Source of the DNA: an uncultured Chlorobiaceae bacterium
GTDB taxonomy: Bacteria; Bacteroidota; Chlorobiia; Chlorobiales; Chlorobiaceae
NCBI GenBank assembly: GCA_903882665.1
Contig: CAIRXW010000035.1
Span: forward strand, 1-64,000
DNA: 64,000 bases
Direction of reading: 5' to 3'
The translations under genes were made by a program, and so were the position numbers. Shown in pieces: positions 1 through 64,000 of this stretch. The first letter of the stretch is position 1, and each line of letters starts with the position of its first letter. The notes beneath the pieces were generated by a model. The model saw nothing but the letters and a program-made list of their open reading frames with translations. It searched no databases and was not told the DNA's origin.

Positions 1-49
1 ATCATCCCTTTTCTAAAAATTATGGAATGATAAAAATAACAAGTTTTTT

Positions 50-448
50 TCAAGTCGGTGACGACCAAAAACGTATCATAACTTGTTTTATTATTAGGCG
101 ATAAACAGTGTTAATTTTTTCAACAACCGGACACCAGTGATAGATCTCCTGTTGTTTTACCTGCTTGCCGAAAATCCACATTGCAGGACCCTTGTTCAGG
201 GTATCCTCCAAAGGCCCATCACTATAGTCATCACATTCAAGAGCCGCAATAATTTTTAGCCTCTCTAATGGTCGTAATTCAAGGTCAAGAAGTGTCTGGG
301 CATTCTTCCCCCTGTCATCACGGAAAAGGATATTCCATATCTTCATTTTTTCCTTAAAGTCACGAAGAAATGCGCTTACCTGCTGTTTACTGGCAGTCAT
401 CCCAAAGAATTCGCTTGAAAGGTCATCGTATAGTATCGTAATTGTCAC
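50..448 (-). CDS. MqsR-like type II toxin, C-terminus abnormal
   Basis: A 132-residue protein. Its central part (FRDDRGKN near residue 42, DYSDGP near 75, MWIFGKQVKQQEIY near 90-103) resembles small type II toxins of the MqsR-like group, in which an FGK-x-VK-x-x-EIYIK strand is followed by a second strand ending CISFH. Here the match stops right after EIY, and the remaining 30 residues are basic and unlike that family. An alternative frame reads ITGVRLLKKLTLFIA and then stops, so a small deletion with a frameshift at about base 140 is likely. In this family the antitoxin gene often follows, but it would lie outside the window. The family assignment rests on remembered motifs and is moderate. 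The frameshift is inferred. Confidence 0.5.
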   Translation of the reverse strand: MTITILYDDLSSEFFGMTASKQQVSAFLRDFKEKMKIWNILFRDDRGKNAQTLLDLELRPLERLKIIAALECDDYSDGPLEDTLNKGPAMWIFGKQVKQQEIYHWCPVVEKINTVYRLIIKQVMIRFWSSPT

Positions 449-688
449 TTTTTAGTTGAATTATATAGCAAAAAAAGGAACTACCCAACTTTTTAGTTGG
501 GATGGACGTCGTTTTTGATTTCCTTTTTTTGCCAGACATACCTTCGTTATGGATGAGCCATCTCTACGAAGTGTTGCCTCTTGGTTTGGTTGTTTGCTCC
601 GTTTTTATGTGCTTCATGCCAATTGGTCGCCTTGAAATTGGCTATCTTCAGAAACTTGTAAGAATTAGCCGCATAATCAATCATCGCG

Positions 689-1411
689 ATGATGACAAAG
701 AAACATCTTTCATTTAACCGCCTTGATCTCATAACCGACAGTGAGCTTGATGAGCTGGAACATTTTCTCATTTCGGATGCAACCCCCGATGAGACCATGC
801 CGATAGATCTCCTTGACGGTTATTTTACGGCATTGATTGTCGGGCCGGTAACGCCCTCTCCCAGCCTATGGCTTCCCCTTGTCTGGGATATGAGTGGAGG
901 CGGTGCAGAGCCGGAATTTGAGTCTCCGGAAGAGGCCCAACATATCATAGAGCTGCTGATGAAAATGAAGAAAAGCATCGTCACGCAACTGTCAGACTCT
1001 TCGGATTATTTTGAGCTACTTCCTGATATCACCGGGCTTGAGGATGGGGAGGTAAAGGATTTACTTATCAGGCTCTGGGCAACAGGATTTATGATCGGTG
1101 CTCGTTGCAGTGGAGTTGACTGGTCGCCGCTCCTGAGTGATAAAAACTCCTTATTCCTGTTAACGTTGATTAATACGCTCAGCATCAGACCTGACGATCC
1201 TGTCCCGTTACCAACAAAAGAAATTCGGGATATCTGGAGGAACATGGACTATTGTGTGATAGAAATCGACAAGTTCTGGCGCCCTTACCGGCAGCAGGAG
1301 CAGGCAAGGGCAAAAGGGATGGACTTGGCAACCGAAGCAGAGCAAACCGGCCGCAATGAGCCCTGCCCCTGCGGCAGCGGCAAAAAGTTCAAGAAGTGCT
1401 GCGGGAGGTGA
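689..1411 (+). CDS. YecA/UPF0149 family protein with C-terminal SEC-C zinc motif (paralogue 1)
   Basis: A 240-residue protein starting at tandem ATG codons. Residues 15-200 match the YgfB/YecA (UPF0149) helical family: an acidic N-terminus, LLDGYFTALIVGP near 41-53, LPLVWDM, and LWATGFMIGA near 130. The last 20 residues form a SEC-C motif, GRNEPCPCGSGKKFKKCCG, with the C-x-C and C-C zinc ligands also seen at the SecA C-terminus. The molecular role of such fusions is not settled. SEC-C may mediate protein or ribosome contacts. A paralogue follows at 1634-2356, and SEC-C remnants recur at 4215-4427 and 10820-10930. No clear ribosome binding site is visible. Confidence 0.85.
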   Translation: MMTKKHLSFNRLDLITDSELDELEHFLISDATPDETMPIDLLDGYFTALIVGPVTPSPSLWLPLVWDMSGGGAEPEFESPEEAQHIIELLMKMKKSIVTQLSDSSDYFELLPDITGLEDGEVKDLLIRLWATGFMIGARCSGVDWSPLLSDKNSLFLLTLINTLSIRPDDPVPLPTKEIRDIWRNMDYCVIEIDKFWRPYRQQEQARAKGMDLATEAEQTGRNEPCPCGSGKKFKKCCGR

Positions 1412-1424
1412 TGGTTATGCACAT

Positions 1425-1624
1425 TATCTTTGGCGGGATACAGGCTTTATCTTTTATCATAAAAGTGGTTGTGAGTATAAAAAATATTTCTTGAAAAAAA
1501 GCGGAAATCACCCTTTTACAGCAAGCATTATATTCGGTGAATTCATAATTCATCGCTGTTTCTGGGCATCGTCAAGCAGGAAAGCCCTCTCTCGTACGGG
1601 AGTTTTTTGATAACGCATTATGCT
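1425..1624 (+). pseudogene. Decayed 5' fragment of an AAA ATPase gene (left copy of a 200-bp direct repeat)
   Basis: By hand alignment these 200 bases match 18559-18758 without gaps and with about 32 differences (roughly 84% identity). The right copy holds 46 bases of leader plus the first 51 codons of the intact ATPase gene. In the left copy the ATG is replaced by GTG at 1471. Codon 8 is TGA and a later codon is TAA where the intact gene has GGA and GAA. The Walker A segment GRRRVGKT has become GHRQAGKP. Similarity stops abruptly at both ends, 9 bases before the start of the second YecA paralogue. The fragment cannot encode an ATPase. It may have supplied leader sequence to the downstream gene. 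The repeat has the same orientation as the right copy and brackets the island. Confidence 0.88.
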
Positions 1625-1633
1625 CTACACATC

Positions 1634-2356
1634 ATGACACAACACGATTTTTCAGATGAGTTGCCAGCTCACATTACCGCCAGTGAGCTGAACGAGCTTC
1701 AGGATTTCCTTGATTCCGATACGGTGCCCCAAAGCGCAATGATTCTTGATGCGCTTGACGGTTTTCTTACTGCGCTGGTCATTGGCCCAGTATCTGTTCC
1801 GATAAAAAGATGGATGCCGCTGGTTTGGGATATGCCCGATGGCCGTGAAACTCCAGCATTTGAATCTGTGGATCAGGCGAAAAGAATGACAAACCTCGTA
1901 CTGAAAATGAAGGAAAGCATCACGACACTATTATCCAGTTCTCCGGATTTATACTGTCCATTGTACATGGTGGTTGATCATGAGAGCGACGAGATGTATA
2001 ACAATTTCGTGAAGTTGTGGGCTACCGGATTTGTGGTGGGGATATACTGTAATGAAAATAACTGGAAACCGTTGCTTGACAGGAAGGAGGTTTTTGAAGA
2101 ATTGTTAATGCCAATTTTTCTTCTCAGCCCCTTTTCGGATGACGCCCCGCCATTGCCAACCAAAACAGCCAATGTCATCAGAGAACTCATTCCTCGATAT
2201 GTGAAAGAGATTCGCAATTTCTGGCTACCTCAGCGCCAGAGGGAAATGGCAAAGGAAAAAGGCGTGGTGATTGCCGACGAAGCAGAACAAACCGGGCGCA
2301 ATGAACCATGCCCCTGCGGCAGTGGAAAAAAGTTCAAGAAATGCTGCGGGAAGTGA
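1634..2356 (+). CDS. YecA/UPF0149 family protein with C-terminal SEC-C zinc motif (paralogue 2)
   Basis: About 240 residues from ATG 1634, which is preferred over an upstream TTG at 1607 lying inside the ATPase fragment. It is clearly a paralogue of the protein at 689-1411: LDALDGFLTALVIGP, WMPLVWDMPDG and LWATGFVVG are shared, and the tail from EAEQTGRNEPCPCGSGKK onward is nearly identical. SEC-C ligands are the C-x-C and the C-C near the end. The bodies have diverged much more than the tails. This fits either strong constraint on the zinc knuckle or gene conversion at the 3' end. It may be transcribed with paralogue 1, but 222 bases of decayed ATPase sequence separate them. Cellular function is unknown. 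Confidence 0.85.
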   Translation: MTQHDFSDELPAHITASELNELQDFLDSDTVPQSAMILDALDGFLTALVIGPVSVPIKRWMPLVWDMPDGRETPAFESVDQAKRMTNLVLKMKESITTLLSSSPDLYCPLYMVVDHESDEMYNNFVKLWATGFVVGIYCNENNWKPLLDRKEVFEELLMPIFLLSPFSDDAPPLPTKTANVIRELIPRYVKEIRNFWLPQRQREMAKEKGVVIADEAEQTGRNEPCPCGSGKKFKKCCGK

Positions 2357-2478
2357 TTTTTTCCGCACATCAATCAAACAGAGTGTTGCGGTCGAGATAA
2401 CCCTTGTTCACGAGTGAGTCACAAGGACGACAGATGCTCGTCCCCGATCCTCCATTTTTTAACTTACCACTCAGAGAC

Positions 2479-3726
2479 TCACAAGCGTAAAGCACGGTAC
2501 AGGTCATCATGTTCAAAAGCGCTCTCCATCCGCTTTATTTCTGCAGGCCTCGCACCAACAGCTTTTGCCATCTCAGCCCAAGTTTGCGTAACATGAGCAA
2601 CATCGTAAATCATTCGATCTGCATCAGCCTTCTGCAATCCAAAAAAATGGGCGACATCACGAACCAATCCGATCGAACAGGTTCCGTCTTCCAGATCGAT
2701 AGCTGTCGTCAGAACCCTCGGTTTCAGATCCTGAGGTGTCGGATTGAGATCAAACACCGGAGACAACATCCAGCCGTGCCTGCTCGACATCAAAAAACCG
2801 TGGTTCCGTAAATGATCGTCAACATTTGATATCAGCACATTGAAAACCATGCGCCGAAACAACTCGGCACGATCCGTCCGAGCCTGGGCACCAAACTCAC
2901 CGAGCGCATCGACAATATCCAGATAACTCCCTCCCTCACCATCCAGATATCCGGTCATGGACATTGCAGACATGAACGGAACTCGCCCACCATCCTTGCG
3001 GTCAAAACGCCGTGAGAGCAGAATGGCTTTACCGGCAATCCTGACCAGTTCATGGACGGGTGTCCTTATCCCCGCCTTTTCGGCAAGCCTAAGCGCAATC
3101 TCTTCCCAGGTTTCAATACTGTATTCATCGTTTTCCTTCGGAAACTTGGCTATCGACAGATGTCCATACTGATCAATAACCGATGCTTTCGGACGCGCCC
3201 CTCCAAGTGATGAACCAGGAGCGAAAATCATCAGGAGGTCTTCATCACTCTCTTCATCACGCAGTATCCGTTCAGTCACTCCCAATAACTTCCCAAGCTC
3301 GAACAACTTAGGTACCCCGGTCTCTGTCAATGACAGAAAAGCCACTTCTCCCGGATATCTGAAGCGAAAGGCGCCCAGACGGGTCTCATCGGCAACCCCA
3401 AGCAGGAAATCAGTTTCAAACAACGTCCGTGAAGCCCGGTGCTCTTTTTCGGCTCGGCGACGCTCGGCACGACGCATGAGACGCCGCCCCCATTGATCCG
3501 GAGCGGAATCCCCCAACGTGCCGAACATTTCCCTTCCAGCCGGTGGAACGAAAATACCACGCCCCACCTTAAGTGAAACGTCTATTGAAAAATGATCGAC
3601 AGCCGCAATCCATCCTTCATCATACTGGAATGAAACGGTTTCCCGTCCTCTGCCGGGCTGTCGGTAAAGCCTGCCGACCAATCGGCAGGAACCTTGCCAA
3701 TCGATATAAACCTCGACCTCAGGCAT
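2479..3726 (-). CDS. hipA: HipA-type serine/threonine kinase toxin
   Basis: About 415 residues with the full HipA layout. There is an N-terminal HipA-N1 subdomain (1-110), then the kinase fold with the nucleotide loop GSSLGGARPKA near 172-182, where the serine equivalent to autophosphorylated Ser150 of E. coli HipA lies. Next are the RRFDR strand near 240, the catalytic loop SNVDDHLRNHGF near 301-312 and the metal-binding FDLNP near 326-330. Family members phosphorylate glutamyl-tRNA synthetase or related targets and induce persistence. ATG 3726 is chosen because it overlaps the upstream regulator stop as TGATG, giving translational coupling. A GTG one codon earlier is possible. All catalytic residues look intact, so this copy is probably active. 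Confidence 0.9.
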   Translation of the reverse strand: MPEVEVYIDWQGSCRLVGRLYRQPGRGRETVSFQYDEGWIAAVDHFSIDVSLKVGRGIFVPPAGREMFGTLGDSAPDQWGRRLMRRAERRRAEKEHRASRTLFETDFLLGVADETRLGAFRFRYPGEVAFLSLTETGVPKLFELGKLLGVTERILRDEESDEDLLMIFAPGSSLGGARPKASVIDQYGHLSIAKFPKENDEYSIETWEEIALRLAEKAGIRTPVHELVRIAGKAILLSRRFDRKDGGRVPFMSAMSMTGYLDGEGGSYLDIVDALGEFGAQARTDRAELFRRMVFNVLISNVDDHLRNHGFLMSSRHGWMLSPVFDLNPTPQDLKPRVLTTAIDLEDGTCSIGLVRDVAHFFGLQKADADRMIYDVAHVTQTWAEMAKAVGARPAEIKRMESAFEHDDLYRALRL

Positions 3727-4055
3727 CACCGGTCATTCCGTTTTCTGCCGATTATACGGGCACGCTTGGGTAATCCTGCCATCGCAAGCTGCTGACCAAC
3801 GCTATCTCTGGCAGGATCTGCAAGTAAGGAAAGATCTTCCAGCAAACCAAGGGCCTGAAGCACAGCCGCATAAATACCGATACTCACCGAAGGATCGCCC
3901 TTTTCAAGGCGGGAAAGGGTTGGCCGCGATGTCGAAGCCCGCTCAGCCACCACACTCATAGGCAGCCTGCGACGCACCCGCGCCTCGTGAACATTGGCTC
4001 CAAGCTTGCGCAGCACTTTCCGCACTGCAGGCGTTGGTAGATGAGGTGTCGGCAT
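3726..4055 (-). CDS. hipB: HipB-like helix-turn-helix antitoxin/repressor
   Basis: A 109-residue Xre-family DNA-binding protein. The helix-turn-helix spans roughly residues 20-75, with SVVAERASTSRPTLSRLEKGD as turn plus recognition helix. It lies directly upstream of hipA with a one-base TGATG overlap, the usual order of hipBA modules. HipB proteins bind inverted repeats in their own promoter and sequester the kinase. A perfect 7-bp inverted repeat with an 8-bp spacer lies 31 bases upstream at 4087-4108 and overlaps a TATAAT-like element. The basic C-terminal tail (KRARIIGRKRND) is typical of toxin-contacting or DNA-contacting extensions. Confidence 0.85.
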   Translation of the reverse strand: MPTPHLPTPAVRKVLRKLGANVHEARVRRRLPMSVVAERASTSRPTLSRLEKGDPSVSIGIYAAVLQALGLLEDLSLLADPARDSVGQQLAMAGLPKRARIIGRKRNDR

Positions 4056-4086
4056 TTGTAATATTGGTATATCCTTAATCTGATAT

Positions 4087-4108
4087 AATGTAACACCATA
4101 TTTACATT
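4087..4108 (-). promoter_or_regulatory. Probable hipBA operator and -10 region
   Basis: A perfect inverted repeat, AATGTAA (4087-4093) and TTACATT (4102-4108), separated by 8 bases. On the minus strand a TATAAT hexamer (4106-4111) overlaps one arm, so a bound repressor would block RNA polymerase. This fits HipB-type autoregulation. Operator assignment is by position and symmetry only. Confidence 0.55.
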
Positions 4109-4214
4109 ATACAAAAATCCGGGATGCGCGTCGATCCATGATCACACCTCACCGCCCACATTCCGCGATTTCTCTCCCTCCTCACTGCGCGCTGCCTTTC
4201 CACCAAGTCCCTGA

Positions 4215-4427
4215 AATCACGAGATGATATTCCAAAATTCCTGCGGGGACTTCAGGGCATTTACACCAATGAAGAGTTACGCCCTGAACGGAAAAAAGGA
4301 GACGGAAAAGCTGATCCGAACACAGGGCGCACCGGCATGGTGCAACAGAAGCCGAGCGAATCGGACGCAACGAGTTATATGCCCCTGTGGCAGCGGAAAA
4401 AAGTGCAAGAAATGCTGCGAAAGGTGA
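4215..4427 (+). pseudogene. Decayed 3' end of a SEC-C protein gene
   Basis: One frame reads a fragment containing IPKFLRGLQGIYTNEELRPE, and the SEC-C tail follows in another frame. The coding trace passes from ERIGRNE to CPCGSGKKCKKCCER only through a frameshift near 4365. The zinc ligands C-x-C and C-C survive. There is no plausible start or complete domain, so this is a remnant of a third SEC-C gene, different in body from the two YecA paralogues upstream. It sits between hipBA and a truncated antitoxin. The longest open frame (4224-4427) is not considered a real gene. Confidence 0.6.
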
Positions 4428-4440
4428 TTTATACTTGACC

Positions 4441-4540
4441 AACTTTTTCTTCTTTGTGAAAGGTCGGCGACAGGAACCCATTCACCTTTTTCAAAGCTAT
4501 CCAGTATTTCCTTCTCTTCTTTGGTCAGTTTAGCCTTCAT
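4441..4540 (-). pseudogene. 5' fragment of a CopG/BrnA-like antitoxin gene
   Basis: Starting at ATG 4540, the first ~32 residues read MKAKLTKEEKEILDSFEKGE followed by WVPVADLSQRRK. This is a typical beginning of small CopG/BrnA-type antitoxins, which carry a K-LTKEE-E-L-SFE-GEW motif before a ribbon-helix-helix tail. Past about base 4441 the frame runs into the antisense of the SEC-C remnant and loses all resemblance. The DNA-binding part and any partner toxin are missing. It appears to be a truncation left by the rearrangement that joined the SEC-C remnant. Confidence 0.5.
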
Positions 4541-4645
4541 GTTTTTCTCCAGGATATTGCAGAGTGGGCTTCCTGCTCGGGATAATGGTTTTCAGAAACA
4601 ACTCTTCCTCGTCAGATGCGACGCATTATGTGATAATGTTATTAT

Positions 4646-5113
4646 TTAAGTGCTTTTCCGGCAAATCTCTTTTTCAATTATTTCCTTTACGAACTCAGGT
4701 ATTTCTTTTGCGAGTGAGTGAGCCTTTGCCTTCAGTTGTTCATAAATGGCGGTTTCATCGCCTTGCCAGACAAGATCAAGTCGCCTGATCTGGCGCATGG
4801 CAATATGGGCGTAGTTTTCCGGGTATGCCCAATAGCATGTCAGACAAATTTTCCGCTCCTTGATGTTGTTCCAATTCTCACAATGCTCACATGACCACGA
4901 TTTCGCACGGTTTGCAGAGCCGGAAAACAGCATAAAATCTTCCGGGTTCTCTTCAGTGCCATCACCACCGACTTCATAAGGGATGCGATGATCAATTTGC
5001 AATTCGCTTTTATCTATCTCATCAAGATAAATGAAACACTTGCAGCCATATTTTTTCGTCAAGGCATCCTTGATTTTTTTTGATAGCCCTGTTCTGCCTG
5101 ATAGTTTTGTCAA
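4646..5113 (-). CDS. HNH restriction endonuclease, C-terminal nuclease part (split gene)
   Basis: A 155-residue open frame from TTG 5113. It contains an HNH nuclease core, with IDHRIPYEVGGD near 40-51 and the distal SANRAKSW near 66-73, plus two zinc-knuckle pairs, CEHC (75-78) and CLTC (90-93), and a conserved helical tail. It lacks a specificity domain. That domain is encoded by the overlapping open frame just upstream at 5110-5355. The junction reads GATTGACAAAA. One extra T (GATTTGAC) would fuse the two frames into a single protein of about 235 residues, a size that suits this nuclease type. It is therefore either a recently frameshifted gene or a TTGA-coupled two-polypeptide enzyme. Its partner methylase is at 5348-6274. 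Confidence 0.75.
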   Translation of the reverse strand: MTKLSGRTGLSKKIKDALTKKYGCKCFIYLDEIDKSELQIDHRIPYEVGGDGTEENPEDFMLFSGSANRAKSWSCEHCENWNNIKERKICLTCYWAYPENYAHIAMRQIRRLDLVWQGDETAIYEQLKAKAHSLAKEIPEFVKEIIEKEICRKST

Positions 5114-5355
5114 TCGCTGAAACGATAAGCGGCTATTTTGCGCCCATCGGAACCGGTAACCCGAAACGTTGTGATGGAAATGCCATGTTCACGAACATCA
5201 CGAATTGCCCTTGGCGGATGGCTATACCCATAGATTACCTTCAGTTCCTCTGTTGTTATAGAACCGTGTGCAAGAATATGGTCAATAACGGTCTTGGGTC
5301 GTTTGGTAGCAATAGATTGGCAGAGATCAATAAAATCTGATGGAAGTTCAGGCAT
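5110..5355 (-). CDS. HNH restriction endonuclease, N-terminal part (split gene)
   Basis: An 81-residue open frame with segments CQSIATKRPKTVIDHILAHG, ITTEELKVIYGYSHPPRAIR and a final GSDGRKIAAYRFSD. It resembles a winged-helix N-terminal domain of HNH restriction enzymes. It begins 8 bases inside the methylase 3' end, so the two are translationally coupled, and it ends in TGA overlapping the TTG of the nuclease frame. Domain continuity across the stop is inferred from the fit of the two halves. If the frameshift is real in the cell, the nuclease is probably dead and only methylation persists. Confidence 0.7.
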   Translation of the reverse strand: MPELPSDFIDLCQSIATKRPKTVIDHILAHGSITTEELKVIYGYSHPPRAIRDVREHGISITTFRVTGSDGRKIAAYRFSD

Positions 5356-6274
5356 ATTCGGTAAGTGGCTCGAGCAGGGCGTACTGCTGCATTTTCGGTT
5401 GATGGTAATCGGTTGGTTTATGGTTGAGCTTTGCAGTCAATGTGGGCGAAAGGTATAAAGATTCGTAGGTAACCTCATCACGACCAAGTAACGTAGCCTG
5501 GCTCGAACGCCCTGCGTCCAGTTCAACACGAGTAAGTTCAAGGGACTCAGGCAGTAACACTCCAAATGTTTTGTCCCCTCTGCGCCCGTCATAGCTTACG
5601 ATATAGGAAATCTCCCGTCTGTTCAGCTCGACAAGGGCAGTGACAAATTCCTCATGATTGATTCCGGAAAAATAACGGGCATCTCGCTCGCCGCATACTC
5701 CCTGGTAGGGCGGGTCCATATACACAAGATCGTTCTTCCTCGCTTTTACCAAAACCTCTCTGAAATCCAGCGAAGAGAATTCACTCTTGTCTTTAAGCAA
5801 GGCAGAGACACCGTAAATATTGGTACGCATGGTATGGGGCAGGGTTCCATGACGTCTCTTGTCAGGGCTTTGATTGAACATCCCGTCAGCATTGTATCGC
5901 ACAGAGCCTTTCACGCATCTTGCCAGCAAATAGAGGAAAAGACGCGGGTCTTGTGTACGGTTGAACTCTGCACGAATCCTGTTGTAATGCTCTACGGAAT
6001 CACCATGCTGCTCATTCCATAACTTCTCATAAAATAACGCAGTATCAATCGGAAACTCAACAATTAAACGCAACAACTCTGCCAATGGCCTGTTCAGATC
6101 ATTGATGAGATAGTTTTTTGCCATCTGACGGGCGGCAGCGGCAATACTGATTGCAGCAGAGCCAGCAAACGGCTCAATCAGGCAGTCAACATTTTGGGGG
6201 ATATAGCGCAAAATAACGTGAGTCAGGTTGCGCTTGCTTCCCTGATATTGAATTGTGTGAGGAATACTTTTCAT
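5348..6274 (-). CDS. D12-class adenine-N6 DNA methyltransferase
   Basis: A 308-residue protein of the D12 (Dam-like, alpha-group) DNA adenine methylases. The SAM-binding motif near residues 33-45 reads IEPFAGSAAIS, the catalytic motif DPPY is at 187-190, and YQGSKRNL near the N-terminus is the D12 first-motif pattern. It transfers a methyl group from SAM to adenine N6 within a target site that cannot be predicted here. It is the first gene of a minus-strand operon with the HNH nuclease halves downstream, which is the organisation of a type II restriction-modification system. No motif is broken. With the nuclease split, it may now act as an orphan methylase. Confidence 0.9.
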   Translation of the reverse strand: MKSIPHTIQYQGSKRNLTHVILRYIPQNVDCLIEPFAGSAAISIAAAARQMAKNYLINDLNRPLAELLRLIVEFPIDTALFYEKLWNEQHGDSVEHYNRIRAEFNRTQDPRLFLYLLARCVKGSVRYNADGMFNQSPDKRRHGTLPHTMRTNIYGVSALLKDKSEFSSLDFREVLVKARKNDLVYMDPPYQGVCGERDARYFSGINHEEFVTALVELNRREISYIVSYDGRRGDKTFGVLLPESLELTRVELDAGRSSQATLLGRDEVTYESLYLSPTLTAKLNHKPTDYHQPKMQQYALLEPLTEYA

Positions 6275-6729
6275 TATCGTTGTTTATCAATTGACAGTGC
6301 GTTCTACATCGAGCCACTCCTGTCCAGTTTTTTCGCATCATACAGCTCCGGGAAGAAGAGAGTAAACATTCCTGAAACACGCAACGCTAATAATATACTC
6401 AGATTGTTTGAGTATTTTTATCAAGGTCAGTACAGTGGCAATTAGTCGAGAGGGGATAATCTCCACCAGTTTGCACGAATACTCTTTATGCCCTGCCATG
6501 GAAACCGATTGTAAGAGATAATAAAGCGCACCTTTTGGATGTTGCATCGAGAGCTGAGCTATTTTGGCTTCGGTGGTACTCATTTTCTCCAGTCGGGGAG
6601 TGCGCAAGGTCTACAGCAGCTTCAAAGCGTCGTAAAAATCAAATTACACTCTTCCTCTCTTTTGTCTTTTTGTGTCTATCGGTATATGTTCTATCTTTGT
6701 TGGTAAAAACTCATTAAAAATAGTCATTA
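6275..6729. other. Intergenic region between divergent restriction-modification and nuclease-helicase operons
   Basis: 455 bases that should contain both divergent promoters. An 89-codon minus-strand frame (6338-6607) includes a segment KIAQLSMQHPKGALYYLLQS that looks protein-like, but it has no recognisable domain or ribosome binding site. It may be a remnant. Codon quality falls off after residue 60. No repeats or tRNA were seen. Confidence 0.4.
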
Positions 6730-7524
6730 ATGCGCATTGCCGACACACATTATACTTTGGGAATCCCCCCTGTTACGGGCGTGGGTTTGTGTGTATCGCC
6801 AATTGTCCTTGATGCTGCGCTGTCGGGCCCGGTTGCTTCACTGGTCTTTGATGATGCGGGCAATGATGAAATCGCCGCTCTGCTTGGCGGCGTAACCGAT
6901 ACGGAGTTTGCTCAAGATAATCTTGATATGCTTCTGCACCATGTGCGAGAACCAGAAGAGTGGCGGGTGGGCGAAGCGCTGGCAGAATACTATTTGACGG
7001 AATGCAGGAACTGCCATTTTCCCTGGCCTGATGGGCGCGACGAGCGCAAGCGTGGATCGAGTTTACCCGGTGCCGATTTGGTTGGCTTCCAATGTGATGG
7101 CGAAACCTATCATTTTGCTTTTGGCGAAGTGAAAACATCCGCAGAACAGAATTATCCACCCGGTACGGCCTATGGTCGGCATGGCTTGAAACAACAGATG
7201 GAAGATCTCCGTGATCGTTCCGAGATTAGAGATGATCTGGTTAAATATCTTGCCCATCGTGCGGTGAACGCAACATGGAAAGTGCGTTTTCAGTCCGCAG
7301 CCAGTGTGTATTTACGCGATAACAGCGATGTACGAATTTTTGGCCTTATGGTGCGGGATGTACCTCCAAATGAGGACGATTTGCGGATTCGGGTGACTCG
7401 ACTTGGGCAGAACTGTCCAACCTCTACGGTCATCGAGTTGCTGGCGCTCTACCTCCCGCAAGGCCGAATCGCAACTTTGGGCACACAGGTTGTGACAACC
7501 CGACAAAGCGGAGGTTCCCGATGA
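6730..7524 (+). CDS. PD-(D/E)XK nuclease-like protein, HamA/DUF1837-like defence effector
   Basis: A 264-residue protein. A GADLVGF segment places an Asp at 116, and FGEVKTS places Glu133 and Lys135. The D...ExK spacing is that of PD-(D/E)XK nucleases, and the ExK pair falls close to where HamA of the Hachiman system carries its own. It is followed, with a 4-base ATGA overlap, by a 1093-residue Ski2-like helicase. A small nuclease with a long helicase in this order is the Hachiman (HamAB) plan. The sequence between motifs is not one I can match confidently to DUF1837, so it could instead be a related nuclease-helicase family. An upstream helical stretch (EEWRVGEALAEYYLTE) precedes the nuclease core. 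Confidence 0.6.
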   Translation: MRIADTHYTLGIPPVTGVGLCVSPIVLDAALSGPVASLVFDDAGNDEIAALLGGVTDTEFAQDNLDMLLHHVREPEEWRVGEALAEYYLTECRNCHFPWPDGRDERKRGSSLPGADLVGFQCDGETYHFAFGEVKTSAEQNYPPGTAYGRHGLKQQMEDLRDRSEIRDDLVKYLAHRAVNATWKVRFQSAASVYLRDNSDVRIFGLMVRDVPPNEDDLRIRVTRLGQNCPTSTVIELLALYLPQGRIATLGTQVVTTRQSGGSR

Positions 7525-10500
7525 GCCTGAGCAAAGAAGATATGGTGCGTGTTGATAATCACTGGGCTGTTCTTGCTGTTGGTGTTAGTGAGCGAGATCG
7601 AAGTTTGGAGGTCGCAAACGCTCGACTGGTCGCCAAAGCGGTTGGTAGGCAAATGCGCCTTGCATTTGAAGAACGGGCCAGTGACGGCGATCTACTGCGC
7701 CGTATTGCAATGGCCTACGAGATGGCCGCGATAGAGGGTCTACCGGCGTTTTTAAGCCTATCCACTGCAGATGACGAATTACGGAAACAATGTATTGCGG
7801 GAGCTTGGCGCACCTTTGAATTGAGGCGCTTGTTCGATGTTCCAGAGGCTACAGAAGAACGGATTTTTCATGTCCTTCATTTGTCAGCGTTGGCTTACTG
7901 TGGGGATCGCTGGTCGGATATTCGGCGTTGGTATCTGGATAACGGAGCGAGTATAGCGGAGCCATCTGCAGCAGACCAGCCATGGCATTACCGGTTACTT
8001 TTTCGACTTTTCGACTGCTGGGTGCGTCTCTTTCGCAAAAAAGGCTGGGACGATCTTGATCGTGTCAGGGAAATTGTTGCAGGATTGAGGGAAGATCAGC
8101 GTCAATACGAACGGAGTTCACTCGACAGCGGATCCGATGATCAGGATCGAGCCATGGCACTTCGGTTGATAGCCTTCTATAACTGGGCAAAAGCCACAGA
8201 ATTATTAGCAAAGTATGTCTTGCAGGGTGAGCCGAGAGGCATCAATGCACTTCTCGATAAACATTTCGAAGCGGCAACGGATGCTGCGACTGCTGCCGGA
8301 GACGCACAACTGGAAGTTCTTTTGCGCTGGCTTCATGCGACTGCACGGCAAATGGTTTCCGGTTCGCTCTGGTGGGTCGCTCACGCGATCAATTCCCGGG
8401 TCACTCGCTTTGTTGGCTTTGCCACCAAACATCAAGCAATGTTTGAGCTGTTACCTCCGCAAAGAGCAGCCTTGCAGGAACAGGGTTTGCTCGATCAAGC
8501 GGCTACGGCTGTGGTTATTGATCTGCCAACATCAGGAGGCAAGACTCTGCTGGCCCAGTTCCGCATTCTCCAGGCGCTCAATCAATTTGCTGAAGAGGGT
8601 GGTTGGGTCGCCTACGTGGTGCCTACTCGAGCTCTGAGCGCACAAATCACCCGGCGCTTGCGTCGTGATTTTACGCCCGTCGGTGTGCGAGTGGAGCAAC
8701 TCACCGGTGCAGTCGAGATTGATGCGATTGAAGATGAAATGTTGTCAGGAGTTGCCCTGGGTGATGAACGAAGTTTCGACGTGCTTGTTGCGACACCAGA
8801 AAAACTTCAACTCGTGATTCGCAACAAGAAGGTACAGCGTCCGCTTGCGCTTGTCGTGATGGACGAGGCTCATAACATGGAGAGCACATCGCGTGGTATG
8901 CGTATCGAACTGCTGCTTGCCACAATCAAACAGGAAAGCACGCAGGCGAATTTTCTTTTGTTAATGCCCTTCGTCGAGAAAGCAGGAGCTCTGGCTCGAT
9001 GGCTTGCCAATGATGTTAATGGTGGGCGATCAATCAGTCTTGGAACCAGCGTTTGGAGGCCCAATGAGCGTATTGTTGGCATGTTCCATGCTGAAGGTGA
9101 TGATAGTCAAAGGGCCGGATGGCGTCTCCAATATCAGACACTGGTTACGACGCCAAAAACGATTCATCTGGAAGGGCTGCATCAAGTTGGGGGCGCTAAA
9201 CCGCTCGACTTGCCTAAATCGAATCTGATAAAAGCAAATGGAGAGCAACAGGGTTTTGCCCTTCAGGCCGCCGCCATGGCAACTGTTTTTTCCTCGCGGG
9301 GCACAAGTATTGCTGTCGGGGGCACTATTCCCTCGGCATGGTCAATGGCGAGAGAGGCTGCGAAGAAGCTTCCTGTAATGGACATGCCTTCGGATCGGAT
9401 ACAACTTGTTCAAAAATTTCTTACAGCAGAGATCAGTTCCGATTTTGAGTTGATTGGGATGCTTGCCCGTGGTGTTGCGGTGCATCATGCGGGCCTTTCC
9501 GATGAGGTGAGGTCGCTTATTGAATGGCTAGCTGAGGAAGGAGATATTCGAGTGCTTTGCGCGACAACTACGCTGGCGCAAGGCATAAATTTCCCCGTGT
9601 CATCGGTATTTTTGGCAACCACATCCATGAAATCACGAAAATATCCATATCAGGTCGATATGGCTCCACGTGAGTTCTGGAATCTGGCTGGGCGAGCGGG
9701 TCGCATAAATCAAGACAGTGTTGGAGTTGTCGGTATCGCCGAGGCTAATCGGCCGAATGACGTTATTCGTTTCGTTACAAAAGCCACCGGTGAATTGGTC
9801 TCATGCCTGGTTACTGTTGTTGCAGAGTTGGATGCGGCTAATTCACCTGACGATCTTGCTGCTGTTATTCAAAACGATCAATGGGAAGACTTTCGCTGTT
9901 ATGTGAACCACCTTGTTCGTGAGATCGGCAACCTGGAGCGTGTTCTTGCAACAGCAGAGTTGTCTTTGCGTAACACTTATGGTTATCGCGTTCTTCAAGA
10001 GAGCGCCGAAGGCAGGGGTCGTGCACAAAAATTGCTTGAAGCAACAAAACAATACGCACGCAAAATTTCGGCTAATCCTGGCCAGGTGGCAATGGCCGAC
10101 ATGACAGGCTTTTCGTTTGAGGGGGTTGGGAGAGCACTGAGCGGAGTTCGTGCACTTGAGCGCAATCTTACAGCAAATGACTTTTCTGCCGATAGGCTTT
10201 TTGGAAACGACGGTGGTATGGCGGACTTCTATGGCATTATGCTTCGCATTCCCCAGCTTGCGCGAAATCTGGATGAACTCAAGGGATCTGGTCCTGGCAA
10301 CCGTAAATTAGCGGAAATAACCAGGGCTTGGGTGGATGGGCGTACAATCAGGGATATTGCCACCACTTACTTTCAGTCTGGTGATGACACAACTCAGGCG
10401 ATTACAGATGCATGTCGAGCTATTTATCGGAATCTTGCTAATAATGGGACGTGGGGATTGTCGGCTCTCAGTCGGCTTTCAGGTATCGATTTTGAAAACC

Positions 10501-10802
10501 TTTCATCTCAGCAGAAGAGGCAAATCGATCTGCTGCCAGCCATGATTTACCATGGAGTGAAAACAGAGGCAGGCGTTCTCATGCGCATGAATGGAATCCC
10601 CCGTTCAATTGCGGAGCGAATGGGTGGACTTTATCAGCAAAATGTTAACGAGGGAGCAGGAGGTTCGGGTATCCAGAAAGTTCGACAATTTCTTGCTTCC
10701 GCTGATATTGAAACCTGGAATCGGGCGCGTCCCACCAACGCTCCACTCTCCGGTCGAGAATATAAAGAGGTTTGGAAAGTTATTTCCGGTGAAGAACGGT
10801 AA
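7521..10802 (+). CDS. Ski2-like superfamily 2 DNA/RNA helicase, HamB-like
   Basis: A 1093-residue protein. Residues 1-310 are helical with no known domain. The helicase core then shows motif I (PTSGGKT, 336-342), Ia (VVPTRALSAQ), Ib (TPEKL), DEAH at 448-451, GVAVHHAGLS before motif V, ATTTLAQGINFP, and motif VI (NLAGRAGR near 721-728). The HHAGL and QGIN-P signatures are typical of Ski2/HamB-like helicases. Motif III is unusual: LLLMPF replaces the usual SAT. A C-terminal region of about 350 residues follows. It overlaps the nuclease gene by 4 bases and is most simply its partner in an anti-phage system, translocating on nucleic acid and gating the nuclease. Confidence 0.8.
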   Translation: MSLSKEDMVRVDNHWAVLAVGVSERDRSLEVANARLVAKAVGRQMRLAFEERASDGDLLRRIAMAYEMAAIEGLPAFLSLSTADDELRKQCIAGAWRTFELRRLFDVPEATEERIFHVLHLSALAYCGDRWSDIRRWYLDNGASIAEPSAADQPWHYRLLFRLFDCWVRLFRKKGWDDLDRVREIVAGLREDQRQYERSSLDSGSDDQDRAMALRLIAFYNWAKATELLAKYVLQGEPRGINALLDKHFEAATDAATAAGDAQLEVLLRWLHATARQMVSGSLWWVAHAINSRVTRFVGFATKHQAMFELLPPQRAALQEQGLLDQAATAVVIDLPTSGGKTLLAQFRILQALNQFAEEGGWVAYVVPTRALSAQITRRLRRDFTPVGVRVEQLTGAVEIDAIEDEMLSGVALGDERSFDVLVATPEKLQLVIRNKKVQRPLALVVMDEAHNMESTSRGMRIELLLATIKQESTQANFLLLMPFVEKAGALARWLANDVNGGRSISLGTSVWRPNERIVGMFHAEGDDSQRAGWRLQYQTLVTTPKTIHLEGLHQVGGAKPLDLPKSNLIKANGEQQGFALQAAAMATVFSSRGTSIAVGGTIPSAWSMAREAAKKLPVMDMPSDRIQLVQKFLTAEISSDFELIGMLARGVAVHHAGLSDEVRSLIEWLAEEGDIRVLCATTTLAQGINFPVSSVFLATTSMKSRKYPYQVDMAPREFWNLAGRAGRINQDSVGVVGIAEANRPNDVIRFVTKATGELVSCLVTVVAELDAANSPDDLAAVIQNDQWEDFRCYVNHLVREIGNLERVLATAELSLRNTYGYRVLQESAEGRGRAQKLLEATKQYARKISANPGQVAMADMTGFSFEGVGRALSGVRALERNLTANDFSADRLFGNDGGMADFYGIMLRIPQLARNLDELKGSGPGNRKLAEITRAWVDGRTIRDIATTYFQSGDDTTQAITDACRAIYRNLANNGTWGLSALSRLSGIDFENLSSQQKRQIDLLPAMIYHGVKTEAGVLMRMNGIPRSIAERMGGLYQQNVNEGAGGSGIQKVRQFLASADIETWNRARPTNAPLSGREYKEVWKVISGEER

Positions 10803-10819
10803 TACTTGACGGGTGCAGG

Positions 10820-10930
10820 TGACGAGCCCGACGGAGTTAATTGAAGAAGAGGGTATTGCACCCAAAGTGAAGGGCATTGGCCGCAATAAGCCGTGCCCCT
10901 GCGGCAGCGAAAAAAAAGAGGTGCAGTAAG
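10820..10930 (+). pseudogene. SEC-C motif remnant
   Basis: A 37-codon open stretch ends in PKVKGIGRNKPCPCGSEKK and then EVQ-stop. The first zinc ligands (C-x-C) remain, but the final K-C-C pair is lost because the 3' end has slipped in an A-run (GAAAAAAAAGAG). No start codon or upstream domain fits. It lies 17 bases after the helicase stop. It is the fourth SEC-C tail within 10 kb. The preceding residues differ from those of the YecA paralogues, so it derives from another SEC-C gene. Confidence 0.6.
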
Positions 10931-11298
10931 TGATCTCTTTTTCGATCTAATGATAAAAAAATGACAAATCCCTTTTGAGCATTATCAGAGCTATTTTAGG
11001 CTTATATTGCTTATGCCTTTATTATATAATAAGTTGAACCTCAAATCAAACTGTGTGTTCAATATGAAAAGCAAAACTTTTTGCGAAAAAAGTTGCGACT
11101 AATCATTGTGATTGTGTGTTTATGTCCTGTTTATACGTTATTTTGTTTGCTGATGAAACGGATACAATGATAAGACTCGCCGAAGTTTGACTGTCAGGAT
11201 TTTTGTGGATTTATGGTGATTGATTGAGACTGGACTTGTCAAAGGGGTTTGCCCTTACGTCACGAAGTATTCATAACGATTATCGCTCCTGAGCCCTG
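10931..11298. other. AT-rich leader region of the transporter-SLATT-GGDEF cluster
   Basis: 368 bases without a gene. AT-rich stretches such as TATTATATAATAAG (about 11017-11030) could serve as a -10 region, but no -35 partner stands out. It presumably carries the promoter of the eight-gene cluster that follows. No inverted repeat strong enough to name an operator was found. Confidence 0.35.
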
Positions 11299-12045
11299 AT
11301 GCTTGCAATAAATCAGCTCATCTTTGGCTTTTCGCCTGAAAAGCAAATCCTCAAAGAGCTCTCCTTGTCGTTAGAGGGGCAGTCGATTTATGCCTTGATG
11401 GGAGGCAACGGTGCAGGAAAAACAACGCTCTTCAATCTGATTACCGGCTTCATCAAGCCACAAAGTGGCGAGATTTTGTTCCGGGGGAAAAATCTTGCAT
11501 TTCAACAGCCATACACCATCAATCGGCAAGGCATTGGCAGAACCTTTCAGGACTTGCGGCTCATTACAAAACTGACGGTAAAAGAAAATATTATCTTGGC
11601 CATGCAGCACAATCCAACGGATAATTGGCTCCATGCCTTGCTGCCAGAACAGTTTTACCGTAACTCAAACAAGCTGTTAAGTCAAAAAGCAGATGAAATT
11701 GTTGAAGAGTATTTCCTTATTAATGTGAAGAATTCGTTGGCTGGTGAAATTTCCTACGGGCAACAAAAGCTGCTGACCCTTGCCTGCTGTGTTGCCAATG
11801 GAGCAAAGATGCTCTTGCTTGATGAAGCTGTGGCAGGAATTCAGCCAGAGTACCGAATCAAGATTGCCAAGCTTATCCGCGCATTGAGAGAGCAGGGCAA
11901 AACCATTTTACTGATTGAGCACAACACCGATTTTATTGCCGATGTTGCCGACACTATTTTCTTTTTGCATGAAGGAACCCTATCCACCTTTGAGACTATT
12001 GATGCGCTTCGGGAAGACAAACAGGTAATGGCGGCATACATTTGA
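11299..12045 (+). CDS. LivG-like ABC transporter ATPase
   Basis: A 248-residue ATP-binding subunit of the branched-chain amino acid (HAAT/LIV) class. Walker A is GGNGAGKTT near 35-43, and the signature is ISYGQQKLLTLA, the LivG variant of LSGGQ. Walker B MLLLDEAVAGI and a following H-loop (LIEHNTDF) are present. The RTFQDLRLI Q-loop is also LivG-like. It energises import by the LivH/LivM-type permeases encoded at 16674-18433. It is the first gene of a same-strand cluster: livG, livF, SLATT, binding protein, unknown, GGDEF, livH, livM. Base composition is ordinary here, unlike the AT-rich middle of the cluster. The transported substrate cannot be told from sequence. Confidence 0.9.
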   Translation: MLAINQLIFGFSPEKQILKELSLSLEGQSIYALMGGNGAGKTTLFNLITGFIKPQSGEILFRGKNLAFQQPYTINRQGIGRTFQDLRLITKLTVKENIILAMQHNPTDNWLHALLPEQFYRNSNKLLSQKADEIVEEYFLINVKNSLAGEISYGQQKLLTLACCVANGAKMLLLDEAVAGIQPEYRIKIAKLIRALREQGKTILLIEHNTDFIADVADTIFFLHEGTLSTFETIDALREDKQVMAAYI

Positions 12046-12052
12046 AAACGCA

Positions 12053-12754
12053 ATGCTGAAAGTTGAAAACCTCTCAACAGGCTATGGCAAGAAGCAGGTG
12101 CTTTTTGACGTATCATTGGAGGTGAGCAAAGGCGATATTGTTTTGCTTGCGGGAAGCAATGGTAGCGGAAAATCTACCCTGCTCAAGGCCATTTACGGCA
12201 TGTTGCCGCAATGGGATAAAGGGCAGATATGGTTTGATGGAGAGAATATAACCGGCAAGCCAACTGCAGCGTTACTGAAAAAAGGGTTGCTCTACATTCC
12301 GCAAAAGAACAACCTTTTTGAAGAGCTTACGGTAAAAGAGAATTTGGAGATGGCGGGTTTGATTCTTGAGAAAAAGTTGCTGCAGAAGAGAATTGATGAT
12401 GTGCTCTCCATTTTTGAAACACTTGTACCAAATCTGAAGCGTGTACCAATGACTCTTAGCGGGGGCGAACGTCAGTTGCTCACGTTGGCAATGGCAACGC
12501 TGCATCAGCCAAAGATGATTTTAGTTGATGAGCCATTCAACGGTTTATCCACTCAAAATATTGCCGTTGTTGTTGAAAATTTAAAAGGGTTAAACAGAAA
12601 AACCGAAACAGTCTTATTGATTGTTGAACACAGGGTTAAGGAGTGCTTGGAAATTGCAAAATCAGTTATTGCCTTAAAGATTGGCAGAGTTTTTAGTAAA
12701 TCTAATATTAATAATAGTTACAATATTTGTGATCTTAATGCAGCTTTTATTTAA
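12053..12754 (+). CDS. LivF-like ABC transporter ATPase
   Basis: A 233-residue ABC ATPase of the LivF type with Walker A GSNGSGKST, signature LSGGERQLL, Walker B MILVDEPFNGLS and H-loop IVEHRVKE. It starts 7 bases after livG. In HAAT transporters LivG and LivF form an ATPase heterodimer. The last 70 codons become markedly AT-rich (SKSNINNSYNICDL), marking the left edge of the compositional shift that continues through the SLATT, binding-protein and GGDEF genes. All nucleotide-binding motifs look functional. Confidence 0.9.
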   Translation: MLKVENLSTGYGKKQVLFDVSLEVSKGDIVLLAGSNGSGKSTLLKAIYGMLPQWDKGQIWFDGENITGKPTAALLKKGLLYIPQKNNLFEELTVKENLEMAGLILEKKLLQKRIDDVLSIFETLVPNLKRVPMTLSGGERQLLTLAMATLHQPKMILVDEPFNGLSTQNIAVVVENLKGLNRKTETVLLIVEHRVKECLEIAKSVIALKIGRVFSKSNINNSYNICDLNAAFI

Positions 12755-12773
12755 ACGTTTAAATAATGAAATA

Positions 12774-13268
12774 ATGGAAGAAAATACAATTCAGTATATC
12801 GAGAAGCTTGAATCTAAATGCAAGATGAATAAAGACATGCACTTTATTGCTGCCAACAGATTTAAAAGTTACAATACATTTCTTATAGTGTCGATAATGC
12901 TTATTAACTTAACAATAGCTGTGGCCCATTTGTTTTCTGTTAATGCTGAAATGCCTGTAATAGTAATAAACTCAACTAGCGTATTGTCACTTATTGCTGT
13001 TTTTTTTGCTGGATTTGAATTGCGGTTTGATTATTCGAAAAAATTTGAAGGGCATCGTAGAATAGGAAATAAATATCTTGAATTATCTGGTAGTTGTGGG
13101 AAAAATATAGCAATTATTAAAGGGGACAAAGGAGATAAATTAGATATTGAAAAAGTTATTGACGGTTTAAACCGTTGCTATACTAAAATAAATAAGGAGG
13201 CAGAAGGGTTTCCTATTAGCCAAAGTGCTTTTAAAAGAGCTAAAAAAAATCAAAAACAAGTAAATTAA
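12774..13268 (+). CDS. SLATT-domain two-transmembrane protein
   Basis: About 164 residues from ATG 12774, 19 bases after livF. A longer upstream frame overlapping livF is not credible. It begins with a soluble helix (EENTIQYIEKLESKCKMNKD), then two hydrophobic helices near residues 36-55 and 62-85, and a conserved post-membrane segment FELRFDYSKKFEGHRRIGNK. This pattern matches SLATT (SMODS- and SLOG-associated two-TM) proteins. SLATT proteins are proposed membrane-disrupting effectors that act downstream of nucleotide second-messenger enzymes. A GGDEF protein lies three genes downstream. The gene is strongly AT-rich. The SLATT call is by motif recognition. Its pairing with the GGDEF protein is inference. 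Confidence 0.72.
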   Translation: MEENTIQYIEKLESKCKMNKDMHFIAANRFKSYNTFLIVSIMLINLTIAVAHLFSVNAEMPVIVINSTSVLSLIAVFFAGFELRFDYSKKFEGHRRIGNKYLELSGSCGKNIAIIKGDKGDKLDIEKVIDGLNRCYTKINKEAEGFPISQSAFKRAKKNQKQVN

Positions 13269-13279
13269 ATAATAAAATA

Positions 13280-14395
13280 ATGAAAAATAATAAGTTAACA
13301 ATTGCGATTATAACTTTTGTAATAGGACTGTGCTTGTTTTTCTATATGGTAAATATAAAAAATAAAAGTATTGTTCAAAAAATATCTGTTGGAGCAATCT
13401 TGCCTCTTACAGGCGAAGCCGGATTGTTAGGCAAAGAGGTTAAGGAAGGTATGGAAATTGCATTAGAAGAGAACTATAATAGTCAATATTCTGTGGTATT
13501 TGAGGATAGTAAAAATGATGCTAAAACAGGTGTTTCTGTTTTTAATAAATTGAAAGATCACGATAAAACCAATGTGTTTGTTGGTTCTATGAGTAGTGTT
13601 TGCTCAGCAATTATTCCTTTGGCAGATAAAACAAATTCGTTGTTTTTTGCGACAGTTACAGCAAAGCCAAATTTGACAAAACAATCATCTAATTCATATA
13701 GGCTTTATTATACTAATGATGTTCAAGGTGAGGCTGTTGTTAGTTATATTTCAAAGAAGTTAGCGATTGACAAAATCGCTGTGATTTATACAAATGATGA
13801 CTATGGAGTTAGTGGTTTAAAATATCTTAAAGATTTTGAAGCAAAATATAGCTATGAAATAGTCGCAGGAGAATCAATTGAAAAAGGATCAACGACTGTT
13901 GGTACACAAGTATCTAAAATATCACGGTCAGGATGTGGTGCAATAATTGTTGTTGCTTACGGAAACCCTTTAATAGAAATAATTAAAAAAATTAGAGAAT
14001 TAAATGTTTCGGCCAAAATATTTACCTACACAGGAATTGCAAATCCTGAAATTATAAATTCTTTAGGAAGTGCATCAAACGATATATATTTGTCTATAGG
14101 GGACTTTAATCCGTTTGAGCCTCAAAATGATTTGCAAAAAAACTTTTTTAAAAAAATTAAAGATAAGTTTAATAAAGCGCCAAGTCACTACCATGCGTTT
14201 GGTTATGACTTGATGAAGATAATTATTCTTGTTACGAAAGAAAGTGGTGGCGATATAGAAAAATCAAAAAATATGTTGAATAATTTGCAATACAAAGGAT
14301 TGCTTGGGAATTTGAAACTCGATAGCAATCACGAGTTCATATTCCCTCAAAAAATCATGAAAATTGAAAACGGAAAATTTATAAATATAGATTAA
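13280..14395 (+). CDS. LivK-like periplasmic substrate-binding protein
   Basis: A 371-residue type I periplasmic binding protein (Peripla_BP_6 family). An N-terminal hydrophobic helix (IAIITFVIGLCLFFYMV) is followed by the typical first strand VGAILPLTGEAGLLGKEVKE. FVGSMSSVCSAIIPLAD and VIYTNDDYGVSGLKYL are the ligand-binding and hinge signatures of LivK relatives. There is no good lipobox, so it is either secreted or tethered by an uncleaved helix. It would deliver ligand to LivH/LivM, or act as a sensor for the adjacent GGDEF protein. It is AT-rich like its neighbours and unlike livG, livF and livM. It starts 11 bases after the SLATT gene. Confidence 0.85.
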   Translation: MKNNKLTIAIITFVIGLCLFFYMVNIKNKSIVQKISVGAILPLTGEAGLLGKEVKEGMEIALEENYNSQYSVVFEDSKNDAKTGVSVFNKLKDHDKTNVFVGSMSSVCSAIIPLADKTNSLFFATVTAKPNLTKQSSNSYRLYYTNDVQGEAVVSYISKKLAIDKIAVIYTNDDYGVSGLKYLKDFEAKYSYEIVAGESIEKGSTTVGTQVSKISRSGCGAIIVVAYGNPLIEIIKKIRELNVSAKIFTYTGIANPEIINSLGSASNDIYLSIGDFNPFEPQNDLQKNFFKKIKDKFNKAPSHYHAFGYDLMKIIILVTKESGGDIEKSKNMLNNLQYKGLLGNLKLDSNHEFIFPQKIMKIENGKFINID

Positions 14396-14401
14396 TTTAT
14401 T

Positions 14402-14839
14402 ATGCCAAAAATAAAACAATATATTTACTATCCCATAATAAGAAAAATCTATAAAGATCTAAAGCCGAAACCAAATTGGGTGGCTATTCACACCTTTGAA
14501 AATTGTAATACCCGGAGAAAACAAGTTATATACGATTGTCTGAAATCAAGTTTTAATAATGATGCCAGTGGATATCAAAAGCTGGTAATGTTTTTAGAAA
14601 CTAATAGTAATCATTTTATTAGACTATCAGACATCGTATTCTGTAGCGAAGAAAGAGAACCACTTTTAATTGTATTTGATGACGAAAATAATCATTACGA
14701 ATTATTGGGAGAATCTGTAAAAGCGTTTGATTTTACAGAGATTGCTTCAGAAATAAGTGCGAATTTCCCAATGCCTGAGGATATTATCAATGATAATGAA
14801 CAGAGGTTGCTTGTAAAAAAAAAATTAGTAGGCGTTTAA
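14402..14839 (+). CDS. Unrecognised 145-residue protein between binding protein and GGDEF genes
   Basis: No family recognised. The protein is soluble, with a basic N-terminus (MPKIKQYIYYPIIRKIYKDL) and an alpha/beta-looking middle (EREPLLIVFDDENNHYELLG). The C-terminus reads KKKLVGV. There are no cysteines arranged as a metal site, no membrane segment and no signal peptide. It starts 6 bases after the binding-protein gene and ends 5 bases before the GGDEF gene, so it is surely in the same transcript and may be translationally coupled. AT content is as high as in the SLATT and GGDEF genes. It could be an adaptor or regulator of the GGDEF protein. Confidence 0.75.
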   Translation: MPKIKQYIYYPIIRKIYKDLKPKPNWVAIHTFENCNTRRKQVIYDCLKSSFNNDASGYQKLVMFLETNSNHFIRLSDIVFCSEEREPLLIVFDDENNHYELLGESVKAFDFTEIASEISANFPMPEDIINDNEQRLLVKKKLVGV

Positions 14840-14844
14840 AAAAA

Positions 14845-16677
14845 TTGGAGACAAATGACAGGCAAAAGGTTATAAATTTTATTATCTGGCTTTATCTCCA
14901 TGATAAAGATGCGAAATATGTTTTGTATATGCCATTTTCTGAAAATCATTATTATGGGGGGTTGATAATTTCTCTTAATGGGAGTATAGATAAAGATTTT
15001 ATTAGTTTTTATGCAACACTTAAAGAGCAGCTAAATTTTTCCTTAAGAGTAGATTATATATCGCGCGAACTAAATCTTGATAAGGCTTCAAGTAATCAGG
15101 CTATTAATATAAATTTTATTACCGAGGTTTCATTATTGATAAAGCAGACTGTGGCGAGTAAATTTGATGAAATTAGCGAATATCATAGAAACTTTTTGAT
15201 CCCTGAACAAAGAAAAAAGCTGATTGATTTGGAAAAAGAATTGATTTTTCATCCTTTGATTGCCGAGATGGCACTGATGAAAAATGTTAGTTGGTTTTCA
15301 GCATTTGGTTGGCACAGTGTAAATAAAGAATTGTATAGAATAGACTATGACGTAATTAATGATTTGGGTGAAAGTATAATTAATTGGGACGCTTTAGATA
15401 AAAAAACAAATCAATTTCATTTTTTTGCTGAGGGTTTTGATAAGTTTGTAGGGGAGAAAGATCTCATATCGTTAGGTGAGATCTTATTTACACAGGCAAA
15501 AAATAAAAGGCCAATCATTATTTCTTTTATTAAAGATGAAGGAAGTGAAATTGTTACTAAAGATGATAATTTTATTTATTTCCAATTTTCAAAATTTTAT
15601 TCTCAAATTGAAAATAAATTAAAAAAATATATTAGTAATCTTGATTTTAAGTCTGAAAATAATGAAAGTAATGGCTTTACAATGGATGCATTGCGGAATG
15701 CTATCATTGAAGAGGGTGGGCATGTAGTTGTACTACAGGATATGCAAGACGCTTTTATTGAAGGCTTTAAAAAGCTTGCAGTTAATATGCCTGATGAGGC
15801 AGATTTCGCAAAAAAATTATTTGTGTATTTATGTTGGCTGGCAATTCATGATCTTGATGCAAAAATTATTGCATATTTTCCGTCTTCTGTTATTCCGGAT
15901 CTACCTTCGGGCGGATTTATGATAGGTTTTAAACTAAGACCAACAGTTTCAAATCTGTTAAATATACAGGAATTCGTAAATAATTTTTTTGTGTTAAAAA
16001 GTTATTTCCTTTCAGAACTTGTTCCTGAATTCCCGAATGTTTTAAATCAAGATTCATTCAGACGACAGACTAGTCGTCATTTAAGACGTCCGCTTGGTTC
16101 GGTGCACTCTTATGTTTTTATAGATATGGATAAATTGAGTAAATTTAATGATGAGTACAAACATCATGGAGGTACTTTTGCATTGAAGATATTGGTAGCT
16201 TCTATAATCAAGGCGTGTGATGATAATAAAATATCTGATTATTTTATGGGGAAATGGGGCGGAGATGAATTTGTGCTATTATTAGATGTTGAGAAAGAAG
16301 TGGCAAAAAAAATACTTGTTTGCGCTAGAATAAATTTAAAAAATGATGATCTTTTTAATGATGAGCTTGCAAGTTTACGGCAAATCGGAATTATTAAAAG
16401 TGATATGTTTACAAGCTTAAAAAACAATAAAGATGATATTCAAAAACGGCTATCATTTAGTGCCGGATTGGTTTCATTTATGGATACTGATGTCAGTTCT
16501 TTTGAAGTTGACTGTGATAACATTCTTATGACGTTTAAGAATAAAGGCATAAGAGGGTATGTGGCAACTGATGATGATTTATTAAGTCAGGATGAATTTG
16601 TTAAAAAACACATAAATTATGTAAAAGAATCGGGTAACGAATATTTGATCAAGTATAATAAGGCCGTATCTATATGA
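14845..16677 (+). CDS. GGDEF-domain protein with duplicated N-terminal module
   Basis: A 610-residue protein starting at TTG 14845 (no in-frame ATG before residue 29). The C-terminal 190 residues form a GGDEF nucleotide cyclase domain: FIDMDKLSKFNDEY (425-438) with the two metal Asps at 427 and 429, the GGDEF motif at 472-476, and LSFSAGLVSF at 536-545. The usual H-x-x-G-D is HGG-T here, and no RxxD inhibitory site precedes GGDEF. Residues 9-72 and 323-393 are two copies of one module (WLYLHDKDAK and WLAIHDLDAK, each followed by a Y-x-P and a G-G strand). There is no membrane helix. It probably makes c-di-GMP or another cyclic nucleotide in response to a cytosolic cue. It overlaps livH by 4 bases. 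Confidence 0.75.
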   Translation: METNDRQKVINFIIWLYLHDKDAKYVLYMPFSENHYYGGLIISLNGSIDKDFISFYATLKEQLNFSLRVDYISRELNLDKASSNQAININFITEVSLLIKQTVASKFDEISEYHRNFLIPEQRKKLIDLEKELIFHPLIAEMALMKNVSWFSAFGWHSVNKELYRIDYDVINDLGESIINWDALDKKTNQFHFFAEGFDKFVGEKDLISLGEILFTQAKNKRPIIISFIKDEGSEIVTKDDNFIYFQFSKFYSQIENKLKKYISNLDFKSENNESNGFTMDALRNAIIEEGGHVVVLQDMQDAFIEGFKKLAVNMPDEADFAKKLFVYLCWLAIHDLDAKIIAYFPSSVIPDLPSGGFMIGFKLRPTVSNLLNIQEFVNNFFVLKSYFLSELVPEFPNVLNQDSFRRQTSRHLRRPLGSVHSYVFIDMDKLSKFNDEYKHHGGTFALKILVASIIKACDDNKISDYFMGKWGGDEFVLLLDVEKEVAKKILVCARINLKNDDLFNDELASLRQIGIIKSDMFTSLKNNKDDIQKRLSFSAGLVSFMDTDVSSFEVDCDNILMTFKNKGIRGYVATDDDLLSQDEFVKKHINYVKESGNEYLIKYNKAVSI

Positions 16678-17549
16678 TTCAATTGACGCTTAATATAGTT
16701 ATTTCGTTTTCTGTATATTTCCTATTGTCTATTTCTTTTTTATTTGTTTACTTTTCGTCAAAAATATTCAATATCGCCAATGGCGCTATAATTGCTTTTG
16801 GTGCATATTTCTATCTTCTTTTTATAGATGCATTCTGTTTTCCTGTTTTAATCTCAGTCTTATTGTCAATTTGTTTATCAGTTTTAATCGGTATTCTTTG
16901 TGAGCTACTTGTTTTTCGTCAAATGCGTAAAAGAAATCCCACCCTATTAGCATATCTCATTGCATCTATTGGTTTGTATGTTGTCCTGCAAAACACTATT
17001 TCACTATACTTTGGTGATGATATAAAAGTTATCAACACCGCCGAAATAACGGTCGGTCATCAGATTTTTGGTGCATACATTACCACTGTTCAAATCATAA
17101 CAATATGTGTTTCACTTACATTCTTTATCGGTGTCAACCTGCTTCTACATCTTACCGCAACAGGTAAATCAATTCGCGCTGTTTCAAGCAATCCTGAACT
17201 CTGCAATATTTATGGCATTTCATCCAACAAAGTTATTCTCATCGCTTTCGCTCTTGGCTCAGCCTTAGCCGCAGTTGCAGGAATCCTGTCTGCAATGGAC
17301 ACCAACATGACGCCTACGTTTGGCTTTAATCTTTTGATGTATGGTATCGTTGCCATGATTATCGGAGGAGTTGGAAGCACCAGGGGGTTGCTTGCAGGTT
17401 CGTTATTGGTTGCAACGGCGCAACATCTTGCGGCATTTTACCTCGATACAAAATGGATGGATGCTGTTACCTACATTATTCTCATTCTGTTTTTGATCTG
17501 GAAGCCACTTGGTTTTAGCGGAAAACGGCTGAAAAAAGTGGAGGTGTAA
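16674..17549 (+). CDS. LivH-like ABC transporter permease
   Basis: A 291-residue polytopic permease of the HAAT/LIV class. The FSSKIFNIANGAIIAFGAY segment is the divergent form of the LivH signature (INFAHG-x-x-x-x-GAY), and RAVSSNPELCNIYGIS and GIVAMIIGGVGSTRGLLAGS are typical. About eight membrane helices are visible. It starts in the ATGA overlap with the GGDEF stop, which argues that the GGDEF gene is a functional part of this operon. The first ~100 codons are AT-rich and the remainder returns to normal composition. The compositional boundary therefore falls inside this gene. Confidence 0.88.
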   Translation: MIQLTLNIVISFSVYFLLSISFLFVYFSSKIFNIANGAIIAFGAYFYLLFIDAFCFPVLISVLLSICLSVLIGILCELLVFRQMRKRNPTLLAYLIASIGLYVVLQNTISLYFGDDIKVINTAEITVGHQIFGAYITTVQIITICVSLTFFIGVNLLLHLTATGKSIRAVSSNPELCNIYGISSNKVILIAFALGSALAAVAGILSAMDTNMTPTFGFNLLMYGIVAMIIGGVGSTRGLLAGSLLVATAQHLAAFYLDTKWMDAVTYIILILFLIWKPLGFSGKRLKKVEV

Positions 17550-17551
17550 AG

Positions 17552-18433
17552 ATGGAATATATTTTGCATCTCTTTATTCTGATCTGCTTTTATACCATGC
17601 TTTCGCAATGCCTGAATCTTTCTGCGGGTTTTGCCGGCCTTATCTCTTTGACCCATGCAGGGTTTTATGGCATCGGAGCATACACCACAGCAATTCTTTC
17701 TACATACTACAGCTTTTCATTTTGGCCGAGTATCCCACTGGCGATGATCATCAGTGGTTGCATTGCATTTATTGTCTCTCTTATCGCGTTGCGCACAGTG
17801 GATGATTATTTCATCATTTGCACACTTGGCATTCAGGTTATTCTTTTTTCCATCATGAATAACTGGATGGATTTGACCAGAGGACCGCTTGGTATTCCTG
17901 GCATTCCGTCCATCCAATTCTTAGGATTCAGCGTAGAGAGCAAAATTTCATTTTTGTTACTTTCACTATTCTTTGTTGTTGCTATTTGGTTTGTGTTGCG
18001 AAATATCTCCAGATCAGGTTTTGGGAAAACATTGATGGCAATCAGCGACGACGAAATCTACAGTCAAAGCATCGGCAAGAATGTCTATCTCGCCAAGACG
18101 GTCTCGTTCACGTTGAGCGCCATGTTGGCAGCCATCCCAGGTACGTTGTATGCTCATTATATCTCGTACATTGACCCGACAAGTTTCACTGTGAATGAAT
18201 CTATTTTTGTGCTTTCTATCGTCATTATTGGCGGACTTGGCAACCTCTCTGGCAGTTTTTTCGCATCGGCATTTTTAGTCTTGCTGCCCGAAGCGCTTCG
18301 TTTTGTTGGCATGCCTGACAGCATCGCGGCGAACATGCGGCAAATTATCTATGGCTTCATATTGGTCATTGTCATGATGACCGGCAAAAATGGTGTGCAG
18401 GAACTGTTTGAACCAGCAGTCAAAAAGAGTTGA
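17552..18433 (+). CDS. LivM-like ABC transporter permease
   Basis: A 293-residue permease of the LivM type. LNLSAGFAGLISLTHAGFYGIGAYT is the LivM signature region (G-x-x-x-L-x-HA-x-F-GIGAY), and IIGGLGNLSGSFFASAFL lies near the C-terminus. About nine membrane helices are seen. It starts 2 bases after livH and closes the cluster. Composition is normal for this genome. Together with LivG, LivF, LivH and the binding protein it completes one full HAAT importer. No terminator is obvious after it. The 171-base gap to the ATPase start contains the leader part of the 200-bp repeat. Confidence 0.88.
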   Translation: MEYILHLFILICFYTMLSQCLNLSAGFAGLISLTHAGFYGIGAYTTAILSTYYSFSFWPSIPLAMIISGCIAFIVSLIALRTVDDYFIICTLGIQVILFSIMNNWMDLTRGPLGIPGIPSIQFLGFSVESKISFLLLSLFFVVAIWFVLRNISRSGFGKTLMAISDDEIYSQSIGKNVYLAKTVSFTLSAMLAAIPGTLYAHYISYIDPTSFTVNESIFVLSIVIIGGLGNLSGSFFASAFLVLLPEALRFVGMPDSIAANMRQIIYGFILVIVMMTGKNGVQELFEPAVKKS

Positions 18434-18558
18434 TCGATACCCGCCACTCAACGCCTGTACAATAACTCCGGGCCTCTCTGTAATGTCGCTTAACTTCTTG
18501 CTCTGCTTTTGTTTTTGCGTTGTAAAATTTATATCCCGCCAAAATGCTGCTTTTTTGT

Positions 18559-18758
18559 TATCTTTGGCGTGATATAGGCTTTATTGCATATAATAAAAAC
18601 GGTTATGAGTAAAAAAAATATTTCTGGACGAAAAGCAGAAATTACCCTTTTACAGCAGGCATTGTCCTCGGCAAATTCAGAATTCATAGCTGTTTATGGG
18701 CGTCGTCGAGTAGGAAAGACCTATCTTGTACGGGAGTTTTTTGATAACGCGTTATGCT
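18559..18758 (+). repeat. Right copy of a 200-bp direct repeat bracketing the island
   Basis: This copy covers 46 leader bases and the first 51 codons of the intact ATPase gene. The left copy at 1425-1624 is aligned without gaps at about 84% identity. Both have the same orientation and enclose about 17 kb. This is what duplication of a target gene end by an incoming island, or recombination between two related ATPase genes, would leave. Confidence 0.85.
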
Positions 18759-20062
18759 TTGAGATTACCGGAATACATCGTGCTTCACTGAACGATCAGT
18801 TGGCGAACTTTGCTCATGCGCTTGACAAGGCTGCAGGAGTGTCGCTATCATCAGAGCGCTCGGCGACATGGTTTGAGGCATTTGTTCAGCTTGAACAGTT
18901 GCTCGATGTTCTGCTGACTCAAGAGGCTGAGACTAAGCGGGTTATTTTTTTTGATGAATTGCTCTGGCTCAACACGCCCCGCTCAAAGTTTTTATCAGCT
19001 TTGGAGCATTTCTGGAACAGTTACGGATCGCGCAAAAATAATCTTGTTCTTGTTGTCTGTGGTTCTGCTGCGTCATGGATATTGCAGCATATTGTGCGTG
19101 CAAGGGGTGGTCTTCATAACCGCCTTACCCGGCAAATCCGTCTGTTTCCATTTACTCTTGCTGAAACAGAGGAGTTTCTTCTGCATCGAGGAATCAACCT
19201 TACCCGTTATCAAATTACTGAAATTTATATGGTTATGGGTGGAGTTCCCTTCTACTTGATGCAAGCAGAACCCGGTTTTTCAGCAGCACAAATTATTGAC
19301 AAGGTCTGTTTTTCAGCAACTGGTTTGTTGCGAACCGAGTATGACCAGTTATTTGTTTCGCTTTTTGCCGAAAGTGAGCATCATCGTAAAATCGTCTCCT
19401 TGCTGGCCAAAAAGCATAGTGGCATGAACAGAAATGAGATTGTTGTGGCATCACACATCACAACAGGCGGAGGGCTTACCAAAATTCTTGAGGAGCTTGA
19501 GGCATCAGGATTTATTGAGTCACGCATTCCATTCGGGAAAAAAGAGCATGATATCATCTATCGCCTTTCCGATGAGTTTACACTCTTTTACTTTGCATGG
19601 GTCAAGCCTCTCGGCAAAAAAATAACGGAGCAGGGATACTGGATGTCGCGTCAAAGTGATCCAGCAAGAACGGCATGGTCTGGTTTTGCTTTTGAAACCC
19701 TTTGCATCAAGCATGTGCGAGCATTGAAATCGGCACTGGGAATTGCGGAAGTGCAAACAAGTGATGGCCCATGGCGTTATATGCCAGTTAAAGAGTCGCC
19801 TTTTGGAGGTGCACAGATTGATTTGCTGATAGACCGGCGTGATGCAACAATCAACATCTGTGAGATCAAATTTTATCAAGGGGAATTCACTCTCGATGCA
19901 GCTTATACCAATGAACTGCGTCGAAAAATGAATGTTTTCCGCCAAGTAACCGGTACACGGAAAAACATTTTTCTAACCATGATTACCACGTATGGCGTAA
20001 CCGATAATGCCTATCGAAAAGAGCTGGTATCGAATGTTCTTACATTGGATGCACTGTTCTGA
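18605..20062 (+). CDS. AAA ATPase with C-terminal DUF234/PD-(D/E)XK-like domain
   Basis: About 485 residues from ATG 18605. An upstream TTG at 18584 is less likely, because the repeat copy conserves the reading pattern from this ATG position. Walker A is GRRRVGKT (32-39), Walker B is RVIFFDELLWL, and sensor-type VVCGSAASW follows. The C-terminal third has the pattern of DUF234: winged-helix ITTGGGLTKILEELEASGFI, then a nuclease-like core AQIDLLIDR...ICEIKF, which is a D...ExK arrangement. Such ATPases are common in bacteria and archaea and often lie near mobile DNA. The function is unproven. It is intact, while its 5' end is duplicated in decayed form at 1425-1624. Confidence 0.85.
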   Translation: MSKKNISGRKAEITLLQQALSSANSEFIAVYGRRRVGKTYLVREFFDNALCFEITGIHRASLNDQLANFAHALDKAAGVSLSSERSATWFEAFVQLEQLLDVLLTQEAETKRVIFFDELLWLNTPRSKFLSALEHFWNSYGSRKNNLVLVVCGSAASWILQHIVRARGGLHNRLTRQIRLFPFTLAETEEFLLHRGINLTRYQITEIYMVMGGVPFYLMQAEPGFSAAQIIDKVCFSATGLLRTEYDQLFVSLFAESEHHRKIVSLLAKKHSGMNRNEIVVASHITTGGGLTKILEELEASGFIESRIPFGKKEHDIIYRLSDEFTLFYFAWVKPLGKKITEQGYWMSRQSDPARTAWSGFAFETLCIKHVRALKSALGIAEVQTSDGPWRYMPVKESPFGGAQIDLLIDRRDATINICEIKFYQGEFTLDAAYTNELRRKMNVFRQVTGTRKNIFLTMITTYGVTDNAYRKELVSNVLTLDALF

Positions 20063-20103
20063 ATAGCGATAAATCCTTTATTTTAAATAAATAAAAGCTT
20101 TAG

Positions 20104-20138
20104 TGCGCCAAAACACCCCTTGAGGGAGTGCTTTGGGC
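20104..20138. terminator. Probable bidirectional terminator between convergent genes
   Basis: A bulged hairpin (CGCC...GGGCG outer stem, CACCCCT...GGGAGTG inner stem with mismatches) lies between the ends of the ATPase gene and emrB. No long T-run is present, so efficiency is uncertain. Confidence 0.4.
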
Positions 20139-20156
20139 GACTTATGCTGGTAACGG

Positions 20157-21776
20157 TTAATGTGCCGCAGAGAGATCCGCTGGCTCCTTCTTCTGTATTC
20201 TGATCAGCAGCAGCAGAGGCAGGCATATTGTAAAGAGGAATGCTATCAGCATGAAGGCGTCCATGTAGGCAAGGTGGTAGCTCTGGGCGGTGAGGGTTCC
20301 TTCAAGCGCTTTGAGTGCTGCAATTTCAGCTCCGGCTGGTGATAGCCCGCCTCTCAGCGTGGCGGCTTGTTGCAGTACGTTGATCCTTTCTGCGGCTGCC
20401 GGGTCATAGGGGGAAAGATGGCTGAGCAGTTCCACCCGGTGTGTCGCCATGCGGTTGGTAATGTAGGTATTGGTGAGTGCAATACCGAATGAGCCGCCGA
20501 GCTGGCGCACCATGTTATTGAGCCCTGTCGCCTGGCCAATATCGCGGCCATGCAGCCCTGATACGGCGAGCATGGTGACGGGAATGAAGATGAAGCCGAG
20601 CGCCACACCGCGTACAAGCAGTACCCAGAAGAAGTTGGATGAGCCGGACTGCATGGTTTGCTGGCTGAGTTCAAAGCAGAAAAAAATAAAGGCAACCATG
20701 CCAAAGGCCATCAGCTTTTTTGGTGAAACACCCCGTTGCATAGCTATGCCGAGCGGGAGTGAAATGATACCGGTTACCATGGCGCTTGGAAAAAGTACCG
20801 TTCCGGTCAGTACGGCGGTAAAGCCGAGCAGTCGCTGTACAAAGACAGGAAAGACAAAGAGGGAGCCATAGAGACCGTAACCGACAATAAAGGTGAGGAC
20901 TGCTGCAATGGCGAGATTCTTGCTCCGGGCCAGGACGCGGAGATCGACTGCGGGCTCTTTGGTGTGCAGCTCCCACAAAACAAATCCAAGGAGGGCAGCC
21001 ACGGCAATGAAGGTGAAGAAGGTGATATAGGGCGTATCAAACCAGTCTTTCGATTGTCCCCGTTCAAGAATGAACTGAAGCGAGCCGATGCCGACGGCGA
21101 GAAGCCCGATACCCGTCCAGTCGATTTTTGAGACGGCATGGCGTACCTTTGGCTCCTTGAGAAAGGTGTAGGATGACCATGCGGCAAGAAGTCCGACCGG
21201 GATGTTGACAAAAAAGCACCACTCCCACGAGAAGTAATCTACCAGATAACCTCCAAGCAGCGGGCCAATGGTGGGGCCGAGCACAAGCCCCATTGAAAAG
21301 ATTCCGGTTGCCTTGCCGCGCTCTTCAGGACGGTAGGTTTCGTAGAGGATGGCCTGGGATGTTGGCAGAAGCGCACCGCCGCCGAGTCCCTGAATGAAGC
21401 GGAAGAAGACCAGCGCCCAGATATCGGTAGCCATGCCGCAAAAAAGCGATGCAAGCGTAAAGAGCAGGATGGAGCCGATGTAGTAGTTCCGCCGCCCGAG
21501 CAGGTTGCCGAGAAAACCTGAGAGAGGAATGACGATGACGTTGGCGATGGCATAGCTGGTGACCACCCATGAGACATCCTCAATGCTTGCCCCGAGGTTT
21601 CCGCTGATTTGCGTTATGGCGACGTTGACAATGGTGGTGTCGATAAGCTCAAGCATGGCCGAGACGATAACCGTCAGGGTGATGATGAGTTTGCGAAGTC
21701 CGGTGTCGTAGGTCTGAGCCGGATTCGGCAGCATTGCGGCTACCGAAGTGCCATTCTGTTGTTGTGGTCGAGCCAT
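20157..21776 (-). CDS. emrB: EmrB/QacA-type (DHA2) multidrug efflux transporter
   Basis: A 539-residue major facilitator of the 14-helix DHA2 family. LIDTTIVNVAITQISGNLG near residues 44-62 is the EmrB motif D1, and GFLGNLLGRRNYY is motif A. GLVLGPTIGPLLGGYLVDYFSWEWCFFVNIPVG is the antiporter motif C region. It uses the proton gradient to export hydrophobic drugs or metabolites. It is the last gene of the operon tolC-usp-emrA-emrB and begins 8 bases after emrA, forming the inner-membrane part of a tripartite pump. The operon appears to be driven by the sigma-54 promoter at 24573-24588. Confidence 0.92.
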   Translation of the reverse strand: MARPQQQNGTSVAAMLPNPAQTYDTGLRKLIITLTVIVSAMLELIDTTIVNVAITQISGNLGASIEDVSWVVTSYAIANVIVIPLSGFLGNLLGRRNYYIGSILLFTLASLFCGMATDIWALVFFRFIQGLGGGALLPTSQAILYETYRPEERGKATGIFSMGLVLGPTIGPLLGGYLVDYFSWEWCFFVNIPVGLLAAWSSYTFLKEPKVRHAVSKIDWTGIGLLAVGIGSLQFILERGQSKDWFDTPYITFFTFIAVAALLGFVLWELHTKEPAVDLRVLARSKNLAIAAVLTFIVGYGLYGSLFVFPVFVQRLLGFTAVLTGTVLFPSAMVTGIISLPLGIAMQRGVSPKKLMAFGMVAFIFFCFELSQQTMQSGSSNFFWVLLVRGVALGFIFIPVTMLAVSGLHGRDIGQATGLNNMVRQLGGSFGIALTNTYITNRMATHRVELLSHLSPYDPAAAERINVLQQAATLRGGLSPAGAEIAALKALEGTLTAQSYHLAYMDAFMLIAFLFTICLPLLLLIRIQKKEPADLSAAH

Positions 21777-21784
21777 GTATAAAT

Positions 21785-22783
21785 TTATTTTACCTTTACC
21801 TCTACCACAACGTTCATGCCAGCGGATAGCGGGTGGTTTTTATCGGGCTTTTCGGTAAAGATGATTTTTACCGGAATACGCTGGGTGACCTTCACAAAGT
21901 TGCCGCTGGCGTTGTCGGGGGGCAGCAGGGCGAATTGTGCTCCGGTACCCGATGAGAGCGACTCTACCTTTCCCTTGAACTCTTTGCCGGGGTATGCGTC
22001 CACCTTGATAACGACCGGCAGTCCGGGAGCTATTTTGTCGAGCTGGGTCTCCTTGAAATTAGCGTTCACCGTGAACTCATTGCTCCCGACAAGCGCGATG
22101 AGCTGCTGCCCTGGAGAGACGTACTGGCCAGGCTCAACATTCTTTTTCGAGATATGGCCTGATGCCGGAGCGGTGATGGTGGTGTAGGAGAGCTGAAGCT
22201 CGGCATTGCGCAGTTCAGCTTCCTTCAGTCGTACCTGTGCAGCCGCGCTGCTCTGTTGGCCTGCCGCTGCTGCATGTTGTGCAGACGATGCTTCAGCACC
22301 GGCATGGACAGCATCAAACTCTGCCTGTGAAATGACGTCCTGGTGGCGGAGATTTTCGTTTCGGCGCAGGTCGGCCTGCTGTTTGCGGCTTGTTGCTGAG
22401 GCTGCACGTGCGTTTGCTTCGGCGGCAAGCACGGATGCGCGGGCATTCTGCAGGGCGGCTTCAGCGATGTCACGCTTGATCTTGTAATCGGGAATTTCGA
22501 GCGTGATAAGGGTGTCTCCCTTGTTTACTCTTTGATTGGTGCTTACCACTACCGTACTGACTGTTCCCGGAATCCGGGAAATGACCGGGTAGATGTCTCC
22601 AACAATCTGAGCGTTGTCGGTCTCGACATAGAAGAAGGAGTGGTAAAGCTTGCTTCCGCCCCAGATCAGGGCGACAGCAGCGAGAACGCCAATAATGACC
22701 ATGCGCAGGGGCTTTGCAGCTTTTGGGCTCTCTTTTCCGGACGGGTTGTTTTCAGCCATTGTGTTTGATTCAGGTTGTTCCAT
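21785..22783 (-). CDS. emrA: EmrA/HlyD-type membrane fusion protein
   Basis: A 332-residue periplasmic adaptor. A short cytoplasmic N-terminus precedes one membrane helix (MVIIGVLAAVALIWGG). Next come the lipoyl-like half-motif ETDNAQIVGDIYPVISRIPG, an alanine- and glutamine-rich coiled coil (about 90-200), the second lipoyl half (TITAPASGHISKKNVEPGQ) and a beta-barrel. It bridges EmrB and TolC. The start at 22783 overlaps the usp gene by 14 bases. An internal ATG at 22759 is an alternative. Composition and motifs are normal. Confidence 0.9.
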   Translation of the reverse strand: MEQPESNTMAENNPSGKESPKAAKPLRMVIIGVLAAVALIWGGSKLYHSFFYVETDNAQIVGDIYPVISRIPGTVSTVVVSTNQRVNKGDTLITLEIPDYKIKRDIAEAALQNARASVLAAEANARAASATSRKQQADLRRNENLRHQDVISQAEFDAVHAGAEASSAQHAAAAGQQSSAAAQVRLKEAELRNAELQLSYTTITAPASGHISKKNVEPGQYVSPGQQLIALVGSNEFTVNANFKETQLDKIAPGLPVVIKVDAYPGKEFKGKVESLSSGTGAQFALLPPDNASGNFVKVTQRIPVKIIFTEKPDKNHPLSAGMNVVVEVKVK

Positions 22784-23198
22784 GGTCTTTGTTATTGTCA
22801 GGTGTTTTCAGTATCACGACGGGGCATGTGGCGTGGCGCAAAACCGCTTCGGCCGTGCTTCCTACCAGAAGCCTTCCTATTGCTGTGGTTCCGTGGGAAC
22901 CGAGCATGATCATATCGGCATGGTGCTCTTTTGCATAAAGGAGAATGGTGGCTGCGGGTTCGCCGTGCTCAACCGTGAAGAGGGCACGGGCCCTGTTTTC
23001 GGAGAGCATGTCGCTGTAGCGCGAAAATTCATGCAGGTGCCTGCTGAACAGGCCGTTCTCATGCTCTTCTTCCTGAACGACATAGAGCACAACGATTTCC
23101 GTATTGGCGCAGTGCATTGCAGCCGCATAGCGCACAACGGCATCTGAGGAGGCGGAAAAATCCACGGCGCAGATAATTTTTGTCAGAGGTTTCTCCAT
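22770..23198 (-). CDS. Universal stress protein (UspA family)
   Basis: A 142-residue UspA-fold protein. It starts ICAVDFSASSDAVVRYA and ends with the ATP-binding signature MLGSHGTTAIGRLLVGSTAE-x-x-x-R-H (G-2x-G-9x-G-S/T). That signature marks the nucleotide-binding MJ0577-like subgroup. It sits between tolC (1 base upstream) and emrA (14-base overlap), an uncommon place for a Usp. A role in sensing stress that accompanies efflux induction is a reasonable inference. Nothing is broken. Confidence 0.9.
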   Translation of the reverse strand: MEKPLTKIICAVDFSASSDAVVRYAAAMHCANTEIVVLYVVQEEEHENGLFSRHLHEFSRYSDMLSENRARALFTVEHGEPAATILLYAKEHHADMIMLGSHGTTAIGRLLVGSTAEAVLRHATCPVVILKTPDNNKDHGTT

Positions 23199-23199
23199 T

Positions 23200-24531
23200 T
23201 TACCAGAAAACCTCCCCGCTTGCCCGTTTCAGCGTATAGTTATTCATGACATAAGCATAAGCGGCCTGCAGCCGGGCAAGTTCAGCCTGTGAAAGGGAGG
23301 CTTCAGTATCGAGCAGGTCGAGCGCAGTGGCCATGCCGTTTTCGTAGCGGGCCCTGACGTGACGGGCTGCAAGTTCAGCCTGTTGCACCTGCACTTCGGT
23401 CGTGGTTATTTTTTCTGAAGCTGTCTGGAGGGCATGGAGGCTCTCCTCAACATCAGTTTTCACCTGCTGCTCGGTATCGATTCTCCGCTGTGTGGCCGCC
23501 CGCATCATGGCATTGCTCTCCTGCCGCTCTGCGCTGGTACGGAATCCGGTAAAGAGCGGAATTTCGAGGTGCAGGCCTGCGGCAACATTATTGCGCATTT
23601 CATTGATATCTGGTTGATAGCCGTTTGTGACGCCGTATGAGATGCTCCCGGTAACGATTGGCACACCTTGTTTCATGGCAAGGGAGCGATGCAGTTTTGC
23701 CGCTCTCTCATTCTCCCGGGAGAGTTGCAGCTCAAGGCGCTGCTCCAGTGCCTGAGCGACAAGGCCGGAGTTATCGGAGGCTGTCGGGGTCAGGGCAAAT
23801 GATCCCTGGAGCGCAAGGGTTGTGTTTTCCGCTATGCCGGTCAGTCGCCGCAGGGTTAACTCGCTGCGACGAAGTTCATGTTCAATATCGAGTGTTCTGT
23901 TTCGGGCAGCCGCGATACGCACTTCGGTGGAGAGGACATCGAAGCGGGTGGCCGATCCTGCCTGGTAACGTTTGGTTGTATAGTCGAGAGCCTTGTTGAG
24001 TGAGGCAATCTCTTTCTCCTCTACACGGAGATTTTCACGCAGAAAGAGAATGCCGTAAAAGAGCTGCACGGTTTGAAAGGAGAGCTCCCGGCGGGCCAGT
24101 TCCAGCGATTCTTCGGCTGTTTTTTTGCCACTCTTCGCCAGATTGACATTGGTGCCTCTTTTTCCGAAATCAAGCAGGGTTGCCCGTGCCGTTACTTTGG
24201 CGTCGTAGTTGTCGTTTGGCATGAATTGAATTTCTCCGCTGTTGCCGAAACTCATTTTTGAGACCGTATCGAGCCAGGTGTATCCCGCGCTGGCGCTTAT
24301 CTGCGGGAAATATGCGCTTCGGCTCTGGGTGATGCGGGCATCGGCTGCGGTAATCTCTTCAGCCACGGCTTTCAGTGCCGGATTGTTTTCGCGGACAAGA
24401 TGAATGGCTCGATCAAGGGTGAGTGGTTTTTTTGCCGGTTCATCAGCAGCGGTGGCAGGCGAAGGCCATGCCAGCATCAGTGCTGTTGCCGCAATACCGG
24501 CGGTTCTGGTCAGTATACTCTTCTTTGTCAT
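23200..24531 (-). CDS. TolC-family outer membrane efflux protein
   Basis: About 443 residues from ATG 24531. The frame extends 54 codons further upstream, but the inner ATG gives a clean signal peptide (TKKSILTRTAGIAATALMLA, cleaved near PATAA) and lies just downstream of the sigma-54 promoter. Two OEP repeats follow, each with long helical hairpins: LTLDRAIHLVRENNPALKAV in the first and RARYENGMATALDLLDTEASLSQAEL in the second. It forms the outer-membrane exit duct for the EmrAB pump. It is the first gene of the operon and is divergent from the sigma-54 activator gene. Confidence 0.9.
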   Translation of the reverse strand: MTKKSILTRTAGIAATALMLAWPSPATAADEPAKKPLTLDRAIHLVRENNPALKAVAEEITAADARITQSRSAYFPQISASAGYTWLDTVSKMSFGNSGEIQFMPNDNYDAKVTARATLLDFGKRGTNVNLAKSGKKTAEESLELARRELSFQTVQLFYGILFLRENLRVEEKEIASLNKALDYTTKRYQAGSATRFDVLSTEVRIAAARNRTLDIEHELRRSELTLRRLTGIAENTTLALQGSFALTPTASDNSGLVAQALEQRLELQLSRENERAAKLHRSLAMKQGVPIVTGSISYGVTNGYQPDINEMRNNVAAGLHLEIPLFTGFRTSAERQESNAMMRAATQRRIDTEQQVKTDVEESLHALQTASEKITTTEVQVQQAELAARHVRARYENGMATALDLLDTEASLSQAELARLQAAYAYVMNNYTLKRASGEVFW

Positions 24532-24572
24532 GGAGCTATGGTTTGTTCCGTTATATTCGTTGCTCTTAAATA

Positions 24573-24588
24573 TGCAATTAACATGCCG
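24573..24588 (-). promoter_or_regulatory. Sigma-54 (-24/-12) promoter of the efflux operon
   Basis: On the minus strand the sequence reads CGGCATGTTAATTGCA. Against the RpoN consensus TGGCACG-N4-TTGCW it keeps the essential GG and GC dinucleotides at exact spacing and all of TTGCA, with two changes (C for T, T for C). A transcription start about 12 bases on would leave a roughly 30-base leader before the tolC ATG. A sigma-54 activator gene lies divergently at 24726. Confidence 0.72.
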
Positions 24589-24725
24589 GAGCACGGAAAT
24601 ATGGCGATCATCATGTTTTTCAGGGGCATTTTGTTCGCTGTCGGGCGTTTGTTTTCTGAAAAAATAAGAATTTTCTGTATTATGTGTTCTCAAGTTTCAG
24701 GAATCTCATTTCTTTTTGTTGTGCC

Positions 24726-26825
24726 ATGAGCAACTCTTCCGTCCATCAAGCCCATAAACTGATGCAGTACATCAGCGATGCCGTCGGTTCAATCCGTGAC
24801 CCCCAGGAGCTTTTCCGCACGGTTATCGACAAGCTTCGTCTTGTTTTTGAGTTTGATTCCGCCGTCATCATTACCTTCGACAAGGAGGGGCGGTACAGTA
24901 ATGTCTTTTTTGAAATGCTGCGCTTTCAGCTTCCTGAAACGTTTGATCGCAGAAAAAGGCTGATTGCAGGCTCGTGGATTGAACCCCACCTTGGCGATCA
25001 GGCGGTTTCGGTTATCACGATCGAAGAGGCTCTTGAGCGTTACACTACGGACGTTCCGCTCCCACAGATCCTCTTTGACCTCGGTATGCGGCAGGTGGTG
25101 CTTTCGCCATTGCGTACCGGAGGAAAGATTATCGGCTTTCTCTGCTTCGTTTCAAAGGATGAAAAGAGGTGGTCGGAGAGCGAAAAAGAGCTTCTGGCAA
25201 CGCTTTCATCGCCTGTTGCCGTTGGTGTCAGCAATGCCCTTGCCTACGAGGAGTTGCGGCAGCGTGAAGCGCAAACCGCCATGCAGCTTGCCGTCAACAA
25301 TGCCCTGCTCACTATCAAGGATCGAAGCCGAATGCTGCTGGCGGTCTGCGAGCAGATCGACAAGCTGGTGCCCTGTACTTTCCTTGGTATTCGCGTCATG
25401 GGAGAGGATGGAAGCTATCGGATTTTTGACAGTTTCATGCGTGAGAGTAGTGGTGGCTTTGTTGCGGTTTCTCCAAGTGATATGCTTGATGTTGACGATA
25501 TTGAGGAGATCGCACGGGAGAGTTTTTCCCTGATTTTCAATCCGGGTTGCTTTTGCGGCGAAGCGTTTCTCCAGCTTAGTGAGGAGTACCGGATTCTCGC
25601 TCTGGTCAAAGAACGATTCGGTATCTGCTCCCTGCTTACGGTTCCGCTCTGGGATACACCGGGCAGTCGTGCCGGACTGATTATCTCCGACACCTCCCGC
25701 TCGTTCGAAGAGCATGACCAGGCGACCGTCAACCTGATTGTGCCCCAGCTCTCTTTGGCCTTGCAGAACTATCTCGCCTTTGAGGAGATTGATGAGCTGC
25801 GCCGCAAGCTGGAGGGCGAGCGCACCTGCCTCATTGAGGAGATCAAAGCTGCGCATAATTTTGAGGAGATCATCGGCAAAAGCGCCTCCCTTTCTGCGGT
25901 ATTGCGCCGGGTGAGCCAGGTTGCTCCTACCGATGCCACAGTGCTGATTCAGGGTGAAACTGGCACCGGCAAGGAGCTTTTTGCCCGAGCCCTGCACAAT
26001 CTTTCAACCCGCAGCAAGCGTGCGTTGATCAAGGTTAACTGTGCGACTTTGCCTGGGCCGCTTATCGAATCGGAGCTGTTCGGTCATGAAAAAGGGAGTT
26101 TTACCGGCGCCACAGAACGCCGGATCGGCAAGTTTGAGCTGGCCGAGGGGGGGACGATTTTTCTGGATGAAATTGGTGAACTTCCTCTGGAGCTGCAGGC
26201 AAAGCTGCTTCGCGTGCTTCAGGAGCGTGAGCTTGAGCGGCTTGGCGGACGGCAGGTGATCAAGGTTGATGTGCGTGTTATTGCGGCCACCAACCGTGAT
26301 CTCGCGCGTGAGGTTGCCGAAGGGCGCTTCCGTGAAGATCTCTTTTTCCGGCTCAACGTCTTTCCCCTTGTTATTCCTCCACTCTCTGAACGCCGGGAGG
26401 ATATTGCCATGCTTGCCGCCCATTTTGCTGCCAAATTTTCAAGAGAGTTCGCCAAGCCGCTTCGCACCTTCAGGGAGAGCGATATGCAGCGTCTGGTCGC
26501 TCGGGAATGGAAGGGTAATATCCGCGAGCTTGCCCACCTGATCGAGCAGGCGGTTATTGTTTCTGAAGGGGCGTCGCTGGATTTTTCAGCACTCCTCTCA
26601 TCGTTGCCCTCCGTTCAGGATGCGCAGCACTCCCTGCGACAGAAAACCATGCGCGATTTTGAATCGGATATTGCCATGATGGAGCGGGAGCTGATTCTGG
26701 ATGCTCTCGACCACTCAAATGGCAGGGTGAGCGGTGAGGGTGGAGCTGCAGAAAAGCTGGCCATGCATCCGAAAACGCTCTACTCCCGTATTGACAAGCT
26801 CGCTATCCGTAAACGATTTTCGTAG
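24726..26825 (+). CDS. Sigma-54-dependent transcriptional activator with GAF domains (FhlA-like)
   Basis: About 699 residues from ATG 24726. Residues 1-175 and about 185-350 look like two GAF sensor domains (the first ends [20 protein letters not shown]). A linker coiled coil leads to the AAA+ domain: Walker A GETGTGKE near 410-417, the sigma-54 contact loop GSFTGA near 457-462 (GAFTGA with Ala to Ser), Walker [13 protein letters not shown] and arginine-finger [20 protein letters not shown] Fis-type helix-turn-helix ends the protein. With no receiver domain, it senses a small molecule through GAF. Its divergent position and the -24/-12 element opposite indicate that it controls the efflux operon. 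Confidence 0.9.
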
Positions 26826-26859
26826 GGATCTTCTGGTTTTGTGCGAGCAAACAAGAGGG

Positions 26860-27300
26860 TCACGGCAGCACACGGAGCTGGATGTGAAAACGCCCAATTA
26901 TCGAGGAGTCGCCCTCCCATGAGCGCCACTGTTTCAGCATGATGTCGCCTGTACCAGCTTTTTTGCACTGGAAGATGAACGTCACTTCACCGCCGGAGCC
27001 GACACCAGTTGTGGCCGGATAGTGCGCCTCGGAGGGAAGCTCGCTTAAGAATTCCCGGTCATAGCTCTCTACCGTCCAGCGGTACCCTGTTGTCGCGTTT
27101 TCCGGCAGTGTTATTCTGACCGTTTCATCCAGGCGGATATCCAGCGTGCGATTATTATCCGTTTCAACGAGTTGGTGCGCCATTTTTACGTGTTTTGCAT
27201 TTTTTTGACAGGAAGCTGCACCGAGGGAACCGATGATGAAACATGTTCCCACCAGCACAGCCGTGCGCGTAAGGGAGAGGATTGTATATTTTTGTCTCAC
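26860..27300 (-). CDS. Chagasin-type (I42) cysteine protease inhibitor
   Basis: A 146-residue exported protein. Its hydrophobic N-terminus ends GSLGAASC, so it could be a lipoprotein with Cys31, although the lipobox is imperfect. The mature part has the three chagasin loops: NATTGYRW (68-75), GVGSGGEV (99-106) and RSW (126-128), corresponding to NPTTGY, GxGG and RPW. These loops wedge into the active site of papain-family proteases. It is encoded 32 bases downstream of a papain-like protease gene on the same strand, so it very likely inhibits that enzyme. The inhibitor carries an export signal while the protease lacks one. Confidence 0.85.
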   Translation of the reverse strand: MRQKYTILSLTRTAVLVGTCFIIGSLGAASCQKNAKHVKMAHQLVETDNNRTLDIRLDETVRITLPENATTGYRWTVESYDREFLSELPSEAHYPATTGVGSGGEVTFIFQCKKAGTGDIMLKQWRSWEGDSSIIGRFHIQLRVLP

Positions 27301-27332
27301 CGTGGCATTCTCCTGTCTTATGAATCGGTGGT

Positions 27333-28148
27333 TCAGATGGTTATACCGTAGTTGTCGTTGTGGAAGCCGGCAGCGATGTAAGCCTCGCTGGCGTAAGCAA
27401 AACCTCCGTCACCCCAACCTGTACCCCAACTGTTGCGTACAATGAAGTGCCCGTCGGTAGTGTAGCCAACAATGGCGATACAGTGACCTCCGCGAACCGT
27501 GGCAGGCTGGAAGACATCAAGCTTGCCATGTGTTGCTGAGGCGTGATCCCAGGTTGCATCAACATTAACACCGGCGACGATTGGGCCGTGGGTTGCAAGC
27601 CAGGTGCGCCAATTGGCAAGATTCTTTGCAAGATTGAAATAGGCGGCGATACGTCGCGTTGCGGCTGTTGCGTAGAAGGTGCTTTCCGGATTAGTGTACA
27701 TTGTGGTAGCAATATGGAATGGCAGCAAGGCATCGGTCACAGCTCCGTATTTTTTCAGGATATCAAGAGCCGCGTTGGCAAAGGTGCCAGAAGACTCAAT
27801 GAAGGTGGTTGGATGAGACGTGTATATGTCGGTCTCTTTTGCTCCCATCCAGGAGAGACGAACCGACAAAGGGTCATTTTGTCCTAGTCGTCCGGCTTTT
27901 ACAAAATGGTAACGGGCAACGCCGTCGGTGGTTCCCCAGCCGACGCACGAACCGGTATTTTCCTGGTTGCCAATCTTCCACCAGGGGGCACGCAAGTCTA
28001 CGCTTGCAGGGAGGGTAGCAGGTGGAGCAGCAATGGCATTGGCTTCGAGAGCCTGCTGGATGCTCCAGTCCTTCGTTGTATCGTGCCGAGCGGGTAACAG
28101 ATTACAAATACGATCTGCTTCGGGCCTTGTACCATGTTTTACAGTCAT
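27333..28148 (-). CDS. Papain-like C1 cysteine protease
   Basis: A 271-residue protein. A short 45-residue N-terminal segment is followed by the mature fold beginning LPASVDLRAPWWKIGNQENTGSC. The catalytic set is complete: oxyanion Gln62, nucleophile Cys68, His222 in RGGHCIAIVGY and Asn239 in VRNSWGTGWGDGGF. There is no signal peptide and only a minimal propeptide. Control may rest on the chagasin-like inhibitor encoded directly downstream. C1 papain enzymes are sparse in bacteria. The natural substrate is unknown. The N-terminus could use a later start, but ATG 28148 has an AGGAGAACA leader that could serve as ribosome binding site. Confidence 0.88.
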   Translation of the reverse strand: MTVKHGTRPEADRICNLLPARHDTTKDWSIQQALEANAIAAPPATLPASVDLRAPWWKIGNQENTGSCVGWGTTDGVARYHFVKAGRLGQNDPLSVRLSWMGAKETDIYTSHPTTFIESSGTFANAALDILKKYGAVTDALLPFHIATTMYTNPESTFYATAATRRIAAYFNLAKNLANWRTWLATHGPIVAGVNVDATWDHASATHGKLDVFQPATVRGGHCIAIVGYTTDGHFIVRNSWGTGWGDGGFAYASEAYIAAGFHNDNYGITI

Positions 28149-28714
28149 AACTTGTTCTCCTGTGTTTGGTGAGAGAGCCGGGGATATCCCCTGGTTCCCG
28201 TCATTCAGTTGTGAAAAAAATTATTTTTGCAATCGACAAATTGGCGTGCTAATCATCACCTCCTTTCAGCTTGGGATAATGTTTGAAATTTCGGTCAATC
28301 TGTAAAAAAGCGCGTACTCAAACTGCACACGATGAGGCTTGACTGATGCTCTTTACCTTATTCAGCTCAATATGCTGGATGTCTCGTCGTGTTTGTTCCG
28401 TAATTCTTGCTGGTGGCGTATTGCCCGCAGTTTTTTTCTGAACCGGGAAAATATTCTGGAGAGTAGAATGTTATGTTACGTGAGCCGCTTGTGTTGCAGC
28501 AATATAACGCATTTCTCTTGCTTTTTGAAGTGTTATTGTGAGTTTTCGCCGCATAAACCAAAGCAGTATACTGCTGTTTTTTAAATTTCACAATTGTTAA
28601 TTTTCTCCGCCCGAACAATTCTGCGCCAACCCGGTAGCGATATAGTCCCGAATGCAGATCAATCCGTGCATTTTCAGCGGGAAAACGGTGAATATATGGC
28701 TGTATAACGTTGGT
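28149..28714. other. Intergenic region, 566 bp
   Basis: No credible gene. Weak open frames on both strands lack codon bias and family resemblance. A 12-base palindrome GGGGATATCCCC (28180-28191) lies 31 bases upstream of the protease start and could be a regulator site. The stretch 28440-28620 is AT-rich. No terminator for the leftward aminotransferase was found with confidence. Confidence 0.4.
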
Positions 28715-29908
28715 TTACCCGCAGCACCTGGCGATGGCCTCTGCGACAATGGGAATGCCCTCGGCGATCTGCTCCGGGGTGTTGTTGCAGTAGGAGAGAC
28801 GCAGGGAGTTGTTGCGCTGCCCTGCGGGATCAAATGTTTTGCCAGCCACAAAGACGGCACCTTTTTCGACTGCCAGTGTCATAATGCGGGTAGCATCAGC
28901 TCCTTCGGGCAGCGTGAGCCATATATAAAATCCCCCTCGTGGTTCGTTCCACTCTACGTAATCCGGCAGGTACTGCCTGAGGGCGGCAACCATGGCCTCT
29001 GCCCTTCTTTTGTACTCCTGCCGTACGCCTGCGATATAGGTGTAGATCTGGCCGGAACGGATAAAGGCGTCGGCAAGAACCTGGGTAAAGCTTGGTGAGC
29101 AGGCATCGGCGGACTGCTTGATGAGCTCACATTTCTGATAAATCTTTTCGGGTACCAGCATCCAGCCAAGCCGCAGGCCGGGGCCAAGAATTTTAGAGAA
29201 GGAGCCGGTATAGCAGACATTGATCCCTTCCGGGTTGATCGCCTTGATCGGCTTGAGACGCTCCCGATCCTCTTCATAAAAATAGAGGTCGCCGTAGGCA
29301 TCATCTTCAATGAGCGGAATATTCTCTCCCTGAAGCGCCTTGATAAGCTGCTCCTTGCGTTCGGTCGAGTAGAGCAGCCCTGCCGGATTGTGGAAGTAGG
29401 GGGTGATATAGAGAAATTTTGCCCTCTCTTTCCTCTCAATCTCCTGCTGCAGCGACTCCATCGAAATGCCCTCGCGGTCAACCGCGACCCCTCTCAGCTC
29501 CGCTTCACTGGCGCGGAATGCCGAGAGCGCCCCGATAAAGCAGGGATTTTCGACAAGGACAGGCTCCGCCGGGTCAATAAAGGCTTTGGCCAGCAGGTTG
29601 AGCCCCTGCTGGGAGCCGGTAGTGATGAGCAGACGATTCTCCTCTATCGGCAACCCCTTCGTTTTAAGGAAGCCGCTGAGCGATTCAAGCAGTGACGGGA
29701 GGCCGGGTGTCGGGCCGTACTGAAAAGCAGCCTGTTTCTTTTTCAGGTCGAGCCCGCGGAAAAGCTCCTCAACCTCCTCAACGGGAAAAAGTTCATTGCC
29801 GGGCATTCCCCCTGCAAAAGAGATGATGTCCGGCCTCGATGCAAGGGTCATGAGATCCCTGATTTCCGACGAACGAAGTGACGATACAGCTTTTGAAAAC
29901 CTTGGCAT
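28715..29908 (-). CDS. PLP-dependent class I aminotransferase (2-aminoadipate/aromatic type)
   Basis: A 397-residue fold-type I aminotransferase of the group containing LysN/2-aminoadipate and aromatic aminotransferases. ISFAGGMPGNELFP near 29-42 is the characteristic start, ITTGSQQGLNLLAKAF is the PLP phosphate region, and LIEDDAYGDLYF carries the PLP-contacting Asp and Tyr. The Schiff-base lysine lies in YTGSFSKILGPGLRLGW. It follows a tandem-ACT protein gene by 11 bases on the same strand. Given the iorAB-paaK operon 4 kb away, it may convert aromatic amino acids to the 2-oxoacids used there. That link is inference. Confidence 0.85.
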   Translation of the reverse strand: MPRFSKAVSSLRSSEIRDLMTLASRPDIISFAGGMPGNELFPVEEVEELFRGLDLKKKQAAFQYGPTPGLPSLLESLSGFLKTKGLPIEENRLLITTGSQQGLNLLAKAFIDPAEPVLVENPCFIGALSAFRASEAELRGVAVDREGISMESLQQEIERKERAKFLYITPYFHNPAGLLYSTERKEQLIKALQGENIPLIEDDAYGDLYFYEEDRERLKPIKAINPEGINVCYTGSFSKILGPGLRLGWMLVPEKIYQKCELIKQSADACSPSFTQVLADAFIRSGQIYTYIAGVRQEYKRRAEAMVAALRQYLPDYVEWNEPRGGFYIWLTLPEGADATRIMTLAVEKGAVFVAGKTFDPAGQRNNSLRLSYCNNTPEQIAEGIPIVAEAIARCCG

Positions 29909-29919
29909 GTTTTTTCCCT

Positions 29920-30348
29920 TTAAACCTGATAGACATCCCCTTCCTGCAGTAGCTCCATTTTATGCTCCTTCAGGACAGCGATAATTTTTTCCAGTGATTC
30001 CGCCCTGATGATGACCGTTGCCTTGCAATCCCCGGAAGCAAAAGCATACATATAGTCAATCGCGACGTTGTTATCCGAAATTATCTGCAGCGCCTTGTGC
30101 AGGCCGCCTGGTCTGTGGGGAATAATCATTCCGACAACATCGGTGATTTTGACGGCAAATCCCTCTTTTCGCAGCACCTCTGCCGCCGCTTCGGGCCGTC
30201 CGACAATCATGCGCAAAATGCCGTAGTCGGCCGTATCGGCAATGCTGAATGCCGAGATGTTGATGTCGTTGGCGGCAAGGATACCGGTCAGCTCGGTAAG
30301 CCGTCCCGTCCTGTTTTCGAGAAACACCGACAATTGCTTGATAATCAT
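29920..30348 (-). CDS. Tandem ACT-domain amino-acid-binding protein
   Basis: A 142-residue protein made of two ACT domains: IIKQLSVFLENRTGRLTELT at the start and IIPHRPGGLHKALQIISDN near 75. Such stand-alone ACT pairs bind amino acids and modulate metabolic enzymes. They are often encoded beside paaK or indolepyruvate oxidoreductase genes. Here the aminotransferase gene follows by 11 bases. No catalytic domain is present. It starts at ATG 30348 with divergent spacing toward a MazEF-type module. Confidence 0.85.
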   Translation of the reverse strand: MIIKQLSVFLENRTGRLTELTGILAANDINISAFSIADTADYGILRMIVGRPEAAAEVLRKEGFAVKITDVVGMIIPHRPGGLHKALQIISDNNVAIDYMYAFASGDCKATVIIRAESLEKIIAVLKEHKMELLQEGDVYQV

Positions 30349-30628
30349 AGCAGTACACTGTTTTATAATAAGTTATGGCTTCCTCGCCACAAAAATTACA
30401 AGATGAAAGCTTCAACCACCTGTTCACTCATCAATGACAAGAACCAATCAAGACAAGTTAAAAACCTGAATCAAAAGAGAATGCAGGAACATACAAAAAA
30501 GCCTCCAATCCGGCATAACAAAGCCGGGAATTACTGTGCGCTTTTTCATCCTGAGCTGAAGGCAAAGGGGCCATATCATCGTTAACCAATAAAAATGACC
30601 ACGACCTCTGTTAAAGCATCGGTAAAAC

Positions 30629-30657
30629 TTGGACGATTGAAAGAAGTCCCTTATACT
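30629..30657 (+). promoter_or_regulatory. Sigma-70 promoter of the MazEF-type module
   Basis: TTGGAC (30629-30634), exactly 17 bases, then TATACT (30652-30657), a near-consensus vegetative promoter. It lies 47 bases upstream of the antitoxin ATG and is followed at once by the inverted repeat at 30660-30687. The rest of 30349-30628 shows no gene. Confidence 0.65.
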
Positions 30658-30659
30658 TC

Positions 30660-30687
30660 ACCCTAAGGTTAGGTCGTGTTTTAGGGT
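30660..30687 (+). promoter_or_regulatory. Probable autoregulatory operator
   Basis: An inverted repeat ACCCTAA (30660-30666) and TTAGGGT (30681-30687) with a 14-base spacer. It lies across the expected transcription start of the toxin-antitoxin operon, a common place for antitoxin binding. Confidence 0.5.
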
Positions 30688-30704
30688 CTTGAAAAACTAC
30701 TCTT

Positions 30705-30938
30705 ATGCAACAGGCAAAATTCAGTCTCTCGCCGCCTCTGGTCGAGTTTTTAAACGATTATAAACGCTTTGGATTCAAAGATAAAAGTTCAATGGTACAG
30801 GTTGCCTTGCAGCGTCTGGAAGAACAGTTTACACTGCAACAGCTTCAACAATCGGCGAAACTGTATGCCGAACTGTATGAAGAAGAGGCTGAATTACAGG
30901 AGTTAACTGAAACAGCTATAACCGGATGGCCTGAATGA
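30705..30938 (+). CDS. Antitoxin of a MazEF/PemIK-type module
   Basis: A 77-residue acidic protein. The N-terminal strand AKFSLSPPLVEFLNDYKRF followed by SSMVQVALQRLEEQ fits a ribbon-helix-helix DNA-binding fold. The C-terminus (LYEEEAELQELTETAI) is acidic, as in toxin-neutralising tails. It overlaps the MazF-like toxin gene by 4 bases (ATGA). It likely represses the promoter at 30629. The exact antitoxin family is not recognised. Confidence 0.75.
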   Translation: MQQAKFSLSPPLVEFLNDYKRFGFKDKSSMVQVALQRLEEQFTLQQLQQSAKLYAELYEEEAELQELTETAITGWPE

Positions 30939-31288
30939 TAACCTTGAAGCGCGGTCTCATCATTGATGTCAATCTTGATCCAGCCCAAGGTTCCGAAACA
31001 GGCAAGATTCGGCCTTGTGTCATTGTGACGAATAACGTTTACAATGAACGGGTGCAGGTGATACAGGTCGTACCCATCACCGCATGGAGTGAAAAGAAAT
31101 GCCGAATAAAAACTAATGTGGAGATTCTGCCGAGTACTATAAATGGTCTGACCAAGCAATCCATAGCAGATTGTCTCCAGACCCGCCCGACAGATCATCG
31201 CTTCAGATTGGTTAATGTTCGGGGCGAATTGACCACTGACGAGATGAGAAAAATTGATAATGCGCTGAAAACTGTTTTTGCGTTGTAA
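30935..31288 (+). CDS. MazF/PemK-family mRNA interferase toxin
   Basis: A 117-residue PemK/MazF-fold endoribonuclease. LKRGLIIDVNLDPAQGSETG and KIRPCVIVTN form the conserved N-terminal barrel with the catalytic Arg, and VVPITAW plus the later GLTKQSIADCLQTR carry the second conserved block. Family members cut mRNA at short sequence motifs and stop growth. It overlaps its antitoxin by 4 bases. It is intact and of normal length. Confidence 0.88.
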   Translation: MITLKRGLIIDVNLDPAQGSETGKIRPCVIVTNNVYNERVQVIQVVPITAWSEKKCRIKTNVEILPSTINGLTKQSIADCLQTRPTDHRFRLVNVRGELTTDEMRKIDNALKTVFAL

Positions 31289-31385
31289 CTGAAATCCTTT
31301 TTTCTCATAAAGTAATCGTTAGCGCAGTGCGTTATTTTGTGCCTGAGTGTACCAACGGTTTTTCATGTTTTCCTTGAAGAGGCTG

Positions 31386-32318
31386 TCAAGGAAGTCGAGG
31401 GGCGTCAGGTTTTACACCATCAAAGCGAATTGTAAGAATACTCAATGGCCATGAAGAGGTTATTGTATGATCTTTTTTGCCCGTTGCGATCTCCGCAATG
31501 ATAGCAAGCTCCGGTTCGCTGTAGAATTTTCGGGCAGAGGTAAAGCCGTCAAGAGCAAATGAAGCAATACCCTGCATGCTTGCCATCAGCGGAACGCCGC
31601 CTGCAAGCAGAATGCTTCGATATCCATCAATACCAACAAAAGCTGTTTTTGTATATTTTGCCGACTGGGCAATCATGACGGCAAGTTGACCGGGAGTGAA
31701 ATGGTGGAGGCTTTGAGAAAGTACCATAAGATCAAATGATCCTGCAGACAACTCTGACAGATCATAGGCATTGAGCTGCCGGAAACGGAGAGGGAGCTTT
31801 TTTTCTGCCGCCAGACGATTGCCTTCCTCAATAAATATCGGTATGATATCTGAACCGGTAACAGAAACCGCCAGATTTTTTCGCTTCACCTCTTCGGCCA
31901 GCGCGATCGCCAGCCCTCCCGATCCGCTTGCCAGTTCCAGTACTCTCGCCTCAGGCTCTCCACCTTTTACCGTTTCATCAAGCAGTGACAAGAGCATGGC
32001 AACATATCGGGGGTAGAGATGCAACATCTCGTTCTGCCGGTCAAGCGCCTTCACCAGTTCCAGCTTTTCGATCTCGGGAAGTTCCCTGTCGTCCATATTT
32101 TCACTCTCGGAGGTACGCATCAGCCTGTCGAGCAATTCAGGCAGAAAAAAGCCTCCACCCAACTCCTTTGATACCTTGAGTCGTTCATCAAGAAAGTGCG
32201 ACACAAAGGCATTCGTTTTGGTTTCAAGCTCCTCCATACTTTGCCAGACAAAAGGAATCTCTCCTGCTGAGCGAAGGTTTTCAAGAGCCTTGAGAGCGGC
32301 TTTTTTCATTTGAAGCAT
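31386..32318 (-). CDS. Class I SAM-dependent methyltransferase
   Basis: A 310-residue protein with a helical N-terminal region of ~110 residues and a Rossmann methyltransferase core. Motif I is VLELASGSGGLAIALAEEV near 124-142, the acidic loop is VTGSDIIP, and motif IV is SFDLMVLSQSLHHF. The HHF signature is common in small-molecule methylases. The substrate is unknown. It is encoded alone between the convergent MazEF module and the VWA protein gene 41 bases upstream. It could share a transcript with the VWA gene but has no functional link to it that I can see. Confidence 0.75.
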   Translation of the reverse strand: MLQMKKAALKALENLRSAGEIPFVWQSMEELETKTNAFVSHFLDERLKVSKELGGGFFLPELLDRLMRTSESENMDDRELPEIEKLELVKALDRQNEMLHLYPRYVAMLLSLLDETVKGGEPEARVLELASGSGGLAIALAEEVKRKNLAVSVTGSDIIPIFIEEGNRLAAEKKLPLRFRQLNAYDLSELSAGSFDLMVLSQSLHHFTPGQLAVMIAQSAKYTKTAFVGIDGYRSILLAGGVPLMASMQGIASFALDGFTSARKFYSEPELAIIAEIATGKKDHTITSSWPLSILTIRFDGVKPDAPRLP

Positions 32319-32359
32319 GATGGTAAACTCGAAAATTGGTTGTCACCAAAAAGGCTCAA

Positions 32360-34249
32360 TTACTTTACACTCTTTACCATCTGTTTTGATGTCTCCACCA
32401 GCCTGATGAATTCGCTTCTGTAGCCTTCCTTGTCCTCTCCGTTCGCTTTTCTGGCGATATCGAGAACCTGGTCAAAGCTGGCTTTATCCTTGAATTCTGA
32501 TTTGCGCATCAGCAGCCCCCATTCAGCTACCGCTGTGGCGAAACGGGTATTCTCCGATGCAGTCTCAAATGGTTTGACCGGGCCGCTCAGGGGAACGGAG
32601 AGCAGTTTGCTCACCTCCTGCTTCGGCTGTTTGTAGCGGAGCTTCACGGTGAGGATCTCTCCGGTTGCGGCGGCAGCCGGGTTTATTGTTGTTTTCTGGT
32701 ACTTCAATTCGTCCACTCCAGGCACTTTCTCACTGGAACCTGCCGGAATGATTTCATAGAAGGCCGTTACGGTATGCCCTGAGCCCAGCTCGCCCGCATC
32801 TTTCTTGTCATCGTTGAAATCCTCGTTCTTCAGCACACGACTTTCGTATCCAACAAGCCGGTAGGCTTTTACCTTCAGCGGATTGAATTCAAGCTGGAGT
32901 TTCACGTCTTTCGCTATGGTAAACAGCGTGCCGCCCATCTGGGTTACCAGTACTTTTGTCGCTTCGAGGAAGGAGTCGATATAGGAATAATTCCCGTTGC
33001 CTTTTTCGGCCAACTGGCTCATACGTTCGTCCTTCAGGTTGCCGGTGCCAAAGCCGAGAATGGAGAGAAAGATGCCCTCTTTTCTTTTCTCTTCAATGAA
33101 CCGTACCAGAGAACCGGTATCGGATATGCCGACGTTGAAATCACCATCCGTCGCTAAAATAACCCTGTTGTTTCCGCGCGGATTGAAATGCTTTTTGGCC
33201 TCTTTGTAGGCGAGCATGATCCCTTCGCCGCCAGCCGTGCTTCCTCCGGCTTCGAGTGCGTCAAGCGTCTCAAGGATCTTCTGTTTGTCAGCTCCGCTTG
33301 TAGGCGGAAGAATAGAGCCTGCGGCTCCGGCATAGACGCAGATTGATACGTGATCCTGCGGACGCATCTGGTTGACCAAAAGCTTGAACGCTTTTTTCAG
33401 GAGAGGCAGTTTCGCGGGATCCTGCATTGATCCTGAGACGTCGATGAGAAAGACAAGATTTGCCGACGGGAGCTTGCTGTCCTTGATTTTTTGACCTTGC
33501 AGGCCGATGCAGACAAGCTGATGAGCGCTATTCCACGGACAGGTTACCGCTTCCAGGTTGACAGAGAATGGATCTTCGCCGACAGGCTTGGGATAATTAT
33601 AGGCAAAGTAGTTGATCAGCTCTTCAATGCGAACGGCATCTTTTGGCGGCTCTTTACCTTCAGTGAGGTATCTGCGGATGTTGGCGTATGAGGCTGTATC
33701 GACGTCAATGGAAAAGGTGGAGAGGGGCTCTCTGATTGTTTCTCTGAAACTGTTTTCAACGATTCGTCCGTACTCTTCCGTATTGAAATCAACCGTTACT
33801 GCCGCTATTCCATGTTCCGGGACAATCTGATGATATGGTTGCCGATAGGCCGCCGGAGCTGGTGGAGCGCTCATCGGCATCATCATTTTATCGGTCTGGA
33901 GACTCCCTTTTGCGCTCACTTTCCGGGGCGTCAGGGGAGCCGGTTGCATGACAATATTGAGTGATATGGCTTTACCGGCTTTGATCCTGATTCCTTGCTG
34001 ACTCTCTGAGCGGAAGCCGGCCAAATCGAACCGGACGGAATATTCCCCTTCGGGAAGAGCGTTAAAGGTGAAGGTGCCGTCGTTCGCGGTCGTTGTAAAA
34101 GCGGATGTCTCGACGATGGTGACGGTCACTCCCGGAAGAGCGCCTCCGGTACTTCTCTTGACTGTCCCCGTCAATACACCAACGGCTACTGCCGCCAGAA
34201 AAAGAAAAAGCCCGAGAATGCCAAAGCCAAGGAAAAGTTTGTTTTTCAT
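32360..34249 (-). CDS. VWA-domain protein with carboxypeptidase-regulatory-like domain (YfbK-like)
   Basis: A 629-residue exported protein. After an N-terminal membrane helix or signal (LGLFLFLAAVAVGVLTG) comes a carboxypeptidase-regulatory-like beta domain (about 24-105). A YfbK-type N-domain follows (REPLSTFSIDVDTASYANIRR). The von Willebrand A domain has a perfect MIDAS (FLIDVSGSM) and LATDGDFNVG. A C-terminal DUF3520-type region ends the protein. It binds a divalent cation and probably mediates adhesion or complex assembly at the cell envelope. Length and order match this family. Confidence 0.85.
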   Translation of the reverse strand: MKNKLFLGFGILGLFLFLAAVAVGVLTGTVKRSTGGALPGVTVTIVETSAFTTTANDGTFTFNALPEGEYSVRFDLAGFRSESQQGIRIKAGKAISLNIVMQPAPLTPRKVSAKGSLQTDKMMMPMSAPPAPAAYRQPYHQIVPEHGIAAVTVDFNTEEYGRIVENSFRETIREPLSTFSIDVDTASYANIRRYLTEGKEPPKDAVRIEELINYFAYNYPKPVGEDPFSVNLEAVTCPWNSAHQLVCIGLQGQKIKDSKLPSANLVFLIDVSGSMQDPAKLPLLKKAFKLLVNQMRPQDHVSICVYAGAAGSILPPTSGADKQKILETLDALEAGGSTAGGEGIMLAYKEAKKHFNPRGNNRVILATDGDFNVGISDTGSLVRFIEEKRKEGIFLSILGFGTGNLKDERMSQLAEKGNGNYSYIDSFLEATKVLVTQMGGTLFTIAKDVKLQLEFNPLKVKAYRLVGYESRVLKNEDFNDDKKDAGELGSGHTVTAFYEIIPAGSSEKVPGVDELKYQKTTINPAAAATGEILTVKLRYKQPKQEVSKLLSVPLSGPVKPFETASENTRFATAVAEWGLLMRKSEFKDKASFDQVLDIARKANGEDKEGYRSEFIRLVETSKQMVKSVK

Positions 34250-34327
34250 GCGTCTGCCTCCATCCCCTGAGTTATTTTGATAACGAGATCAACTGCATCA
34301 TATACAATGTACGGGTTAATCAGATAA

Positions 34328-35629
34328 CTATTTCAATTTCCGTTTGTCCACAACCCGCTGTGCCTTGCCCATGCTGCGCTCGATGGTGCCGGGTTCAACC
34401 AGTCGGATGGTTGCGCTGATACCAAGGACGCTTGCAATATTGGCCTTGATGCGCTGGCGAAGTCCCTCAAGTTCCTTTATCTCGTCGGAGAAGAACTGCT
34501 CTTCAATCTCCACCTGAATTTCAAGGATGTCGAGGTTGTTTTCACGATCGACAACAAGCAGGTAGTGTGGTTTTGTTTCGCTCATCTCAAGCAGTACCGA
34601 CTCCACCTGTGAAGGGAAGACATTGACGCCGCGGATAATGAGCATGTCGTCCGAACGGCCAACGCATTTTTCCATTCTGACCAGTGTTCGGCCGCATTCG
34701 CATTTGTCGGCATGGATGCGGGTCAGATCTCGTGTGCGGTATCGGATGAGCGGCATTGCCTCTTTTGTGGCTGGTGTAAAGACCAGCTCGCCCAGCTCGC
34801 CGTAGGGCAGTACATCACAGGTTTCGGGGTTGATAATTTCGGGGATAAAGTGATCTTCAAAAATGTGCATTCCATTCTGGCAATGGCACTCCATTGAGAC
34901 GCCGGGCCCGATGATTTCGCTGAGGCCGTAAATGTCGTAAGCCTTTATGCCAAGCAGGTGCTCAATCTGCGTGCGCATCTCTTCTGTCCAGGGTTCTGCG
35001 CCGAAAACGCCAGCTCTGAGCTTGATGTTATGGCGGTCAATTTTCTCCTCAACAAGAGCTTCGCCAAGGTAGGCAGCATAAGAGGGGGTGCAGGCAATCA
35101 CGGTAGAGCCGAAGTCCTCCATGAGCTGAAGCTGTTTTTTTGTATTGCCGCCTGAGATGGGAATGACGGATGCGCCCACTTTTTCTGCTCCGTAGTGCAG
35201 GCCAAGCCCGCCGGTAAAGAGGCCGTAGCCGTAGGCAACCTGAATGATGTCGGTTTTGCCCACTCCAGCCATGGTGAGCGAACGGGCAACCACTTCGCTC
35301 CACATCAGGATATCGTTATGGGTGTAGCCGACGACGGTAGACTTTCCGGTTGTACCGCTGGAGGCGTGGAGGCGGACAATATCGGTCTGCGGCACGGTAA
35401 AGAGGCCGAAGGGATAGTTGTCGCGCAGATCCTGTTTTGTGGTGAACGGGAGCTTTTTCAGGTCGTCGATGGTGGTGATGTCACCTGGCTCAATACCCGC
35501 ATCCTGAAGCTTTTTGCGGTAGAAAGGAACCGAGTTATAGACCCGCTCCACCATTGCCGTTACCCGACTTCCCTGCAGTTTGAGGAGCTCTTCGCGCTCC
35601 ATACACTCGTAATGCTCGTTCCAGATCAT
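34328..35629 (-). CDS. paaK: Phenylacetate-CoA ligase
   Basis: A 433-residue adenylate-forming enzyme. The AMP-binding P-loop is [17 protein letters not shown] near 89-105, with [15 protein letters not shown] and the hinge YRTRDLTRI also visible. Family members convert phenylacetate (or arylacetates) to the CoA thioester. The start overlaps iorB by 4 bases. With iorAB it forms a pathway from aryl-pyruvates, where the oxidoreductase gives arylacetyl-CoA and the ligase handles free arylacetate, or runs in reverse for biosynthesis. In a phototrophic anaerobe the reductive direction is plausible but unproven. Confidence 0.9.
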
Positions 35630-36216
35630 GTATTACTCGCTTGAGGTTGAGATAATGCTTTTCCTGTTCTGAATGCCCGGATGTTCATGGCAACAATTTC
35701 ATCCCCTTTGGCCCTGAACAGCTTTTCGATTGAGGCTTCAAGCTCTTGTGATGCAAGACCGGTAAAGGGTGCGGCGGCTCCGAGCATGACCATGTTTGAT
35801 GTTCTCGGGTGGCCAGCCTTGCGGGCAAGTTCCGCAGCGCTGACCAGCACCGGTCGGTTTGTGCGGTTCAGTTCGGCATGGATATGCTCCATTGCCGGGT
35901 AGCCCTCCATATTGATGAAGAGGTCTGTAGAGGTGACAATTCGGCCTTCTGAGGCGAGAAAGGGCAGATAGCGCAGTGCTTCAAGCGGTTCAACCGAGAG
36001 GATCAGGTTTGCCGTGCCTTCTGCAATAAGGTCGGAGTAGATCTCCTGGTCAGCGATCCGGAGGTGCGACTGCACCGCTCCGCCCCGCTGACTCATGCCG
36101 TGCACTTCTGCCTGGCGGACGATGAGGCCGCTTTGCAGGGCGGCAAGATCGATCACTGCCGCAATGGTGAGTATTCCCTGTCCGCCGACCCCCGCAAGAA
36201 TAATGTTGATCTGCAT
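35626..36216 (-). CDS. iorB: Indolepyruvate:ferredoxin oxidoreductase beta subunit
   Basis: A 196-residue gamma-type domain of 2-oxoacid:ferredoxin oxidoreductases. [20 protein letters not shown] at the start is the family signature, and [18 protein letters not shown] is the conserved glycine loop. It pairs with IorA (9 bases upstream) to oxidise arylpyruvates to arylacyl-CoA with reduction of ferredoxin. It overlaps paaK by 4 bases. Length is normal. Confidence 0.92.
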
Positions 36217-36224
36217 ACTTTTTG

Positions 36225-37835
36225 TTAAACGTTGGCTGACGGGTTCCGTTTTTTCCGTGCAGCGGTTTCAATACATTCCCGCACCGCAATGACCACCGAA
36301 ACTCCATCCCAATTGATCTCCTGCCGGAGTGCGTCAATGTTTTCTGCAAGATGCGATTTGAGCGGGATGATGGTTCGAAGATGCGCCTCATCAACGCCAA
36401 GACCGAGGCATATTGCCTGAAGTTTTGAACCGTTGGCCGAAGAGTTCTGGCCACCGGTCATGGCTGTGGTATCGTTGTCGGCAATGATAACGGTCAGTGG
36501 CGAATGGTCGTTAATGGCATCGAGCAGACCGGTCATGCCGGAGTGTGTGAAGGTTGAGTCGCCGATGACCGCGACCGCAGGCCGGAGTCCGGCGTCTGCG
36601 GCACCCTTGGCCATGGTGATCGATGCGCCCATATCGACACAGGTGTGAATGGCGTTATATGGCGCAAGTGCCCCGAGGGTGTAGCAGCCGATATCGGAAA
36701 AGACGTGCTGCTCCTTGCATGAGCTCATGACGGTGTTGAGCGCTTCGTAGAGGTCGCGGTGGCCGCACCCTTTGCAGAGTTCGGGCGGGCGGTTGACCAT
36801 GATGGATGGTACGGCCAACACCTCCTTTTTTGTCACTCCAAGCGCATGAGCGACACTGTCGGCATTGAGCTCTCCCGCACGGGGAAGTGTTCCGTCGAGG
36901 CGCCCCTTTATCTGTTTCCCATTCTGGAGGCCGAAATATCCTCTCAGCAGCTCTTCGTAAACGGGGTAGCCCTCTTCGGCCACAAGAATGGTCTCGCAGG
37001 TGTTGAAGAACGCTTCGATCTGCTTTCTTGGCAGAGGGTAGTGGCCGATTTTGAGAAGGGGGAAGTCGAGGCCGCAGGCCTGTCGAACCTCCATCACATA
37101 GTTGAAGGCAATGCCGAATGCAAGGACGCCCATTTTACCACTGCCGGGGATGAGGCGGTTCAGTGATGAGTGCTCCGAAAGCTCTTCAAGTCGATCCTGC
37201 ATACCGAGGAGGTTGTTGTACTGACGGCGGGCATTATGCGGCATCAGGACAAAGCGTTCGGGGGCATAGAGGGCATTGAGCGGGTTCTGGAGGCGTGTAG
37301 CTGCGCTTTTCACACCCGCGCGTGAGTGCGCAAGTCTTGTGGTGAGCCGGAGCAGCACCGGAAGCTGTACCGATTCCGACAGGTCGAACGCATATCGCGA
37401 GGCATCATAGAGCTCCTGCTGTGAAGCTGGTTCAAGCACCGGCACCATGGCAAATTTGCCGTATACCCGGCTGTCCTGCTCGTTTTGTGATGAGTGCATT
37501 GAGGGGTCATCCGCCACGGCAACGACCAGTCCGCCATTGACACCGGTAATGGCGGAGTTGATGAAGGCATCGGCCGCCACGTTCAGCCCGACATGCTTCA
37601 TGCAGACGAGAGTTCGTTTTCCGGCGTAGGACATGCCGAGCGCCGCCTCATAAGCTGTTTTTTCATTGGACGACCAGGCAGATCGTACCGGTTGTTCACG
37701 GCCGCCGCTTTTTTTCTGAATGTATTCGGTGATTTCGGTCGAAGGGGTTCCGGGGTAGGCATAGACACCGGATATTCCGGCGTCAAGAGCGCCAAGAGCA
37801 ATGGCTTCAGCGCCCAGCAAAAGTTGTTTGTTCAT
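36225..37835 (-). CDS. iorA: Indolepyruvate:ferredoxin oxidoreductase alpha subunit, lacking the ferredoxin module
   Basis: A 536-residue thiamine-diphosphate enzyme. The N-terminal pyrimidine-binding domain has GVYAYPGTPSTEITEYIQ. The C-terminal TPP domain has CKGCGHRDLYEAL and the metal motif GDSTFTHSGMTGLLDAINDHSP...NDTTAMTGGQNS. Classical IorA continues for another ~60-100 residues with two 4Fe-4S clusters. Here the protein ends at CIETAARKKRNPSANV with a TAA, and iorB begins 9 bases later, so no cluster-binding cysteines follow. Electrons must leave through a separate ferredoxin, or the module is encoded elsewhere. Confidence 0.88.
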   Translation of the reverse strand: MNKQLLLGAEAIALGALDAGISGVYAYPGTPSTEITEYIQKKSGGREQPVRSAWSSNEKTAYEAALGMSYAGKRTLVCMKHVGLNVAADAFINSAITGVNGGLVVAVADDPSMHSSQNEQDSRVYGKFAMVPVLEPASQQELYDASRYAFDLSESVQLPVLLRLTTRLAHSRAGVKSAATRLQNPLNALYAPERFVLMPHNARRQYNNLLGMQDRLEELSEHSSLNRLIPGSGKMGVLAFGIAFNYVMEVRQACGLDFPLLKIGHYPLPRKQIEAFFNTCETILVAEEGYPVYEELLRGYFGLQNGKQIKGRLDGTLPRAGELNADSVAHALGVTKKEVLAVPSIMVNRPPELCKGCGHRDLYEALNTVMSSCKEQHVFSDIGCYTLGALAPYNAIHTCVDMGASITMAKGAADAGLRPAVAVIGDSTFTHSGMTGLLDAINDHSPLTVIIADNDTTAMTGGQNSSANGSKLQAICLGLGVDEAHLRTIIPLKSHLAENIDALRQEINWDGVSVVIAVRECIETAARKKRNPSANV

Positions 37836-37930
37836 GCAAAAAGCTGTTTTTCAAAAGCACTTATGGTACATGGATTCCAAAAGCGAAAAAAACCGGGCTT
37901 AAGGAGTTGTCTACGCACGCTGTGAGTGAA

Positions 37931-37959
37931 TATAAAAAAAGCCGGGGGTGTTCCCCGGC
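37931..37959 (-). terminator. Intrinsic terminator after aqpZ
   Basis: A perfect 7-bp stem GCCGGGG/CCCCGGC (37941-37959) with a 5-base loop. On the minus strand it is followed by a run of seven T. It lies 18 bases past the aqpZ stop. Confidence 0.8.
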
Positions 37960-37976
37960 ATCAGCTTCCTTTTTTT

Positions 37977-38666
37977 TCATTCCCCATCCCCTCCAATGAA
38001 CCGATAAATTCCAGCACCTGCTACGGCGCCTATAATCGGGGCGACCCAGAACACCCAAAGTTGTGCAAGCGCCCATCCTCCAACAAAAATAGCCACGCCG
38101 GTACTGCGGGCAGGATTGACGGAGGTGTTGGTTACTGGAATGCTGATCAGGTGAATCAGGGTGAGGCAAAGGCCGATCGCTGCTGGCGCCATTCCCTTTG
38201 GTGCCCGGCTGTCAGTCGAACCAAGGATGACAATCAAAAATATCATGGTCATAACCACCTCGGTAACCAGAGCCGAAAGTAACGAATACCCGCCGGGAGA
38301 ATGTGCCCCATAGCCGTTGGACGCAAAGCCTGCGGTAACATCAAATCCTGCTTTTCCGCTGGCGACAAGAAAAAGAGTTCCGCCTGCGGCAATCGCCCCT
38401 GCAACCTGGGACGCGATATACGGGGGCAACTCTTTTGCATCAAAACGACCACCAGCCCATAACCCGATAGAAACTGCCGGATTGAGATGACAACCCGAGA
38501 TATGACCGATTGCGTAGGCCATGGTAAGAACGGTCAAACCAAAAGCAAGTGAAACGCCGAGCAGGCCGATACCGACATCAGGAAATGCCGCAGCAAGAAC
38601 AGCGCTGCCACATCCACCGAGAACAAGCCAGAATGTGCCGATAAACTCCGCAACATATTTTTTCAT
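37977..38666 (-). CDS. aqpZ: Aquaporin Z-type water channel
   Basis: 229 residues from ATG 38666, chosen because an AGGGAGGATCC leader gives a strong Shine-Dalgarno. The frame extends 22 codons upstream into the arsA end. Six membrane helices and both NPA half-helices are present ([11 protein letters not shown] and SVNPARSTG). The [19 protein letters not shown] start is AqpZ-like. It conducts water across the inner membrane. It follows the ArsA-like ATPase gene by 17 bases, so the two are probably cotranscribed. A terminator follows. Confidence 0.92.
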
Positions 38667-38683
38667 GGATCCTCCCTGGTTTT

Positions 38684-39886
38684 TCAAACTGTTATTGTGG
38701 ACTCTTTTTTTCTGAACTCGATTTTGAGACACTGCTCTTCATAGCCTGCTTCAGCAACCCGCATACCAGCAAGAAAAAGGGGCAGAATGACACCTTTCTG
38801 GTAGTTGCCGATTCTTATGGAAAGCGAGTCGCCAAGCTGCAGAACATTGGCTTCCATTTTGTTGTCGAAGACGAAGGGGAGGCGCAGTTTCATGATATAG
38901 TGCCCTTCGCTGATTTTTGTAATGGATGTATGCTCCTCCTTATAAAAAATATCAAGCGGGTTTTTATCTCCGTAGACCACTTCGCCCACGGTTTTCAGCA
39001 TCTCAAGCCCAAGCACTTCGCGCCGGAAGAGGGGCACCTTCGTGATCGGGATGGGTGCAAAGGCGCGCTCAATCTGCTCGATATATTTATGTTGAATGGT
39101 TTTCCACTCACTCATGTACTCGCCGTCGATTTCATCGAGGAAGACCCGGTTGATTATTACCTGGTCAACGGTTATACCGTAAAGGTTGAGATAGGTGAGT
39201 GCACGCATCGACTCTTTGATCACCATCTTTTCGGGGTTCATGACAAGGCGAACGGTTGTTTTTGTTCCATCCGACAGGAGGTCGATGATGCCATCAACCG
39301 AGGCGAAAAGATGCTCAATCTGGTCATAGACCTCGGTTTCAGGTACCAGGTCGTGGAGGCGGCCGATTTTTTTTGAGAGGGGGCGTATCATCGGTTTGAC
39401 CAAATACTTCTCGAGGGTTCGTATCATCTTCAGCATCCAGCCGAAGGTTTCCGGCAGGGAGAGCAGCCGAAGGGTTTCTCCGGTCGGAGCGCAGTCAACA
39501 ATGAGAAGATCGTACTCACCGGATTCGTTGTATCGCTTGATATAGGAGAGGGAGAAGAGCTCCTCCATGCCGGGAAGGACGCCCATCTCCTCGACATAGA
39601 TCCCCTTGATTCCCTGCACCTCCATAATGTGGGCAAAGTGCGCACGGACAATCTCCCAGTTCAGGGTCAGGTCGCCGTAGACGCTCACCTCCTGGCCGTA
39701 GAGGTTATCGGCAATCTTGATGGGAGAGGGTCCAAGTTCCAGGTCGAAGGAGTCCCCGAGGCTGTGCGCGGGGTCGGTGGAGATAACAAGGGTTTTAAAA
39801 CCCATTGATGCAGCTTTTACAGCAGTGGCTGCGGCTATGGAGGTTTTGCCAACGCCGCCCTTTCCTGTAAAGACGATTGTTCTCAT
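38684..39886 (-). CDS. ArsA/Get3-family ATPase
   Basis: 400 residues from ATG 39886; the frame extends upstream without support. The deviant Walker [14 protein letters not shown] (6-18), switch [16 protein letters not shown] and switch [18 protein letters not shown] are those of the ArsA/TRC40 family. There is one ATPase domain, as in Get3-like members. No arsenite-binding Cys triad is seen, so arsenite efflux is unlikely. Green sulfur bacteria carry several such ATPases of unclear role, perhaps in tail-anchored or chlorosome protein handling. That last point is speculation. Confidence 0.85.
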
Positions 39887-40304
39887 AATGGCTCCAGTGC
39901 AGAAATGTTTGTTGCTCGCCCTCTTTCCGATAGAATCGGTAACCGTTCTTTTATGTTGATAATTCCGTATTATCTTCTTTGAGAATATCAAGAGTGTTCG
40001 TAGAGGCGCTTGTGATGACTATTGCGGCCTCGCATTACCGGTGATAAGCAATCTCGTGCCCCCTTTTGCTGCCGGGTTATAGCCGTGTTATTCGGCTGAA
40101 ACAAAGCCATGCATACTGTCGCAGTGTGTTTTTTATAGATACGAAGGCGTGAAAAACACGACAAAATATGTATGAATGGAAAGCAAAAAAAATTTAACAT
40201 TTGTAGCAGGGTTTCTTTGTATATAATATTTGGTGTGGCTTCAAATTTCGTCATCGGAGAGTTCGCTACAACCTTTTCGTGTTAACATCGTAAGCGCGTG
40301 AATT
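39887..40304. other. Divergent intergenic region, 418 bp
   Basis: Lies between the leftward arsA-aqpZ operon and the rightward kinase gene and should hold both promoters. An 88-codon minus-strand frame here shows no family features and is not called. The stretch 40170-40230 is AT-rich. No symmetrical operator stands out. Confidence 0.4.
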
Positions 40305-42344
40305 ATGTTTTCTGTGGTGAAAAAGGTGACAATCCTTGTTGTTGATGATTGTTTGCCGGTAAGTACTTCAGTATCATTGCTCATCAAGAAGCTGGGCTAC
40401 GATGTCATGGTGGCTGACAGTGGTGGTAGCGCTCTTGAATTGTTGAAGAGCCAAAAGATTGATGCACTGTTTCTTGAGATCAGCATACCAGGGGAAAAAA
40501 GTCTTGAGATTCTCTCGTACGTCCATGAGCATTTATCCGATCTTCCGGTCATCGTCACCTCTGCAGCAATGTCAGAGAAGGAGGAGGCCGATGTGTTTAA
40601 TATGGGGGCATTCGATTATCTGGTAAATCCGGTCAATAGCGCGAGGCTTGAAGTCACGATAAAAAAAGCGATTATAGAATCAGAACGTCGCCAGCAGGCG
40701 AGCCTTTTCTCTGTAGTGATTACCAATAGTCCGATAACCATTGTTATTACCGATAAAGAGGGGAATATTGAATTTGTCAACAATGCATTTTGCCGAATGA
40801 CCGGTTACTCTTTTAAAGAAGTCGTAGGTCACAACCCGAGGATACTGAAATCCGGAGAACAGTCCGAGAGCTTCTATAAGGATCTCTGGGATACCATTAC
40901 CAGTGGAAAGAACTGGCATGGTGAATTTCATAACAAGAAAAAAAACGGAGAGCTCTACTGGGAGTATACCATCATCATTCCGATCATCGATCCGACCTGG
41001 TCGATTACGCATTTTGTCAGTGTCAAGCAGGATATTTCCTTGCGCAAAAAGGAGAGTGAGGCACTTGCTGAAAGTGAACGTCGCTTTCAGGAGCTTGCTG
41101 ATCTGCTGCCGCAGCCTGTTTTCGAAATGAACCTTCAGGGTATGATTACCTATACCAACCGCATAGGTTTGGGAGTATTTGGATATACAGAGGAGGATTT
41201 TCAAAACGGCGTACAAGCTTTGCTGCTTTTTGCTCCGGAAGAGCGTGAACGAGTCAAGCTCAACATGGAGCGCCGTTTGAAAAAAATCCCGTTTGACGAT
41301 CATGAATATTTGGGGATTAGAAAAGATGGACGCACATTCCCGGTACTTGTCTATACAGCGCCGATTATCCGCGATGGCAAGCCTTTCGGCATCCGGGGTC
41401 TTGTGCTTGATATTACTGAGCGCAAGCAAATTGAGGACAAACTGCAACTGTTGAACCAGACACTTGAAGAGCGTATTGAGGAGAGGACAAAAAAGCTTGA
41501 AAAAACTCATCAGCAGATGATTTTGCATGAAAAACTTGCATCAATAGGCCTGCTTGCCGCAGGAATAGCCCATGAGCTGAACAATCCCATCAATTTTGTC
41601 AAGATCAATTTTACAACGCTCAATGATGCTGTCTCAGACTTTCAGAAGATGCTGACGGAGTACCGTGGTATTGTCAGAAAATTTGAGGAGGGAAGCTGCT
41701 CCGCCATGGAGCTGCAGAACATGCACCAGATGGAGAGGGAGTTGGCCATCGACACGCTTTTCAAGGATATCGCTGATATTTTTATTGAGTCTCAGCGGGG
41801 CTTTGAGAGAATAACGGCAATTATTTCAAGCATGAGGAACTTCTCCTTTCGCCACACTGATGATGAACGGGTTCTGTTTGACATTAATAACGGCATCCGC
41901 GATGCGCTTGTTCTTTCTCGTTACGAATACAATAATTATGCGGATATCGAAACGGTTCTGGAAGAGCTTCCTCCCATTGCCTGCAATCCCGAGCAGATCA
42001 ATCAGGTTTTTCTCAACCTTATTGTCAACAGTTCCCATGCCATAGCATCCAGAGAGAGCAGGACACACGGTAAAATCACCATTCATACCTGGCTTGACAA
42101 CGGTAGCGTTTACTGTTCAATTGCTGATGATGGTCCAGGTATTCCCGTCGAAATCAGAGACCGTATTTTTGATCCGTTTTTTACAACAAAAGATCCGGGA
42201 AAGGGAACCGTGCTTGGGTTAAGCATCTCTTACGACATTATTGTCAACAAGCATGGCGGGACGCTCTCTGTTGATTGCTCAACTGAACAAGGAACCGTTT
42301 TTACGCTTTCATTGCCGATAAAAACCAGTACTTCGGTACTCTGA
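40305..42344 (+). CDS. PAS-domain histidine kinase with N-terminal degenerate receiver
   Basis: A 679-residue protein. It has a receiver domain (8-125), PAS 1 (about 135-255, [20 protein letters not shown]), PAS 2 (about 260-375), a coiled coil ([17 protein letters not shown]) and a kinase core with phospho-His423 in [15 protein letters not shown]. The N-box is [17 protein letters not shown]1 is DDGPGIP and the G2 region is GKGTVLGLS. The receiver keeps the acidic pair DD14-15 but has Glu58 where the phospho-Asp should be, and Asn108 replaces the conserved Lys (YLVNPV), so it probably cannot be phosphorylated. G2 also has Val in place of a Gly. No partner regulator is adjacent. Confidence 0.88.
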
Positions 42345-42359
42345 CGTTTTCAACTTTTT

Positions 42360-42989
42360 TTATGCACGCTTGATTCTGTTGAAGTCTTTGGTTATGGAGT
42401 GAAACATTTTGTTGGTTGCGTTCTGCATGATCATCGACATGCCAGCGTTGGTCATGGCATGAAGAATTTTTTCGGGGACGATCCGGAAGGCCGGGTAGAG
42501 AATAAAGCGGACATCAATTTTCAGATCAAATTGAACCCTGGTTTTGTTTTCCTTTATGGGATGGAGATGCATGTCGGCAAAGGCTTTTCCCTCAAAGAGA
42601 TATTTGGCGGGGTCCTCAATTTTCGTGGTGATGGGGTAGTGCTGCCAGTGTATCTTTTTGCCTATGGTGTACAGCCTGATTGTCTCGTCGGAGAGCTCTT
42701 CAGGGTCGGTGCATGCAATGTGCTCCGGCAGCTCCACAAGGAGCTCCTCGCTCTGTTCGACAAAAAAAATAACATCGAAGGGGTTGTTCTGCGGATCGGT
42801 AACACGAAAAAGCCACTTGTAGACATTTGCTGTGTCGGTGAGTTCGACGCTGTGGCAAAAAGGGTTGAAACCCAATATTCTTTTCTGGTCAGAAAGATAG
42901 TCCGCCATTTGCTCAAACTCTCCGTGAAAGATCCAGTCGCCTCTGCTTACTCCAGTCGCATCCATTTCCATCTCCATTTCCATCTCCAT
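42360..42989 (-). CDS. Conserved hypothetical protein (DUF1997-like)
   Basis: A 209-residue soluble protein. [27 protein letters not shown] near the start and [22 protein letters not shown] suggest the DUF1997 group found in phototrophs, but I hold this loosely. The N-terminus is [10 protein letters not shown], encoded by five hexamer repeats (42961-42990), so any of several in-frame ATGs could be the start. The true N-terminus is probably near the last Met, just before [10 protein letters not shown]. Function unknown. Confidence 0.65.
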
Positions 42990-42990
42990 C
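42961..42990. repeat. Hexanucleotide repeat TCCAT(T/C) x5 at a gene start
   Basis: Five tandem units, alternating TCCATT and TCCATC. On the minus strand they encode ATGGAR codon pairs, that is repeated Met-Glu, at the N-terminus of the DUF1997-like protein. Copy-number change would not shift the frame but would change the number of start codons. Confidence 0.85.
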
Positions 42991-43124
42991 TGTGTGATTA
43001 TCTATTCCTTGTGTTTTTCTGGCGGTGTGCCACATACAGCGCTGAACCCTGATCATAGAAAAAATATAGGGAGAATTTGTGACAAACTCTCTTTTTCAAA
43101 TGGTCGGGCTCTTCGGGAGGGGGA

Positions 43125-44198
43125 TTATACAAGTTCAGCCTGCAGCCGCTCGGCCTGGTCATGCATTTTGAGGGCATTGATAACATCCTGCAGGTCGCCT
43201 TGCAGAATCTGCGGAAGGGCGTGGCTGGTAAAGCCGATACGGTGGTCAGTTACGCGTGACTGCGGGTAGTTGTAGGTACGGATTTTTGCGCTTCGGTCTC
43301 CGGTGGTGACCATCGAACGGCGCAGATCGGCCCGTTGCTGCTGCTGCTCGGCGAGCTGAATGTCGTACAGTTTTGTGCGGAGCATCTGCATGGCCCGCTC
43401 CTTGTTCTGGAGCTGTGAGCGCTGCTCCTGACAGGCGGAGACTATGCCGGTCGGCATATGGGTGATTCTGACGGCGGTCTCTACCTTGTTGACGTTCTGC
43501 CCCCCTTTTCCGCCGCTTCGGTAGGTGTCGAATCGCAGATCTTCGCGGCGGATCTCGACATCGACCTCCTCGGCTTCCGGCAGTACCGCCACGCTTACGG
43601 CCGAGGTGTGGATACGGCCCTGCGTTTCGGTATCGGGGACGCGCTGTACCCGGTGAACGCCGCTTTCATATTTCATGGTGCCATAGACATCATGGCCGCT
43701 GACACCAAGGGTAATTTCGCGGAAGCCGCCCGGCACTGAACTTTCATTAAAGTGCAGCGTTTCGCACTGCCACCCCTGATGTTCAGCATATCGCTGGTAC
43801 ATTCTTGTCAGGTCGGCGGCAAAAAGCGCAGCCTCCTCTCCGCCGGTACCAGCCCGGATTTCGATAATGACGTTGCGTGAATCGGCGTCGTCTTTTGGCA
43901 GAAGCAGTATTTTGAGCTGCTGCTCAAGTTCGGGCAGCTTTTTTTGCAGCTCACTGATTTCCGCCTGTACAAGCTCTTTCATCTCCAGATCGGTCTCGTT
44001 TTTCAGTAACTGACGCGATTCGTCGAGTTCTGTTTTTGTCTCGGCGTAGAGGTCGTAGGCTTGAACAATCTCCTTGAGGTCACTGTACTCCTTGTTCAGT
44101 TTTCTGTATCGCGCCTGATCAGTTGCTGCTTTGGGGTCAGCGAGCAACTGCTCAAGATCAAGATGTTTCTCTTTTATGGATCGTAGTTTATCGAGCAT
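43125..44198 (-). CDS. prfA: Peptide chain release factor 1
   Basis: A 357-residue class I release factor. The codon-recognition PxT tripeptide is PDT in [17 protein letters not shown], which marks RF1 (UAA/UAG) rather than RF2 (SPF). The peptidyl-hydrolysis GGQ is in [19 protein letters not shown]. It terminates translation in the cytosol. It is followed upstream on the same strand by rseP (18 bases) and dxr, a compact leftward block. Normal length. Confidence 0.94.
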
Positions 44199-44216
44199 TG
44201 ATACGGGGCGTCAGCC

Positions 44217-45578
44217 TCAGAAGTTAAAAATATCGTTGAGAAGGATGTAGGCGAAAAGTGCCATAAGCAGTGCCATGCCGATCTGCTGGATACGCATCTT
44301 TATTGTAAAAGGGATTTCGCGGCGGATAAGGCCTTCAAGAGCATTCAGTACGAATTGTCCGCCGTCAAGAGCAGGAACCGGCAGGATATTGATGATCGCC
44401 AGTGAGATGGAAAGCATACCCAAAAAATAGAGAAAGCTGACCGGGCCCTGTTCGGCACTCTGGCTTGCAATTTTGGCAATCTTGATTGGTCCTCCGACCG
44501 ACTTGCGGAAGTCCTCTTTGCCGGTGAAGATTTTTGCAAATCCCTGAACGGTCATGGAGCTCATCTTCCAGGTCTGGTTGATGCCGCTGACTATTGAACC
44601 TCCGAGATTGACTTTTTTTCGTTCTGTTGCAAGGGTCGTTTTCAGCGAGATGCCGATTTTTCCCGATGCGTTGGGGATAACGGTGGCGACAAATTTTTTC
44701 CCCTCGGAACGGAGGAGTTCAGGTGTTATGGTGCGGCCTCGAACAGGTTCAAGGTATTGCCAGGTAATGGTTATGGGTTTGGCGGCATGGGATGAGATGA
44801 TGCCGACAACTTCTGTCCAGTCAGAGACGGTCTTGTCGTTGATTGCCGTAATGAGTCCGCCCGGTTGTATGCCTGCTTTGCGGGCGGGCATGTTTTCCAA
44901 CGCTTCGTTGATGAGTGGTGCTACGATTGGTCGTATGCCGAAACCCTGTGTTTCGTTGATTTTCGACAGAATGTTGGCCGGAGCTGTCACGGTGATGCTT
45001 TTTCCATCGCGCAGGATGGTATAGTTGAGTGACGGGGCAATCATGAGTTCCGGATCAAGCGCCTCCTCCCAGCTTGCAACGGTTTTGCCATTTGCGAGTT
45101 GAAGCCGGTCGCCGGTTTTCATGCCCATGGCTTCAAAAAGCGATCCTTTTTCTACGAAGGCGGGTGTGTTGACACTGGTTCGAGCTTCTCCGAGTACAAA
45201 GGTTACGCCAATAAAGATCGCTGCCGCAAGAATCAGGTTCATGGAGACTCCGCCGGCAAGCACAATCAGGCGCTGCCAGACCGGTTTGGCCCTGAACTCC
45301 CATGGCTGTGGTTCAGAGTTCTGAAAGTTGGTGTCGAGGCTTTCGTCGACCATGCCGGCAATTTTAACATAGCCGCCAAGAGGAAAGAGGCCTATACCGT
45401 ACTCGGTTTCGCCGATCTTCTTTTTCCAGAGTCGCTTTTCCCAAAAGTCGAATCCGATATAAAATTTGTCGACCCTCATGCCGAACAGTTTCGCTGTCAG
45501 AAAATGGCCAAGTTCATGTGCGGTGACAAGAATAAAGATTGCAACAATGAAAAAGAATATTGAGCTCAAAAAATCCAT
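44217..45578 (-). CDS. rseP: RseP-type site-2 intramembrane metalloprotease
   Basis: A 453-residue M50 protease. The zinc motif HELGH is at 21-25 in the first membrane helix, and the LDG third ligand lies in [15 protein letters not shown] near the C-terminus. Two PDZ-like regions sit between ([17 protein letters not shown] and [20 protein letters not shown]). It cleaves membrane-embedded anti-sigma factors or signal-peptide remnants. It lies between dxr and prfA, as in many bacteria where rseP follows dxr. Intact. Confidence 0.93.
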
Positions 45579-45611
45579 AATGTTCCTTTGTGTTCGGTAG
45601 AAAAATGAGGT

Positions 45612-46760
45612 TTATGCAATAAGTTTTTTTGCCGTGTCGCGAGCCCATTGGTCGGCCTGAAGGTAGTCGTCAAGTTCAACAGGCGTATATGCCTTGTGAG
45701 CCTGCATGGTTTTATCGACGATTTCGGCAATCTCGGTAAAACGGATCTTTTGGTCGAGGAAGGCGGCAACGGCAATCTCGTTCGCCGCATTGAGTACCGC
45801 CGGGTATGTTCTGCCAGCTTTCAGTGCGTCAAAGGCGAGGCGCAGTGCCGGGAAGCGCTCCATATCAGGCTCCTCAAATGTGAGCGTTCCGATTTTTGTC
45901 AGGTCAAGTTTCTGGATGCCGCTTTCGCACCGTTCCGGCCAGGAGAGGGCATAGGCAATTGGTGCGCGCATGTCGGGGGCACCAAGCTGAGCCATGACGC
46001 AGCCGTCGATATATTCGACCATGGAATGAATAATGCTCTGGGGATGCACTACAACGCCTATTTTTTCAGCAGGCATGGCAAAGAGCCAGTGGGCTTCGAT
46101 TACTTCAAGCCCTTTGTTCATCATGGTGGCGGAGTCGATGGTGATTTTGGCTCCCATCGTCCACTGCGGGTGTTTCAGTGCCTGCTGAAGCCCTACCTGT
46201 TTGAGCTCTTCAGCAGAGGTGTTGCGGAACGGTCCACCTGATGCGGTAAGAATGATACGCACGACATCTTCTCTTCGGTGGCCCTGAAGTGACTGGAAGA
46301 TTGCCGAGTGTTCGCTGTCAACCGGCAGAAGCTCGACCTTGTGTTTTTTTACCAGATCAGAGACAAGCTCTCCGGCAACGACAAGGGTCTCCTTGTTGGC
46401 AAGGGCGATGTGTTTTCCTGCCTTTATTGCGTTGACGGTCGGGATGAGGCCGGCGGCACCGACAATGGCTGACACAACCATATCAGCCTCTTCGACGGTG
46501 GCAACAGCTACGGTGCCTTCAATGCCATGGAGGATATCGGGTTTATAGTCACCGAGCAGCGCCCTCAGTTTGATGGCTGCATCGCCGTCCATGACGGATG
46601 CCGCAGTGGGCTGAAACTCCTTGATTTGCTGTGCAAGTGTGGCAACATCCTTGCCTGCGGCCAGGCCTGAGATGGAAAATTTCCCCGGGTGCTGCCTTAC
46701 GACATCAAGGGTGCTGAGCCCGATTGAGCCGGTAGAGCCGAGGATGGACAGTGATCTCAT
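45612..46760 (-). CDS. dxr: 1-deoxy-D-xylulose 5-phosphate reductoisomerase
   Basis: A 382-residue enzyme of the MEP isoprenoid pathway. The NADPH site [17 protein letters not shown] (4-20), metal and substrate loop [13 protein letters not shown], and ASGGPFRN and [19 protein letters not shown] are diagnostic. It converts DXP to MEP in the cytosol, needed for quinone, carotenoid and chlorophyll tails. It is first in the dxr-rseP-prfA leftward block. The 163-base gap to the tRNA presumably holds its promoter. Confidence 0.95.
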
Positions 46761-46923
46761 AAGCGTGACAAAAAAAGGTTACCCTGTTTGCGTGTGAATG
46801 ATTGGCCTGAATTTATACTTTTTCGAGTATGCATACAAATTCGCGATCTTGACGGCTCTGTTGGTATAGTTTTTTCTTTTTGTATTCCAGGGAAATTGTG
46901 TTATAATTGTGGCCAATTGAATC

Positions 46924-46997
46924 GGGTTCCTAGCTCAGTTGGTTAGAGCGGCTGGTTTACACCCAGTAGGTCGGGGGTTCGAATCCCTCGGGACCCA
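46924..46997 (+). tRNA. tRNA-Val (anticodon TAC)
   Basis: Folds as a full cloverleaf. Acceptor GGGTTCC pairs with GGGACCC, and the D arm lies around CTCAGTTGGTTAGAG. The anticodon stem GCTGG/CCAGT holds loop TTTACAC with anticodon TAC. The T arm is GGGGG-TTCGAAT-CCCTC. CCA is not encoded (discriminator A then CAG). A strong terminator follows. Confidence 0.95.
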
Positions 46998-47020
46998 CAG
47001 TCCAGATTACTCTCAAACAA

Positions 47021-47046
47021 AAAGGCAGGGACTCCCTGCCTTTTTT
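47021..47046. terminator. Bidirectional intrinsic terminator
   Basis: A perfect 10-bp stem AAAGGCAGGG/CCCTGCCTTT with loop ACT, followed by T-run on the plus strand and an A-rich 5' flank. It ends the tRNA transcript and also faces the ftsH stop at 47063. Confidence 0.9.
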
Positions 47047-47062
47047 GCGTATTCCCTTTTGT

Positions 47063-49135
47063 TCAGTTTCTCACCTCTCTGAGTCTTGCAACGGCCCTCT
47101 CAAGCTCTGCCTGTTCCTGCTGGCTGAGCTGATCACTGTTGTTCTGAGAGATCACTTGCGGTTCATTTTCCGCAGAATCCTCCTCTTCAGGTTGAACAGG
47201 AAAGAGCCCTTCAGCGCGTTTTCCAAGAATCTCCTCAATCTGCGAGTACTGAAGCATCTCTTTCAAGAGCAACTCGCTGGCAAGTTTTTCCAGCTTTTCG
47301 CGGTGCAGTGTGAGGAGATTTATCACGTGGAGGCGAGAATCTTCAACGATAGCCATAACCTCCCGGTCGATAAGTCGGGCAGTCTCTTCACTGTACTTTT
47401 TGTCGATACCAGGGCTGCCGTAATAGGGATTATTACTCTCGAAGAAGGAGAGGTTGCCGAGTTTTTCGCTCATGCCGTAGACCATGACCATGTTGTAGGC
47501 AATGCTGGTCACCTTCTCAAGATCATTCTGTGCACCGGTTGAGATTTCATTAAAAATGATCTGCTCGGCGATACGCCCGCCAAGAAGTCCGCAGATACGG
47601 GCAAGGAGCTCGGTTTTTGTCATGAGATAGCGATCTTCGAGCGGTATGTTCATGGTATATCCGAGCGCGCTCATTCCTCTTGGCACGATGGAGATTTTCT
47701 GGACAGGGTCGTTTTCAGGCATCATCCAGCTCACAATGGCATGGCCAGCCTCATGATAGGCGACAATCTGCTTTTCACGAGGATTGATGACCTTGTTCTT
47801 TTTTTCAAGTCCTGCAATACAGCGCTCAATGGCATCTTCAAAGTCTTTCATTTCGATGCTCAGCTTGTTGCGGCGCGAGGCAAGCAGGGCCGCTTCGTTG
47901 GCTGTATTGGCAATTTCTGCACCTGCAAATCCAGGGGTCTGTGAGGCAAGGGTTTTCAGGTTGACATCTTCCGACAGGGAGAGTGCCTTGGTGTGTACCT
48001 TGAAAATGTCGATGCGTCCTTTCAGGTCGGGTTTGTCAACCATGATCTGGCGGTCAAAACGGCCCGGCCGGAGCAGGGCTGAATCAAGCACGTCGGGTCG
48101 GTTGGTGGCCGCCATAAGAATGACCCCCTTGTCGGTTGCGAATCCATCCATTTCGACAAGCAACTGGTTGAGGGTGTTTTCACGCTCGTCATTGGCGCCC
48201 ATCATGGCACCCTTTCCCCTGCTGCGGCCAACAGCATCAATTTCATCAATAAAGATGATACAGGGTGCTTTTTCCTTGGCCTGTTTGAACAGGTCTCGGA
48301 CCCTTGCAGCTCCCACGCCGACAAACATCTCCACAAAGTCCGAACCGCTGATGCTGAAAAACGGCACATCAGCTTCTCCGGCAACTGCTTTTGCGAGAAG
48401 GGTTTTACCGGTACCCGGAGGACCGACCAGCAGCACTCCTTTTGGCAGTTTGCCTCCGAGCGTTGTATATTTTTTTGGATCCTTAAGAAAATCGACGACC
48501 TCCATAACCTCAGCCTTTGCCTCGTCGAGGCCAGCAACATCCTTGAAGGTGATGCGGGTATGTTCATCAAGGTTCTCATAGAGTGCGGCCTTGTTCTTTC
48601 CGATATTCATGAACTGCGAGCCCGGTCCGCCCATTCGCCGGAAGACAAAGAAGTAGATGCCGATAAGCAGGGCAAAAGGGAGTATCCACTGAATCAGTTC
48701 ACTGATCCAGGTGTTGCTCGCCATGCCCTGATATTTTATCCCTTTGCTCTCCAGCAGTTCGATAAGCGTGTCGTCGCGCACAGGATTGACTACAATTTCA
48801 TCCTGTTTTGATGTCGACTGTGGCAGGAGGTTGCCAGGGCCCTCCTTCTGCTGTTCCTTTACGGTTGCGATGTTTTGAGCGCCCGGCTTGAGCTTGATGT
48901 ATATTTTTTCCGGAGCTATTTTGACTGATTCAATTTTGTTTTCGGCAATATATTTGCGGAAGTCGCTGTACGCAATCTCCCGTGTTGAGCCTGACCAGAA
49001 AAAGGCAAGCTGCACTCCTATGAGCAGAACAATGACGACCACATAATACATGATCGAAAATTTCGGTCGTGGTATGTTGTTTTCCGGTTCGTTTTTATAG
49101 GGATTTGAAGGTTTCATCGGTTTCTTTGCCATCAA
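47063..49135 (-). CDS. ftsH: ATP-dependent zinc metalloprotease FtsH
   Basis: A 690-residue membrane protease. Two membrane helices flank a periplasmic domain ([18 protein letters not shown] and [16 protein letters not shown]). The AAA domain has Walker A GPPGTGKT, Walker [13 protein letters not shown] and the second region of homology LLRPGRFD. The M41 protease site is HEAGH. It degrades misfolded membrane proteins and regulators. Start is ATG 49135 or the next ATG. The acidic, glutamine-rich tail ([17 protein letters not shown]) is typical. Monocistronic, with the terminator just past the stop. Confidence 0.96.
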
Positions 49136-49416
49136 TCAACAATCATGGTTATAAATTACAAGACTTCGGTACGCTGTTTACTGCATGCCGACTTTCAAGA
49201 GTCGCCAATTTACGGGATTCTTCCATTTAATGAAGCATCCCGGAAGAAAACATATTATATATTGCCAAGATGTGAAATGAATTTTAGTTGCTATAAGTTT
49301 CAGCAGGGTCGAGGGAGTCATGCTCAGTGGATGTATTGACCTCTTCTGCTCTTTTGAACGGCACTTGTGCGGAAAAGCTTTTTTTATAAAACGATGCAGA
49401 GGCGGGGAGTTGTTTT

Positions 49417-50253
49417 ATGAGTTTTGTTCGAAATAAGGCAAACAGCAGGATATCAGCATTGAAATCGCTTTTGTGCGTTGGACTTGACAGTGATCCCGAG
49501 AAGATTCCGGACGTATTTTCAGAGTACCAGAATCCGGTTGTCGAGTTTAATCGCGCAGTTATCCGGGCGACGTCGGATGTTGCGGTCGCCTATAAGCTGA
49601 ATACCGCTTTTTATGAGGCAAGGGGCATTGCCGGGTTTCACGATATGGAAAAAACACTCGGTTCTATTCCTGATGCCTGCATGACGATTGCTGATGCCAA
49701 GCGGGCGGATATTGGCAATACCAGCAAAATGTATGCCCAGGCTTTTTTTGATCACTGGTCGTTTGATGCCCTTACGATTGCTCCGTATATGGGGTTTGAC
49801 TCCCTTGAGCCTTTTTTTGCCTATAAGGAGAAACTGCTTTTTGTGCTTTGCCTGACGTCGAATGAGGGGTCGGTGGATTTTGAGGAGCAGGTGATGCAGA
49901 ACGGTACTCCGCTTTATCGCTCAGTGCTCGGAAAGGTTGCTTCATGGAGCAGCAATGGCAATGGCGGCGTTGTTGTTGGTGCTACCAAAAGCGGTTTGCT
50001 GGCAGATATTCGCGGCTCAGCGCCGGAGCTTTTTATGCTTATTCCCGGGGTTGGTGCTCAGGGGGGATCGCTTGAAGATGCGGTTCATTATGGTGTTGAC
50101 TCCAACCGCCAGAGTGCGTTGATCAATGTCAGCCGCACTCTGATCTATCCCGCAGCACCTGATGCGGGATCATTTTCATCTATCGATGATTATGAACGGG
50201 CTGTAGCTGTTGAGGCATTGAAAATTCATGACGGAATGATGCGTGTTTTATAA
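49417..50253 (+). CDS. pyrF: Orotidine 5'-phosphate decarboxylase (type 2)
   Basis: A 278-residue type 2 OMP decarboxylase. LCVGLDSDPEKIP is the first conserved strand, and TIADAKRADIGNT carries the catalytic D-x-K-x-x-D. LIPGVGAQGGSLEDAV is the phosphate-gripping region. It makes UMP in pyrimidine synthesis. The ATG is preceded by GCAGAGGCGGGGAG, a usable ribosome binding site. It stands alone before glmS with 113 bases between. Confidence 0.94.
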   Translation: MSFVRNKANSRISALKSLLCVGLDSDPEKIPDVFSEYQNPVVEFNRAVIRATSDVAVAYKLNTAFYEARGIAGFHDMEKTLGSIPDACMTIADAKRADIGNTSKMYAQAFFDHWSFDALTIAPYMGFDSLEPFFAYKEKLLFVLCLTSNEGSVDFEEQVMQNGTPLYRSVLGKVASWSSNGNGGVVVGATKSGLLADIRGSAPELFMLIPGVGAQGGSLEDAVHYGVDSNRQSALINVSRTLIYPAAPDAGSFSSIDDYERAVAVEALKIHDGMMRVL

Positions 50254-50366
50254 CAGGATTGTATTTTTAGCTCGATAAATAATTTTGTCATTCGGCGAGG
50301 TGCCTGGTGAGCCTGCGTGGTCGCGGTGTGCTTTCTGGTGGCGGTTAACAATAAGGTAGATACATT

Positions 50367-52214
50367 ATGTGTGGAATTGTTGGTTATATCGGGTGGCAGG
50401 AAGCGTCACCGTTGCTGCTGAAGGGGCTGAAGCGGCTTGAGTACCGGGGTTATGATTCGGCAGGGATTGCCTTGCTCAACGGCAGCACTCTTTCGGTCAT
50501 GAAGCAGAAAGGGAGTGTCAGCGGCCTTGAAACGGATACGGCTGCGCTCAGAGCGTCAATGCATGCTGCTACGGCAGGTATCGGTCATACCCGCTGGGCT
50601 ACCCATGGTGAACCAAGTGATCGCAATGCTCATCCTCATGTAAATGCTGCCGGGGATATCGCAATCATTCATAATGGTATCATTGAAAACTATTCAGCCC
50701 TGAAGCAGGAGCTGATCTCTGACGGCTACCAGTTTTTGAGTGAAACGGATTCCGAGGTGCTGGTCCATCTGATTGACTGGATATGGCAGCAAGACAAGTC
50801 GCTTGATCTGGAATCGGCTACCCGGAGCGCCCTTTGTCATGTTGAGGGTGCCTATGGACTTTGTGTGATCTCTTCACGTGAGCCGGACAAGATTGTTGTT
50901 GCACGCAAAGGGAGCCCGTTGGTGATCGGTATCGGCGAAGGGGAGTTCTTCATTGCCTCGGATGCAGCGCCTATTGTTGAGCACACCAAAAAGGTGGTTT
51001 ATCTTGCGGACGGGGAGCTTGCCGTGGTGAAACGTGGAGGCTATTATGTTAAATCAATTGAGAATATCGAACAGGACAAGATTGTCACTGAACTTGATTT
51101 TTCACTTGAAAAAATAGAGAAAGGTGGTTTTGAACACTTCATGCTCAAGGAGATATTTGAGCAGCCGGAGGTCATGCGAGATGTCATGCGTGGGCGTGTA
51201 CGACTTGATGAAGGTCGGGTAATTCTCGGCGGGATAGCTGATCATCTCGATCGCCTGAAGCAGGCAAAACGCATTGTGATCTGCGCCTGTGGTACAAGCT
51301 GGCATGCCGCTCTGCTTGGCGAATATCTTATTGAGGAGTTTGCCCGCATTCCTGTCGAGGTTGATTATGCTTCGGAGTTCAGGTATCGTAACCCTATTGT
51401 CGGTGTCGATGATGTGGTCATTGTGATTTCCCAGTCTGGTGAAACCGCCGATACCCTGGCGGCGCTTCGTACGGCGAAGGAAAAGGGTGCTCTGGTCATG
51501 GGTATCTGTAACGTTGTCGGTTCCACAATAGCCCGAGAAACCGCTTGTGGCATGTACACCCATGCCGGCCCTGAAATCGGCGTTGCTTCAACCAAAGCGT
51601 TTACTGCCCAGGTGATCATGCTCTATATGCTGGCCTTGTCGCTCAGCAAGGACAGAACACTCTCTCAAAATGAGATTGCCCTGCATCTCAGGGAACTTTC
51701 AGAGATTCCTGAAAAAGCCGCACGGATTTTTCAGCTTGACAGTCAGATCAAATTGATAGCGGAGCGTTTCAAGGATGCAAAAAATGCTCTCTATCTCGGA
51801 CGTGGTTTCAACTTTCCCGTCGCGCTTGAAGGTGCGCTGAAACTCAAGGAGATCTCCTATATCCATGCAGAAGGCTATCCGGCAGCCGAAATGAAGCATG
51901 GTCCGATTGCTTTGATCGACGAGGATATGCCTGTTATTTTTATTGCTACCCGTGACAGTACCTATTCCAAGATTCTCAGCAATATCGAAGAGGTGCGAAG
52001 CCGTAAGGGGCGGGTTATTGCCATTGCAAGTGAGGGGGATACGGAGGTCAGTCGTCTGGCCGAAGAGGTCATTTATATCCCGCAGGCTTCCGGGCCGATT
52101 ACGCCTCTCCTTGCGGTCATTCCCCTGCAGCTCCTCGCTTATCATATTGCTACACTCCGGGGTTGCAATGTTGATCGTCCGCGAAACCTCGCAAAATCGG
52201 TGACCGTAGAATAG
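50367..52214 (+). CDS. glmS: Glutamine--fructose-6-phosphate aminotransferase
   Basis: A 615-residue enzyme. Cys2 in MCGIVGYIGW is the N-terminal nucleophile of the glutaminase domain (1-230). Two SIS sugar-isomerase domains follow (ICACGTSWHAALLGEYLIE and FKDAKNALYLGRGFNFPVALEGALKLKE), and the C-terminus ends NLAKSVTVE. It supplies glucosamine-6-phosphate for peptidoglycan and LPS. No glmS ribozyme is visible in the 113-base leader. Standard length. Confidence 0.95.
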   Translation: MCGIVGYIGWQEASPLLLKGLKRLEYRGYDSAGIALLNGSTLSVMKQKGSVSGLETDTAALRASMHAATAGIGHTRWATHGEPSDRNAHPHVNAAGDIAIIHNGIIENYSALKQELISDGYQFLSETDSEVLVHLIDWIWQQDKSLDLESATRSALCHVEGAYGLCVISSREPDKIVVARKGSPLVIGIGEGEFFIASDAAPIVEHTKKVVYLADGELAVVKRGGYYVKSIENIEQDKIVTELDFSLEKIEKGGFEHFMLKEIFEQPEVMRDVMRGRVRLDEGRVILGGIADHLDRLKQAKRIVICACGTSWHAALLGEYLIEEFARIPVEVDYASEFRYRNPIVGVDDVVIVISQSGETADTLAALRTAKEKGALVMGICNVVGSTIARETACGMYTHAGPEIGVASTKAFTAQVIMLYMLALSLSKDRTLSQNEIALHLRELSEIPEKAARIFQLDSQIKLIAERFKDAKNALYLGRGFNFPVALEGALKLKEISYIHAEGYPAAEMKHGPIALIDEDMPVIFIATRDSTYSKILSNIEEVRSRKGRVIAIASEGDTEVSRLAEEVIYIPQASGPITPLLAVIPLQLLAYHIATLRGCNVDRPRNLAKSVTVE

Positions 52215-52317
52215 CAAGGGGATGCAGGCTAATAGCTCCTGGGAATTATTATGTTCCGTCATTCGTTAGTGAACCCGAATCTCTTTTTGCGGTAATATTT
52301 CTCTTCACTGAAACGTT

Positions 52318-53268
52318 ATGGACTATATGCGAGGCCATGTTCTTGTTACCGGAGCTACTGGCGTCATCGGTGCTCAGCTTGCGTTAAGGCTTATTGAACG
52401 GGGAGAAAAGGTTGTTCTTCTTGTTCGTTCGCCTGAAGCGGCAGCTTATAAAGTTCCCGGAGCTGCTGGTTATATTCAATGGGATTCGGAGATGGAAGAG
52501 GGTGAGTGGTGCGGTTTTGTCAACGGGTCGAAGGCTGTGATTCATCTTGCAGGAAAACCTTTGCTTGAAAGCCGCTGGAACGAGGCTCATAAGGCGGAGT
52601 GCTATGATTCGAGAATTCTTGGAACCCGCCATATTGTTTCTGCGATCGCCAGTGCGGCAGAGAAGCCGGAGGTATTCATTTCCTCTTCGGCAATCGGTTA
52701 TTACGGATCCTTTGAGCGCTGTGATGATACTCCTGAACTGGCCGAGTCGGGCAAAGAGGGAAGTGATTTTCTCGCAAAGATCTGTTTCGATTGGGAAAAG
52801 GAGGCTCTTGTGGCCGAAAAGTGTGGTGTGCGCCTTGTCTTGTTGAGGACGGGTATTGTGTTATCGACAAGAGGCGGGATGCTCCAGAAAATGCTGACAC
52901 CCTTTAATTTCTTTCTTGGCGGACCGATTGGTTCAGGTCTTCAGTGCATCTCCTGGATTCATGTCGATGACGAGATCGCCTGCATTATCGAAGCGCTCGA
53001 TAATCCTGCCTATCGCGGCCCAATCAATCTGGTCAGTCCGCAACCTGTTTCCATGAAAGAGTTTGCCCGCACGCTTGGAGTGGCTCTTGGCCGACCATCC
53101 TTGCTGCCAGTGCCAAAGCTTGCTGTCCAGCTCCTTCTCGGCGAAGGCGGAGAGTATGCTGTGAAGGGTCAGCGAGTAAACCCTGTTTTTCTGCAAAAGC
53201 AGGATTTCGCATTCAGCTATCCGAAGCTATCCGATGCTCTTGAAGAGCTGATTGCCAACAGGAAATAA
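52318..53268 (+). CDS. TIGR01777-type NAD-dependent epimerase (YfcH-like)
   Basis: A 316-residue extended SDR protein. The NAD loop is LVTGATGVIGAQLA (about 9-22), FISSSAIGYYG lies near 120, and LRTGIVLSTRGGMLQKML and a DUF1731-like C-terminus (ALGRPSLLPVPKLAVQLLLGE) identify the TIGR01777/YfcH group. The substrate of this family is not established. It starts at ATG 52318 after a short gap from glmS. Confidence 0.9.
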   Translation: MDYMRGHVLVTGATGVIGAQLALRLIERGEKVVLLVRSPEAAAYKVPGAAGYIQWDSEMEEGEWCGFVNGSKAVIHLAGKPLLESRWNEAHKAECYDSRILGTRHIVSAIASAAEKPEVFISSSAIGYYGSFERCDDTPELAESGKEGSDFLAKICFDWEKEALVAEKCGVRLVLLRTGIVLSTRGGMLQKMLTPFNFFLGGPIGSGLQCISWIHVDDEIACIIEALDNPAYRGPINLVSPQPVSMKEFARTLGVALGRPSLLPVPKLAVQLLLGEGGEYAVKGQRVNPVFLQKQDFAFSYPKLSDALEELIANRK

Positions 53269-53301
53269 ACTGTTTTATAAAATATTTAAACGGAGTAAGC
53301 A

Positions 53302-53799
53302 ATGGGTACAAGAGGGCGTGAAATTGTTGGAGAGCATCTTCCCCGTGTTCTTGAATTGCTCAACAAGGCTTTTGCAGATGAATGGCTTGCCTATTACCAG
53401 TACTGGCTTGGAGCAAAGGTGGTTCAGGGGCCTATGAAAGATGCGGTTATTGCAGAACTTCTGCAGCATGCCGCCGATGAACTCCGTCATGCTGATATGG
53501 TAACGGCAAGGATCATTCAGCTTGGCGGCACACCGGTAACCTCTCCCCTCGAATGGTTCACCTTGTCGAACTGCGGTTATGCAGCTCCCGATGATCCCTT
53601 TGTAAAAAAAATACTTGAGCAGAATATTGCAGGCGAACAGTGCGCTATCAACGTCTATAACAGCATCATTTCAGAGATCGGTTTCAAGGATCCGGTTACC
53701 TACAATCTTGCTGTTCAGATTCTTCAGGATGAGGTGCAGCATGAGGAGGATCTGCAGGCCCTTTTCGAGGATCTCGGCGTTTTTCTTGTCAGATCATAG
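53302..53799 (+). CDS. Ferritin-like di-iron protein
   Basis: A 165-residue four-helix bundle. Glu and ExxH ligands appear in both helix pairs: NKAFADEWLAYYQYWLGAKV with DELRHADM, and EQNIAGEQCAINVYNSIISE with DEVQHEEDL. This is the bacterioferritin/Dps-like group with a complete ferroxidase centre. It probably stores iron or removes peroxide. An upstream CGGAG lies 6 bases from the ATG. It is followed by a clear terminator. The subfamily (bacterioferritin versus DPS-like) is not settled. Confidence 0.88.
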   Translation: MGTRGREIVGEHLPRVLELLNKAFADEWLAYYQYWLGAKVVQGPMKDAVIAELLQHAADELRHADMVTARIIQLGGTPVTSPLEWFTLSNCGYAAPDDPFVKKILEQNIAGEQCAINVYNSIISEIGFKDPVTYNLAVQILQDEVQHEEDLQALFEDLGVFLVRS

Positions 53800-53823
53800 C
53801 CGGTTCAGTATTCCGGAAGCTAT

Positions 53824-53861
53824 AAAAAGCCGGTCAGCGTGCACGTGCTGACTGGCTTTTT
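53824..53861 (+). terminator. Intrinsic terminator after the ferritin-like gene
   Basis: AAAAAGCCGGTCAGC pairs with GCTGACTGGCTTTTT around a GTGCACGT loop, with one G-T pair, then a T-run. It lies 25 bases after the stop. Confidence 0.88.
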
Positions 53862-53995
53862 GTGCGTCAAGCCATCCAAAACGCTACAGATGCGTAACAA
53901 AAAACGACCGGATTTTGGTTTTAGTTAAAAAAATAACTACATAGATGTCGTTACTATTAATTATTAAGGTTTTCTCAAATTCATCTGATCTTGTT

Positions 53996-55327
53996 ATGAG
54001 GAAAAGAGTTTTAACGGCATCGCTGTTTCTGTTGGCAGCAATGTTATTTCAGGGGACAGCTCATGCCGCTGAAACGGTGGTTACCGATACCGGTACAACC
54101 TCGTGGATGCTGACCTCTACGGCACTGGTTCTGCTTATGATTCCTGGACTTGCGATGTTTTATGGCGGTCTTGTCCGAACAAAGAATGTGGTTGGTACCA
54201 TGATGCACAGTTTTGCTGCCATGGTGATTATCGGTGTGCTTTGGCCGCTGGTTGGTTATGCGCTGAGTTTCGGGCCAAGTATTCTTGGCGGTTTTGTCGG
54301 GTGGGACAGCAGGTACTTTATGCTGCAGGGTATTGATGAAGCCATTATGCCTACGCATATTCCTGAATATGTGTTTGCCATGTTCCAGGGTAAATTTGCC
54401 ATCATTACTCCGGCGCTTATTGCCGGCGCTTTTGCTGAACGGGTCAATTTTAAAGGGTATGCCCTCTTCATTGCCCTCTGGAGTATTTTGGTTTACAGTC
54501 CGATCTGTCATTGGGTATGGGCGGCTGACGGCTTCCTTTTCAATCTTGGGGCGATGGGTGCAATTGATTTTGCCGGGGGCACTGTTGTTCATATTTCTTC
54601 AGGTGTTACAGCCCTTGTTGCAGCGCTTTATCTTGGCAAAAGGCGTGGTTATCCAAACAATGTCATGCAGCCGAATAACCTGGTGATGACCCTTATCGGT
54701 GCAGGTCTTTTGTGGGTTGGATGGTTCGGCTTCAATGCCGGGAGCGCCATTGCCAGCAATCTTGCAACTGCCAGAGCGCTTACCGTCACACAGGTCGCCG
54801 CCGCTGCGGGGGCGTTTACCTGGATGATTATTGAAATAATCCAGCATGGCAAGGCAACCGGTCTTGGTGTTGCATCGGGAATTCTTGCCGGTCTTGTTGC
54901 CATCACTCCGGCGGCTGGCGTTGTTCAGCCCTCAGGCGCGTTTGCTCTCGGCGCCCTGGCAGCAGTTTTTTGCTACAGTGCAATTCTTATCAAGAGCAAG
55001 CTTGGTTATGATGACAGTCTTGATGCTTTTGGTGTTCATGGCGTGGGCGGTATTGTCGGCGCTCTTTCCCTGGTGTTTTTCATTCGTCCGGCATGGATGG
55101 CTGAAGCTGCCACAAAAGTCGGGGGGAGCTGGACACTCTGGCAGCAGTTTGGGGTTCAAGCTACGGCGGTAGGAGTTACCATTGTTTATGCCGCTGTTGT
55201 CTCGTTTATTTTGCTTGTTCTGGTTGAAAAAACCATTGGTCTGCGTATCAACGAAGATGAAGAGATGTCCGGTCTCGATCACAGCATGCATGGTGAGCAT
55301 GGATATGGTCTTATCAACCTTAACTAA
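53996..55327 (+). CDS. amt: Ammonium transporter
   Basis: About 443 residues from ATG 53996. This start gives a clean signal peptide (KRVLTASLFLLAAMLFQG, cleavage after AHA), as usual for bacterial Amt. About eleven helices follow. MIPGLAMFYGGLVRTKNVV is the Amt signature, and the twin His pore is in DSLDAFGVHGVGGIVGAL. It conducts ammonium into the cell and is gated by a trimeric PII. The PII gene follows by 9 bases. The tail has several His residues (LDHSMHGEHGYG). Confidence 0.94.
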   Translation: MRKRVLTASLFLLAAMLFQGTAHAAETVVTDTGTTSWMLTSTALVLLMIPGLAMFYGGLVRTKNVVGTMMHSFAAMVIIGVLWPLVGYALSFGPSILGGFVGWDSRYFMLQGIDEAIMPTHIPEYVFAMFQGKFAIITPALIAGAFAERVNFKGYALFIALWSILVYSPICHWVWAADGFLFNLGAMGAIDFAGGTVVHISSGVTALVAALYLGKRRGYPNNVMQPNNLVMTLIGAGLLWVGWFGFNAGSAIASNLATARALTVTQVAAAAGAFTWMIIEIIQHGKATGLGVASGILAGLVAITPAAGVVQPSGAFALGALAAVFCYSAILIKSKLGYDDSLDAFGVHGVGGIVGALSLVFFIRPAWMAEAATKVGGSWTLWQQFGVQATAVGVTIVYAAVVSFILLVLVEKTIGLRINEDEEMSGLDHSMHGEHGYGLINLN

Positions 55328-55336
55328 CACGTCGCA

Positions 55337-55678
55337 ATGAAACTGATAACCGCAATCATTCAGCCTGACAGGCTCGATCATGTTCGTGAGGCATTGATCC
55401 AGGCCGATATAACAAGAATTACCGTCAGCCGAGTAACTGGTCATGGCCGACAGGAGGATATCGAAATTTACAGAGGCCAGAAAATAGCGCCCAACCTGAT
55501 TCCGAAAATCAGGCTCGATATTGCCGTCAATAATGAGTTTGTTGATATTACGGTCGATACCATCATTGATGCTGCCAGCCATGGCGATGGCGAAATCGGT
55601 GACGGGAAGATTTTTATTACCGCGCTTGAAGAGTGTATCCGCATAAGGACAAAAGAGCGTGGCGGAAAGGCGATATAA
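55337..55678 (+). CDS. PII nitrogen regulatory protein, T-loop without Tyr51
   Basis: A 113-residue PII protein. B-loop HGDGEIGDGKIF and the T-loop start GHGRQEDIEIYRG are intact. Tyr45 corresponds to Tyr46 of E. coli GlnB, but the modified Tyr51 is missing (GQKIAPN replaces GAEYMVD), and the T-loop looks one residue shorter. Uridylylation therefore cannot occur in the standard way, and regulation would depend on ATP/ADP/2-oxoglutarate binding. It is cotranscribed with amt, so it is probably the GlnK-like gate of the transporter. A terminator hairpin follows. Confidence 0.9.
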   Translation: MKLITAIIQPDRLDHVREALIQADITRITVSRVTGHGRQEDIEIYRGQKIAPNLIPKIRLDIAVNNEFVDITVDTIIDAASHGDGEIGDGKIFITALEECIRIRTKERGGKAI

Positions 55679-55699
55679 CAAACCCTCCATTTTATCGAA

Positions 55700-55732
55700 A
55701 AGGGCAGTCCCGCTTTTGCCGTGACTGCCCTT
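55700..55732. terminator. Terminator hairpin after amt-PII, between convergent genes
   Basis: A perfect 10-bp stem AAGGGCAGTC/GACTGCCCTT with a 13-base loop. It has only a short T-run (TTGCTG), but its place between convergent genes supports termination. Confidence 0.65.
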
Positions 55733-55738
55733 GCTGCG

Positions 55739-56296
55739 TTATATCGCTGCGGCAGTGGGTGGCAGCTCCCGCCACCCGGGATAATAGGTGTTCAGCCAGG
55801 CGGTGGCATTGATATCCCCAAGCCTTGCGGCCTCGCGGAAGTCCTCCATACGGCCGAAAAGATCGCCAGTTTTGCTTTTAGCGATGCCTCGATGAAAAAA
55901 CGCTACGGCCATTTTTTTGTCAAGTTCTATGGCTTGTGAAAAATCGGGAATAGCTCCAGCAAAATCTCCAGTCATGTTTTTAACGATGCCCCGGTTATAG
56001 TAGCCGATACTCTTGAAAGAGGGCGCGCCGAACATTATGACCATTGAAAAGTCGTTGATGGCTTGAGCATATTTTTTCAACTGCTGCTGTGCGATTCCCC
56101 GCATCTGGTAAGCCATGGCAAATGCAGGATCGATCTCAATGGCGTTTGAATACAATTTTACTGCGCTTGCAAGGTCACCCCTAAGGTGTCGTTCAAATCC
56201 CTGGTTAAACGAGCTGTTGGCTGATTCCGCCAGGGCTACGCGGCCTGCAAGCAGAAGAAATGCGGTGATAACGGTGATATAATAAATCCTTCTCAT
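55739..56296 (-). CDS. Exported tetratricopeptide-repeat protein
   Basis: A 185-residue protein with a signal peptide (YYITVITAFLLLAGRVALAE) and about four TPR units (ASAVKLYSNAIEIDPAFAMA, KKYAQAINDFSMVIMFGAP, GDFAGAIPDFSQAIELDKKM and a Sel1-like last repeat). It would act in the periplasm as a protein-interaction scaffold. It is encoded alone, convergent with the amt-PII operon. Partner unknown. Confidence 0.85.
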   Translation of the reverse strand: MRRIYYITVITAFLLLAGRVALAESANSSFNQGFERHLRGDLASAVKLYSNAIEIDPAFAMAYQMRGIAQQQLKKYAQAINDFSMVIMFGAPSFKSIGYYNRGIVKNMTGDFAGAIPDFSQAIELDKKMAVAFFHRGIAKSKTGDLFGRMEDFREAARLGDINATAWLNTYYPGWRELPPTAAAI

Positions 56297-56498
56297 GTAT
56301 GATACTCTGCCAGGGTCAAAAGATAAAATAGATACACAGCCTCCTCATTCGACCGACTAAATACTAATAGTTTTCGAGACTTTGAAGTTCCTTTTTATTT
56401 GCGTTGTGCCGTGATGGTATGTCTCCCCTTTATTTGCATCTTTTCGTATGCTTTTTCTATCTTGTTTCTGTCTCTTTTGTCAACTCAGCTCCCCGGTA

Positions 56499-57233
56499 AT
56501 GTTCAGGATCAGCCTCGAAGAATTTGAAGGGCCGCTTGATTTGCTCCTTTTTTTTATCAGGCGCGACGAACTTGATATTTATAATATCCCCATTTCGAAA
56601 ATTACCTCCGATTTTATCGGTTATCTTCGGGATGCGGGAAACCTGAACCTTGAAATTGCTTCGGAATTTATCTATATGGCCTCCATGCTGATGAGCATCA
56701 AGGCAAAAATGCTGCTTCCGCATACCGCAGAGGAGGGAGCTGAAACCGATGAGTTCGATCCGAGAAGTGAGCTTGTTGAGCGCCTGCTTGAGTACAAGCG
56801 GATCAAGGAGGCCGCCGAGGCCCTCAATAAGCTTGCCATCGAGCGCGAAAAGCTCTTTCCTCGAGGCTTTTTTGAGAAGTTGGAGCCGGAGGTTATTGAC
56901 GAACTGGATGAGCCCGCCAAGCGACCAACGCTCTATCATCTTATGCTGGCCTATAAATCTGTACTGGAACACATGCCCCCTCCTCCCATGACGCGCAATG
57001 TTATGGATGCGCCGGTTACGGTGGAAGAGCAGACCGTCCTGATTTTATCGAAACTTCAGAACCGGATGCAGGTTTCCTTTGTATCTGTACTTGAGGGAGT
57101 TACTGAACGAATCATTCTTGTTGTGACCTTCCTTGCCGTGCTTGAGCTTTGTAAAAACGGCAAAATTGTTGTGCTGGTAAAGGATGGTCATGACGATTTC
57201 TGGATAGCCCGGAGAGTCGGGTACTGTCCCTGA
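56499..57233 (+). CDS. scpA: Segregation and condensation protein A
   Basis: About 244 residues from ATG 56499; an earlier frame start lacks homology. FEGPLDLLLFFIRRDELDIYNIPISKIT is the ScpA kleisin N-domain and binds the Smc neck. The C-terminal winged-helix part is IILVVTFLAVLELCKNGKIV. It bridges the Smc ATPases with ScpB for chromosome condensation. No scpB lies next to it in the window. The TGA stop lies within a CCTGAT tandem repeat. The start is preceded by a pyrimidine-rich leader. Confidence 0.9.
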   Translation: MFRISLEEFEGPLDLLLFFIRRDELDIYNIPISKITSDFIGYLRDAGNLNLEIASEFIYMASMLMSIKAKMLLPHTAEEGAETDEFDPRSELVERLLEYKRIKEAAEALNKLAIEREKLFPRGFFEKLEPEVIDELDEPAKRPTLYHLMLAYKSVLEHMPPPPMTRNVMDAPVTVEEQTVLILSKLQNRMQVSFVSVLEGVTERIILVVTFLAVLELCKNGKIVVLVKDGHDDFWIARRVGYCP

Positions 57234-57264
57234 TCCTGATCCTGATCCTGATCCTTAACCTTAA
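57229..57264. repeat. Hexanucleotide repeat (CCTGAT)x4 then (CCTTAA)x2 spanning the scpA stop
   Basis: Four exact CCTGAT units (57229-57252) run into two CCTTAA units (57253-57264). The first unit contains the TGA stop of scpA. Together with the TCCATY repeat at 42961 this is the second hexamer tract at a gene boundary. Confidence 0.85.
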
Positions 57265-57283
57265 CCTTTAATTATTGCGTCCC

Positions 57284-58558
57284 ATGCCGGAAATTATACC
57301 ATTCAGGGGGATTCTGTACAGTCCCGAATTGCTGAAAAATGCGTCAGATCTGATTTGCCCCCCTTACGATGTCATCTCTTCGGAGTTTCAGCAGCAACTC
57401 TACGGCAGCTCACCCTTCAACGCAATACGCCTTGAGCTTCCACTGGAGGCCGATCCCTATAGCGCGGCAGCAGAACGTCTCGGCGAGTGGCTGCAGACGG
57501 GCGAACTTTTGGCCGATCCCGTTCCTGCCATCTACCCCTATTTTCAGTCCTTCGAGGATACCGACGGAGTTTCGCATACCCGGTGCGGATTTTTTGCCGC
57601 CATGCGTCTGCACGATTTTGCGGAAAAAAAGGTACTGCCCCACGAAAAAACCCTTTCAGGCCCAAAAGCTGATCGCCTGAACCTCTTCAGAAAAACCAAA
57701 ACCAACATTAGCGGCATTTTTGGTCTTTATGCCGATGAAACAAAAGTGGCTGATCGCCTGATGAAAGCTTTTGCCGGGAGCCATGAGCCAATTGTTGATG
57801 CCCTCTTTCAGGGTGTGAGCAACCGGATGTGGAGGATAACGGATCCTGAACTTGTCGGGCAGTTCCAGCACTCATTGCTCGATCGGGCCGTTTATATCGC
57901 CGATGGCCATCACCGTTATGATACCGGTGTCAACTATCGCCACGAGCGTGCAGCGGCGAACCCCGCCCATACCGGCAATGAGCCCTACAACTTTATTTTG
58001 ACCTATCTGGCCAACATTCATGACGAAGGGCTGCTTATTTTTCCGATTCACCGCCTCGTGCACAGTCTGGAAGGATTTGATGCCGCTTCGTTGAAGTCAC
58101 GGCTTGAAGAGTTTTTTACTGTTACGGAGTTGCCAGGCAGGGCTGGCCTCAAGGCATTTCTTTGTGGCGAAGCCTCAAACTATGCATACGGAGTGGTTGC
58201 CCCGGGCATGATTCTTGGCATAAGCCTGAAAATCGATCCAAAACCCCTCCTTGACGCTGCCCGTCCGGAGGCCCTGCAGCGTCTTGGTCTGGTGCTTCTG
58301 CACGATCTGGTGCTGGCCAGGCTGCTTTGTATTTCACAGGAGGCTATGGCCAAGCAGAGTAATCTGCTCTACGTTCATGATGATCGTGAAGTTTTTGAGG
58401 CGGTCGATTCCGGAAAGGTGCAGGTTGGATTTGTGGTCAAGCCGACGACTGTTGAGCAGGTGCTCGCCGTATCGGAGACCGGAGAGGTGATGCCGCAGAA
58501 ATCGACCTTCTTCTACCCGAAGCTGATGACTGGCATGCTCTTTAACCCGCTTGACTGA
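57284..58558 (+). CDS. DUF1015 family protein
   Basis: About 424 residues from ATG 57284. EIIPFRGILY at the start, CPPYDVISSEFQ, LPHEKTLSGPKADRLNLF and VYIADGHHRYDT are hallmarks of DUF1015. The conserved His-Glu and the DGHHR segment suggest an enzyme active site, but no reaction is established. It is sometimes mentioned as SerC-like in annotation, which I do not endorse. It ends 7 bases before tsaE and is likely cotranscribed with it. Confidence 0.88.
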   Translation: MPEIIPFRGILYSPELLKNASDLICPPYDVISSEFQQQLYGSSPFNAIRLELPLEADPYSAAAERLGEWLQTGELLADPVPAIYPYFQSFEDTDGVSHTRCGFFAAMRLHDFAEKKVLPHEKTLSGPKADRLNLFRKTKTNISGIFGLYADETKVADRLMKAFAGSHEPIVDALFQGVSNRMWRITDPELVGQFQHSLLDRAVYIADGHHRYDTGVNYRHERAAANPAHTGNEPYNFILTYLANIHDEGLLIFPIHRLVHSLEGFDAASLKSRLEEFFTVTELPGRAGLKAFLCGEASNYAYGVVAPGMILGISLKIDPKPLLDAARPEALQRLGLVLLHDLVLARLLCISQEAMAKQSNLLYVHDDREVFEAVDSGKVQVGFVVKPTTVEQVLAVSETGEVMPQKSTFFYPKLMTGMLFNPLD

Positions 58559-58565
58559 GCCCATA

Positions 58566-59006
58566 ATGACCGAAGAGTTTATCTCCCTCTCCGCAGAAGA
58601 GACCGGCGAGTATGCCCGCCGGTTTGCCGTGACCCTTCAGCCTGGCGACATGGTCTCGCTTTGCGGTGAGCTCGGTGCAGGCAAGACCGAATTCATGCGT
58701 GGGATTACCGAGTTTTTGAACTGCGACGACCAGCTCTCCAGCCCCACCTTTCCCCTCTTGAATATCTATGAGGGGTCGCTGGATGGCAAGCCGGTCACGG
58801 TTCACCATTTCGACCTCTACCGAATCAACTCGCTCCAGGAGCTTGAGGGGATCGGTTTTGACGAGTATCTCTCCATCGGCGATTTTTCCTTTGTGGAGTG
58901 GGCTGACCGTTTTCCGGAATATGCTCTCCTCTATACGGTAACGATCACTCTTGAATATGCAGGGAGCGAGAGCCGCAGAATTGTTATCAAACGCAAAACC
59001 TCATGA
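58566..59006 (+). CDS. tsaE: tRNA threonylcarbamoyladenosine biosynthesis ATPase TsaE
   Basis: About 146 residues from ATG 58566. The P-loop is CGELGAGKTEFMRGI, switch SSPTFPLLNIYEG and HFDLYRINSLQELEGIGFDEYL are family signatures. It hydrolyses ATP to reset the TsaB-TsaD complex in t6A synthesis. It overlaps tsaB by 4 bases, so the two are coupled. Normal length, intact motifs. Confidence 0.93.
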   Translation: MTEEFISLSAEETGEYARRFAVTLQPGDMVSLCGELGAGKTEFMRGITEFLNCDDQLSSPTFPLLNIYEGSLDGKPVTVHHFDLYRINSLQELEGIGFDEYLSIGDFSFVEWADRFPEYALLYTVTITLEYAGSESRRIVIKRKTS

Positions 59007-59677
59007 ATATTCTTGCCATAGAGTGCACCCATGCTGCACTGAGCGTCGCGGTCATGCATGCCAGTGTTGCTGCCGAAGTCAAGAGCACTGACTGGAAAAA
59101 GGCCGCAGAATCGCTTGTTCCGCTGATCGAAGAGGTGATGGCCGAAAGTGCTCTCGACCTCAAGCTGCTCGACTGCATTGCTATTTCATCCGGTCCCGGC
59201 TCCTTTACCGCCCTGCGCATCGGCATGGCGGTTGCCAAAGGAGTTGCCTGCGGCCTCGGCATTCCGCTTGTGCCGGTACCCACCATGCCAGCCATGGCTG
59301 CATCGCTGCAGGCTGAAGCCGGCTCGGTCATCGCGGTTATTCCATCTCGCAAGGGTGAATATTATTATGCAGCTTATCTTTCTGGGGAGCTCTCTTCAGG
59401 TGTCTGGCATGATGAGGTCAAGAGAGGCTCTGCGGCTGATGTTGTTGCTGCGGCTTCTGCTTCCTCAGGGAACGGAGGATCTGTTGTTGTCGGACGCGGG
59501 CTCAATGAGTTTATCCCGTTGCTGGCCGGTTCCGGTGCGGAGTATCGGGAAGCGGATCATTTTTCCGCCAGTGCTCTTTTCATGGCTGCCGAAAGGCTTT
59601 TTGCCGGGGCGGATGCCGCAGAGTTGAACGGGGTTGCGCCCGATTACCGGCAGATTTTTACTCCCAATGGAGGGTGA
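59003..59677 (+). CDS. tsaB: tRNA t6A biosynthesis protein TsaB
   Basis: A 224-residue ASKHA-fold protein. ILAIECTHAALSVAVMH opens the fold, and ISSGPGSFTALRIGMAVAKG is the most conserved TsaB stretch. TsaB dimerises with TsaD and does not bind ATP itself. It is coupled to tsaE by an ATGA overlap. tsaD is not in the window. Length is normal. Downstream lies the decayed patch 59867-61741. Confidence 0.93.
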   Translation: MNILAIECTHAALSVAVMHASVAAEVKSTDWKKAAESLVPLIEEVMAESALDLKLLDCIAISSGPGSFTALRIGMAVAKGVACGLGIPLVPVPTMPAMAASLQAEAGSVIAVIPSRKGEYYYAAYLSGELSSGVWHDEVKRGSAADVVAAASASSGNGGSVVVGRGLNEFIPLLAGSGAEYREADHFSASALFMAAERLFAGADAAELNGVAPDYRQIFTPNGG

Positions 59678-59866
59678 GTTGCTGTATGGAAGCGTTTCTT
59701 TCTGCTTATATTCCCTGTGATCTAATGATTAAAGGTATTTGACCGTTTTTTCTCTCCGGAACATTGTTAAAAACCGTAATCAACTATAATGAAAGAAAAC
59801 AACCATCTGCTTTTTCCTCATTAAGTAGTTCTATCTTAAATCATTTAACCGAGAGAGGAACTCATC

Positions 59867-60874
59867 GTGGGGAACCATGACCGAACTGTCACAATTGCTG
59901 TAGTTAATGATGATGTTACATCCGTTGACGCGGATGTGCTTGTTTTGAAATATGCACAAGCGCATTATGGGCTTGATCTTGTTGTTTCCAAAAAATTAAT
60001 CCGATTGGGAGTAGATGAACAACAGTTATAGCCTAAACCTGGAACCTCAAGTTTTTTTCATTCTTGAGGTGGTATACGTCCTAAGAACGTTTTAGTTGTT
60101 GGTGTAACTACTCTTTATGAATTCAATTATAAGGATATTCGGATATTTGCCAGGACAGCATTGGAGGCATTGTCTGATTATGAGAAAAATGCCAAAGCTG
60201 AGCATGTTTGTTTGACGCTGCATGGCGCCGAATATGGTTTGGATGAAATTGAGGCATTCGAGTCAGAGATCGCTGGATTGATTGATGGAATCACTCAAGG
60301 GCTTATTCCAAAGAGCATTAAGAGAATATCTATTGTTGAATTGGATGACAGGCGTGCCACTCGCTTGAAAAAAGTGCTGAGAGATCTGATTCCACAAGGT
60401 TATGTTGAGTCGAACCTAAACAAGTATTTACGGACATCTGAAGAATCTGTTTCCGAAAAGTTTCGATCTGTCGGATATTCGTCTGCTGAAAAGCCACATC
60501 TATTTGTTGCAATGCCGTTTAGTATTGAAATGGAAGATGTTTATGAATATGGCATACAAAATGCGGCAAGAAAGACTGGCTTTCTCTGCGAAAGGGCTGA
60601 CTTATCCGCCTTCACAGGAGATGTTATGGATTGGGTCAGAAAGCGCATACGAAGTACCTCATTGTTGATTGCAGAGTTAACGGGTGCGAATGCAAATGTT
60701 TATTTGGAGGTGGGATACGCATGGGGTGTCGGAGTCAAGACTGTTTTGCTTGTGCAGGAGTCAGACCAGTTGAAATTCGATGTTAGGGGTCAGAGGTGCA
60801 TAGTATATACCAGAATAAAAGACCTCGAAGAAAAGCTTTACAAAGAATTGGTTGTGTTAAAAGATAATATCTAA
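59867..60874 (+). pseudogene. TIR/deoxyribosyltransferase-like protein gene broken by two in-frame stops
   Basis: From GTG 59867 (after a GAGAGAGGAAC leader) one frame of 336 codons runs to 60874, interrupted only by TAG at 60029 and TGA at 60065. Reading through, the first ~170 residues have an alpha/beta pattern (VTIAVVNDDVTSVDADVLVL, then RPKNVLVVGVTTLYEF and HVCLTLHGAEYGLDEIEAFE). The C-terminal half (HLFVAMPFSIEMEDVYEYGI, LLIAELTGANANVYLEVGYA) matches a TIR-like/nucleoside 2-deoxyribosyltransferase-like fold common in defence genes. A CCTCAAG/CTTGAGG inverted repeat (60045-60069) covers the second stop. Only the part after 60161 is open. It may be dead or two-part. Confidence 0.65.
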
Positions 60875-60968
60875 CAATGAACTTGAGTGTTATGTGGTTA
60901 TTTTAATGTGCTTTGTCTAACATTTTTACTCTCGCTCATGGGCCTCAGAAGCCTTAAATGCGGAAGAT

Positions 60969-61002
60969 ACCCTACATCATCCTACCCGTTCTTCTGTAGG
61001 GT
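60969..61002. repeat. Inverted repeat (hairpin 1)
   Basis: Perfect arms ACCCTACA (60969-60976) and TGTAGGGT (60995-61002) with an 18-base loop, 95 bases after the TIR-like pseudogene. It may be a terminator without T-run or a mobile-element remnant. Confidence 0.5.
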
Positions 61003-61022
61003 GTTCTGAAAACTGATACCAT

Positions 61023-61075
61023 GGTCAGCATATAAGCTTACAATCCTCTTTCGATTGTCAGTCTATATGCTGACT
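61023..61075. repeat. Long imperfect inverted repeat (hairpin 2)
   Basis: Two nested arm pairs share one centre: GTCAGCATATA (61024-61034) with TATATGCTGAC (61064-61074), and ACAATC (61040-61045) with GATTGT (61053-61058). The span 60875-61193 holds no gene. The structure resembles a MITE or REP-like hairpin, but no flanking target duplication was found. Confidence 0.55.
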
Positions 61076-61193
61076 GCCGTGGACAAAAAGTCATTACGGA
61101 TATAGTAGTCCCAAAAATACATTTTGATGAGTCCTCTGTTAATTTGTATGTTATTGAAATACGTTGAAATACAAATTTATGACAGGTGAACGG

Positions 61194-61467
61194 ATGTTAT
61201 CAGCAGCAAAGCAAAAAGACCCACGAGGTCAGGTCAGCTTCAAAATTGCCCCTAAGTACCAAAAACAGAATTGAGCAACTGGCTGTGGCAGCGAGAAGGA
61301 CAAAAACATTTGTGATCGAAGAGGCGATCAACCATTACCTTGCCCTTAATGAGTGGCAGATCGAGAGCATTCAGGATGGTCTTCGTGACCTTGCGGAAGG
61401 AAATGTTATGTCACAGGAAAGCATGATCGAACTCTGGGAGAGAAAAATTGCGGGTACAGTGGACTGA
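61194..61467 (+). pseudogene. Ribbon-helix-helix antitoxin, probably frameshifted
   Basis: ATG 61194 has an AGGTG ribosome binding site. It reads MLSAAKQKDPRGQVSFKIAP, KYQ and then stops at a TGA. The next frame continues NRIEQLAVAARRTKTFVIEEAINHYLALNEWQIESI to the stop at 61467. Removing one A from the AAAAA run near 61262 joins them into one ribbon-helix-helix antitoxin. An unbroken frame from GTG 61186 also exists, but its N-terminus (NGCYQQQSKKTHEV) lacks antitoxin character. The gene overlaps the toxin remnant by 20 bases. Frameshift is inferred, and the alternative of an intact GTG-started gene remains open. Confidence 0.5.
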
Positions 61468-61741
61468 AAAGGCAAAAATCCGCCTTGAAGAAATAGAAGC
61501 ATACATTGCCCATGAAAGCCCAGTGGCTGCCAGGAAGATCATGCTCATGATTATCAAAAAAACTGCCACTCAGCTTTCAAAATACCCTGACAGTTGAAAA
61601 CCTGGTCGACTGACGGGTACACGCGAACTCTTTTTTTCCGATAGTCCATATCTTGTTGTTTATAAGGTTCATCTCGATATCGTGACGATTTTAACGATTT
61701 TCCATATGGCTCAGAATTTTCCGAAAAGAACCCGGGCCTGA
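61448..61741 (+). pseudogene. RelE/ParE-family toxin gene with nonsense codon
   Basis: From TTG 61448 the frame encodes LRVQWTEKAKIRLEEIEAYI, then LSKYPDS, a TGA at 61595-61597, and continues KPGRLTGTRELFFSDSPYLV to FHMAQNFPKRTRA at the TGA 61739. The pattern P-GRPGR-x-x-GTREL and the final I-x-x-FH-x-A-x-x-x-P are RelE/ParE signatures. The stop falls where the family has Gly (GGA to TGA is a single change). The toxin would be truncated before its catalytic half, so the module is dead. Confidence 0.75.
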
Positions 61742-61916
61742 CCAAAATATCCCGCCTTTTCATCCATTTCCGTTCGTCAATACAGAAACGATCAGTATTG
61801 ATGACAACACCCGGCAAGCATCACCTCACGACACTGAAGCACTGCGATCGAATATTCGATGTTGGATCATCCGTCTGGCGAATTCAGGTTGCTGCTTCGA
61901 TATCCACCCGGCTGAT

Positions 61917-61942
61917 GCCGGGATTACTCCCCGGCTTTTTTT
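61917..61942 (+). terminator. Intrinsic terminator
   Basis: GCCGGG (61917-61922) pairs with CCCGGC (61930-61935), followed by seven T. It ends transcription from the decayed patch before rsfS. The rest of 61742-62067 shows no gene. Confidence 0.8.
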
Positions 61943-62067
61943 GCGGTCAGTGAGCTGGCTTTTTTGTATGTTGAAATGTTACCATTATTGCCATATTGTA
62001 GCTGTTTTGTTGCCTGTTGGCGGTAAGTTGTTGTGAAATATAGTTCATTTATGAAGGATGGAGGTTT

Positions 62068-62463
62068 ATGAGTAGCTTGAAAGAGGACGAGATGGTGAGT
62101 GCCACCCAGGCAAAAGAGGTGGCGGTGGGTGAGTTGCTTGCGAGAAGGGCGGCGGAGCTGGCGCTGGAGAAGAAGTGTGAAGAGGTCAAGATTCTTGATC
62201 TTCGTGGGCTGACATCGGTTACGGATTATTTTGTGATTGTGACCGCTGACTCTGATCGTAAGGCAAAGGCTGCGGCGGAGCATATTATTGATGAACTCAA
62301 GGTGGATGGTGAGCGTCCGATGCATGTTGAAGGGATGGATTCCATGCACTGGATTCTGCTCGACTATATTGATGTTGTTGTCCATGTTTTTATGCCGGAT
62401 GAACGCAGTTTTTATGACCTTGAATCGCTCTGGTCGGAGGCGCCGGTAATCACGCTGAGCTGA
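62068..62463 (+). CDS. rsfS: Ribosomal silencing factor RsfS
   Basis: A 131-residue RsfS/YbeB/Iojap protein. [41 protein letters not shown] and [20 protein letters not shown] are the conserved blocks. It binds uL14 on the large subunit and blocks subunit joining in starvation. An ATGAAGGATGGAGG leader gives a strong ribosome binding site 6 bases before the ATG. Intact and alone, upstream of gyrA by 122 bases. Confidence 0.94.
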
Positions 62464-62585
62464 TATTCTTGCCGCTTTTGCGCAGTTTCCTCTTGTTCTT
62501 GAGGCTGCGTCGTTAAGAATTCATACGGATTTTTATACATTGTGCCGTTGAGTTATTTATATCAATTATCACCCAGGATTTATCT

Positions 62586-64000
62586 ATGCAGCGCGAAAGA
62601 ATAGTCCCGATCAGTATTGAAGAAGAAATGCGGGGTTCTTATCTCGATTATTCGATGTCGGTCATTGTCAGTCGTGCGTTGCCTGACGTGCGGGACGGTT
62701 TGAAGCCGGTTCACCGCAGGGTTCTTTTCGGTATGCATGAACTTGGTCTGCAGGCAGGCAAGCCCCATAAAAAGTCTGCCCGTGTTGTCGGTGAAGTGCT
62801 TGGCAAGTTTCATCCCCATGGCGATACAGCGGTCTATGACAGTCTGGTGCGCCTGGTGCAGGAGTTTTCGATGCGCTATCCCCTTATTGACGGTCAGGGT
62901 AACTTTGGCTCGGTTGATGGCGATTCTCCGGCGGCTATGCGATACACTGAAGTGCGCATGAAGAGTATTGCCGGTGAGATGCTGAAGGATCTCGACAAAG
63001 GCACCGTCGATTTCTCCCTTAATTTTGATGACTCCCTTGAGGAGCCGACCGTTCTGCCTTCGGCGATTCCCAACCTCCTTGCGAATGGTTCGTCAGGGAT
63101 TGCTGTCGGTATGGCAACCAATATTCCGCCCCAGAATCTCCGTGAGATTGTTGATGGCATGATAGCCCTGATCGCCAATCCGGAGCTGGAAGTGGCCGAT
63201 CTCATGAAATTTGTTATCGCACCGGATTTTCCAACCGGTGGTATTATTTACGGATACGAGGGTGTCCGTTCCGCGTATCTGACCGGCAGGGGCAAGGTGG
63301 TGATTCGTGCGCGGGCCATTGTGGAGATTACCCCGAAAAACAGCAGGGAGTCCATTGTGGTCACGGAACTTCCCTATCAGGTGAACAAGGTGCGGCTGAT
63401 CGAGAAAATCGTTGAGCTGGTGCACGATAAAAAGCTTGAAGGGATTGCCGATATTCGCGACGAGTCTGACCGTGACGGTATGCGACTGGTGATTGAGTTG
63501 AAGCGGGATGCGGTGGCGATGGTTGTGCTGAACAACCTCTACAAGCATACCCCGATGCAGGATACCTTCGGGGTGATCATGCTGGCGCTGGTTGATGGAG
63601 TGCCGAGGATCCTCAATCTCAAGGAGATGATGGTCTATTATATCAAGCACCGCAACGAGATTGTGCTGCGCCGGACGCAGTTCGACCTTGCGGCCGCTGA
63701 AAAACGGGCTCATATTCTTGAGGGTCTGAAGATCTGTCTTGATAATCTTGATGAGGTGATTACCACGATTCGTGAGTCACCGGATGCATCAACGGCGCAG
63801 GAGCGGCTCATTGAGCGCTTTGGCTTGTCGGAGTTGCAGTCGAAGGCGATTCTTGAGATGCGTCTTCAGCGTTTGACCGGAATGGAGCGCAAAAAGATCG
63901 ACACGGAGTATATGGAGGTTCTTGCCTTCATCGAGGAGATGCGCTTTATTCTCGGCAGTCCGGAGAAGCAGATGCAGATTATCCGCGAAGAGTTGCTGAA
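62586..64000 (+). CDS. gyrA: DNA gyrase subunit A, 5' part (continues past window)
   Basis: 471 codons are in the window from ATG 62586. [30 protein letters not shown] is the GyrA/ParC start. The catalytic Tyr is at 120 in [10 protein letters not shown], and the quinolone-determining helix reads [17 protein letters not shown] with Thr81 at the position of E. coli Ser83. GyrA/ParC cannot be fully separated without the C-terminal GyrA box, which lies outside. The leader has CACCCAGGATTTATCT, with AGGA 10 bases before the ATG. The reading frame is open to the window edge. Confidence 0.93.

Follow-up and report, generated by a model that had tools for sequence, protein, structure and literature searches.

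The DNA analysed here, a 64,000-nucleotide stretch that we call the window, comes from an uncultured Chlorobiaceae bacterium (GCA_903882665.1, contig CAIRXW010000035.1, positions 1–64,000, forward strand). Its minus strand carries, in an operon-like arrangement, a gene for a papain-family (C1) cysteine protease followed directly by a gene for a chagasin-type (I42) cysteine-protease inhibitor. The two genes, their elements and a convergent neighbour are located as follows.

27333–28148, minus strand: C1 (papain-family) cysteine protease, 271 aa, ATG start at 28148, predicted to be without a signal peptide.
28156–28161, minus strand: Shine-Dalgarno-like AGGAGA ahead of the protease start (sequence AACACAGGAGAACAAGTT followed by ATG).
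27301–27332, minus strand: gap of 32 bp from protease stop to inhibitor start, whose sequence includes an AGGAG for the inhibitor.
26860–27300, minus strand: I42 (chagasin) cysteine-protease inhibitor, 146 aa, GTG start at 27300, predicted lipoprotein-type signal.
27208–27300, minus strand: predicted signal peptide and lipobox (GAAS, then C31) of the inhibitor, from an AF2 helix at residues 5–22 and the lipobox pattern; conserved at related loci.
27181–27183, minus strand: internal Met40 codon of the inhibitor, candidate second start, from a phmmer alignment and its invariance.
27085–27099, minus strand: inhibitor loop L2, NATTG, residues 68–72, invariant columns.
26989–27000, minus strand: inhibitor loop L4, GSGG, residues 101–104, invariant columns.
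26917–26925, minus strand: inhibitor loop L6, RSW, residues 126–128 (RPW in chagasin), with R126 and W128 invariant.
24684–26825, plus strand: convergent sigma-54 activator with GAF domains (Pfam), a neighbour in 13 related loci.

An earlier note on this DNA had assigned the first gene to the papain family from a Gln62-Cys68-His222-Asn239 set, and our analysis confirms this. The protein matches Pfam PF00112 (Peptidase_C1) with an E-value of 4.5e-16 and 60 bits, against a curated cut-off of 20.7, over positions 1–203 of 220. All 16 Chlorobiaceae homologues pass the same cut-off, and the four catalytic residues, located by script, are invariant among them. The N-terminal segment of the protease bears an RICNLLPAR..KDW motif. 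The ATG start is served by a well-spaced AGGAG ribosome-binding site, and the upstream extension of the frame is hydrophilic (NQGISPALSPNTGEQV) and soon reaches a stop, leaving no missed signal peptide. The median pairwise dN/dS of the protease is 0.17 (Nei-Gojobori), a rough value because dS is partly high. An AF2 model, built from an alignment of only 16 rows, had a mean pLDDT of 50 and was too poor to be used.

The second gene had been described as carrying all three chagasin loops, and this holds as well. Its product matches Pfam PF09394 (Inhibitor_I42) with an E-value of 1.4e-20 and 73.8 bits (curated cut-off 27.2, passed by 17/17 inhibitor homologues), and its residues 39–143 align with Trypanosoma cruzi chagasin (phmmer, E 7e-11). 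The loops are invariant across the homologues, save the middle residue of RSW. Compared with the published chagasin motifs NPTTG, GxGG and RPW (PMC5014320), the window protein has Ala for Pro in the first loop and Ser for Pro in the third. The first change is mild: P30A chagasin still inhibits cruzipain with a Ki of 20 pM (PMC2607524). The AF2 model of the inhibitor is confident for residues 41–146, and its best Foldseek matches in the PDB are EhICP2 and chagasin (3m88, 2nnr; TM about 0.8, normalised to target), so that the modelled fold is the Ig-like fold of chagasin.

The N-terminus of the inhibitor contains two Arg/Lys residues within the first nine positions, a hydrophobic helix and GAASC at residues 27–31. 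From these features we predict that the inhibitor is held in the envelope by a lipid anchor and is not freely secreted. In E. coli, lipoproteins are sorted according to the residue at position +2, a rule that may not hold in Chlorobiota. This residue is Gln in the inhibitor and, under the E. coli rule, suggests an outer-membrane location.

We surveyed 86 Chlorobiaceae genomes, many of which are draft MAGs. I42 genes were found in 27 of them and C1 genes in 45, and a comparison of positions placed the I42 gene beside a C1 gene in 20 of the 27 I42-bearing genomes. The pairs are of two kinds. In type 1, as in the window, the protease has about 270 residues and an N-terminal RICNLxPSR...DW motif; the pair is intact and directly adjacent in 16 Chlorobiaceae genomes. 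In type 2, a leaderless C1 protease of 670–680 residues with C-terminal tryptophan-rich repeats is followed by a leaderless I42 protein (five cases, L065–L069, in the four genomes G035, G031, G057 and G069). No type-1 protease without an inhibitor occurs in the 86 genomes.

The wider search, in which bacterial and archaeal genomes were scanned with the inhibitor alignment and the flanks inspected, yielded seven type-1 pairs outside the family: two in Methylococcaceae and one each in Synechococcus, Phormidium, Edaphobacter modestus, a Rubrivivax MAG and a proteobacterial MAG. Intact type-1 pairs are thus present in at least 23 genomes (16 Chlorobiaceae and 7 others) from several phyla. C1-I42 pairs that are not type 1 occur in Arthrobacter/Micrococcaceae and in Planctomycetota; further pairs lie in L119, a more distant genome within the phylum of the window, and on a plasmid of Priestia megaterium, with both genes already annotated in its public record. 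The earlier note had proposed a search for adjacent C1 and I42 genes in other genomes, and the outcome contradicts its own view of C1-chagasin operons as unusual, given the 20 of 27 I42-bearing Chlorobiaceae genomes and the several other phyla that have the pair. The phages and viral contigs searched contained no relatives of the pair, and viral carriage was set aside. In the open literature, to which our search was confined, we found no paper describing C1-I42 operons. The pair is a real module, probably an undescribed one, and not an isolated case.

Several individual cases deserve mention. The Methylococcaceae MAGs L084 and L085 have type-1 pairs whose inhibitors are 51–55% identical to that of the window and close to the Chlorobiaceae ones; gene exchange between lake bacteria is a possible source, with weak tree support. 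Outside the family, strict pairing has an exception on the Microvirga plasmid NZ_CP069358.1 (357886–359472, L124), which encodes a 528-aa protein with a C-terminal type-1-like C1 domain (44% identity); the next gene belongs to the peptidoglycan recognition family, and no I42 is annotated alongside. In G025 (L064, 4638–5846) a 403-aa frame opens with a signal-like segment and ends in an I42 domain, an architecture that is unusual among bacterial chagasins. Besides the catalytic Cys, the only Cys conserved in the type-1 proteases is Cys15 of the N-terminal RICN motif (window 28104–28106), present in 22 of 23; it could act as a switch, either by redox change or through the pro-segment.

The closest solved C1 relative of the window protease by sequence is xylellain (3OIS), and the two have in common a short N-terminal segment before LPxxVDL. 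Xylellain-like genes of Chlorobiaceae (about 305–310 aa, e.g. on G000:C36) are, unlike the window protease, unpaired with I42. One of them is the only other C1 gene of the window genome (G000:C36:59863-60513; L003, 1408–2325, minus strand), leaderless and with no I42 neighbour. A xylellain-like gene is present in 12 of the 13 genomes with a type-1 inhibitor in the genus of the window and in a minority of the others.

A conserved property of the type-1 pairs is their predicted distribution across the membrane. According to leader calls from sequence patterns and hydropathy, all 23 type-1 proteases are without a signal, while 22 of the 23 inhibitors begin with an N-terminal signal or membrane segment, the Rubrivivax protein being the only leaderless-looking one. 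The layout that the earlier note had pointed out in a single pair, an inhibitor with an export signal next to a protease without one, is therefore kept almost throughout, and the overlooked protease signal peptide that it had allowed for is found neither in the window nor in the 22 homologues. Of all 21 Chlorobiaceae type-1 inhibitors, 16 have a lipobox under a strict pattern and 20 under a looser one; the protein failing the looser pattern, L060, is located beside a protease remnant. Both partners are leaderless in the type-2, Arthrobacter, Planctomycetota, L119 and Priestia pairs, and the other exception is L094, where the I42 gene encodes a lipoprotein and lies some 830 bp away from a C1 gene. 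Because, in the other pairs, an inhibitor beside a leaderless protease is mostly leaderless too, export of the inhibitor is not simply the default of the family, and on these predictions it appears mainly to mark the type-1 branch.

A short cytosolic form of the inhibitor, an option absent from the earlier note, would remove the paradox of the two compartments. If translation also started at Met40, the gene would yield two products, the lipoprotein for export and a cytosolic chagasin of 107 residues, and the latter could restrain the protease in its own compartment as well. In the phmmer alignment Met40 falls exactly on the initiator Met of the T. cruzi protein chagasin. All 21 of 21 Chlorobiaceae inhibitors have this Met, although the linker ahead of it and the residues behind it vary. 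Leaderless relatives begin near this position, most paired homologues outside Chlorobiaceae have a Met there, within a residue or so, and its surroundings have little structure relative to most of the gene (mean rank 0.16). Against this, the internal ATG shows no enrichment of Shine-Dalgarno-like sequence (mean rank 0.66 when compared with codons of the same gene, strong in two loci only), so that an internal start driven by such a sequence was ruled unsupported; the Met is missing in L097, and it could be a structural or an ancestral remnant. We regard the second start as a minority hypothesis and as distinctly improbable.

In the genus of the window, the pair occupies one locus, beside the convergent sigma-54 activator and usually also an aminotransferase. 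The activator marks this conserved locus, and we do not claim it as a member of the system; no convincing sigma-54 promoter site was found upstream of the protease, and a link between pair and activator through such a promoter was discarded. Thirteen genomes of the genus have the inhibitor at this home locus: eight with an intact pair and five in which the protease is broken or missing. In L054 the half bearing the catalytic Cys is gone, L060 retains a 38-residue remnant, and L058, L059 and L062 show no trace of the protease. The converse, a protease without an inhibitor, was found at the home locus in none of the genomes of the genus. The median pairwise dN/dS of the inhibitor is 0.18 (Nei-Gojobori), and it is also 0.18 for pairs involving protease-less loci, rough values as dS is partly high. 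The inhibitor is thus, on this rough measure, under purifying selection also where the protease has been lost, and consequently stays useful without its neighbour. That it outlives the protease supports the view that it does more than act on its neighbour within one cell; such retention is expected of an immunity-type or shield protein and unexpected if the sole job of the inhibitor were to restrain its neighbour.

The same five loci, with an inhibitor under purifying selection and no working protease, agree with the proposal that the main targets of the lipoprotein chagasin are foreign cysteine proteases, whether these come from protists that graze, from other bacteria or from neighbours that have lysed, which would make it comparable to lysozyme-inhibitor lipoproteins or to Cip1 of Pseudomonas syringae. 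The linked protease would then have an unrelated cytosolic job or be one of several targets. Chagasin itself binds two unrelated C1 enzymes with a Ki near 7 pM (PMC2607524), and Cip1, a secreted bacterial chagasin, inhibits foreign plant C1 proteases (PMC5014320). If the neighbour did not matter, however, it would be hard to see why I42 lies beside a C1 gene in 20 of the 27 Chlorobiaceae genomes that have I42, and in many phyla; in addition, every Chlorobiaceae type-1 protease comes with an inhibitor. We consider this proposal possible, if somewhat unlikely.

The two genes may also recombine separately. In the protease tree, L053, L055 and L057 of the genus of the window group with a sister genus, and their inhibitors stay with the genus of the window. 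Constraining the proteases of the genus to monophyly was rejected (AU p 0.022) and the reverse constraint on the inhibitors was not clearly rejected (p 0.087), for groups picked post hoc after inspection of the trees, so that partly separate histories within the genus are only suggested. Separate recombination would be easier to reconcile with a broad-spectrum inhibitor of active sites than with allele-specific immunity.

Taking these data together, we tentatively favour, with a probability of roughly 0.42, a two-gene protease-inhibitor unit in which the chagasin lipoprotein guards the envelope against active protease, either the cell's own or released by kin, in a layout resembling that of effector and immunity proteins. 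For this unit we infer a zymogen state, a release step, a lipid anchor and inhibition of the neighbour. The protease would be made in the cytoplasm and probably held inactive by its short N-terminal segment, as suggested by the motif that it shares with xylellain-like enzymes. It would act only once outside the cytoplasm, through cell lysis or another route. The chagasin lipoprotein, anchored in the envelope and probably in the outer membrane, would plug the active-site cleft of protease molecules reaching the periplasm or the surface, whether leaked, own or from kin. By analogy, a leaderless enzyme and an exported inhibitor could thereby work like an effector and its immunity protein. The partly separate gene histories count against this explanation, being unlike those of allele-specific toxin-immunity pairs. 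A more far-reaching version, which we think unlikely, is that the pair constitutes a widespread, undescribed conflict module: the leaderless protease, freed by lysis or a new route, would attack the envelope proteins of neighbours, and the chagasin lipoprotein would be the immunity factor, outlasting the protease.

The routes by which the protease could leave the cell were examined at the level of gene content. TssC/VipB is present in 0/86 Chlorobiaceae genomes, and T6SS delivery of the protease is thereby excluded for the family. A PrtD-type T1SS exporter scores above the cut-off in the genome of the window (two tandem copies on contig C8) and below it in the carriers G006, G011, G017, G019 and G051; contractile-sheath proteins are lacking in several carriers. 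Since both occur in some carriers and not in others, neither was retained as a general route. With no tested export system common to all carriers, lysis, vesicles or another route remain. Of the two options offered in the earlier note, a non-classical export route and an inhibitor aimed at foreign proteases, either may still apply. That none of the tested secretion machines tracks the pair counts against an effector-like reading.

The nearest published layouts are those of the Bacteroides C10 pairs (PMC3462683) and of Tse1/Tsi1 (PMC3391265). In the Bacteroides pairs Btp/Bti and Bfp/Bfi, a papain-fold protease gene adjoins and is co-transcribed with the gene for a small staphostatin-like inhibitor, and the inhibitors are exported, some as lipoproteins (PMC3462683). 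They differ from the window pair in that the protease belongs to family C10 rather than C1 and the inhibitor is not an I42 protein. Moreover, the proteases in Bacteroides are also predicted to be exported as lipoproteins, which puts both partners in one compartment, unlike those of the window (PMC3462683). Tse1/Tsi1 provides a precedent for the split layout: a papain-like enzyme without Sec export, delivered by a T6SS, is matched by a periplasm-directed immunity protein (PMC3391265). Tse1, however, is a peptidoglycan amidase and not a C1 protease, and its delivery machine is the one lacking in Chlorobiaceae.

Other systems share single features with the pair. Chagasin-cruzipain of T. cruzi and other protozoan ICPs combine the same I42 and C1 families, with all three binding loops conserved; unlike the window inhibitor, protozoan chagasins have no signal peptide, are not operonic and carry RPW and NPTTG in place of RSW and NATTG. 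Cip1 is likewise a bacterial chagasin with a signal peptide, but its target is a foreign plant protease, and the available part of its description does not mention a linked C1 protease. In staphopain-staphostatin and SpeB-Spi, protease and inhibitor genes are also adjacent and the inhibitor guards one compartment, but a secreted protease with a cytosolic inhibitor is the inverse of the window topology, and the inhibitor folds are unrelated.

The mirror image of the staphostatins is a further reading of the pair, in which the protease is an ordinary intracellular enzyme controlled solely by its N-terminal segment, and the inhibitor shields the periplasm from traces of misdirected enzyme, with no intercellular role. 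Spi and the staphostatins do guard the compartment in which their protease must not act (PMC3462683), and the unpaired second C1 gene of the window genome, also leaderless and with no inhibitor, indicates that the cytoplasm tolerates C1 enzymes that have no leader. A leaderless protein should, however, seldom get to the periplasm, and the persistence of the inhibitor after protease loss would go unexplained; we hold this reading to be quite unlikely.

In most discussions, bacterial chagasins figure as virulence factors or as orphan inhibitors, and those of protozoa as proteins that regulate a resident protease. The position of I42 genes directly behind C1 genes in many bacteria suggests that a resident-target arrangement exists in bacteria too. 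One branch has put the inhibitor in the envelope, by prediction, and its protease has stayed leaderless, which raises the question of where enzyme and inhibitor would meet. If the meeting place were between cells, chagasins would form a new class of immunity protein.

Two further groups of genes lie near the pair in the window. On the minus strand, positions 20157–24693 hold consecutive genes for a TolC-family outer membrane protein and for UspA-like, EmrA-like and EmrB-like proteins, a row that adjoins the pair across the genus and looks like a drug efflux operon rather than a protease exporter. On the plus strand, at 30705–31288, a small gene pair resembles by eye a toxin-antitoxin module of the MazEF/PemK type.
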